Shown here in pieces: positions 1 to 35,560 of a DNA stretch of 35,560 nucleotides. The notes under the pieces were generated by a model. That model was not told the DNA's origin. It saw nothing but the letters and a program-made list of their open reading frames with translations, and searched no databases. Position numbers and translations under genes: made by a program. Source of the stretch: Anaerolineales bacterium (GTDB lineage: Bacteria; Chloroflexota; Anaerolineae; Anaerolineales; Villigracilaceae); the NCBI GenBank assembly GCA_014379595.1, contig JACMLM010000038.1:1-35560 (forward strand), written 5' to 3'. Within the stretch, counting starts at the first letter, position 1, and every line of letters begins with the position of its first letter.

Positions 1-839
<839 letters not shown>

Positions 840-890
840 TTATTTATAATTCAACTAATTTCAGTGAAAATCCAATCGAGTTTCACTATT

Positions 891-1847
891 TTACTTTAAT
901 AAAACATCCAATTTCCCGCCATCGTCAAAATGCTTGCGGAAACGTGCAGCGAAGTCTTTTCGTGTATAAGCATGGCTTTGCGGGCCGCGTTGTTCAAGAC
1001 AATAAACTGCGGCTAGTGAACCGATCTCACCACACAACTTCCAATTAAAACCTTGGGAATATCCAACGAGGAAACCGCCGCGGAAGGCATCGCCCACGCC
1101 GGTCGGGTCAACTATCTCATTTTCTGGAACCGTGGGAATATGAACTGAATCGCCGCCCACATATAGATCAGCGCCATCCTTGCCGCGTGTAATTACTAAC
1201 ACTTTTACATGATCTAGGATCTGATCCAAACTCCAACCTGTTTTCTTGGAGATCAAACCAAATTCATAGTCATTACAAAACAGGAAGGAAGCGCCTTCCA
1301 TATCACGTGCTAATTCGTTTCCTTCCAGGCGCAGCACTTGCTGACCCGGATCATAAAGATATGGAATATCCAATTCGCGGCTTTCAGAACAAAATTTCAT
1401 CATGGCATCTGGTGCATTTGGTGAAACGACCACGAGGTCTGGCTTGCTTGATAAATCCTTAAGAGATTGAGTTGCAGCAACACCCATCGCCCCAGGGTAA
1501 AAAGATGCAATTTGAGCCGAAGCCTGATCGGTTGTTGCAAAGAACGAAGCAGTGAAAAGCCCGGGGACAACTTTCATCAGCGAAGTGTCCACACCTTTTG
1601 AGTCAAGCCATGTACGATAATCCCCAAAATCTTCGCCAACTGTTGCCATCACGCGCGGCTTCTCGCCTAACAACGCCATGCCATAAGCAATATTCGGTGC
1701 AACACCCCCACGCTGTTTGGACATGGAGTCCACAAGAAATGAAAGGCTGATGGAAGCTAATCTTTCAGGAAGAATTTGTTCTTTGAACAGACCTGGAAAG
1801 GTCATCAAATAATCGTAAGCGACAGAGCCAGTAAGTAATATGTCCAT
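891..1847 (-). CDS. PfkB-family sugar/nucleoside kinase, probably adenosine kinase
   Basis: A 318-residue ribokinase-fold kinase. The N-terminal glycine-containing strand (LLTGSVAYDYL), the GGVAPNIAYGMALLG substrate/lid segment and the C-terminal signature DPTGVGDAFRGGF with its catalytic Asp are all present, in normal order and at normal spacing. PfkB proteins phosphorylate sugars or nucleosides with ATP. Adenosine is the likely substrate because the next gene downstream is ahcY, whose reaction releases adenosine; this is inference from context, and ribokinase or another sugar kinase cannot be excluded. The start ATG at 1845-1847 has only a weak AGG upstream. A terminator at 1951-1974 separates it from the preceding M50 protease gene, so it probably has its own promoter in the AT-rich gap 1848-1950. 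Confidence 0.88.
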   Translation of the reverse strand: MDILLTGSVAYDYLMTFPGLFKEQILPERLASISLSFLVDSMSKQRGGVAPNIAYGMALLGEKPRVMATVGEDFGDYRTWLDSKGVDTSLMKVVPGLFTASFFATTDQASAQIASFYPGAMGVAATQSLKDLSSKPDLVVVSPNAPDAMMKFCSESRELDIPYLYDPGQQVLRLEGNELARDMEGASFLFCNDYEFGLISKKTGWSLDQILDHVKVLVITRGKDGADLYVGGDSVHIPTVPENEIVDPTGVGDAFRGGFLVGYSQGFNWKLCGEIGSLAAVYCLEQRGPQSHAYTRKDFAARFRKHFDDGGKLDVLLK

Positions 1848-1950
1848 TTATTATTGCCTATGTTATAGATTAGTATTTTTTAAAAAAAATCTCGAGCAAA
1901 CAAACTAATTTCTGTTAAGTAAATTATGCAATACTATGCAACTCGCAGAA

Positions 1951-1974
1951 AAAGGCGCACTCTCACGAGTGCGC
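1951..1974 (-). terminator. Intrinsic terminator after the M50 protease gene
   Basis: Perfect 8-bp stem GCGCACTC/GAGTGCGC (1955-1962 with 1967-1974) and a four-base loop. Read on the minus strand the stem is followed by CTTTTTC. It lies about 80 bases past the stop of the M50 gene and upstream of the PfkB kinase. Confidence 0.85.
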
Positions 1975-2053
1975 TGGATTTATTAACAGGCGTGAGTTTA
2001 TCACGGCATAATGGGATTGTCTAGAAATTTTGTTTGCAATTTTTTATGTTCTA

Positions 2054-2812
2054 TCAAAACCTGTTTGTATAACTTTGCAATGACTGGTAACTTTGAAATG
2101 CCAAAAAACCAAATAAGACAGCAGTGTATACACTACGTAGGAAGACAAAAGATGCCAGTGCAATCAAAGCTCCAACGATAACTGAGAGCCAAAGAGACTT
2201 ACGAACTCCATCTACTGGATCAGTTTTGAGAAGGAAGTATCGCGCAACCTGACCACCGTCAAGCGGATACACAGGCAGCAGGTTTATCAATCCCCAAAAA
2301 ATATTGATCCACAGCAAAGCCGATACCAGGGAATATAAAATACTTCCGCCGCCTGGCAATATTGCTGTTACCGGTAATGGAATCACACCGAGCAAATAAC
2401 TTGTGATAATCTCTCCGCCCGAAGCAATAACCCCAAGTGCTACTAGGCCAGCTAATAAGAAGCCTGCAAAGGGTCCAGCAAGAGAAATAAGGATATGCTG
2501 ATTTGGTGAAAACCCTACACTTGCCGACCTACCCCCCCATGACATGGATTCAGGCACGGCCAACCCGCCTGAAAAATGAAGCACGATATAAGCAGGCTGT
2601 CCATAAAATCCCATGGCAAGCGCATGACCCATCTCATGAATTAAGATGGAAACAAAAACAGCTACGACCCAGACCAGTATTTCGACAATACCGCCGGAAG
2701 ATCCCAACAGCAGTGCGATTACCCAAAATAGTGGATGGACTCGAACTGGAATCCCAAAAAATTTGAAACGAAGGTCAAAACGAGTAGGAGGAGGCACTTG
2801 AAAGAGAAACAT
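2054..2812 (-). CDS. Site-2 protease family (M50) membrane metalloprotease
   Basis: A 252-residue intramembrane zinc metalloprotease. The first zinc motif is HEMGHA within the segment SILIHEMGHALAMGFYG; the second conserved motif is NLLPVYPLDGGQVAR (the NxxPxxxLDG motif that supplies the third zinc ligand). Several hydrophobic segments surround both, including one near the N-terminus (LFWVIALLLG) and two at the C-terminus. The length fits the minimal S2P/SpoIVFB-like core without PDZ or CBS domains. The substrate is unknown; such proteases often release membrane-bound transcription factors, but none is encoded beside it. No Shine-Dalgarno precedes the ATG. A possible -10 box TATAGA (2825-2830, minus) lies 12 bases upstream, directly next to the left end of the inverted-repeat element at 2832-2953. 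Confidence 0.92.
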   Translation of the reverse strand: MFLFQVPPPTRFDLRFKFFGIPVRVHPLFWVIALLLGSSGGIVEILVWVVAVFVSILIHEMGHALAMGFYGQPAYIVLHFSGGLAVPESMSWGGRSASVGFSPNQHILISLAGPFAGFLLAGLVALGVIASGGEIITSYLLGVIPLPVTAILPGGGSILYSLVSALLWINIFWGLINLLPVYPLDGGQVARYFLLKTDPVDGVRKSLWLSVIVGALIALASFVFLRSVYTAVLFGFLAFQSYQSLQSYTNRF

Positions 2813-2831
2813 GACACCAAACTTTCTATAG

Positions 2832-2953
2832 TTTATTGGACTTCTTGCAAAAGTCTTTGTTTTGTTCCGTCAGTAGTTGTACTGCTGACGATTCGGCAGT
2901 TGCACTGCCGAAAAAACAGTTAATAAATATACTTATGCAAGAAGTCTATTTAA
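2832..2953. repeat. Miniature inverted-repeat element, copy 1
   Basis: Left arm 2832-2854 and right arm 2931-2953 are inverted repeats matching at 19 of 23 positions, including the uninterrupted 11-mer GACTTCTTGCA/TGCAAGAAGTC (2839-2849 and 2936-2946). Between the arms lie two 9-bp hairpins with three-base loops: 2869-2889 (arms GTCAGTAGT and ACTGCTGAC, loop TGT, one G-T pair) and 2892-2912 (arms TTCGGCAGT and ACTGCCGAA, loop TGC, perfect). The right arm contains the TAG stop codon of mtnA. No T-run follows either hairpin on the minus strand, so this is not a standard terminator. A related element is at 11744-11860. Confidence 0.75.
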
Positions 2954-3986
2954 CAAAATTTTTCAGGTTAACATCGAAGGGCGGATACACCACGCCATTC
3001 TCTGTGACAATACCACTGATCAAACGATTCGGCGTGACATCGAAAGCTGGGTTGCGCGCTTTGGCTTTTTTCGGCGCAATAGGTTCGCCATGAAATTGAA
3101 TACCAAGTACCTCATCTGGATTGCGTTCCTCTATAGGGATCAAATCTCCATGCTCAAGAGACAGGTCTATCGTTGAGGTAGGAACAACTGCATAGGCAGG
3201 AATATGATTGTCATACGCTGCAAGCGAAAGCATATACGTGCCGATCTTATTTGCCACGTCACCATTAGCAGCAACACGGTCTGCACCGAAGAAAACTTTT
3301 TGAGCTTTGCCTGTTTTCAAAAAATGACCAGACATATTATCGCTGATGATCTCATAAGGGATTCCGTATTGCTCCAGCTCCCAAGCAGTGAGACGTGCTC
3401 CTTGCAAACGCGGACGTGTCTCATCTACCAGCACATGAATTTTTTTACCTTGTTCATGTGCCGTGCGGATAACGCCCAAAGCAGTTCCCCAATCTACTGT
3501 GGCGAGTGCGCCCGTGTTGCAATGATGGATAATAGTATCACCATCGTCGATCAAGGCGGCGCCATGCTCGGCCATGCGTTTATTGATCTCAACATCTTCA
3601 TTTGCGATCTTTTGTGCTTCGGCTAATATATACTGGCGCAGGTCGTCTGCGGAAAATGAATCTTTTACAGCCTCTGCATTATTCATTACGCGATCCAATG
3701 CCCACGCCAAATTCACAGCGGTTGGACGTGCTGACTTCAAAAGTGTTGATGCTATCTGTAGGTCAGCAAACAGCTTATCGGTCGAGTTTGAACGGGATTC
3801 GAATCCTGCAAGTGCAAGCCCAAAAGCTGCAGCAGCTCCAATGGCAGGTGCACCGCGCACAACCATATCAGTTATGGCATGTGCCACATCTTTATGTTTG
3901 CGGATGGCAACAAGTTCAAGGCGCGCGGGCAAAATGCGCTGGTCGATCATTTTTAGTTCATTATTTTCCCAAAAGACTGTACGCAT
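2946..3986 (-). CDS. mtnA: S-methyl-5-thioribose-1-phosphate isomerase
   Basis: A 346-residue enzyme of the methionine salvage pathway that converts 5-methylthioribose-1-phosphate to 5-methylthioribulose-1-phosphate. Diagnostic segments are RGAPAIGAAAAFGLALA near residues 45-60, the active-site HHCNTGALATVDWGTALG, the DETRPRLQGARLTAWEL stretch and FFGADRVAANGDVANKIGTY with the catalytic Asp. The length matches bacterial MtnA and separates it from eIF2B subunits. It starts 9 bases after the stop of the potD-like gene, which suggests co-transcription; there is no strong Shine-Dalgarno in that gap. Its TAG stop lies inside the inverted-repeat element 2832-2953. MTA is a by-product of spermidine synthesis, so linkage to a polyamine-binding protein makes sense. 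Confidence 0.95.
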   Translation of the reverse strand: MRTVFWENNELKMIDQRILPARLELVAIRKHKDVAHAITDMVVRGAPAIGAAAAFGLALAGFESRSNSTDKLFADLQIASTLLKSARPTAVNLAWALDRVMNNAEAVKDSFSADDLRQYILAEAQKIANEDVEINKRMAEHGAALIDDGDTIIHHCNTGALATVDWGTALGVIRTAHEQGKKIHVLVDETRPRLQGARLTAWELEQYGIPYEIISDNMSGHFLKTGKAQKVFFGADRVAANGDVANKIGTYMLSLAAYDNHIPAYAVVPTSTIDLSLEHGDLIPIEERNPDEVLGIQFHGEPIAPKKAKARNPAFDVTPNRLISGIVTENGVVYPPFDVNLKNFVK

Positions 3987-3995
3987 ATTTAGTGG

Positions 3996-5141
3996 CTATT
4001 CCCTTATCTCAGTCCAAATCTGATCATATATCAGAAGTGTCTCTGCAAGGTCTTCCACTTCATGTCCTTTTGCAAAAATATCAGCGGGTGTATTTGTAAT
4101 GGGCGATGCCATATATGCTTCATAGGCCTCTGGATGATTTGTTTTGGCGAATTCAAGGGCGGCCGCGTTCGGGTTTGTGTAAGGCTGTTCCACTAATACA
4201 ATCCAAAATACATCGCCTTGTATTAAGTAATTAAGCCAGGCATAACTAATATCTGGATGCGGCGCATTGGCTGAAATTCCCATACCATCATAGAAAATAA
4301 TAGAACCTTCTTCAGGGAATACATATTCAAACGCCGGGTTTTCCTGTTGAATTAAAAACGCTTCTCCATTCCATACAATGCCAAGATCTACCTCACCTGA
4401 TAACAGTGGTGTTTTAGGACTATCGCTATCGAACACACGGATATTTGGCATTAATTCAAGAAGTTTTTGTTTTGCTTCTTCCAATTCAGTTTCATCAGTG
4501 GAATTAACACTGTATCCAAGTGTAAGCAAAGCAGCTCCGATGATGACCCTGCTATCGTCGATAGATACCATGCGGTTTTCGTATTCCGGGCTCCATAAAT
4601 CTGCCCACGATGTGGGCGGATTTTCCACTGTTTCGCTGTTGTAAACAATGGCCTGTGTGCCCATTTGATACGGCACAACGTAATTAATAGTATCGCCATA
4701 AGCGCTTGCCAAACCTGTATCCAAATTTTTCAGATTCGGCAACTTGCTTTCATCCAACTCCTGCATAATCCCTTCGCGGATCAAAACATCGATCATGTAA
4801 TCGCTCGGGTGAATGACGTCATACGGATTCACATCCGCGCCGATCGAAACTTTGGAATACAGTTCTTCATTGGAAGAAAAATAATCCACATTCACATCCA
4901 CGCCATATACAAGCCCGAAACAATCAATAATATCTGCAGGCACATACTCAGTCCATGTGTAGATATTGATCTCCGTACTTTCAAACTCCACACGCGGGCT
5001 GGGTTCCGGGCAAACAAATCCAGTAGATGTTACATGCGGCCCTGAACTTTCAGATTTTGCTGCACAGCCCGCCACGGCAAACAACATAAAGGCAACCAAA
5101 ATCAACCGACCGAAACGATAAATTTTGTGTTGTATGTTCAT
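3996..5141 (-). CDS. Spermidine/putrescine-type ABC transporter substrate-binding lipoprotein (PotD-like)
   Basis: An extracytoplasmic solute-binding lipoprotein of the PotD/PotF family, 381 residues from the chosen start. ATG 5139-5141 has AGAGG just upstream and gives a clean lipoprotein signal: positive N-terminus, hydrophobic core, and lipobox VAGC. The open frame continues upstream to 5195 but that adds 18 residues that would spoil the signal. Family features are NIYTWTEYVPADIIDCFG near the N-terminus, the DVIHPSDYMI hinge region and WADLWSPEYENRM. No permease or ATPase genes are in the window, so the rest of the transporter must be elsewhere. The promoter is TTGTAA-17-TATAAT at 5178-5206. 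The polyamine specificity is inferred from family resemblance. Confidence 0.9.
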   Translation of the reverse strand: MNIQHKIYRFGRLILVAFMLFAVAGCAAKSESSGPHVTSTGFVCPEPSPRVEFESTEINIYTWTEYVPADIIDCFGLVYGVDVNVDYFSSNEELYSKVSIGADVNPYDVIHPSDYMIDVLIREGIMQELDESKLPNLKNLDTGLASAYGDTINYVVPYQMGTQAIVYNSETVENPPTSWADLWSPEYENRMVSIDDSRVIIGAALLTLGYSVNSTDETELEEAKQKLLELMPNIRVFDSDSPKTPLLSGEVDLGIVWNGEAFLIQQENPAFEYVFPEEGSIIFYDGMGISANAPHPDISYAWLNYLIQGDVFWIVLVEQPYTNPNAAALEFAKTNHPEAYEAYMASPITNTPADIFAKGHEVEDLAETLLIYDQIWTEIRE

Positions 5142-5177
5142 TTTTCCTCTTTCATGATTTGGATATTTACAAATGCG

Positions 5178-5206
5178 ATTATAGTGCACACACATCTCGA
5201 TTACAA
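5178..5206 (-). promoter_or_regulatory. Sigma70-type promoter of potD-mtnA
   Basis: On the minus strand, -35 TTGTAA (5201-5206), a 17-base spacer and a consensus -10 TATAAT (5178-5183). The predicted start is near 5171, giving a 30-base leader with Shine-Dalgarno AGAGG. Confidence 0.8.
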
Positions 5207-5212
5207 CCTCGC

Positions 5213-5241
5213 TTGACTTCTCTATCTTTTGCCAGTATAAA
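5213..5241 (+). promoter_or_regulatory. Sigma70-type promoter of the lytic transglycosylase; predicts a leaderless mRNA
   Basis: -35 TTGACT (5213-5218), a 17-base spacer and -10 TATAAA (5236-5241). Seven bases past the -10 box is the A of the ATG at 5248, so the transcript probably begins at the start codon. Only six bases separate this -35 from that of the divergent potD promoter. Confidence 0.8.
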
Positions 5242-5247
5242 AATGGG

Positions 5248-7665
5248 ATGAAGTATATACGACTCTTTCTCGGGCTTTTGCTTGCTACGGCGGTAACAGC
5301 CTGTTCTGTCCTTCAGGGACTTCCGTCCATCCCCCCAGGCTGGACGCTCACCCCAAGCATTGCCCCCACTCCCGTAGCAAGCCCCACACCAACTATCACG
5401 CCCACCCCGTTCCCAGTGGCACGTGTGGACGTAGGTGACAAAGCCTTTTTTAACGGTGATTACGAAAATGCTCTTTTGCATTATCAAATTGCATATCAGG
5501 ATTCACCTGACCCGCTGATACGTGCTGCAGCCAAATGGGGTGAAGCTCGTGTCTACTTTGCGGATGAACTTTACGCGGAAACGATCGCTACGATCCAGAC
5601 ACTCATCATAGAATATCCTGAATCTGTCCATCTGGGACATGCGTACTTCCTGCAGGGCCTTGCAAATTACCGCTTGGATAATTTTCAAGCCGCCGCAGAC
5701 TCATGGCAAGCATACCTCACGCTGCGCCCGGGATATTTGGAAGCGTACACACAGGAATTGCGCGGTGATGCACTCTTCAGCGCACAAAATTATGCAGATG
5801 CGTTACCGGCTTACAGCGCCGCCATTCAAGCCGCAGCTCTTGGCGACGACATCACACTCGATCTAAAAGTTGCATCCACGCAAACAGAGCTTGGAAATTT
5901 TGAAACCGCATTGGCTTTATATGACGGCATCGCTGCACGTGCGCCGAATGACTACATCAAAGCTCAAGTGGCGTATGAGTCTGGGTTGGTGCATCAGACT
6001 CTCGGTCAAAATGATGAAGCGCTGGGAAAATTCCGTCTGGCAGTGGAAAATTATCCGCTATCCTATTATGCTTATCTCAGCCTTGTCGTACTCCTCGACG
6101 CAGGAGGAGAAGTCAGTGAGCTTGACCGCGGCCTCGTGGATTATTTTGCAGGTCAATATGATGTAGCCATTGCGGCATTTGATCGTTACATTGCGGCAAA
6201 CCCAGGTAATGATGGCACCGCATATTATTATCGCGCGCTTGCCAGACGCGACTTGAATTTTTACAACGAAGCCATAGAAGATCTTTCAACATTTATTTCG
6301 AATTATCCAACACACCCACAATGGGGCGATGCCTGGGGTGAAAAAGCATTCATCCAATGGTTCAACTTAAGTTTATATGGCGAAGGTGCACAAACGCTTT
6401 TGGATTATGCCGCAGCGGTTCCCAACAGTGAAATCTCTGTTGAATATTTAATGAGTGCTGCGCGCATATATGAACGCAATGGACAATATGATAAAGCTTT
6501 GGAGACATGGGCACGTGTTGCGAATGGATATCCAGATACAGTGGAAGCTTCCACCGCTGTATTTTTGAGCGGGATCATTTATTATCGCGAGGGAGATACG
6601 CTCTCTGCCAGAGATGCGTTCAACCGCAGCCTCAGCATCTCTGTCACTGCAGAAGATCAGGCACGCGCATATTTATGGCTTGGTAAAACCAATCAAAAAC
6701 TTGGTGACAATGAAGCCGCGATGACTGCCTGGCGTGAAGGGCAGGCTCGCGACCCCAGTGGATACTACAGTGAACGTGCACGAGATTTATTAATAGAACG
6801 TGCACCTTTCACTTCATCAGCTTCAGTTAACTTCTCGCCAAATTTATCAGCTGAACGCACAGATGCCGATGCATGGATAAGATTAACTTTCAATCTCACA
6901 CTTGATGTGGATTTGAGCAATCTCGGTCCGCTTGCAACGGATGAACGTGTGATTCGCGGCAATGAACTATGGGAGCTTGGCCTTTATGAAGATGCGCGCC
7001 TTGAATTTGAAAGCCTGCGCCTGGCATTGGAACAAAGTCAGGATGCGGTTGGCAGTTATCGGCTGGCAAATCATCTGGTGGACTTGGGCTTGTACCGTCC
7101 TGCCATTTTTGCCGCACGGCAAACACTGACAATAGCTGGTTTGGATGAACATACCGAATCCATGATGGCGCCTCCTTACTTTAGTCATCTGCGTTATGGA
7201 TTGTATTATTCTGATCTGATCATTCCAGATGCGCAAACAAACGGCTTCGATCCTTTATTGATATTTAGTGTGGTTAGGCAGGAGAGTCTCTTTGAAGGGT
7301 TTGTCAGCTCGAACGCGGGCGCACGTGGATTGATGCAAATTATTCCTGCCACAGGAGAACAGATCAATTTTGAACTCATCTGGCCCCGTAACTATGATGA
7401 GAATGACCTATACCGCCCGGACGTGAGTGTGGCATTTGGTACATATTATCTTGCAAAAAATCGTGATCTACTAAATGGTGATATGTATGCGGCCTTGGCA
7501 GCTTACAATGGCGGCCCAGGCAATGCAATCGCATGGAAAGAACTTGCAGGCGATGACCCTGATCTATTTCTTGAAACCGTACGTTTTGAAGAGACTCGCA
7601 ATTACATCCGCAATATTTACGAAATATTTGTTATCTATAGAAGATTATACGGTGCAGTAGAATAG
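5248..7665 (+). CDS. TPR-repeat lipoprotein with C-terminal soluble lytic transglycosylase (SLT) domain
   Basis: An 805-residue exported murein lytic transglycosylase, organised like Slt70. The N-terminus is a lipoprotein signal (LLLATAVTACS, lipobox VTAC), followed by a Thr/Pro-rich linker (residues about 35-55). Then come many tetratricopeptide-like helical repeats (about 60-530), for example DFNEA/YEDA-type YxxAL units. The C-terminal SLT domain (about 660-800) has the catalytic Glu679 in VVRQESLFEGF, then SNAGARGLMQIIPATG and LAAYNGGPGNA, the three family motifs. It cleaves the MurNAc-GlcNAc bond of peptidoglycan to form 1,6-anhydro products. The TPR array probably forms the ring or a protein-binding surface. 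It is monocistronic, with a strong promoter immediately upstream and a hairpin terminator at 7675-7724. Confidence 0.95.
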   Translation: MKYIRLFLGLLLATAVTACSVLQGLPSIPPGWTLTPSIAPTPVASPTPTITPTPFPVARVDVGDKAFFNGDYENALLHYQIAYQDSPDPLIRAAAKWGEARVYFADELYAETIATIQTLIIEYPESVHLGHAYFLQGLANYRLDNFQAAADSWQAYLTLRPGYLEAYTQELRGDALFSAQNYADALPAYSAAIQAAALGDDITLDLKVASTQTELGNFETALALYDGIAARAPNDYIKAQVAYESGLVHQTLGQNDEALGKFRLAVENYPLSYYAYLSLVVLLDAGGEVSELDRGLVDYFAGQYDVAIAAFDRYIAANPGNDGTAYYYRALARRDLNFYNEAIEDLSTFISNYPTHPQWGDAWGEKAFIQWFNLSLYGEGAQTLLDYAAAVPNSEISVEYLMSAARIYERNGQYDKALETWARVANGYPDTVEASTAVFLSGIIYYREGDTLSARDAFNRSLSISVTAEDQARAYLWLGKTNQKLGDNEAAMTAWREGQARDPSGYYSERARDLLIERAPFTSSASVNFSPNLSAERTDADAWIRLTFNLTLDVDLSNLGPLATDERVIRGNELWELGLYEDARLEFESLRLALEQSQDAVGSYRLANHLVDLGLYRPAIFAARQTLTIAGLDEHTESMMAPPYFSHLRYGLYYSDLIIPDAQTNGFDPLLIFSVVRQESLFEGFVSSNAGARGLMQIIPATGEQINFELIWPRNYDENDLYRPDVSVAFGTYYLAKNRDLLNGDMYAALAAYNGGPGNAIAWKELAGDDPDLFLETVRFEETRNYIRNIYEIFVIYRRLYGAVE

Positions 7666-7671
7666 TGAAAC

Positions 7672-7724
7672 ATTAAAAAATAACAGAACAGGACTCTTTA
7701 TAGAGTCCTGTTCTGTTATTTAAT
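7672..7724. terminator. Two-way intrinsic terminator between convergent genes
   Basis: A perfect 17-bp stem (7681-7697 with 7702-7718) and loop TTAT. A run of six A precedes it and TTT follows it, so the minus-strand transcript gets a U6 tail and the plus-strand transcript a shorter one. It lies between the stop codons of the lytic transglycosylase (7665) and yggU (7737). Confidence 0.93.
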
Positions 7725-7736
7725 CAAGAAAATCAA

Positions 7737-8045
7737 TTAATCTAAATGAGCTAGCACACGCTGATGAGCAGTTTCCACGTCCATATCCAGAATCGAAACT
7801 AATTTGTCTCTGCTGCCGGTACCCGCTACAATCTCCACGCGAGATTTTGGTACACCCAGCACTTCAGCAAGAAACTCCACCAACTCAACATTGGCTTCAC
7901 CATCAGACGGCTGCGCGGCAAGGTGCACCTTGATCGTGCCATCGTTCAATACACCTACGATCTGATTACGGCTTGCACGGGGTGTGACGCGTACAGCCAA
8001 AGCAGAACCGCGCTGACCATCATGAAGGACATATTTTCTAGACAT
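7737..8045 (-). CDS. yggU: DUF167 / YggU family protein
   Basis: A 102-residue small cytoplasmic protein of the UPF0235/DUF167 family. The characteristic pattern LAVRVTPRASRNQIVG followed by IKVHLAAQPSDGEANVELVEFLAEVLGVPKSRVEIVAGTGSRDK is present nearly complete. The molecular function of the family is not established. It starts at ATG 8043-8045 with GAGGTG upstream. It is the last gene of a minus-strand set pgeF-yggS-yggT-yggU, a grouping seen in many bacteria, and ends at the terminator 7672-7724. Confidence 0.9.
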   Translation of the reverse strand: MSRKYVLHDGQRGSALAVRVTPRASRNQIVGVLNDGTIKVHLAAQPSDGEANVELVEFLAEVLGVPKSRVEIVAGTGSRDKLVSILDMDVETAHQRVLAHLD

Positions 8046-8053
8046 AATTCACC

Positions 8054-8320
8054 TCAACTTACAGAAATCAACATAGCGATCAAAATACGGGATATTAACT
8101 CTACTGCAATAATTAATATCATAGGACTGAAATCAAGTGTACCTGCAGATGGTACTATACGACGGATCGGTTCCAGAAATGGAGCTACGATCCGATCCAA
8201 TGCTTCACGCACAGGGTGAAAAGGCGGCAAAAAAAATGACAACAAAGATGACGCAATGACAACATAAATAAAAAGACGTGCAATTGTTCCTATCAATAGG
8301 ATCAAAATATCAAAATCCAT
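8054..8320 (-). CDS. yggT: YggT family membrane protein
   Basis: An 88-residue integral membrane protein with two hydrophobic segments. The family core is SSLLSFFLPPFHPVREALDRIVAPFLEPIRRIVP, matching the YggT/YlmG signature around the PF.PIRR.IP motif. YlmG-type proteins are linked by context to cell division and to membrane or chloroplast nucleoid organisation, but no reaction is known. The start is taken at ATG 8318-8320, which has GGAGG four bases upstream; the open frame also allows a TTG one codon earlier. The yggS stop TGA and this ATG overlap by one base (TGATG), indicating translational coupling. Confidence 0.88.
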   Translation of the reverse strand: MDFDILILLIGTIARLFIYVVIASSLLSFFLPPFHPVREALDRIVAPFLEPIRRIVPSAGTLDFSPMILIIAVELISRILIAMLISVS

Positions 8321-9057
8321 CAAGCCTCCGTTTTATACTGCCGTGAACCAACAATGGCAGTTCCCACTCTCACCAAAGTAGCACCCTCTTGCACAGCTAT
8401 TTCATAATCAGTACTGGTTCCCATCGAAAGCTCACCAAAATCCACTTGTGGAAATTTTACAGCCAGGTATTTCTGCAAGCCTCGCAGCTTTTGAAAATAA
8501 GGCCGCGAGAGTTCTGCTGTTTGGCCAAGTGGAGGCATTGTCATCAGTCCATGCACTTTCAGATTCGGCAGAGCAGTGATCTCTGCAAGTTCGTCAAGCA
8601 GCGTGTACCAATTTGATTCGTCCGATGCAGACCAGCCCGATTTACTATCTTCGCCGCCTACATTGAACTCCAACAACACAGGCAAAGAACGATTTGCCTC
8701 GCCGCAAAACCGATCCAGCCGTTTGGCAAGTTTCAAGCCATCCAAAGAATGTAAAAAGTTAAAGTTCTCCGCCACAAGCTGAGCCTTACGGCTTTGCACA
8801 TGACCTATCATATGCCATTCTACCGCAGAAAACTCGCGAAGAGATTGAAGTTTCATAACACCCTCTTCGGCATAATTCTCTCCTAAAAAAAGCACTCCAG
8901 CATCAATCGCAGCCTTTACCACTTCAATAGGCTGCGTCTTTGTCACTACAACCAATTTAACCGACTCTGGCTCACGCCCCACACTTCGCGCTGCGATTGC
9001 GATCTTATCCAGTGTATGCAAATATCTTTCACGGATGGATGAAACTAAATCACTCAT
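8320..9057 (-). CDS. yggS: PLP homeostasis protein, YggS/PROSC family
   Basis: A 245-residue PLP-binding protein with a fold-type III TIM barrel but no known enzymatic activity; it buffers pyridoxal phosphate and affects amino-acid pools. Visible motifs are LVVVTKTQPIEVV with the PLP-binding Lys near residue 36, LGENYAEEG, the WHMIGHVQSRKA stretch and C-terminal LSMGTSTDYEIAVQEGATLVRVGTAI, which binds the phosphate. The length is typical. It has no Shine-Dalgarno. A -10-like TACAAT (9064-9069, minus) ends six bases before the ATG, so a leaderless transcript is possible from the 29-base gap after pgeF. Its stop overlaps the yggT start. Confidence 0.93.
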   Translation of the reverse strand: MSDLVSSIRERYLHTLDKIAIAARSVGREPESVKLVVVTKTQPIEVVKAAIDAGVLFLGENYAEEGVMKLQSLREFSAVEWHMIGHVQSRKAQLVAENFNFLHSLDGLKLAKRLDRFCGEANRSLPVLLEFNVGGEDSKSGWSASDESNWYTLLDELAEITALPNLKVHGLMTMPPLGQTAELSRPYFQKLRGLQKYLAVKFPQVDFGELSMGTSTDYEIAVQEGATLVRVGTAIVGSRQYKTEA

Positions 9058-9063
9058 GGAATA

Positions 9064-9069
9064 ATTGTA
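9064..9069 (-). promoter_or_regulatory. Candidate -10 box for a leaderless yggS transcript
   Basis: TACAAT on the minus strand, with six bases between it and the ATG, so the usual +1 would be the A of the start codon. No convincing -35 hexamer is visible at 16-18 bases. Confidence 0.4.
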
Positions 9070-9086
9070 TCCGCTTCATTCGTGAC

Positions 9087-9869
9087 CTAAGCCTGCAGCG
9101 CCATCAATGCGCCGAATCTACCCGTTTTGCCTTTTTCTGCTCGATGCGAAAACCAATCATCCAAATGACAGGCCGTACATACCTCAGAAACTTGAATTTG
9201 CTCTACACCTGCTTTCTTCAATTGAATAGAATTCGCAGTCCATAGATCTAGAAATGTGCTTCCGTTTCTAGTTTGTACAATACAGTCGATATCTTTATTG
9301 TATTTTTCTTTAAATTGATTGATTACATCCTCACCCACTTCATAATGATCAACTCCAATAGATGGGCCAATGCCTGCAACTATATCTTCAGGCTTGCTGC
9401 CATAATGCGACTGCATTCCTTCTACTGCTGCTTTTGCAACGCCGCGTACAGTTCCCATCCAGCCGGCATGAGCCATGCCGATTACATTTTTTTTGGGGTC
9501 ATGGAACATGATGGGCACACAATCACCAAAACGCATGAAGAGTGAGACATCAGGATTATCAGTAAAGAGAATATCTGCTTTCGCGGAAGGCTGTTCGAGC
9601 GGACGCGGTGCATCAGCGTAGACAATGTCTGTGCCGTGTACCAGCCAAACGTCATGGATAGATTCGGGTTCACGTCCCATGCTGCGAAATGCATGAATAC
9701 GATTCTCCGCCACGCGCGCGGGGTCGTCTCCCACTGATCCGCCTAGGTTTAGTGAATGCCATGGAGCGGGGCTTATTCCGCCTCGACGTGTAAAGACTGC
9801 CTGTGAAACAGCATTTGAAAAAATATCGAAGCTGTAATAACGCAGTCCGTTTTGTTCGTGAAAGGGCAT
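9087..9869 (-). CDS. pgeF: Laccase-domain purine nucleoside phosphorylase, YfiH/PgeF/YlmD family
   Basis: A 260-residue protein of the multicopper-oxidase-like laccase family. The zinc/active-site residues are visible in RFGDCVPIMFHDP (Cys), GMAHAGWMGTVRGVAKAAVE (His) and the upstream VHGTDIV (His); GIGPSIGVDHYEVGEDV is also typical. Characterised family members have adenosine and methylthioadenosine phosphorylase and adenosine deaminase activity, and the E. coli protein has been proposed to correct peptidoglycan amino-acid errors. The start ATG overlaps the stop of the DUF2085 gene by one base (TAATG). It heads a ylmD-ylmE-ylmG-type cluster, here without sepF (ylmF). Since mtnA is nearby and no MTA phosphorylase is visible, this protein might supply that step; that is inference. 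Confidence 0.92.
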   Translation of the reverse strand: MPFHEQNGLRYYSFDIFSNAVSQAVFTRRGGISPAPWHSLNLGGSVGDDPARVAENRIHAFRSMGREPESIHDVWLVHGTDIVYADAPRPLEQPSAKADILFTDNPDVSLFMRFGDCVPIMFHDPKKNVIGMAHAGWMGTVRGVAKAAVEGMQSHYGSKPEDIVAGIGPSIGVDHYEVGEDVINQFKEKYNKDIDCIVQTRNGSTFLDLWTANSIQLKKAGVEQIQVSEVCTACHLDDWFSHRAEKGKTGRFGALMALQA

Positions 9870-10879
9870 TACTCGGAAACCTGATTGACCGCGAATTTCT
9901 TGATGTAATACTGGCGCGTATCGTTCATCGACTCTTCAATGTTTGGATAAGCAAACCACGCAGTTGCCAAGCCAAAGAGTGCGCCAGTAAGTGTACGCAA
10001 GAAAGGCGTGCTTTCGCGATAAGGTACAAGAGATGCAAGCCATTCCCAATTGAATTGACTAAGAAGCTGTGAGAAGCCATCCAAACCAATGGGCGCAATA
10101 CCGATCAGAAGCCACATCACCCAATGTAATGATTTAATACGGCGGCCAGTTAATCCGAAGACAACACCAAAAATTAGTATCGAAAGATAAATTGCTATAT
10201 CACGCTCGCAAAGTGCAACTTTATAGCCCACTGTATCATCGCCGATATATTTACGCGCTTCAAAACGAGTGAAGCTGTATGGATCGTCTAAATTGGTAAT
10301 GCCTGTTACCTGCTCAAATGTTTTTACGCCACTTACCCCAGCTTCTGCGAGCGGATAAAAAGCCTGATCCCCATAAAGAAAGAATGACCGAAAACCAAAT
10401 TGATGGCAAAGAGGGCTATAAATACGATAGATCGCTCTTGCGGGGGCTTCCGCACCCATTTTCATCAGGGTGGGACCAAGGAAAGGCAACCCTACATAAA
10501 ACAACATAAATAAATTCAAAACGATCAGATAACGTTTGGCGATCCAAAACGAAATACGGTCTCCTGTTGTCACTTTCTTTCCTTTCTCTACTCGCATCTT
10601 ATATTCCGGGTCGCCCAGCTTCTCCAATTGATTCTTTCTATCAAACGCCGCCCCAACAGTTATTTGTAATTTTTGGCGCGAGATGGGAGCTTTAAGGGTA
10701 TACGGTCCAACTTCCACAACGGGTATGATTTCACCATACTTTGCGATCAACACAGAATCAGAATCAATGTCCACTTCCGCCAGGCGATGAGGATACTGCA
10801 CCTGAAGTTCATTTAGACCTGCTTTTACCTCATCACCTAGCTTGTCATCTTTACGAGTGAACAGAGTTACATTGAGCAT
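9869..10879 (-). CDS. Glutaredoxin-like (degenerate) domain fused to DUF2085 membrane domain
   Basis: A 336-residue fusion. Residues 1-80 (VTLFTRKDDKLGDEVKAGL, VDIDSDSVLIAKYGEIIPVVEVG) have the beta-alpha-beta pattern of the DUF836 glutaredoxin-like family. The CxxC that normally follows LYTR is replaced by Asp-Lys-Leu-Gly, so no redox centre remains. After a linker, residues about 120-320 form a membrane domain with about five hydrophobic segments and the DUF2085 motifs SPLCHQFGFRSFF and ALCERDIAIY, whose Cys/His residues could bind a metal. The start is ATG 10877-10879 with AGGA seven bases upstream; a longer frame to 10924 would begin inside the repeat 10913-10963. The gene overlaps pgeF by one base and lies downstream of ccdA. 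Function unknown. Confidence 0.85.
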   Translation of the reverse strand: MLNVTLFTRKDDKLGDEVKAGLNELQVQYPHRLAEVDIDSDSVLIAKYGEIIPVVEVGPYTLKAPISRQKLQITVGAAFDRKNQLEKLGDPEYKMRVEKGKKVTTGDRISFWIAKRYLIVLNLFMLFYVGLPFLGPTLMKMGAEAPARAIYRIYSPLCHQFGFRSFFLYGDQAFYPLAEAGVSGVKTFEQVTGITNLDDPYSFTRFEARKYIGDDTVGYKVALCERDIAIYLSILIFGVVFGLTGRRIKSLHWVMWLLIGIAPIGLDGFSQLLSQFNWEWLASLVPYRESTPFLRTLTGALFGLATAWFAYPNIEESMNDTRQYYIKKFAVNQVSE

Positions 10880-10912
10880 AATTATTTCCTGTGACTCTAA
10901 TAAAAATATTAA

Positions 10913-10963
10913 CCACAAAGGCACAAAGGTTAAATAAGTGTATCTCCTTTGTGCCTTTATGTG
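10913..10963. repeat. Imperfect palindrome of the ACCACAAAGG(C/A)CAC type
   Basis: Left arm CCACAAAGGCACAAAGG (10913-10929) pairs with CCTTTGTGCCTTTATGTG (10946-10963) over 13 consecutive bases plus two more pairs, with a 16-base loop. It fills the gap between ccdA and the DUF2085 fusion. The arm sequence recurs at 30072-30087. Confidence 0.75.
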
Positions 10964-10977
10964 CAGTACTTGACTTT

Positions 10978-11703
10978 TTACAATCCAAAATCGAACCAGA
11001 AGAATTGAGCGCGCTGGGCGATCAATTCAAACATGCCCGAAAATAGCATAATACCAACGATCACCAAAATCACACCCATAGCGATCTCAACATATCTCAT
11101 CACCTTGCCATATTTTTTCAAAATGGTGGATACCCAGCCGATCCCTAGTGCAGCCAGCAGAAATGGAATCGCTAGTCCAGCCGAATACGCTGTGAGAAGT
11201 ACAGCACCTAAAGAAATCGAGCCGCCATTTATTGCAAGAGTGAGGATCGTACCAAGTACAGGTCCAACACACGGCGACCAGCCCGCTGAAAAAAACACAC
11301 CCATTAAAGCAGATGAAAGATAACCCAATTTTGGGTTTGGTGCCTGCTGAACACGTGTATCATATAAAAGGAATGGGATATGTAACACACCGATCATGTG
11401 CAAGCCAAAAATAATTACAACGATACCGCCGATCTTTGCCAGCCAATAACGTAAGTCATAAAGTAAACCGCCTGCAACAGCAGCCAGTACACCTAATAAA
11501 ACAAACACTGTACTAAAGCCAAGCACAAAGGCCAGGCCGTGACTAAATGTGATCCAACGATTAGCTTGGTTATTCTCGCCACCTGCAGCACGCCCGCCCA
11601 GATACCCTATATACGCGGGAACTAAGGAAAATACACACGGCGAAAGAAAAGATGCTAACCCCGCGAGCAAGGCAAGTCCAACACTAATTTGTGAAATTTC
11701 CAC
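10978..11703 (-). CDS. ccdA: Cytochrome c biogenesis / thiol-disulfide transmembrane protein, CcdA family
   Basis: A 241-residue polytopic membrane protein, with six hydrophobic segments, of the DsbD-beta/CcdA family. It passes reducing equivalents from cytoplasmic thioredoxin to extracytoplasmic thiol proteins. The two conserved cysteines are in SFLSPCVFSLVPAYIGYLGG (Cys23) and SAGWSPCVGPVLGTIL (about residue 145), each inside a membrane helix beside the conserved Pro. The start is GTG 11701-11703 with GAGG five bases upstream. No thioredoxin-like partner with intact cysteines is next to it; the downstream gene has a glutaredoxin-like domain that has lost its cysteines. Confidence 0.92.
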   Translation of the reverse strand: MEISQISVGLALLAGLASFLSPCVFSLVPAYIGYLGGRAAGGENNQANRWITFSHGLAFVLGFSTVFVLLGVLAAVAGGLLYDLRYWLAKIGGIVVIIFGLHMIGVLHIPFLLYDTRVQQAPNPKLGYLSSALMGVFFSAGWSPCVGPVLGTILTLAINGGSISLGAVLLTAYSAGLAIPFLLAALGIGWVSTILKKYGKVMRYVEIAMGVILVIVGIMLFSGMFELIAQRAQFFWFDFGL

Positions 11704-11743
11704 TTATACCTCGATAAAATATTATGCGGTGTCAAACATATAA

Positions 11744-11860
11744 TTTAGTTTCTTGCAAAAATTGTATGTGTGTCAGGCTTGCAGCCTGACAACTATTGAA
11801 ATCTAAATTTTGGCGGGTTGAAAACCCGCCCTACGAAAACATATACAAGACTCTATTAAA
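11744..11860. repeat. Miniature inverted-repeat element, copy 2
   Basis: Related to the element at 2832-2953. The left end (11744-11760) carries TTCTTGCAAAA and the right end (about 11840-11860) carries TATACAAGA and CTCTATTAAA, matching the right arm of copy 1 (TATGCAAGA, GTCTATTTAA). Inside are two hairpins: 11771-11791 (arms TGTCAGGCT and AGCCTGACA, loop TGC, perfect 9 bp) and 11812-11830 (GGCGGGTT and AACCCGCC, loop GAA, perfect 8 bp). The right end contains the TAA stop of the L,D-transpeptidase gene, just as copy 1 contains the mtnA stop. Confidence 0.65.
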
Positions 11861-13004
11861 TCTTCAACTCTTTTGTAGTGACTACAGTACCATGATCTGG
11901 CAAAGACATTCGCATTTCACTTTGAGCAAGCGAGACGTGAGGAGTGGTCCAACGGAAGATCCATTTTGCATCTTCGGGTCTGACATTAATACAACCATGC
12001 GAGCGACGCTCACCGAAATCGTTATGCCAGAAAGCACCGTGAATGGCAATCCCCTCGCCTGAGATAACAGTATCCCATGGGACAGCCGGTGTGGAATATC
12101 CTGCCGCTGAACCGCCGCCGCTCATATTTAATGAAATAATCTTCCAATGCGTAAATAGCTCACCCACAGGCGTTGCACGCTCATCGGAAATAGCCCCTGT
12201 TGCGGGATCAAAAACCGCACCACTGGAAATACGACAAAAGTAAACTTCTCTATTTCCTTCATAGCATGAGAGGGTTTGATAAGTTATATCTACAGCAATC
12301 TTCTTCTCAGCAGGGTCAATCTCCGGGCTGATCGCAGCGACATCTTCTTCTGTGAGAACTTTAAATGCTGCTCCGTCTGCCCAGTAAACATCACCAAATC
12401 CGTAACCATGTCCATTGGGTGATTCGTTCCAGCGATATTCCACAAATCCACTAGACTGGCGCACCTGATCGATCCAAAGCACCTGACTATAATATGCACG
12501 CGGTGGAAATTGATATTGGATCAAACTTTGAATCCATGGCGAGATTGGTGCTCCATCAAGTGTAAGGTCAACATAAGGCACAGTCACCTCAGCCCAAAAG
12601 CCAGTTTGTCCCGCAGGAATTTCTGTGATCGGAGTGTTTTGAATATTCCGTGTGGGCTGAATTCGTGATGACCAAATATACCCATCAGGTGTCTCAAGAT
12701 ATTTTTGATTCGTCAAAGCCACTACATTGCCGAGAACCTCACGCGTCCACGGGACTAATGTGTCAGCAGGCAATGTTGTAATGGATGTATTCAAAACAGG
12801 GTCATTGGTGGGCCTGCTTCTTAGATCAGTGGCATCCACAAGGCGGCCGATAATGTCAGCCTCTGGAAATTGAGGAAGCCGCTTGGGAGTGTAATATGGC
12901 TCAAGATCATTCAAAGAAAACTTATTAAATGGCCTGAACGCCATCGTGCCAAACCCCACTCCAGCCACCTTAAGAAAATCACGTCGAGAAAAAGATCGTT
13001 TCAT
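11856..13004 (-). CDS. Tat-exported L,D-transpeptidase (YkuD domain), first paralogue
   Basis: A 382-residue peptidoglycan cross-linking enzyme candidate. The N-terminus carries a twin-arginine signal (SRRDFLKVAGVGFGTMAF). Residues about 50-120 look like an SH3-type wall-binding region (VDATDLRSRPTNDPVL). The C-terminal YkuD domain has HGAFWHNDFGERRSHGCINV with catalytic Cys338, followed by a conserved aromatic segment AKWIFRWTTP. L,D-transpeptidases attack a tetrapeptide with cysteine to form 3-3 cross-links or attach proteins. Export of the folded enzyme by Tat is unusual for this family but is shared by the second paralogue at 33845-34927. A -10 TATAAT (13022-13027, minus) precedes the start. 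The TAA stop lies in repeat element copy 2. Confidence 0.92.
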   Translation of the reverse strand: MKRSFSRRDFLKVAGVGFGTMAFRPFNKFSLNDLEPYYTPKRLPQFPEADIIGRLVDATDLRSRPTNDPVLNTSITTLPADTLVPWTREVLGNVVALTNQKYLETPDGYIWSSRIQPTRNIQNTPITEIPAGQTGFWAEVTVPYVDLTLDGAPISPWIQSLIQYQFPPRAYYSQVLWIDQVRQSSGFVEYRWNESPNGHGYGFGDVYWADGAAFKVLTEEDVAAISPEIDPAEKKIAVDITYQTLSCYEGNREVYFCRISSGAVFDPATGAISDERATPVGELFTHWKIISLNMSGGGSAAGYSTPAVPWDTVISGEGIAIHGAFWHNDFGERRSHGCINVRPEDAKWIFRWTTPHVSLAQSEMRMSLPDHGTVVTTKELKI

Positions 13005-13038
13005 ACTTCTTTCACCTTTGTATTATAAAAAAATACTG

Positions 13039-13102
13039 AGTGCAGACCTCAGTCCGCATTTGTTGAAATAGGCGTGCTAAAGCCCGCACTACACTATTTC
13101 AA
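13039..13102. repeat. Two hairpins, the second nested in an outer stem
   Basis: First hairpin TGCAGAC/GTCCGCA around 13041-13058 (one G-T pair). Second: outer perfect 9-bp stem TTGAAATAG (13063-13071) with CTATTTCAA (13094-13102), enclosing GCGTGC/GCCCGC (13072-13077 and 13082-13087; one mismatch). The inner hairpin plus CACTAC resembles the GGCGGGTT hairpin plus CCTAC at 11812-11834. There is no T-run. It lies in the gap between the esterase stop and the L,D-transpeptidase start. Confidence 0.6.
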
Positions 13103-13156
13103 GGATACCTGCAAACAAAAAGAGCGTCAACAGAACAGTGAGAATGCATTAATATA

Positions 13157-13822
13157 TCATCCAATAGGAGTGGAAAGATAGTTTTCAAGAGCACGCAAAC
13201 AATTGATGCCCAATTTATGGCCTACTTCGTCTTCGCAATAGGTCACCTGCGCACCGGCCTGCTCAAGCAATTTAATCGAATCACGAGCGCGGTCAACAGG
13301 AACCGTTTGATCTTGGCTGCCATGAGCCACGAAAATAGTTTTGCCGGCAAGCGGTTTTTGTGTAATCAATTCTTCAAGCCCTGATGGAACAAAACCAGCC
13401 AGCACACCCATCTTGCCTACTCTGTGTGGATAAAGCATTCCCATCACATTCACCATCGCCGCACCCTGACTGAATCCCATTAAATCAAATTGCAGCGCGT
13501 CCAACTTAACCGAAGCTGAGTACTCGTCAATAAGGCGGATCAGTGCCTCAGCTGCTGGTTTAAGCATCTCGAAACTGGGCCAGCTAAAAGTGTCGGGTTG
13601 ATGCGGGCGCCAGGAGAATCCGCTTGGTTCACCGGGATAAAGCGCACGCGGTGCGATCATCCAATAATCTTTTGAGAGTGCACGTGTGAAAACCCACATG
13701 GAATTTTCATCGCCTGTCCAACCGTGAATGAGCACAAGCAAACGCGGATGCTCAGATTGAGAAGAACGGACGCGTAATGTCCAATCGCCAAATGTAATGA
13801 GTTCAGAGTTAGTCGCGGCCAT
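13157..13822 (-). CDS. Alpha/beta hydrolase, phospholipase/carboxylesterase-like
   Basis: A 221-residue alpha/beta hydrolase of the carboxylesterase/dienelactone-hydrolase type. The oxyanion region is LLVLIHGWTGDENSMW, the nucleophile elbow is LMGFSQGAAMVNVM (GFSQG with the catalytic Ser), and the charge-relay residues are in FVAHGSQDQTVPVDRA (Asp) and DEVGHKLG (His). No signal peptide is seen, so it is probably cytoplasmic. ATG 13820-13822 is preferred, with GTG one codon earlier as an alternative. It overlaps the end of the upstream small membrane-protein gene by about 14 bases, so it is probably translated from the same message. Substrate unknown. Confidence 0.88.
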   Translation of the reverse strand: MAATNSELITFGDWTLRVRSSQSEHPRLLVLIHGWTGDENSMWVFTRALSKDYWMIAPRALYPGEPSGFSWRPHQPDTFSWPSFEMLKPAAEALIRLIDEYSASVKLDALQFDLMGFSQGAAMVNVMGMLYPHRVGKMGVLAGFVPSGLEELITQKPLAGKTIFVAHGSQDQTVPVDRARDSIKLLEQAGAQVTYCEDEVGHKLGINCLRALENYLSTPIG

Positions 13823-14036
13823 CACGTTTTAGAATCCAATCTGATGCGTACAATACGAGAAAGATCAAACCAATCGGAAGAAGCCCGCCAAGTAAACAAA
13901 GAAAGCCCGTTACGGCCGCGCCAAAACCATAGATCAACCAGATCAATCCAACGCCAATCACAAAAAGTGAAATGAACGCTCCGACCAAAAGGCGGACGTT
14001 TGTATCTTTGACATACTTTCTCAGGTCACGACTCAT
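13809..14036 (-). CDS. Small two-helix membrane protein of unknown function
   Basis: A 75-residue protein with two hydrophobic segments, LLVGAFISLFVIGVGLIWLIYGFGA and FLCLLGGLLPIGLIFLVLYASDWIL, and charged ends (SRDLRKYVKD, KRDGRD). Its ATG overlaps the patatin stop codon by one base (TAATG), and its 3' end overlaps the esterase start. The tight packing supports a real gene despite the small size. No family is recognised. Confidence 0.75.
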   Translation of the reverse strand: MSRDLRKYVKDTNVRLLVGAFISLFVIGVGLIWLIYGFGAAVTGFLCLLGGLLPIGLIFLVLYASDWILKRDGRD

Positions 14037-14914
14037 TAGTGTTTTCCAAAAAGTTTTTTACCAACACGATGCCGCCAGGAGACTGCGCGTTTTAACTTGG
14101 GCAATATTTCTTCAACCGCATCTTCGCCAAGCTGAGCCACATCTTTAACTATCACGTTATCAAGCATCTCAATTTCATGAACTGCAGGGCGGACGACAAC
14201 ATCCGGTGCGTCCAACTCTAAACGATATTGTGCAACACCGCGGCTGCCGATTTCAACTGCGCGCATAAAAATATCCCAGGACTGGGCGAAGTTCATTCGT
14301 GAGATCTGATCTGCCAGTACACGCGGAACCAAACTTGGAACAGGAAATGCAAAAGTCCGCACCGGCGTATCCATTGGAGCATTAAGAATCACTGCAACAA
14401 TAGGAAGGTTTGGCGATAATGTACGTGCTACTGAAACAGGAACTGGGTTCAATACACCGCCATCGATTAATTCCAAATCATTTAATTGCTGAATAGGGAA
14501 AATCCCAGGCAACGCAATAGTTGAAAGAATAGCATCTTTCAAATTACCTTCTGTAATGATCACTTCGGCACCAGATTTCACATCCACAGCAATAACAGCA
14601 CAGGGGATGTGCAAGTCGTCAAAAGTTTTCTCGCCCACTACTTCATCCAGCCATTTGCGGATGCCGGAGAATCCAAGTATGGAAGGACCGTCATCTGAAT
14701 CCCTTCCATATAAGTTAGCCTGATCTACGGCTTCAAAGATATCAAGTAACTCTGCAGGTGAACACCCTGAAGCATACAAAATCCCAACCAGTCCGCCAAA
14801 ACTTGTTCCGGCAATCGAACGGATTCTATATCCTTCTTGTTCCAGCCGCCGCAAGACACCGATGTGGGCATTTCCTTTGGCTCCACCGCCGCCTAATGCC
14901 AATGTTATATCCAT
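14036..14914 (-). CDS. Patatin-like phospholipase
   Basis: A 292-residue lipid acyl hydrolase of the patatin/RssA family. All family motifs are visible: the glycine-rich oxyanion loop LALGGGGAKGNAHIGVL at the N-terminus, the nucleophile GTSFGG (GxSxG, Ser about residue 42) and the dyad Asp in LIDGGVLNPVPV (about residue 150). It cleaves acyl ester bonds of phospholipids or related lipids. No signal peptide is present. It precedes the small membrane protein and an esterase with overlapping stops and starts, so the three appear to be one translational unit that may act on membrane lipids; that last point is inference. Confidence 0.93.
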   Translation of the reverse strand: MDITLALGGGGAKGNAHIGVLRRLEQEGYRIRSIAGTSFGGLVGILYASGCSPAELLDIFEAVDQANLYGRDSDDGPSILGFSGIRKWLDEVVGEKTFDDLHIPCAVIAVDVKSGAEVIITEGNLKDAILSTIALPGIFPIQQLNDLELIDGGVLNPVPVSVARTLSPNLPIVAVILNAPMDTPVRTFAFPVPSLVPRVLADQISRMNFAQSWDIFMRAVEIGSRGVAQYRLELDAPDVVVRPAVHEIEMLDNVIVKDVAQLGEDAVEEILPKLKRAVSWRHRVGKKLFGKH

Positions 14915-14976
14915 ATAATTTAAAAACCTTCCGTGACTTAGACAGTATGAATAGAAAAAATTATACCCGTATGATT

Positions 14977-16032
14977 CTAATTCGGTTCACGGATAAGCCA
15001 GACCGCTGCTCCTCCACCGACAAAGGCTGCTACGATCAATAATCCAACCAATAGCTTGGAAGATGGAGGATTTGAGGCAGGGGTTTCTCTGGTTGGAGTA
15101 TCTGTAAAAGATACAGTGGGTGTGGTCGGAAATAAAATAGAAGGTGTTTCAAGCATCAACATGCTGGGTGTTGATAATAAAAAGGATGTAGAAGTTGTTG
15201 GAATAGACGGAGTATTTATTGGAAGAGCAGGCTGTGTGGCAGCTTTTTGCACTAACAGTTCCTGCCCTTGGTATACAACCAAGTCTTCTCCAAGATTATT
15301 CAAAGCTTGTATATTTTTAATGGTTGTACCATATTCAATGGCAATGCTCCATAATGATTGCCCGTATTGAACTTTATGCAGTACATCCCCATCCGGGCGT
15401 GCAGTGCTTAATGCAACTGGCACCATGTATTGACTAATACCCAGTGAGTTTGCATTGCTTTCTTCTGAACCCGGCACGCTCGTCAGAATTGACGGCACAT
15501 TGCTCTGCATTTGACCTGAACTCGTGGATGCTGCACAATCCAGTGCATAATAATATCCATCAGGACCTTGGGATATTCCTGCACCGATATGCGTATAATT
15601 CTGTGACAACATTGTGTTCATATGATCTGCATCTTGCCACCCACCAGGAACACCAGTCCACACAAGCGGGTCACCGCTACTTAAAATATTTTCAGCACGA
15701 AAACCACCAAGAGAAAGATCACCTGATAGTGGAAAACCCAGTGTAAGTAACTGTTGAGTAAATGTGATGCCGCCCGGGCGCTCATGGGTAACCTGACCAG
15801 TTGCAGCCATATAATCCGCTTGGGACTGGGAAGACTGCATGAGCACAGGGTGGACGGTTAAAGGCGGCAATCCATAGGATAGGCGTAGGCCATTAACTAC
15901 TTCTATTAATTGACCCGGGGTTGTAACCGTTGATTGTGTGGAAGGTCGCGCTAAAATTTCCTTTGACGTGAACAGGCTAAAAGTTAGAGTAAAAAGCGTA
16001 ACAGAAACTATCCAGTTGATTGGCTTTCGCAT
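14977..16032 (-). CDS. Exported CAP (SCP/PR-1) domain protein with LysM domain
   Basis: A 351-residue surface protein. The N-terminal hydrophobic signal (INWIVSVTLFTLTFSLF) is followed by a CAP domain at about residues 40-170 (LRLSYGLPPLTVHPVLMQSSQSQA, HERPGG, YTHIGAGISQGPDGYYYALDCA). Next comes one LysM repeat at about 220-265 (YGQSLWSIAIEYGTTIKNIQALN), which binds peptidoglycan or chitin-like glycans, then a Ser/Thr/Pro linker. A C-terminal membrane helix ends the protein (LLVGLLIVAAFVGGGAAVWLI). ATG 16030-16032 is chosen over TTG two codons upstream. It follows the NBR1-Ig lipoprotein by about 20 bases, probably in one transcript. The CAP domain is common in Anaerolineae and its biochemical role is not settled. 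Confidence 0.9.
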   Translation of the reverse strand: MRKPINWIVSVTLFTLTFSLFTSKEILARPSTQSTVTTPGQLIEVVNGLRLSYGLPPLTVHPVLMQSSQSQADYMAATGQVTHERPGGITFTQQLLTLGFPLSGDLSLGGFRAENILSSGDPLVWTGVPGGWQDADHMNTMLSQNYTHIGAGISQGPDGYYYALDCAASTSSGQMQSNVPSILTSVPGSEESNANSLGISQYMVPVALSTARPDGDVLHKVQYGQSLWSIAIEYGTTIKNIQALNNLGEDLVVYQGQELLVQKAATQPALPINTPSIPTTSTSFLLSTPSMLMLETPSILFPTTPTVSFTDTPTRETPASNPPSSKLLVGLLIVAAFVGGGAAVWLIREPN

Positions 16033-16052
16033 CCACAAATCCCATTAGAAAG

Positions 16053-16865
16053 CTAAGGTGTCGGTGTTGGAGTCTCAGTATTAGTAGGCACTGGTGTAAA
16101 TGTAAAGCTTGAAGTAGGAGCAGGTGCTACTGTATTTGTAATTGTGGATGTAGCGGTAGGAACTGACGTAGATGTAGCAGAATCAACAACAACAAAGGAG
16201 ACAACCAAAGTTGCTCCAAACATAATTCCATCCAAATTGGTCATACGCCAATAACTGGTATATGTACCAGCTTTTTTAGGCGCAGTCATATGTATAGAAA
16301 GTTCTGACCAATCATCTACTGTCACAAGTTTTTGAATTTTTATGTCTTTGCCACCATATCGATCACCACTAAGTAAAACAAGACCATATTGATACATCCA
16401 ATTACATGTTCCGGTATTTTGAACTTTCCACGTTTTAGTAAAGCCTTTATTTTTGACAATCACTGTACCAGCCGGAATAGTTACATCACGGATGAAGGCC
16501 AAGTTGTTACAACCAACCGCCAATGCGCCCGGGTTGACCGTTGCTGTAGGCGGCGTACCTGTTACAGTTGGGGTTCCGGGCGTCAGTGAACCCAGCGTTG
16601 CTGTATAGTAGATAAAAGTAGGTGACACTAAAGATGTAGCAGATGGGAACAACGTGACTGTTGGAAACGGAGTTTGCGTAACTGTGGATGTAGCCGTAAC
16701 TGGCGTGACCAAAGCGGTTTGCGTTTCAAAGAAAGATACAACCATTGTGTTAATAGCGTCTGTCATAATCACATTGACTTCCTCGGTAGGAGCTTGTCCT
16801 GCGCAGGAAACCAACATGAAAGTAGATATTATAATAATTAGCAGTTTTCGTATATATTTATGCAT
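16053..16865 (-). CDS. Lipoprotein with NBR1-type Ig-like domain
   Basis: A 270-residue exported lipoprotein. The signal KLLIIIISTFMLVSCAG has lipobox LVSC. A Thr/Val/Pro-rich linker (about 30-110) leads to an Ig-like beta domain at about 115-230 with the NBR1 pattern: a leading Cys, DVTIPAGTVI, FTKTWKVQNTGTCNWMYQYGLVLLSGDR, and APKKAGTYTSYWRMTNLDG. A Thr/Pro-rich tail ends in ETPTPTP. This domain, named from the human autophagy receptor NBR1, is common in surface proteins of Chloroflexota, where its binding partner is unknown. GGAGG is four bases from the ATG, and a TATAAT (16894-16899, minus) is about 30 bases upstream, so it likely heads the CAP/patatin transcript. Confidence 0.88.
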   Translation of the reverse strand: MHKYIRKLLIIIISTFMLVSCAGQAPTEEVNVIMTDAINTMVVSFFETQTALVTPVTATSTVTQTPFPTVTLFPSATSLVSPTFIYYTATLGSLTPGTPTVTGTPPTATVNPGALAVGCNNLAFIRDVTIPAGTVIVKNKGFTKTWKVQNTGTCNWMYQYGLVLLSGDRYGGKDIKIQKLVTVDDWSELSIHMTAPKKAGTYTSYWRMTNLDGIMFGATLVVSFVVVDSATSTSVPTATSTITNTVAPAPTSSFTFTPVPTNTETPTPTP

Positions 16866-16893
16866 CGAGCCTCCGCTTTAAATCTAACACATA

Positions 16894-16899
16894 ATTATA
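16894..16899 (-). promoter_or_regulatory. Candidate -10 box for the NBR1-Ig lipoprotein operon
   Basis: A consensus TATAAT on the minus strand, 28 bases upstream of the ATG at 16865. The -35 position is not recognisable. Confidence 0.45.
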
Positions 16900-16951
16900 A
16901 AAACCAAGCGGGCGGAAATCCTACGTTTAGGATGTGTTTTCATAAAAAATA

Positions 16952-18091
16952 TTAAAACAATTTGGATAAAGCGAATAACAAGCGATCCACATCCTTTTTC
17001 GTGTTGTAGCCTTGAATAGAGACGCGGATCAATTTATGTGAGTTCCATGCGATGACAGGAATTTCAACACGATATTCATCGTACAAACGTGTTTTCAAGG
17101 CGATGATGTCAGTATCCGCTGGCAGAGGAGCAGCTGCCATTTGGGCGAACCAATTATCAGACTTAGCGTGAAGCGGGGCAAGCCCTGTTAAGTCACAGAT
17201 GCGCGTTTGTGCATCCTCAGCCAATTCATGGCAAGAGGCCCTTATATCATTCCAATTATGTTTTGCTTGAAATTCAATTGCTGCGGGAACAGATAAAAAT
17301 GCCGAAATATCACGCGTGCCAGACCATTCTTGATAATCCACAAAATTGGAACCGCTTGGCGTTTCAGATTCATATCCCCAAGAAACGACTAAAGGCTTGA
17401 GTAAATGTTGCATCTCTGGCCGTGCATATAAAAACCCCGCACCTTTAGGAGCGCACAACCATTTATGCAAATTGCCACCATAAAAATCTGCGCCAAGGGA
17501 ATCAAGATGAAGGGGCAATTGCCCCGGCACATGTGCCCCATCAAGAATAGTGATGATCCCTGCAGCACGAGCACGTTTTACAATTTCTTCAACAGGGAAA
17601 ATAAGTGCAGTTGGTGAGGTGATATGGCTGAGAAAAATAATACGTGTCTGTGCGGTGACACCTGACCAAAAGGAATCAATAAATGACTCTTTGGAATCCA
17701 AAGAAACTAGTTGATTGATATAAGAAAAACCACGTTCCTTTGCGAGGAAGTGCCAGGTACGATCCAATGCGCCGTATTCGTGATTGCTTGTCAACACTTC
17801 ATCGCCTGTACCCAATTCAAGCGAGTGTGCAACGATATTCAACGCAATGGTCACGTTTTGGGCATAGATTAAATTATCGGCATGTGTACCTAGATATTCA
17901 CCCAGCGCCGCACGAGACTCAGCCATTAGCCCCGTAAAACGCCTGCCTAAAAATTCAACTGGCTGATTCTCGAGTTCTCTCTGCCAACGTTGATATTCTT
18001 TGAATACAGGCTTCGGCGTTGCACCAAATGAGCCATGATTCAAAAATGTAACGGATGGATCAAGCAAAAAGTGTTTGCGTAAGTTAAGCAT
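16952..18091 (-). CDS. Class V aminotransferase, isopenicillin-N-epimerase-like
   Basis: A 379-residue PLP enzyme of fold type I. LDPSVTFLNHGSFGATPKPV at the N-terminus is typical of the CefD/EgtE-like branch. The PLP site is seen in TILDGAHVPGQLPLHLDSLG (Asp that contacts the pyridine nitrogen) and ADFYGGNLHKWLCAPKGAGF, where Lys of HKW is the Schiff-base residue. The upstream AQNVTIALNIVAHSL holds the phosphate loop. CefD relatives act as epimerases, C-S lyases or desulfurases, so the substrate cannot be fixed from sequence. ATG 18089-18091 has GGA six bases upstream. It is divergent from the small membrane-protein gene at 18148. Confidence 0.88.
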   Translation of the reverse strand: MLNLRKHFLLDPSVTFLNHGSFGATPKPVFKEYQRWQRELENQPVEFLGRRFTGLMAESRAALGEYLGTHADNLIYAQNVTIALNIVAHSLELGTGDEVLTSNHEYGALDRTWHFLAKERGFSYINQLVSLDSKESFIDSFWSGVTAQTRIIFLSHITSPTALIFPVEEIVKRARAAGIITILDGAHVPGQLPLHLDSLGADFYGGNLHKWLCAPKGAGFLYARPEMQHLLKPLVVSWGYESETPSGSNFVDYQEWSGTRDISAFLSVPAAIEFQAKHNWNDIRASCHELAEDAQTRICDLTGLAPLHAKSDNWFAQMAAAPLPADTDIIALKTRLYDEYRVEIPVIAWNSHKLIRVSIQGYNTKKDVDRLLFALSKLF

Positions 18092-18147
18092 TCATATTCC
18101 TTTATAATAAGATATAACAAAGCTAACATCTCAGAAAAGGAGACATC

Positions 18148-18570
18148 ATGAATCGTTCCCGACTGCTCGCTCTCTTTGGTGGAATCATGCTGATCTTTAG
18201 CATCTTCGTGCCCTGGGCAACCCACGCAAACTCAAGACTCGGCCTTAGTGAAAGCATCAATGGCTACTCCACTGACGGCGCTTTCGGCGGTCTCTTTGGT
18301 TTCCTTATCATCCTGATCGCACTGGTGTATAGAGGCAAACCTGAAAAGGCATATTCCTATATTATAGCCTTTCTGGCAATCATCGCTTTTTACATCACCT
18401 TTAGGGCTATCACAGTTACAGGCCAGGTAAATCGTGCAAATGAAGAGATTATCACTTCATTTGGGATGGGCGTTTATATTTCTTTTCTCGGTGCGGTTCT
18501 TTCATTTATTGGCAGTATTATGAAAGTTCCCGCGCTTATTCATGACCGAAAGACAATTCCACCCAGGTGA
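18148..18570 (+). CDS. Four-helix membrane protein of unknown function
   Basis: A 140-residue protein with four hydrophobic segments: LLALFGGIMLIFSIFVPWA, GGLFGFLIILIALVY, YIIAFLAIIAFYITF and GVYISFLGAVLSFIGSIM. A good Shine-Dalgarno AAGGAG lies five bases before ATG 18148. No catalytic or binding motif is visible and no family is recognised. It is separated from the downstream stress-protein operon by about 110 bases that contain a TATAAT, so it probably forms its own unit. Confidence 0.8.
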   Translation: MNRSRLLALFGGIMLIFSIFVPWATHANSRLGLSESINGYSTDGAFGGLFGFLIILIALVYRGKPEKAYSYIIAFLAIIAFYITFRAITVTGQVNRANEEIITSFGMGVYISFLGAVLSFIGSIMKVPALIHDRKTIPPR

Positions 18571-18613
18571 AAACTTTTCAACTCTTGTAGGGAGCCGCAT
18601 TTAAATTCTGTTA

Positions 18614-18619
18614 TATAAT
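18614..18619 (+). promoter_or_regulatory. Candidate -10 box for the usp-cgs operon
   Basis: A consensus TATAAT 62 bases upstream of the stress-protein start. No good -35 hexamer is found at 16-18 bases, so a regulated or alternative sigma promoter is possible. Confidence 0.4.
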
Positions 18620-18681
18620 CCTATTCATGGGGAAGTAAATTAATTTGATATAGTCTGATTCAGACGGCATGGAGGATGCCC

Positions 18682-19644
18682 ATGATTGACCACATTCTTG
18701 TGCCCTTGGATGGTTCCGCATTGGCAGAATATGTATTGCCGCATGTGAAATCCATTGCTCCTGTAATGAATGCACGTGTCACTTTGCTGCACGTGATGGA
18801 ACATCCCCGCAGCAGGGACGAAACGCTTATCGTTGACCCTGTGAACTGGCACCTACGCAAACATAAATTAGAAACCTACCTGGAAAAAATCACTCAGCGT
18901 TTGAAGAGTGCCGGCTTGAACGTCGATCATACGATCCTGGAGGGTAATCCGGCAGAAAGCATTATTGAATTTGCACATAACAATAATGTTGGTCTGATCG
19001 CAATTACTACACATGGCAGCAGCGGACCAAGCAGATGGAATATAAGCAGCGTGGTTCAAAAAATCCTTTTACTTTCTTATAAATCCATATTGCTTGTGCG
19101 TGCATATCGGCCTAAAGGTGATTCAGCCGGTGTTCGCTATAAACGTATTTTTGCAGGTCTGGATTGTTCTATGCGGTCGGAATTTATTCTGCCGGTAGCG
19201 ATCACTTTGGCTCAATCCTATAAATCCAAACTTCTTCTAGGTACTGTCATTCAAAGACCACAAAATGTTCATCGTTTCCCGCTGTCCGATGAGGATGCAA
19301 AACTTGTAGATCAGATCGTTGATAAAAATTATCAGGCTGCGTCTCATTATCTTAGTCAACTCAAAAATCAATTCGCAACAAAAGAGTTAAAGCTGAATGC
19401 CAATATTGTTATTGGCGATAATGCCATTTCGCCTTTGCATGACATGGTCGAGGAAGCAAAAGCCGATCTCGTCTTGTTGGCTGCTCACGGAACTTCTGGT
19501 GAAAGGCGCTGGCCGTATGGAAGTGTAGCGTCCAGTTTTATCTCCTATGGAAATACACCTTTATTGATCATGCAGGATCTTGCATCCAATGAAATTCAAA
19601 GTACACATGCCGAAATGGCCATCAAAGAAGGTAAGGGACATTGA
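18682..19644 (+). CDS. Tandem-domain universal stress protein
   Basis: A 320-residue cytoplasmic protein made of two UspA domains (about 1-150 and 155-305). Each begins with the beta1 Asp region (DHILVPLDGSALAEYVLPHV; IFAGLDCSMRSEFILPVA) and ends with a nucleotide-binding loop. The second loop, AHGTSGERRWPYGSVASSFI, fits the ATP-binding G-x2-G-x9-G-(S/T) pattern; the first, THGSSGPSRWNISSVVQKIL, lacks the last Gly. ATG 18682 is preferred because GGAGG (18671-18675) is six bases away; ATG 18676 abuts it. The next gene, a giant cyclic glucan synthase, starts three bases after the stop, so the two are almost certainly co-expressed. A regulatory role towards the synthase is inference. Confidence 0.93.
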   Translation: MIDHILVPLDGSALAEYVLPHVKSIAPVMNARVTLLHVMEHPRSRDETLIVDPVNWHLRKHKLETYLEKITQRLKSAGLNVDHTILEGNPAESIIEFAHNNNVGLIAITTHGSSGPSRWNISSVVQKILLLSYKSILLVRAYRPKGDSAGVRYKRIFAGLDCSMRSEFILPVAITLAQSYKSKLLLGTVIQRPQNVHRFPLSDEDAKLVDQIVDKNYQAASHYLSQLKNQFATKELKLNANIVIGDNAISPLHDMVEEAKADLVLLAAHGTSGERRWPYGSVASSFISYGNTPLLIMQDLASNEIQSTHAEMAIKEGKGH

Positions 19645-19647
19645 TCC

Positions 19648-22600
19648 ATGCTTAATCCTTCTCCTGGGATAACAGAAACCACACCACAAAACGCATTTTT
19701 ATCCCGTCATAAACCAATAGAAGAACTTGCTTTGGAACTCGCCCAAAAATTAGCTTCCTGTACTGCACGTGGAAGAAGTTTTCCGATTCCAAGCCGCCTA
19801 AAGAAACTGGATAAATTCTTCAAATTGGCATATCACTATTTTGAAGATGCCACAAAGGCAAGTATCTCAATTTCGCATGCTTCTGAATGGCTGCAGGATA
19901 ATTTTTATGTCGTTGAACAGGCAGTTCGTCAGGTGGAAGAAGATATGCCTGCCAACTATTATCGCCGCCTCCCAAAGAGCAAAGATGGGCACACGCGCAT
20001 CTATACCCTGGCCCTGGCAATTATCCGCCGCGAAAATGTCATCACAAACATTTATCAGGTTAGAAACTTCATTCAACTATTCCAAAGTGTTACCCCACTA
20101 AGTGTAGGCGAAATTTGGGCGCTGCCTTTAATGTTACGGCTGGTTGTAATAGAAACTATGGCAGCGGCGCTTGCAAAGATCACCAAATTAACTTGGGATG
20201 CAGCCGCTCTGCCAGCTCTTTTGCGCGATATGGAAATTGCTGAAGTGGATGAAATACCCGCATCAGACTCCCCTCTGCCTGTAGATGAAACCACAGTCAT
20301 TAACTCCATCGTGAATTTACGTCTGCTTGCCACACAAGACTGGAAGGCCTTTTTTGAATCTACAAGTATTCTGGAAAAAATACTAAGTGATGATCCAATT
20401 GACGTATACACGAGCATGGATTTTGATACACGTAATTATTATCGCAATGTCATAGAGGAGCTTGCAGAAGGGTCCGCATTTGACGAAGCTAGCATTGCTA
20501 CTCAAGCCGTGGAGCTTGCAGAAACAGGCTCATCAAAACGCAAAAAGCATGTTGGATATTATCTAATTGGGGATGGACGCAGAAAATTAGAACTTCAATT
20601 AAAGTATCGACCCAAACTCAACATGCTGCCAAAACGCTGGTTATTAAACCATCCAACGTTTGCTTATCTCGGCAGCATCCTTATACTAACATCGTTGATT
20701 TGGTTCATTATTATTAACTACACACTTCAAGTTGCGGGAAGTCTTAACCAGGTCATCTTTGCCGCACTTTTGGCTCTATTGCCCGTCTCCTCCATTGCAA
20801 TTGAACTGATCAACTGGATGATCGTTGGCATCGTTACTCCTCACGCCCTCCCAAAGATGGACTTTGAAACAGGTGTGCCTGATGAATTCAGCACCATGGT
20901 TGTGATCCCAGCGTTGTTGAGCACAGAAAGAGACGTGACTTTCCTAACGCGCCAACTTGAAAACCATTTTTTAAGTAACGGCGACCCAAACATCCACTTT
21001 GCAATGCTGACTGACTTCGCAGATGCTCCTGATAAAGAAATGCCAGGCGATGCTGAACTTGTGGAACATGCCAAGACTGCATTGACACAACTGAATGAAA
21101 AATATGGTACTGAGGATTACCAACCCTTTTACTTCTTCCATCGCGAACGGGAATGGAATGCAAACGAAGAATCCTGGATGGGCTGGGAACGCAAGCGCGG
21201 CAAGTTGGAGGAATTCAACAAACTCCTCAGAGATAGTAAATCAACCTCTTATGTCGTTCAGTTCGGTGACCTTAGTGTTCTCCCAACTGTTTGCTTTGTG
21301 ATCACACTGGATGCAGATACACAAATGCCGCGGGAAAGCGCGCATCGGTTGATAGGTGCTCTCGCGCATCCATTGAATCGAGCGGAGCTGGATCCTGATA
21401 CAGGGAAGATCAGAGCCGGTCATACGATTCTTCAACCCAAAACTCAGGTAAGACCTACAGTCTCGAATCAATCTGCTTTTACACGTATTTACTCCGGAGA
21501 CTCATCCATAGATCTGTACACACGCGCTGTGTCAGATGTTTATCAAGATTTATTCGGCGAAGGCAATTATGTCGGCAAAGGTATATACGATGTAGATGCA
21601 TTTCGAAACAGCTTGCAGGACCTTGTGCCTGCAAACCGTTTGCTTAGCCACGATCTGTTCGAGGGTATTCAAGGCCGTTGTGGATTAGAAACTGATGTGG
21701 TTTTATTTGAAGATTATCCGCCGCATTATCTGGCCTATGCAAACCGAATGCATCGTTGGCTGCGTGGCGATTGGCAATTATTAGCATGGCTTGCTCCATA
21801 TGTACCTCACCGCAAAAAAGAGAAAATTCGTAACCCCCTTTCTTTGATCGACCGTTGGAAAATCTTCGACAATCTTCGCCGCAGCTTGCTGCCTGTTATT
21901 TCTTTAAGTTTGCTCATCGCCGGGCTTTTGATTTTGCCCGGGCATGGCATCTTTTGGTTAGCTTTGGCAGTTTCGCCATTCTTAACTCCCATTATCACTG
22001 GTTTCATCGCGGGTATTCCTAATATCATAAAGGGACTTACATCATATGCTATGACGCGCCCACTGCGTATGACGGCGCTGCGTGCATTGGTCGAGATCAT
22101 CTTCCTTCCGCACGAAGCACTGGTGTCACTGGATGCGATCACAACCACACTGATACGCATGTTCATCACTCACAAGAGAATGCTCCAGTGGACAACCGCC
22201 GCCCATACTGTTCAGATCTTTGGCAAAAAATTAAAAGTGGGGGTTGCATGGCGGGCACTACTCTTTGGGCCGTTGCTCGCTATGACGCTCTTAATTGCAA
22301 TGTTGAATCTAAATGTACAAGAAGCGTTAATCGCATCGCCTTTATTGATCGGCTGGATGATCTCACCATTTATTGCCGCACGGATGAGTCAGCCTACTGT
22401 ATATCCAGAGAAAAAACTTACTCCTGCGCAGGAAAGCAAGCTTCGTTTACTAGCCCGTTCCACATGGCTTTATTTTGAACATTTTGTCGGCCCTGATGAC
22501 CACTGGCTTCCACCAGATCATTTTCAAGAAAGTCCGCGCGGATTCGTTGCACATCGTACATCGCCGACCAACATTGGAATGATGTTCACATCCACCCTTT

Positions 22601-25600
22601 CAGCACATGATCTGGGGTACATTGGTCCTCAGGAACTTATGCTGCGTGTGCGCGATGCATTTGACAGCATGGATTCACTTGAGAAAATTCGAGGGCATTT
22701 TCTAAATTGGTACGACACGCGCACATTTGCCCCGCTTGCGCCGCGCTACGTTTCCACAGTAGATAGCGGAAATTTAGCCGCCTGCTTGATCGTCCTACGG
22801 CAGGGATGCCGAGAAATGAGCAAGAGTCCTGTGGTTCGTTGGGAAGGCTTGCTGGATACGCTAAGTATGCTGTTGCATACATTGGAAGAAGCTAACCTCG
22901 ATACCAGTGACAATGAATTGCATAAAGCAATTTCAAAATTATATGATCAGATAAAAACTCTTAGTGACCGTGAAAGTTTTACTCCATCTTTGTTGACGTA
23001 TGTATTTAATGATAGTCCGGCCGAAATGGAAAATTTATTATTGGAAGCGATCCAAACCTCCAGCGAGGAAATTGCTCCAGATATGCTGCGCAGTCTCTCG
23101 GTTTGGATCGAACGCGTTCGCTATCATTTGAGATATGTTCAAGGTGATCTGCAAACTTTATCGCCCTGGTTGTTAAAACTATCTACGGCGCCATCATTCT
23201 TTGAACAGCCCAATCTAAACCCTGAACTTAAAGCTGCATATGACAATTTGTTGTTGATGATCTCTTTTTGCCCGACGCTCGGACAAATTCCTGAAATTTC
23301 TGGACAAGCAAGCATATTGCTAAAACAGATGTGTGATCTGTTGGATGAATCCGAAGCAGATACTCTTGGCTGGTGCAGTTCCCTCGCAACTGAAATGGAA
23401 GCAGCTGCAAATAACTCCGCATCCTTACTAGACAGTTATTCTGTTCTTGCTGCGAGAGCAGAAGCCTACTTCCAAGCCATGAACTTCAGCTTCTTATTTA
23501 ATGCCCAACGCAAAGTTTTTCACATTGGTTATAACGTGGAGAATAGCAGGCTTGACTCAAATTATTATGATCTGATGGCATCTGAGGCACGTATATCAAG
23601 CTTGGTAGCCATAGCACGTGGAGATGTGCCCCAGAGTCACTGGCTGCACCTTTCGCGCCCTCTCACCCAATTAGACGACATGCGTGCCTTGCTTTCGTGG
23701 AGCGGCACTATGTTCGAATATTTAATGCCTGTTCTATTTGCAACAAGTTACCCCAACACATTGTTAGACCAAAGTTGCCGTGCGGCTGTTGAAGAACAAA
23801 TACGCTACGCCACCGAAAAGAAAGTTCCGTGGGGCATATCTGAAGCTGCCTACTATAACTTTGATGCAGGTCAGGCATATCAATATCAGGCCTTCGGAAT
23901 TCCCACCCTGGGATATAAACGCGGCTTATCAGAAGATTTGGTGATCACACCCTACGCGTCCATTTTGGCACTCTCGTTTGAACCGCAACTGGTAATGCAA
24001 AACCTGACAGCACTTGAAAAATATAAGATGTGGGGCTTATACGGCTTATATGAATCGATTGATTTCACTACAGAACATTTAAAAACAGGTGAAGACTTTG
24101 CCATCATCCGCTCATTCATGGTGCATCATCAAGGGATGATCCTATTATCTTTAAGCAATCATCTGTTGAATAAACATACGATTCGCCGTTTCCATTCAGA
24201 CCCGCGCATCGAAAGTATAGAATTATTATTGCAGGAACAAACTCCGTTGAATGCACCCACGGAACATCCGCTGCCACAACAAATGGAGATCAACCGCGGA
24301 ACGTTGACCAAGGTCTCACTTGATCCGTGGCGCGTCAACCCGAATGCACCTTACACACAACTCCATTCCCTTTCCAATGGAAAGTACAGCCTGCTGATCA
24401 CCGCCGCAGGAGCTGGTTATAGTCGTTTGAACGATATTGAGCTGACGCGTTGGAGTCCTGACCCTACACTCGACGATACTGGAAGTTGGATCTATGTGGA
24501 AGACAAATTAAACGGGCAAGTGAGGTCCGTCACCGATCAACCGCTTATGAATGCGCCTGAAAGGAGTGAAGTTCACTTCTACCCTCACAAGGCAGAATTT
24601 GAACGTCAGGATGGAGATATTGCCCTGCACACATCGATCAGCATTGCACCAGATGATGATGTAGAACTGCGCCGTGTAAAGATCACCAATCACGGAAATC
24701 AGATACGCACCTTCTCACTAAGCACATATGCAGAGATCATTCTCTCTCAGCAATCTGTTGATCAGCGTCACCCTGCTTTCAATAAACTTTTTATCGGTAG
24801 CGAATTTTTGGAAAAGGAACAAATATTACTCTTTAGGCGCCGTCCGCGTTCAGCAGATGAAAAACATTTATACCTTGCACATTTCTTTACCAGCGATCAC
24901 GAAGATATCACTTTAACAGGCTACGAAACTGACCGACTTCGTTTTCTGGGACGCGGCGGCACTCCTCAACGCCCTATCATTTTTTCAGATCCTGCTGATG
25001 GCAACTTACTTTCGCGCACCACGGGGTCAACTCTTGATCCGATTTCTTCATTACAAGTTGAAGTTACTTTGAAACCTTATGGAACGGCGCATATTTCTTT
25101 TATTACACTTGCAGCCAGTTCACGTAAAGAAACCCTTGAGCTTGCAAGACGTTATCATCGTCAGTCGCAAATAAGAAAGACTATTGAAGATACCCGCATT
25201 CAAGCAGAGGAAGAATTCACAGAACTGGAACTAACTTCTTATGATGTGGAGTGGATCCAAAAACTTCTTTCACCATTATTATATTCGTCATCTGCGTTGC
25301 GAGGCGAGTCGGCAGTTCTTACTGCAAACACCCTCGGCCAGCCCGGTCTATGGCCTTTTTCGATCTCAGGTGATTATCCAATTTTATTGATCCGCCTAAA
25401 AAATGAAGAGAATCTTGACATGCTAAATCAAGTCCTTCTGGCGCATACCTATTGGCGCAAACGTGGATTAATGATCGACCTGGTCATTTCAAATCAACGC
25501 CCCACAAGTTACGATCAAGATTTTCATTCAAAAATTTATCGCCTGTTAACCCGAACCGACAGTGAGCATTGGGTTAATAAACGCGGCGGCATTTTTATCA

Positions 25601-28188
25601 CCCGCGAAGATCAAATGTCTGAAGCCGAACGGATTCTGCTCGCCACAGTTGCACGAGTCATTCTTAACGGGGAAGCTGGTTCACTTCAACAACAATTAAG
25701 CAAACTGGATGCTGGTTCTGTCCAACTCCCGCGCTTTGTACCGATTCAATCATCAGCTTTACATGATGATGACAAATCCATCGTAGAACGGCCTACTGAC
25801 TTGCTCTTCGATAACGGATTGGGCGGCTTTAGTTCAGATGGGCGTGAATATGTCATTTATCTTAAACCAAATCAATGGACTCCTGCTCCGTGGGTGAATG
25901 TCATTGCCACACCGGATTTCGGATGCATTGTCTCCGAATCAGGTATGGGATGCACCTGGTCTCAAAATAGCGGAGAGAATCGGCTTACACCATGGCGAAA
26001 CGATTCAGTCAGTGACGAACCTTCAGAAGCCATCTATCTGCGTGATGACGATAGCGGTGAGATATGGTCGCCGACTCCACTGCCTGCGCGAGCCGATGCA
26101 CCCTATCTGATTCGTCACGGTGCTGGTTATTCTATTTTTGAGCACACAAGCCACGGGTTGGAACAGAACGTGCGCATTTTTGCTGTCCCGCATGATACTG
26201 TCAAACTAGTCACCATAAAACTTCATAATACAACTTCACATATGCGCCGCATCAGCACGACTTATTACGCTGAATGGGTGCTCGGTTCATTGCGTGAAAA
26301 TACAGCTCCGTATATTGTGCCCGAGTTTGCATCCAATCATTTTGCGTTGCTGGCACGAAATACATATAATCTCGATTTCGGACAACAGGTTGCATTTCTG
26401 GCCTCTACACGTGAACCCAATGGAGTCACCACTGACCGCACGGAATTTCTTGGAAAGCATGGAAGTTATACACGTCCTGCTGCTCTCGAACGCGTCGGCT
26501 TGACCCCGCGTATGCAATCAGGCACTGACCCTTGTGCTGCCTTACAAGTATTGCTTTGGCTGCAACCCGGCGAAACAAAAGAAGTGACATTCCTGCTCGG
26601 CCAGGGAGTAGACCGCGCTGATGCAGAACGATTGATCACACACTATCAAAATATTATCAATGTTCAAACTGCATGGGAAGACGCAGGTGAATTCTGGAAG
26701 GAACATCTGGAACAGATTCAAATTAAGACACCTGATGCAGGTATGGATCTTTTACTTAATCGCTGGTTACTTTATCAATCATTAACAGCTCGGTTCTGGG
26801 GGCGGACAGGATTTTATCAATCCAGTGGAGCATATGGCTATCGAGACCAGTTACAGGATGTAATGGCGTTTATTCACACGCGCCCTGATATGGTTCGTAA
26901 ATTTATTTTGGAAGCGGCCAGTCATCAGTTTGAAGAAGGTGACGTGTTGCATTGGTGGCATCCTCCATTCGGACGTGGAGTCCGCACGCGCACTTCAGAT
27001 AACCTGATCTGGCTGCCTTACGTGACTGCCCATTACGTAAACACCACTGGTGACCGCTCCATTCTTGATGAAATGGTCTCTTTTCTAAGTGCAGAACCTT
27101 TAAAGCCGGGCGAAGATGAACGTTATGGACAATTTGCATTAGCCACGGAAGATGGAACTTTATATGAACATTGCTGCCGCGCCCTTGCCAAAGGAACAAC
27201 TGCCGGCCAACATGGCATTCCGTTGATGGGTGCTCATGATTGGAACGACGGCATGAATCGTGTAGGGTCAGAAGGAAAAGGCGAAAGCATCTGGCTTGGC
27301 TGGTTCCTATATACTACGCTAACCAATTTCGCGGACATGTGCAATCTCGTGGATGACCCGCAACAGGCCGTTGATTATCTTGCACAAGCGGAAAAGATTC
27401 GCGTGGCGATTGAATCTCATGGCTGGGATGGTGAATGGTATCTGCGAGCGTTTTATGATGACGGCTCACCTCTTGGCTCATACTTAAACAACGAATGTAA
27501 GATCGACTCTATTGCTCAATCATGGTCAGTGATCTCAAAAGCCGCCGACCCCGAACGTGCCAAACGCGCCATGGAATCAGTCTATGAACAATTGGTTCGC
27601 TTTGATGATGGATTGATCCAGTTATTCACGCCGCCATTTGACCGTACTGCGCGCAACCCAGGTTATATCAAAGGATACCCGCCAGGTATCCGCGAAAACG
27701 GCGGACAATATACCCACGCAGCACTTTGGGCTATTTGGGCATTTGCCGAACTAGGACAAAATGATCGTGCAGTGGATTTATTTAAATTGATAAATCCGAT
27801 TCACCATGCAGATACATCTGATAAAGCAAATCAATACAGAGTTGAACCTTATGTCATTGCTGCTGATGTATATAGCACAGCCCCCCACAATGGCCGCGGC
27901 GGTTGGACGTGGTACACAGGCTCGGCCAGCTGGATGTATCGCCTCGGCACGGAAAGGCTGCTTGGCCTGACGCGCATTGGAAATAACCTACAGATCAATC
28001 CTTGTATCCCAGCCAACTGGCCGAGCTATGAAGTGGATTATCGTTTCGGCAAAACAACATATCATATTCGCATTGAAAATTCAAAAGGCAAAAAACAAAT
28101 TACTGTGGATGGTAAAGTGTTAGCCGATACAAACATTCCACTTTTAGATGATGAAAAGAAGCACGAGATCGTGGTAATGCTAGTGTAG
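19648..28188 (+). CDS. Cyclic beta-1,2-glucan synthase (NdvB/Cgs; GT84-GH94)
   Basis: A 2846-residue membrane enzyme, about the length of Brucella Cgs and rhizobial NdvB. In those proteins a GT84 domain builds a protein-linked linear beta-1,2-glucan from UDP-glucose and a C-terminal GH94 domain trims the chain by phosphorolysis before cyclisation. Seen here: an N-terminal soluble region, then membrane segments around 340-400. The GT84 core follows, with LDADTQMP (Asp555, Asp557), FEDYP (Glu688, Asp689) and RMHRW (Arg700, Arg703, Trp704), the D-x-D / ED / (Q/R)xxRW signature. More membrane segments lie at about 740-795 and 865-915. Next is a glycoamylase-like region around 940-1520, then repeated beta-sandwich/GH94 modules. 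The GH94 general-acid motif is HDWNDGMN (Asp2534). All catalytic motifs are intact. The product is known as a periplasmic osmoregulator in diderms; its location here is open. Confidence 0.95.
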   Translation: MLNPSPGITETTPQNAFLSRHKPIEELALELAQKLASCTARGRSFPIPSRLKKLDKFFKLAYHYFEDATKASISISHASEWLQDNFYVVEQAVRQVEEDMPANYYRRLPKSKDGHTRIYTLALAIIRRENVITNIYQVRNFIQLFQSVTPLSVGEIWALPLMLRLVVIETMAAALAKITKLTWDAAALPALLRDMEIAEVDEIPASDSPLPVDETTVINSIVNLRLLATQDWKAFFESTSILEKILSDDPIDVYTSMDFDTRNYYRNVIEELAEGSAFDEASIATQAVELAETGSSKRKKHVGYYLIGDGRRKLELQLKYRPKLNMLPKRWLLNHPTFAYLGSILILTSLIWFIIINYTLQVAGSLNQVIFAALLALLPVSSIAIELINWMIVGIVTPHALPKMDFETGVPDEFSTMVVIPALLSTERDVTFLTRQLENHFLSNGDPNIHFAMLTDFADAPDKEMPGDAELVEHAKTALTQLNEKYGTEDYQPFYFFHREREWNANEESWMGWERKRGKLEEFNKLLRDSKSTSYVVQFGDLSVLPTVCFVITLDADTQMPRESAHRLIGALAHPLNRAELDPDTGKIRAGHTILQPKTQVRPTVSNQSAFTRIYSGDSSIDLYTRAVSDVYQDLFGEGNYVGKGIYDVDAFRNSLQDLVPANRLLSHDLFEGIQGRCGLETDVVLFEDYPPHYLAYANRMHRWLRGDWQLLAWLAPYVPHRKKEKIRNPLSLIDRWKIFDNLRRSLLPVISLSLLIAGLLILPGHGIFWLALAVSPFLTPIITGFIAGIPNIIKGLTSYAMTRPLRMTALRALVEIIFLPHEALVSLDAITTTLIRMFITHKRMLQWTTAAHTVQIFGKKLKVGVAWRALLFGPLLAMTLLIAMLNLNVQEALIASPLLIGWMISPFIAARMSQPTVYPEKKLTPAQESKLRLLARSTWLYFEHFVGPDDHWLPPDHFQESPRGFVAHRTSPTNIGMMFTSTLSAHDLGYIGPQELMLRVRDAFDSMDSLEKIRGHFLNWYDTRTFAPLAPRYVSTVDSGNLAACLIVLRQGCREMSKSPVVRWEGLLDTLSMLLHTLEEANLDTSDNELHKAISKLYDQIKTLSDRESFTPSLLTYVFNDSPAEMENLLLEAIQTSSEEIAPDMLRSLSVWIERVRYHLRYVQGDLQTLSPWLLKLSTAPSFFEQPNLNPELKAAYDNLLLMISFCPTLGQIPEISGQASILLKQMCDLLDESEADTLGWCSSLATEMEAAANNSASLLDSYSVLAARAEAYFQAMNFSFLFNAQRKVFHIGYNVENSRLDSNYYDLMASEARISSLVAIARGDVPQSHWLHLSRPLTQLDDMRALLSWSGTMFEYLMPVLFATSYPNTLLDQSCRAAVEEQIRYATEKKVPWGISEAAYYNFDAGQAYQYQAFGIPTLGYKRGLSEDLVITPYASILALSFEPQLVMQNLTALEKYKMWGLYGLYESIDFTTEHLKTGEDFAIIRSFMVHHQGMILLSLSNHLLNKHTIRRFHSDPRIESIELLLQEQTPLNAPTEHPLPQQMEINRGTLTKVSLDPWRVNPNAPYTQLHSLSNGKYSLLITAAGAGYSRLNDIELTRWSPDPTLDDTGSWIYVEDKLNGQVRSVTDQPLMNAPERSEVHFYPHKAEFERQDGDIALHTSISIAPDDDVELRRVKITNHGNQIRTFSLSTYAEIILSQQSVDQRHPAFNKLFIGSEFLEKEQILLFRRRPRSADEKHLYLAHFFTSDHEDITLTGYETDRLRFLGRGGTPQRPIIFSDPADGNLLSRTTGSTLDPISSLQVEVTLKPYGTAHISFITLAASSRKETLELARRYHRQSQIRKTIEDTRIQAEEEFTELELTSYDVEWIQKLLSPLLYSSSALRGESAVLTANTLGQPGLWPFSISGDYPILLIRLKNEENLDMLNQVLLAHTYWRKRGLMIDLVISNQRPTSYDQDFHSKIYRLLTRTDSEHWVNKRGGIFITREDQMSEAERILLATVARVILNGEAGSLQQQLSKLDAGSVQLPRFVPIQSSALHDDDKSIVERPTDLLFDNGLGGFSSDGREYVIYLKPNQWTPAPWVNVIATPDFGCIVSESGMGCTWSQNSGENRLTPWRNDSVSDEPSEAIYLRDDDSGEIWSPTPLPARADAPYLIRHGAGYSIFEHTSHGLEQNVRIFAVPHDTVKLVTIKLHNTTSHMRRISTTYYAEWVLGSLRENTAPYIVPEFASNHFALLARNTYNLDFGQQVAFLASTREPNGVTTDRTEFLGKHGSYTRPAALERVGLTPRMQSGTDPCAALQVLLWLQPGETKEVTFLLGQGVDRADAERLITHYQNIINVQTAWEDAGEFWKEHLEQIQIKTPDAGMDLLLNRWLLYQSLTARFWGRTGFYQSSGAYGYRDQLQDVMAFIHTRPDMVRKFILEAASHQFEEGDVLHWWHPPFGRGVRTRTSDNLIWLPYVTAHYVNTTGDRSILDEMVSFLSAEPLKPGEDERYGQFALATEDGTLYEHCCRALAKGTTAGQHGIPLMGAHDWNDGMNRVGSEGKGESIWLGWFLYTTLTNFADMCNLVDDPQQAVDYLAQAEKIRVAIESHGWDGEWYLRAFYDDGSPLGSYLNNECKIDSIAQSWSVISKAADPERAKRAMESVYEQLVRFDDGLIQLFTPPFDRTARNPGYIKGYPPGIRENGGQYTHAALWAIWAFAELGQNDRAVDLFKLINPIHHADTSDKANQYRVEPYVIAADVYSTAPHNGRGGWTWYTGSASWMYRLGTERLLGLTRIGNNLQINPCIPANWPSYEVDYRFGKTTYHIRIENSKGKKQITVDGKVLADTNIPLLDDEKKHEIVVMLV

Positions 28189-28204
28189 TGGGAAATAATC
28201 TCAC

Positions 28205-28234
28205 ACTTCCTACGCCGTGGACGTCGTAGGAAGT
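28205..28234. terminator. Hairpin downstream of the cyclic glucan synthase
   Basis: A perfect 10-bp stem ACTTCCTACG/CGTAGGAAGT with a ten-base loop, 17 bases after the stop codon. No T-run follows, so it may stabilise the 3' end or be a repeat rather than an intrinsic terminator. Confidence 0.5.
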
Positions 28235-28321
28235 ATATGTAATTGATTAAGGGTTACACGATTAGCGTAAGAACCTGTCTAATATAGAAGGTGAGTTGGC
28301 AGGCAGACTCTTAGATGTTAA

Positions 28322-28723
28322 TCATTTACTAAAATAATGAAGTATCAATATCACTATACCAAGCAGTATAACAATCAGAGGAGCGATTGAATTTAGATAA
28401 ACGAAAAATTTTTCGTCATTAGACAACTGCTCCCAAAGTCTGTCAGACCGATTCAGAAATGTGCCTCGAAACCATGCATAAGCAAGTTTTGGGTATCTAA
28501 AAATAAATAAAACTCCAGAAGCCGTGAACCTAACTGAAAGTGCTATAAATAAAAAGATGAGCAATGATTTGCCAATCATATTCAACCAAGCCCATCTTAA
28601 GTCTAGATATATCATTACTCCTCCAATCAAAGCGGAAAGAAGAACGGATATAAAAATAAACAGGGATATTCTTCTTGATATAGAAGTAATTTTTTGTACA
28701 ATATCTTCAGAATTTTGCTTCAT
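28322..28723 (-). CDS. Small membrane protein of unknown function
   Basis: A 133-residue protein with three or four hydrophobic segments (LFIFISVLLSALIGGVMIYL, LLIFLFIALSVRFTASGVLFIF, and IAPLIVILLGIVILILHYF at the C-terminus) and a charged middle loop (FLNRSDRLWEQLSNDEK). GGGAGAG lies a few bases before the ATG. No family is recognised. It faces the cyclic glucan synthase in convergent orientation and is divergent from the MFS gene. Base composition is more AT-rich than that of its neighbours, which may indicate a recent arrival. Confidence 0.7.
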   Translation of the reverse strand: MKQNSEDIVQKITSISRRISLFIFISVLLSALIGGVMIYLDLRWAWLNMIGKSLLIFLFIALSVRFTASGVLFIFRYPKLAYAWFRGTFLNRSDRLWEQLSNDEKFFVYLNSIAPLIVILLGIVILILHYFSK

Positions 28724-28795
28724 CAGAACTCTCCCATTGCCAGCATTCTCTATTCCTCAATCGTAAATCCAAAATTGTAAATCTGCAATCCTAGA

Positions 28796-28801
28796 TATAA
28801 T
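28796..28801 (+). promoter_or_regulatory. Consensus -10 box predicting a near-leaderless MFS transcript
   Basis: TATAAT with eight bases between it and ATG 28810. TTGTAA (28775-28780) is a possible -35 but with a short 15-base spacer. No Shine-Dalgarno is present. Confidence 0.55.
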
Positions 28802-28809
28802 CATTCCCT

Positions 28810-30060
28810 ATGCGTTTCAACATATTCACACAATCAGACGTCCCCGAAAAATATCGTTCCAACTTCTCACATCTCTACTGGGATATTGCCTGGTTCGGCG
28901 TGTTGAGCGGCACAGCCGTAAACTTTCTTAACGTCTATGCCACGCGCCTCGGCGCAACAGGATTGCAGATCGGTCTGCTCGCCGCGATGGCTGCCATCGT
29001 CAACCTCTTCCTCGCCATCCCCGCAGGCCGTTGGATCGAAAATCGTCACACAGGCCGCGCAGTCTTTTGGTCTTCTGTCCTCTTTCGCATCGGCTACCTC
29101 TTCTGGATTCCTCTGCCCTGGCTTTTCGGGGCACAAGGCCAAATTTGGGCGCTGATCATTCTCGCCTTCCTCATGGCAATTCCACTTACACCCCTCGGCG
29201 TTGGCTTCAATGCCCTCTTCGCAGAAGCCGTCCCAGCTCGATTCCGCGCGCAAGTAGCAGGCACACGCAACATCACCTTTGCAATTACATATATGCTCAC
29301 CTCGCTCATCGCGGGCTACATTTTAAAGACATTGCCTTTCGAACCAGGCTATCAGGTCATTTTTGCGATTGGGGCATTCGGCGCAGCGATGAGCAGTTAC
29401 CATATTTATCATGTCATACCTCTGGAAGAAACCTCCCCGCTTCCATCTTTACCTCAGGCTGATTCAGCACCCCGAACAGACTCTCCCCGTGGCATTAAAT
29501 CCGCGTTGCGTTTGGACATTTGGAAAACTCCATTTCGAAATGTTCTGCTTGCGCTATTCCTGTTTCATCTCGCCCATTTACTCCCAACGCCCATTTATCC
29601 GCTCTACTTTGTGCGTGCCCTAAATTTACAGGATAACAACATCGGTATTGGCACGGCGCTTTATTATCTCAGTGTATTACTCGGTTCGACTCAATTTAGG
29701 CGCACGGCCCATCGCTTCGGCAATAAAAAAGTGACGGGTTGGGGCACGGCAGGCATGGCTTTATATTTATTCATGCTTGCAGCTGCTCAAAACGTTTGGC
29801 AATACTACGCGCTGTCCTTCCTTGGCGGATTCCTCTTTGCAATGGTCAACGGGGCATACATCAACTACATGCTGGAAAAAATTCCACCCACTGACCGCCC
29901 ATCTCATCTTGCGTGGTACACAATTATTCTCAACATTGCTATTCTTGCGAGCTCCCTTGTAGGCCCAGTCATTGCAGAAGCAACTGGTCTTGTCAACGCA
30001 TTGATCATATTCGGTGTACTGCGTATTATGTCAGGACTTGCAATCCTCAAATGGGGTTAA
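28810..30060 (+). CDS. Major facilitator superfamily transporter
   Basis: A 416-residue polytopic membrane protein with about 11-12 hydrophobic helices. The loop between helices 2 and 3 (AIPAGRWIENRHTGRAVFW) carries the MFS motif-A-like G-R-(x)-R pattern, and the central cytoplasmic loop (about residues 195-235) is rich in Pro, Ser and charged residues, as expected between the two six-helix halves. Substrate cannot be inferred. It uses more G+C-rich codons than the adjacent small membrane protein. It is transcribed from a -10 box adjacent to the ATG. Confidence 0.9.
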   Translation: MRFNIFTQSDVPEKYRSNFSHLYWDIAWFGVLSGTAVNFLNVYATRLGATGLQIGLLAAMAAIVNLFLAIPAGRWIENRHTGRAVFWSSVLFRIGYLFWIPLPWLFGAQGQIWALIILAFLMAIPLTPLGVGFNALFAEAVPARFRAQVAGTRNITFAITYMLTSLIAGYILKTLPFEPGYQVIFAIGAFGAAMSSYHIYHVIPLEETSPLPSLPQADSAPRTDSPRGIKSALRLDIWKTPFRNVLLALFLFHLAHLLPTPIYPLYFVRALNLQDNNIGIGTALYYLSVLLGSTQFRRTAHRFGNKKVTGWGTAGMALYLFMLAAAQNVWQYYALSFLGGFLFAMVNGAYINYMLEKIPPTDRPSHLAWYTIILNIAILASSLVGPVIAEATGLVNALIIFGVLRIMSGLAILKWG

Positions 30061-30071
30061 CTAAATCTTTT

Positions 30072-30208
30072 TAACCACAAAGGACACTAAGGTGGGCTAG
30101 TGAAAGTTGTAGTTCTTCGTTTTAGATCATCACGAATAATGGCCGAGAAGAAATCATCACGTTGTGCCACACATTAAACCTTCGTGACCGTTGTGTCCTT
30201 TGTGGTTA
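30072..30208. repeat. Inverted repeat TAACCACAAAGGACAC with a 105-base interior
   Basis: A perfect 16-base arm at 30072-30087 and its reverse complement at 30193-30208. Both arms then read into related (C/T)AA-GG sequence. It occupies the gap between the MFS gene and smpB, with the smpB -10 box starting 12 bases after the right arm. The core ACCACAAAGG is shared with 10913-10929. Confidence 0.75.
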
Positions 30209-30216
30209 GGCATTTA

Positions 30217-30225
30217 TGCTAAAAT
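30217..30225 (+). promoter_or_regulatory. Extended -10 promoter of smpB, predicting a leaderless GTG start
   Basis: TG-C-TAAAAT (TG at 30217-30218, -10 hexamer 30220-30225) fits the extended -10 form. Six bases separate it from GTG 30232 and there is no Shine-Dalgarno. Confidence 0.55.
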
Positions 30226-30231
30226 CATCCC

Positions 30232-30693
30232 GTGACTGAAGACATAAAAATAATCGCAAATAACCGCAAAGCAAGCTTTGAATACTTCCTTATGGAAAAA
30301 TTCGAAGCAGGACTCGTGTTGCAAGGCTCGGAGATCAAATCCATCCGTGCTGGGCAGATCAGCATCCAGGAATCATTCGTAGATATCCCCAACGGACATG
30401 AAGCCTGGCTTGTTGAAGCACACATTGCCCCGTACGAACAAGCAGGGACTCACTTCAACCATGAACCGAAGCGAAAGCGCCGCCTGCTGCTGCACAAAAA
30501 ACAAATCGTTGAGTTATGGAACAACATCCGCATCAAAGGTATGACGGTTGTCCCAACTTGTGTTTATCTCAAAGACGGGCGGGCTAAGATCGAGATCGCG
30601 CTTGCCAAAGGCAAGAAAGCCTACGATAAGCGTGCCACCATCGCCAAACGAGACGAAGCGCGAGATAACGAAAGAGCATCTAGAGTGAGATAG
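30232..30693 (+). CDS. smpB: SsrA-binding protein SmpB
   Basis: A 153-residue tmRNA-binding protein needed for trans-translation, which frees ribosomes stalled on broken messages. The full set of family motifs is present: IIANNRKASFEYFLMEKFEAGLVLQGSEIKSIR, ISIQESFVDI, HIAPYEQAGTHFNHEPKRKRRLLLHKKQI, GMTVVPTCVYLKDGRAKIEIALAKGKKAYDKR, and the basic C-terminal tail that enters the decoding centre (KRDEARDNERASRVR). The length is typical. The start codon is GTG with no Shine-Dalgarno; the extended -10 box six bases upstream suggests leaderless expression. The tmRNA gene itself is not seen in the window. Confidence 0.97.
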   Translation: MTEDIKIIANNRKASFEYFLMEKFEAGLVLQGSEIKSIRAGQISIQESFVDIPNGHEAWLVEAHIAPYEQAGTHFNHEPKRKRRLLLHKKQIVELWNNIRIKGMTVVPTCVYLKDGRAKIEIALAKGKKAYDKRATIAKRDEARDNERASRVR

Positions 30694-30751
30694 TTGTTAG
30701 TTACTTAGTTTATTAGTTTGATTGTTAACTACAAAACTATTAAACTAACAA
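30694..30751. repeat. Imperfect long hairpin immediately after the smpB stop codon
   Basis: Left arm 30694-30718 and right arm 30727-30751 pair at 20 of 25 positions, in blocks of 9, 6 and 5, with an eight-base loop. TAGTT is repeated along the left arm. It begins at the base after the smpB stop and ends just before the Shine-Dalgarno of the next gene. Confidence 0.65.
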
Positions 30752-30765
30752 GCGAGGAAACTAAA

Positions 30766-31548
30766 ATGTCCCCATCCACTATAGGCGGAATCAACCTGCT
30801 TGATGAGCCTGAAAAACGCGCGCTGTATTCGCGGTATATTCCCACATCCTTATTGGAAAAATACAACATCCCGCCGCTCACTTCTGGGGCAGGACCTAAC
30901 CTGCTTCAATTCAATTTTGAATCTGGTTCAACAGATGTGGAAATGCGTTTATTCCATCAAATGGATTTTCCAGATCCAATCCTTTATGGGCATCTCGCAG
31001 ATACTTTGAATGGACAGATACATGTTTTGCTTTACATTCTTAATGATCCCGAGTCACCGCGTTTTGATGTGGACAAAATGCCAGATGGCTCGCCCACCAA
31101 ATTTGGTACATTACAAAGAAATCTCGAAGCGGAAAAAAGTTCATTCGAGGCTGGGCTGGCACCAGGTCAGATACGACGCGGGTTGCGTTTATTTGGTCAA
31201 GCCATGCAAACCTTTGAAGAATTTATCAGCGCACTTGGTCATGATATGTATTTTATCGAGCCATTGTATTATCACAACGCAGTTAACTTTGAAAGATATG
31301 GTTTCGCCTATCAAGTTGGTAAACGTTTAATGGACAGCATCCATGCAGGCTTTCAAGATGATGGTGATCTGAAATCACAACTCGATGGATCAAATCTGTT
31401 TCGAGAGTCTGATGCAGCAAATAGTATTCGCAAACGTTCATGGGCTATTCATGATGGCCTTCTCGGTGAACCATTCACGAATGTGACCATGTATAAACGC
31501 GTAGGGAAATCTGCAGGAATTAATACAACGCCAGATTGCAAGTGGTAA
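30766..31548 (+). CDS. Unrecognised conserved-looking protein, possibly GNAT-like
   Basis: A 260-residue soluble protein. ATG 30766 is chosen because GAGGA is seven bases upstream; the open frame extends 16 codons to a TTG inside the hairpin 30694-30751, which is unlikely to be used. No signal peptide or membrane helix is present. The segment EPLYYHNAVNFERYGFAYQVGKRLMD, with an Asn-x-x-Phe-x-x-x-Gly-Phe pattern, resembles the last beta-strand/helix of GNAT acetyltransferases, but the acetyl-CoA loop (Q/RxxGxG/A) is not evident, so this is only a hint. It follows smpB and ends at a two-way terminator. Function unknown. Confidence 0.75.
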   Translation: MSPSTIGGINLLDEPEKRALYSRYIPTSLLEKYNIPPLTSGAGPNLLQFNFESGSTDVEMRLFHQMDFPDPILYGHLADTLNGQIHVLLYILNDPESPRFDVDKMPDGSPTKFGTLQRNLEAEKSSFEAGLAPGQIRRGLRLFGQAMQTFEEFISALGHDMYFIEPLYYHNAVNFERYGFAYQVGKRLMDSIHAGFQDDGDLKSQLDGSNLFRESDAANSIRKRSWAIHDGLLGEPFTNVTMYKRVGKSAGINTTPDCKW

Positions 31549-31563
31549 TTTAAAAATTAAAAC

Positions 31564-31594
31564 AAAAAAGACCACAATCTCTTGTGATCTTTTT
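31564..31594. terminator. Two-way intrinsic terminator between gene 30766 and the tRNA
   Basis: Stem GACCACAA (31570-31577) with TTGTGATC (31582-31589), one G-T pair, loop TCTC. Six A precede it and five T follow it, so it can serve the plus-strand gene and the minus-strand tRNA. Confidence 0.88.
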
Positions 31595-31598
31595 ATAG

Positions 31599-31670
31599 TA
31601 GCGGGGGCAGGACTTGAACCTGCGACCTTCGGGTTATGAGCCCGACGAGCTGCCACTGCTCCACCCCGCA
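31599..31670 (-). tRNA. Initiator tRNA-fMet (anticodon CAT)
   Basis: On the minus strand a 72-base cloverleaf: acceptor strand TGCGGGG pairing with CCCCGCT except the first base (T-T mismatch at 1-72); D arm GAGC...GCTC; anticodon arm TCGGG-CTCATAA-CCCGA with anticodon CAT; T arm GCAGG-TTCGAAT-CCTGC; discriminator A. The unpaired 1-72 position and the three G-C pairs of the anticodon stem are the hallmarks of initiator rather than elongator tRNA-Met. The 3' CCA is not encoded (genomic sequence is CTA after the discriminator). Confidence 0.95.
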
Positions 31671-31684
31671 TCGAATGGACGCAG

Positions 31685-31714
31685 ATATTACCATAGGCAA
31701 CATGAAAAAGTCAA
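31685..31714 (-). promoter_or_regulatory. Promoter of the initiator tRNA
   Basis: On the minus strand, -35 TTGACT (31709-31714), an 18-base spacer and -10 TAATAT (31685-31690). The predicted start near 31678 lies about eight bases before the mature 5' end. Confidence 0.7.
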
Positions 31715-31794
31715 GCGAAGTTGTAAGATTGATATTAATCAATAATAAATAAAATATCAGCAACCTTAATGAAATAGTACCAAAGACTAAAGAC

Positions 31795-31862
31795 ATTTGT
31801 TAAGAATGGTGTATAATAGCAAAACCTTAACAAATGGATTTTATATAAAATAATTTGTTAAG
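31795..31862. promoter_or_regulatory. Three-copy ATTTGTTAAG inverted-repeat array at the response-regulator promoter
   Basis: ATTTGTTAAG at 31795-31804, its exact reverse complement CTTAACAAAT at 31826-31835, and ATTTGTTAAG again at 31853-31862. A consensus TATAAT (31812-31817) lies between copies 1 and 2. The array looks like an operator; copies 2 and 3 could also form a hairpin in the mRNA leader. Confidence 0.65.
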
Positions 31863-31904
31863 TTAATCGTTATTCTAATAGACAGGCAATATTAATCCAT
31901 CATT

Positions 31905-32561
31905 ATGAAGACCACCACACTTCTGGTTATCGAAGTTCACCATTCAGAGATCCCTTCGTTTGCTGCTGATCTGCAAAAGAAGGGATTTGATGTCCAAACT
32001 GCCCCAAATGGCAGTAAAGCTGTTGCACGCCTTAAAGAAGTAAGCCCAAGTCTTGTTGTTATTAACGCAGCTTCACTTCGAAGCACAGGCTTGCGTATCT
32101 GCCAAGCCATTCGCGAAAGAGATTCAAAGCTCCCTATTATTCTTATTCTTGAAAAAGAAAACGGCGTAGACAAAGATGCAGCAGATGCTGTACTCGCATT
32201 GCCATTCACTGTACAAAAACTTGTCAATCGCATCAAGCCGTTGTTACCGGGTGACGGTAAAAATGTTTTACATGTTGGCCCCATTCGCCTTGATCTTGAA
32301 AAACGCCGTGTACGCTGCCTCGGTAGAAGCACAAAGCTCACTCCCCGCCTCGTTACGCTGCTGCATTTACTTATGGAAAAGCATGGTGAAGTTGTGGAAC
32401 GCGAACCCCTCTTCAAAAAAGCATGGGAAACAAATTACACAGGCGATACACGTACGCTTGATGTACATATCTCATGGCTTCGCCGTGCAATTGAGCTTGA
32501 CCCTGATAATCCTAAATTACTTAAAACAATTCGCGGCGTCGGCTATCGTTTAGACGTGTAG
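31905..32561 (+). CDS. OmpR/PhoB-type response regulator with non-phosphorylatable receiver
   Basis: A 218-residue DNA-binding protein with an N-terminal receiver fold (1-118) and a C-terminal winged-helix domain (about 125-218: LTPRLVTLLHLLMEKHGEVVERE, TLDVHISWLRRAIELDPDNPKLLKTIRGVGYRLDV). The receiver keeps the overall pattern but not the chemistry. The phospho-acceptor Asp is Asn54 (SLVVINAAS), the acidic pair near residue 10 is reduced to Glu10, and the conserved Lys of the KP(F/Y) motif is Leu (ALPF). It therefore should not accept a phosphate and is probably constitutive or ligand/protein controlled. No histidine kinase is adjacent. Three 10-base repeats upstream suggest autoregulation. 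Its 3' end overlaps the convergent methyltransferase gene by 12 bases. Confidence 0.92.
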   Translation: MKTTTLLVIEVHHSEIPSFAADLQKKGFDVQTAPNGSKAVARLKEVSPSLVVINAASLRSTGLRICQAIRERDSKLPIILILEKENGVDKDAADAVLALPFTVQKLVNRIKPLLPGDGKNVLHVGPIRLDLEKRRVRCLGRSTKLTPRLVTLLHLLMEKHGEVVEREPLFKKAWETNYTGDTRTLDVHISWLRRAIELDPDNPKLLKTIRGVGYRLDV

Positions 32562-33782
32562 CTGAATCTGTTTTCCTTGAACTGTTACCAATCGGATGCA
32601 CGCTTCGCGTTCGCGTCCGATTTTTATTTGCAGTTCCAGAGGAAGTTCACCGCTTCGTGCGTGACGTTGAGATTGGGCTGCACTCTTGAACATTTTCCCA
32701 TCCCAATCTGGGTCCACCTCCCAAAAATCCACATCGAGAGAAGTTTCCAGCCTGACACAATCCTTAGAGACATGTATCTTTGTATTCTTCGCTTCATGTG
32801 AAGAAATATCTTTTATTGCAGAATCACGTTCAAGCGAAAAAACAGCGTTTGTTTCAGCCAATCTGCTACGCGCGGTATGTATGGCACGAATCGTTTCGTC
32901 GGTTGTAATGAATTTACGTCCGTTCCTTGCCGCAACCAGAGATGTTGTCCCTGAACCGCAGAAGAAATCTGCAACAAGGTCGCCTTTGTTTGATGACGCC
33001 AGAATAATGCGTTCAAGCAATGCTTCTGGTTTTTGAGTGGGGTATCCCGTACGCTCACTGTGTAAACGAGCAACAACAGGAAAATACCACCAATCTTCGG
33101 GTACTTTGCCACGCTCAAGGTTGGGGACTTTGCCAAACCCTGCTTTACTTGACGATTTGAATGTAGCGACTGTATTTGGGTGATATGGCTCGCGGACATC
33201 ATCTACATTAAAGGTATAGTCCCTGCTTTTTGCATAAGACAGAATCGTATCGTGTTTGCGATTGAATGCAGTTTTAATGGGAGAAGGCCCATGATAGGTC
33301 CAAATAATTTCGTTGATGAAAACCCCTTCTGTGCCGAATATTTCATCCAAGAGTAAACGAGCATAAGCATCTGCATGCCAATCGAGGTGGAGATATATAG
33401 TCCCATTTGGTGAAAGCAAACGATACATCAATGCAAGGCGTTCATATAGAAATTGCAAGTATGAATCCAGATCAGGCCAGGCATCGTGATAGCCTTCAGC
33501 TAGTTTCCATTTTTCAGGCTTGCGCGAATCTTCCCCACGGCCAACACGTGCAGAAAATTTTCGGTTGGTGAAAAACGGAGGGTCGGCATAGATCAGGTCA
33601 ATACGGCCTTCATATTCTGGAAGCAATGCTGCCATCACTGAAAGATTCTCCCCAAGAATTACACGGCCATCAGGCTGCGCGTTAGGATAGCCTCGTCCAT
33701 TCGGGTAGAGAATTGAATCTTGAATAAGAGAAGCAGGCTCAGGTGTGACGAGATGCTTCTCTTTCCAGTTAAGAATGGGCAT
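32550..33782 (-). CDS. Beta-class DNA adenine/cytosine-N4 methyltransferase, solitary
   Basis: A 410-residue S-adenosylmethionine-dependent DNA methyltransferase. The catalytic motif IV is ADPPF (Asp67-Phe70). It precedes motif I, DFFCGSGTT, at about residue 270, and this order defines the beta class, which modifies adenine N6 or cytosine N4. The loop between them (about 75-265) should hold the target-recognition part. A basic C-terminal extension of about 110 residues (from ERDSAIKD) is of unknown role. No restriction endonuclease gene is next to it, so it may be an orphan epigenetic enzyme like CcrM, but sequence alone cannot give the target site. It has no Shine-Dalgarno. Confidence 0.9.
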   Translation of the reverse strand: MPILNWKEKHLVTPEPASLIQDSILYPNGRGYPNAQPDGRVILGENLSVMAALLPEYEGRIDLIYADPPFFTNRKFSARVGRGEDSRKPEKWKLAEGYHDAWPDLDSYLQFLYERLALMYRLLSPNGTIYLHLDWHADAYARLLLDEIFGTEGVFINEIIWTYHGPSPIKTAFNRKHDTILSYAKSRDYTFNVDDVREPYHPNTVATFKSSSKAGFGKVPNLERGKVPEDWWYFPVVARLHSERTGYPTQKPEALLERIILASSNKGDLVADFFCGSGTTSLVAARNGRKFITTDETIRAIHTARSRLAETNAVFSLERDSAIKDISSHEAKNTKIHVSKDCVRLETSLDVDFWEVDPDWDGKMFKSAAQSQRHARSGELPLELQIKIGREREACIRLVTVQGKQIQLHV

Positions 33783-33844
33783 AAGATGTTGTCAAATATT
33801 TGGGATCAAGAAGTAGCATAGAGGGATGAAATCCAAGAAAAGAA

Positions 33845-34927
33845 TTAGTAGTGAATTTCCACCATCGTACCAAGCCCGCGACTGGCAACTGCACCAGCGG
33901 TATGGACAGGTTTTGCCCAGCGGAATAGCCAGTTGGCTTCGTTACTGCGCATGTTGATACAACCATGGCTCATCGGTTGGCCAAAGTTTTCATGCCAATA
34001 TGTGCCATGGAAAGCATGACCCGCAGTTGTGAAGAACGATGTCCATGGTACGCCAGGCAACACATAGTTATCAACATCGGCGAGAACATTACCTGTTGAA
34101 GTTTCGCCGAAGTAACTGTAGCCCATATGTTTGGCTGGGACTTTATCAAGGATTGTAAAACTACCAGTTGGTGTTGTCGTTGGAATTTCATCAGGGCCAC
34201 CTGGGCTACCAGGAATACCAGAAGAAATATTAGTCTGGAAGACGGATTTTCCATATTCGTAAGCGTTAAGCATTTGAGTTGTGAGATTAACTTCGATCAA
34301 TTTTTGCTGATATTCCACTTCAGGTGTAACAGGCTGCATGTAGCTTGGAGGTAAAACACGCAGATGGATGGCTGGCACATAAAAAGCAACATTTGAATCA
34401 AGTTCGTCAAAGATGCGATACCATGCGCCAGTGTAATCGGCCATTTTGGGGCCTTCTTCAATGGCTTCGATCCAATGGACAGAGCCATAATATAGTGGAG
34501 GCGCAAGAGGCTCCCAGCCATACATTTTGGAGTATTTATAGGGTGTGGTAAACGGAACATCCACTTCGGTTAGATATCTTGTGTCTTCAGGAATTGAGGT
34601 CAACGGTGTGTGATAAATAGTTTTCACGCGGTGCAAACGCCCGCGATGTATAAAGCCGCCCCAGGTACGATACCAAACAGGGTTATGTTGCGGCTCCTGT
34701 GCAGTTACTTCCTCATATACATGGACAAGCTCATCGCGATAGCGGGTCAGTTCGATGCGGCTCTCGTCAGTTGGTTCTTTACGCACGGGCATTTCAGCAG
34801 TAGCGATTCGGACTACAAAACTATCATCAAAACTGGTGAGACCGGGTAAAAACGGAGAAAAGGCCAACCCACCAAGGGAAAGCCCGCCAAGTTTTAAAAA
34901 GTCGCGTCTGGAAAATTGTGATTTCAT
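33845..34927 (-). CDS. Tat-exported L,D-transpeptidase (YkuD domain), second paralogue
   Basis: A 360-residue exported enzyme with the same plan as the paralogue at 11856-13004. It has a twin-arginine signal (SRRDFLKLGGLSLGGLAFSPF), then an SH3-like N-terminal region (about 35-120, including AEMPVRKEPTDESRIEL). The C-terminal YkuD domain has HGTYWHENFGQPMSHGCINM, with Cys323 as nucleophile, followed by ANWLFRWAKPV. It probably forms 3-3 peptidoglycan cross-links on the outer face. TACAAT (34935-34940, minus) lies seven bases before the ATG and there is no Shine-Dalgarno, so the message may be leaderless. Confidence 0.92.
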   Translation of the reverse strand: MKSQFSRRDFLKLGGLSLGGLAFSPFLPGLTSFDDSFVVRIATAEMPVRKEPTDESRIELTRYRDELVHVYEEVTAQEPQHNPVWYRTWGGFIHRGRLHRVKTIYHTPLTSIPEDTRYLTEVDVPFTTPYKYSKMYGWEPLAPPLYYGSVHWIEAIEEGPKMADYTGAWYRIFDELDSNVAFYVPAIHLRVLPPSYMQPVTPEVEYQQKLIEVNLTTQMLNAYEYGKSVFQTNISSGIPGSPGGPDEIPTTTPTGSFTILDKVPAKHMGYSYFGETSTGNVLADVDNYVLPGVPWTSFFTTAGHAFHGTYWHENFGQPMSHGCINMRSNEANWLFRWAKPVHTAGAVASRGLGTMVEIHY

Positions 34928-34934
34928 AAAGAAA

Positions 34935-34940
34935 ATTGTA
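34935..34940 (-). promoter_or_regulatory. Candidate -10 box for a leaderless L,D-transpeptidase transcript
   Basis: TACAAT on the minus strand ends seven bases before the ATG at 34927. The -35 region (ATTAAA at 17 bases) is poor. Confidence 0.4.
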
Positions 34941-34981
34941 CACCATAATGTTTAAGATTTAATGAGAGTATGACCCCCATC

Positions 34982-35026
34982 GCCCTTCGGGCACTTCCCC
35001 CAAATCAAATACAGATTTGGGGGAAG
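34982..35026. repeat. Two adjacent hairpins
   Basis: GCCC-TTC-GGGC-type small hairpin (34982-34992), then a perfect 13-bp stem CTTCCCCCAAATC (34994-35006) with GATTTGGGGGAAG (35014-35026) and a seven-base loop. No T-run. The double-hairpin layout matches the other intergenic repeats in this window. Confidence 0.65.
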
Positions 35027-35040
35027 AAGCTGATAATAAA

Positions 35041-35073
35041 AACAAAACTGCCTCCTGTAAACCAGAAGGCAGT
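35041..35073 (-). terminator. Intrinsic terminator of the SWIM protein gene
   Basis: Stem ACTGCCT (35047-35053) with AGGCAGT (35067-35073), extended by CTG/CAG after one mismatch. On the minus strand it is followed by TTTTGTTTTTATT. It lies 23 bases past the stop at 35096. Confidence 0.85.
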
Positions 35074-35095
35074 CTATATATTCAATTTTAGTTAA

Positions 35096-35338
35096 TTAAG
35101 CTTCTACTGTTTCAGAAATCATATCCTTGAGAAGAATCTCAAGCGCCATTGAGTGGCCGCAACGTTTATGGGTGATGAAAAATTCGCAATCGCAGTTAAA
35201 AACTCCATTATTATACGAAACGCGGTGTTCGCTATTATCCCCATGGAAATCAAGATCAAACTGATTGAAGTGGAAGCGGTGTCTATCCTCAGCATAACGT
35301 TTTGCTTTTTCTACCTTGCCTATTAATCCAGAATCCAT
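35096..35338 (-). CDS. Small SWIM-type zinc-finger protein
   Basis: An 80-residue protein that is nearly all one SWIM zinc finger. The ligands follow the CxC-x8-CxH pattern: Cys49, Cys51, Cys60 and His62, in CDCEFFITHKRCGHSMAL. SWIM domains bind DNA or proteins and usually sit inside larger SWI2/SNF2 or MULE-type proteins, so a free-standing one is less common. AAGGAG (35348-35353, minus) is nine bases before the ATG. It has its own promoter (35462-35490), an intrinsic terminator in the leader (35365-35399) and another after the gene, so it appears to be a single-gene unit under attenuation-like control. Function unknown. Confidence 0.85.
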   Translation of the reverse strand: MDSGLIGKVEKAKRYAEDRHRFHFNQFDLDFHGDNSEHRVSYNNGVFNCDCEFFITHKRCGHSMALEILLKDMISETVEA

Positions 35339-35364
35339 TGTTTAAGTCTCCTTTTTTGAGGGAA

Positions 35365-35399
35365 TAAAAAAAAGACACGCGGGAATAATCGCGTGTCTT
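35365..35399 (-). terminator. Intrinsic terminator inside the SWIM gene leader
   Basis: A perfect 10-bp stem AAGACACGCG (35372-35381) with CGCGTGTCTT (35390-35399), eight-base loop, followed on the minus strand by a run of T. It ends only about 12 bases before the Shine-Dalgarno of the SWIM gene, where a leader attenuator would be placed. Confidence 0.85.
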
Positions 35400-35401
35400 G
35401 G

Positions 35402-35437
35402 TCAACCAGATTGTGTATCTCCATGAAATAAGCGCAT
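35402..35437 (-). CDS. Possible 11-residue leader peptide
   Basis: ATG 35435-35437 with AGAGG (35447-35451) nine bases upstream reads MRLFHGDTQSG and stops at TGA 35402-35404, three bases before the terminator stem. It starts about 17 bases from the predicted transcription start. The codons show no run of one amino acid, so a classical amino-acid attenuator is not obvious. It could be chance; the spacing and position are the only support. Confidence 0.35.
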   Translation of the reverse strand: MRLFHGDTQSG

Positions 35438-35461
35438 GTGGCGTTACCTCTTATAAAATCG

Positions 35462-35490
35462 AGTATAGTACTTTTGAAAGTGCGAGTCAA
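35462..35490 (-). promoter_or_regulatory. Strong promoter upstream of the SWIM leader
   Basis: On the minus strand, -35 TTGACT (35485-35490), a 17-base spacer and -10 TATACT (35462-35467). The predicted start is near A 35454, about 90 bases before the end of the leader terminator. Confidence 0.8.
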
Positions 35491-35560
35491 TAACAAAATA
35501 AGATGATTCACATTTTCGTATGGGAATTGTAGGGTTAAACATCTATACGCATCATACTTA

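Follow-up and report, generated by a model that had tools for sequence, protein, structure and literature searches.

A number of bacterial leaders that couple a short upstream ORF (uORF) to the expression of the following gene have been described. In E. coli pyrBI, the leader ORF overlaps an intrinsic terminator and a ribosome close behind the polymerase suppresses termination; PMC4824070 places this terminator within a leader-peptide gene of 135 bp and describes it as dependent on transcription pause sites. The same source describes E. coli constructs in which a translated stop codon placed 5 bp before an intrinsic terminator lowers termination from about 90% to less than 10%, a drop that was abolished by removing or uncoupling translation, and it notes that terminators located no more than 100 bp into a coding region still function well, since ribosomes trail behind (PMC4824070). 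In the case of the actinobacterial whiB7/wblC leaders, a short uORF and an intrinsic terminator conserved in actinomycetes precede a small regulator, according to PMC11550727; in these leaders the terminator is favoured by translation of the uORF, and stress leads to the formation of an antiterminator. A uORF followed by a premature terminator is also described for rli53-lmo0919, where an antiterminator switch is reported (PMC11550727), and for the leaders of the antibiotic-inducible vmlR and bmrB (BmrC/BmrD). Finally, for a small DUF1127 gene of Sinorhizobium, it was proposed that a uORF reports ribosome availability and that the ribosome-binding site can pair with early codons; the account given in PMC12218461 describes no working intrinsic terminator and a probable dependence on Rho.

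The window analysed here is the entire contig JACMLM010000038.1 (35,560 nt). Near its end, on the minus strand, some 150 bases carry, in this order, TTGACT-17-TATACT, GAGGT, an 11-codon ORF (the mini-ORF, shorter than the size limit of the program-made ORF list), a terminator, GGAG and the ATG of the gene for a small zinc-finger protein, SWIM (Table 1). All these elements lie where a preliminary description of this DNA had placed them. A terminator-like site past SWIM suggests a single-gene unit, and the genes flanking SWIM differ among the 13 loci inspected, so that it does not look like a member of a fixed operon. An overlapping contig of the same genome (C69, locus L230) extends the end of the window's contig upstream; the gene found there upstream of SWIM is an ORF of 140 aa, oriented like SWIM.

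Table 1. Features of the SWIM locus in the window
Feature	Position	Strand	Basis or remark
Operator-like element CTACAATTCCCATACGA, upstream of promoter	35516..35532	minus	position kept in similar leaders
-35 hexamer TTGACT	35485..35490	minus	TTGAC[TA] in 47/47 closely similar leaders
Spacer between -35 and -10	17 nt	minus	sequence
-10 hexamer TATACT	35462..35467	minus	kept in 47/47 closely similar leaders
Possible hairpin GAGGTAACGC / GCGcTTATTTC	35425..35450	minus	would cover mini-ORF Shine-Dalgarno, AUG in loop
Shine-Dalgarno of mini-ORF, GAGGT	35446..35450	minus	sequence and alignment
Mini-ORF MRLFHGDTQSG, 11 codons and TGA	35402..35437 (ATG at 35437, TGA at 35404-35402)	minus	frame and residue conservation
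Intrinsic terminator stem-loop AAGACACGCG / CGCGTGTCTT	35372..35399	minus	10 bp, 8-nt loop
Terminator T-run, eight T	35366..35373	minus	first two T shared with stem
Shine-Dalgarno of SWIM, GGAG	35348..35351	minus	AAAGGAG conserved in 46 aligned leaders
SWIM zinc-finger protein gene, 80 aa	35096..35338 (ATG at 35338)	minus	
Terminator-like site past SWIM	35045..35075	minus	hints at single-gene unit

SWIM is widespread: a single-sequence search of the window's own genome and 100 relatives finds orthologues in 88 of these 101, and profile searches match 247/298 genomes of the class and 196/251 sampled genomes of the phylum. The preliminary description had pointed to the leaders of such orthologues as the place to look for conservation, and there the promoter and the terminator are indeed kept. 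A strong terminator at most 200 nt from the SWIM start that has a good promoter at most 140 nt before it is present in 79 of 113 upstream regions (114 distinct ones were extracted, mostly from the window's order, and 113 were long enough) and in 42 of 80 further loci from 74 Chloroflexota families, with five extra from the window's family and three others, all chosen among the best-scoring matches listed in the class and phylum profile searches. None of 148 control ORFs (at least 150 aa, from up to 50 related loci) has this pair. The terminator alone is found in 94/113 and 56/80 cases, against 21/148 controls. The script is strict, and several of the regions that it counts as lacking the architecture have weaker promoters or longer spacing, while others are truly without the leader. 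Single consensus matches are common, and the 461 bases hold one promoter-like match where 1.3 are expected by chance: the lone promoter match is at chance level. Its combination with the terminator, conserved across families and absent from all the controls, is not what chance would give, and a fortuitous juxtaposition of promoter-like and terminator-like sequence can for practical purposes be dismissed.

The switch is not universal. No terminator reaches the threshold in 24 of the 80 phylum-wide loci, and in eight loci (L074, L077-L081, L180 and L218) a promoter stands directly ahead of SWIM with no terminator between them; in such places the switch is dispensable. Three loci (L066, L070 and L203) have a short leader and no terminator. 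In all these named loci the leader has been lost or was never gained, and the promoters read TAGACT, TGGACT or TTGACA and lie near the Shine-Dalgarno of SWIM.

Where the terminator is present, no promoter was found behind it: over 151 leaders the mean best score in that region is 6.77, against 7.10 in shuffled sequences, and the main promoter averages 11.90 in the same comparison. SWIM, as far as its sequence tells, is then without a promoter of its own. This bears on the suggestion, made in the preliminary description, that a small RNA about 90 nt long is encoded here and lies ahead of the gene by coincidence. An RNA of that size is expected as the terminated product, so this part of the suggestion may hold, and the unit, with its promoter, Shine-Dalgarno, ORF and terminator, is complete in itself. 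It is nevertheless very improbable that it is a stand-alone gene for a small RNA or mini-protein, with SWIM expressed by constant and unregulated leak-through: the unit stays ahead of SWIM across families though the neighbours differ, what its ORF keeps is mainly the initial residues and the place where it ends, not a peptide sequence, SWIM would be left with no other promoter, and some genomes devoid of the leader have a promoter directly ahead of SWIM.

A further element, operator-like in character, lies upstream of the promoter. Among the 47 closely similar leaders, which come nearly all from the window's genus, CCATACGA occurs in 37, no further than 110 nt upstream from where the -10 hexamer ends, and in 27 of these 37 it stands at exactly -62. 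The genomes G001, G021 and G026 have one match each, every one at the SWIM promoter, and the backward control pattern has 1, 0 and 2; in the window's own genome there are four matches, namely the one in the SWIM leader, its copy where the other contig overlaps and two that are inexact, and three for the control. The genome-wide counts are thus not above the backward control, and it is the position of CTACAATTCCCATACGA, rather than the number of matches, that suggests an operator.

The mini-ORF looks translated. In 43 aligned leaders, A11, G12 and G13 of its Shine-Dalgarno are invariant, and G10 and T14 nearly so. When the starts are picked by codon and Shine-Dalgarno alone, and the 34 of 145 leaders passing for promoter, terminator and spacing that have no start with a Shine-Dalgarno at the threshold are set aside, the frame is open up to the terminator stem in 107/111 leaders, against 60/111 and 83/111 for the two shifted frames. 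The same holds for the phylum-wide loci (34/36, against 14/36 and 25/36 shifted, that is 39/72; p = 9e-6) and for the window's order minus the closely similar group (28/30, against 33/60 shifted; p = 2e-4), in Fisher tests that treat related loci as independent. Residue 3 is valine in 32/88 mini-ORFs, against 23/426 at residues 5-9, and its codons vary in the third base (GTA 12, GTG 11, GTT 8, GTC 1); residue 2 is arginine in 28/88, against 31/426 at comparison positions. Starts of the type MR[VIL] occur in 17/90 leaders, which belong to the window's order, its class and further classes of Chloroflexota. Within the closely similar group, third-position variation is greatest in codons 2, 3 and 5, and third positions of codons 4 and 6 do not vary. 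Conservation does not extend over the entire peptide; it is mainly the first residues and the end point that are kept.

This end point lies close to the terminator. In the window, the stop codon ends 2 nt ahead of the stem and 4 nt ahead of its first G. Among the loci analysed, L055 and L056 are a single contig read in both directions. In a set of 90 leaders, which includes one of the 47 closely similar ones and also two leaders of their genus, L032 and L052, the first base of the stop falls between -12 and +6 nt of the stem's first G/C in 46 and beyond that in 33. It falls earlier in 11, a count that retains several ORFs (for example L118, L120, L140, L150 and L155) whose starts were probably wrongly chosen by the script. 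The stop is therefore near, inside or beyond the stem in 79/90; by another count, 41 stops lie 1-12 nt before the stem, 17 lie 0-14 nt within it and 21 further on. At the other end of the mini-ORF, some lineages are nearly leaderless, with the ATG just 6-11 nt past the -10 hexamer. In a group of GC-rich lineages (L060, L061, L063-L065, L072, L073, L075 and L199) this distance is 6-10 nt, the mini-ORFs start mostly with MDV or MGV, and several contain a hairpin of the type GGATG..CATCC.

The terminator itself has a folding energy of -15.7 kcal/mol, and its T-run ends about 70 nt past the start codon of the mini-ORF. Both partners have changed in three of its pairs. For one pair this is seen in 17 of 43 sequences, and one reads G-C in 23, U-A in 9 and C-G in 8. 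Taking the terminator together with the possible hairpin at the mini-ORF start, there are 20 doubly changed cells against 8.0 in shuffles; the number of doubly changed pairs over both helices (3, against a shuffled mean of 3.1) shows no excess. By eye, the T-run could also pair with the A-rich region of the SWIM Shine-Dalgarno in the read-through RNA (35373-35348, minus strand).

The explanation that we favour, and hold to be somewhat better than an even bet, is that the leader is a cis-acting leader-peptide attenuator of SWIM whose terminator is masked, and read-through thereby allowed, by a ribosome that has come to the end of the mini-ORF. One promoter would drive transcription of the mini-ORF, and by default RNA polymerase would halt at the terminator, giving an RNA of about 90 nt. 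If a ribosome stood at the mini-ORF end when the terminator is made, its footprint would lie over the 5' arm of the stem, the hairpin would be blocked and the polymerase would proceed into SWIM. Given the size of its footprint, a ribosome positioned on the stop codon would extend over most of this arm. Termination would be the usual outcome of such a race, and read-through would need a ribosome close behind the polymerase or held at the mini-ORF end, so that SWIM expression would report how closely, or for how long, ribosomes trail the polymerase on the leader. We infer the masking step, its direction (translation leading to read-through) and its modulation by a signal. Many leaders have their stop next to the stem or within it, so that normal translation should interfere with the terminator. 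Some points weigh against this reading: for masking to occur, the leader would need a pause or a slow polymerase, and as an attenuator it has to contend with the 34/145 leaders without a start and Shine-Dalgarno and with the 11/90 in which the chosen ORF stops short.

The opposite direction is conceivable, as in whiB7: translation of the mini-ORF would permit the terminator, and stalled or absent ribosomes would free an antiterminator, so that SWIM would be induced by translation stress. The parts list, a uORF and an intrinsic terminator ahead of a small regulator, is that of the whiB7/wblC leaders, and a weak hairpin between Shine-Dalgarno and AUG in some families (11 of 63 loci in the best tenth) could couple ribosome binding to folding. 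This model, however, needs an RNA partner for one arm of the terminator, and neither arm pairs above shuffles. Pairing of the 5' arm with upstream RNA is weaker than in shuffles (mean z over 63 loci +0.39, s.e. 0.09), that of the 3' arm is no better than in shuffles (mean z over 90 leaders -0.11, s.e. 0.11), and truncated leaders give no alternative consensus fold. No alternative pairing that would disrupt the terminator was thus detected, in agreement with the preliminary description, which had found no convincing antiterminator, and an antiterminator switch was rejected on these duplex tests and consensus folds. The result agrees with the direction in which translation means read-through, and the stops beside or within the stem, with which normal translation should disturb the terminator, also speak against the whiB7-type model, which we consider unlikely.

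The hairpin that could form over the start of the mini-ORF deserves a separate comment. A 5-bp stem ATAAG/CTTAT around the Shine-Dalgarno, noted in the preliminary description, did not hold up in the alignment: the 46 aligned similar leaders mostly read ATCGAGG there. Most of these 46 can form the stem GAGGTAACGC/GCGcTTATTTC, and 90.2% of its cells are paired (43 leaders), with no pair changed on both sides; the RNAalifold consensus does not predict it. In the window's genus an enclosing pair around the start is likely in 74/88 leaders, a count made without a null model. Across 63 loci the start-codon hairpin has a mean z of -0.33 (s.e. 0.16), and it is attractive in some (L054, L105, L110, L114 and L127). 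With no double-sided changes, no RNAalifold support and a weak signal across families, it was rejected as a conserved core of the leader; within the genus and for a small number of families a hairpin over the Shine-Dalgarno is plausible, but as a phylum-wide feature it is unsupported.

A riboswitch, which the preliminary description had named beside an attenuator, was likewise rejected. At the gathering cut-off, Rfam finds only a tRNA in the window and no match of the leader; relaxed thresholds give sub-threshold matches only (window positions 35300-35560, and ten loci including L001, the window's own), and no consensus structure was found upstream of the terminator. The attenuator fares better, with a conserved promoter, mini-ORF and terminator. 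A covariance model of the leader (R1) has one convincing match in the window's own genome, at SWIM (1.9e-16), in a scan in which 150 of 1583 candidates were scored; the other matches are the terminator read antisense (E 0.25) and sites at E 1.25 or worse. The match at E 1.25, beside a gene that we take to encode a succinyl-CoA synthetase, was judged on reading the site to be due to chance. R1 detects most divergent leaders weakly.

SWIM itself carries the ligands of the CxCxnCxH type, here CxCx8CxH (C49, C51, C60 and H62), invariant in 67 aligned orthologues, as are M1, K8, K11, Y15, A16 and G33. It scores below the cut-off of Pfam SWIM PF04434 (13.9 bits against 19.6, E 0.04), and NCBIfam gives a weak partial match to a Snf2 helicase model and nothing else. 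The AlphaFold2 model is compact and confident (mean pLDDT 91.7); a PDB search for fold relatives returned 183 matches at E 10 and none at 0.001, and a PDB sequence search found no relative.

Simple masking by a ribosome would not predict one feature of the terminators. The triplets CAC (5' arm) and GTG (3' arm) occur together in 40/56 phylum-wide SWIM terminators, against 7/76 control terminators, which were taken at a score cut of 17 (15 for the SWIM terminators) from fewer lineages and related loci. In the terminators of L149-L228, CAC/GTG is kept in most families sampled, while loop and inner stem vary. One possibility is that a protein recognises this hairpin. Such a protein, possibly SWIM, would bind the hairpin or the leader and shift termination, the mini-ORF setting the basal coupling; the predicted compact structure of SWIM, its conserved zinc-ligand residues and the single convincing genomic copy of the leader model, at SWIM, are consistent with this. 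On the other side, the SWIM fold has no solved relative and the binding is putative, and in six loci (L161, L169, L189, L211, L214 and L216) CAC is the last codon ahead of a mini-ORF stop within the stem, so that the signature may be partly coding. As CACTAG or CACTGA is seen in only 10/56 phylum-wide terminators (CACGC in 8/56), the stop codon accounts for part of the signature only. All considered, we regard control by a protein as doubtful. A bolder and speculative idea, which we put forward as a minority view, is that in a phylum-wide family of attenuators the mini-ORF and a sequence-specific CAC/GTG hairpin form a sensor of ribosome-polymerase coupling, read by and perhaps bound by SWIM. 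In Chloroflexota, SWIM would then take the place of a translation-stress regulator like WhiB7, which is an iron-sulphur cluster-binding protein.

In the collection of papers that we searched, we found none linking the SWIM domain with Chloroflexota, Chloroflexi or Dehalococcoides, and none on leader-peptide attenuation in Chloroflexus. SWIM is uncharacterised in Chloroflexota, and its leader is common to the window's order and other lineages of the phylum. If the ribosome-masking mechanism holds, the leader would be a simple and ancient translation sensor without an antiterminator, an entry point to a conserved protein of uncharacterised role and a natural test system for transcription-translation coupling beyond the usual model bacteria.

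When the locus is set against the described systems, the rli53-lmo0919, vmlR and bmrB leaders differ from it in controlling resistance genes, a function not known for SWIM, and lmo0919 in having its antiterminator switch. The Sinorhizobium DUF1127 leader, with its probable Rho dependence, lacks the intrinsic terminator found here, and the whiB7/wblC leaders form an antiterminator under stress where none was detected at SWIM. To our knowledge, the pyrBI attenuator needs no antiterminator. It differs in the size and placement of its leader-peptide gene, in its dependence on pause sites and in the regulated gene, which is unrelated to SWIM; the SWIM-leader ORF is usually about 8-20 codons long, with a stop that frequently lies next to the stem or within it. 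With these differences, the traits of an attenuator are present, namely a short, translated-looking ORF and a conserved intrinsic terminator between it and SWIM, and so are those of the pyrBI type, an ORF that in most leaders ends at or runs into the stem and no detected antiterminator. Judged by its anatomy, the SWIM leader would work most like that of pyrBI, while sharing its parts list with whiB7/wblC, and would be a hitherto undescribed member of the leader-peptide attenuators.
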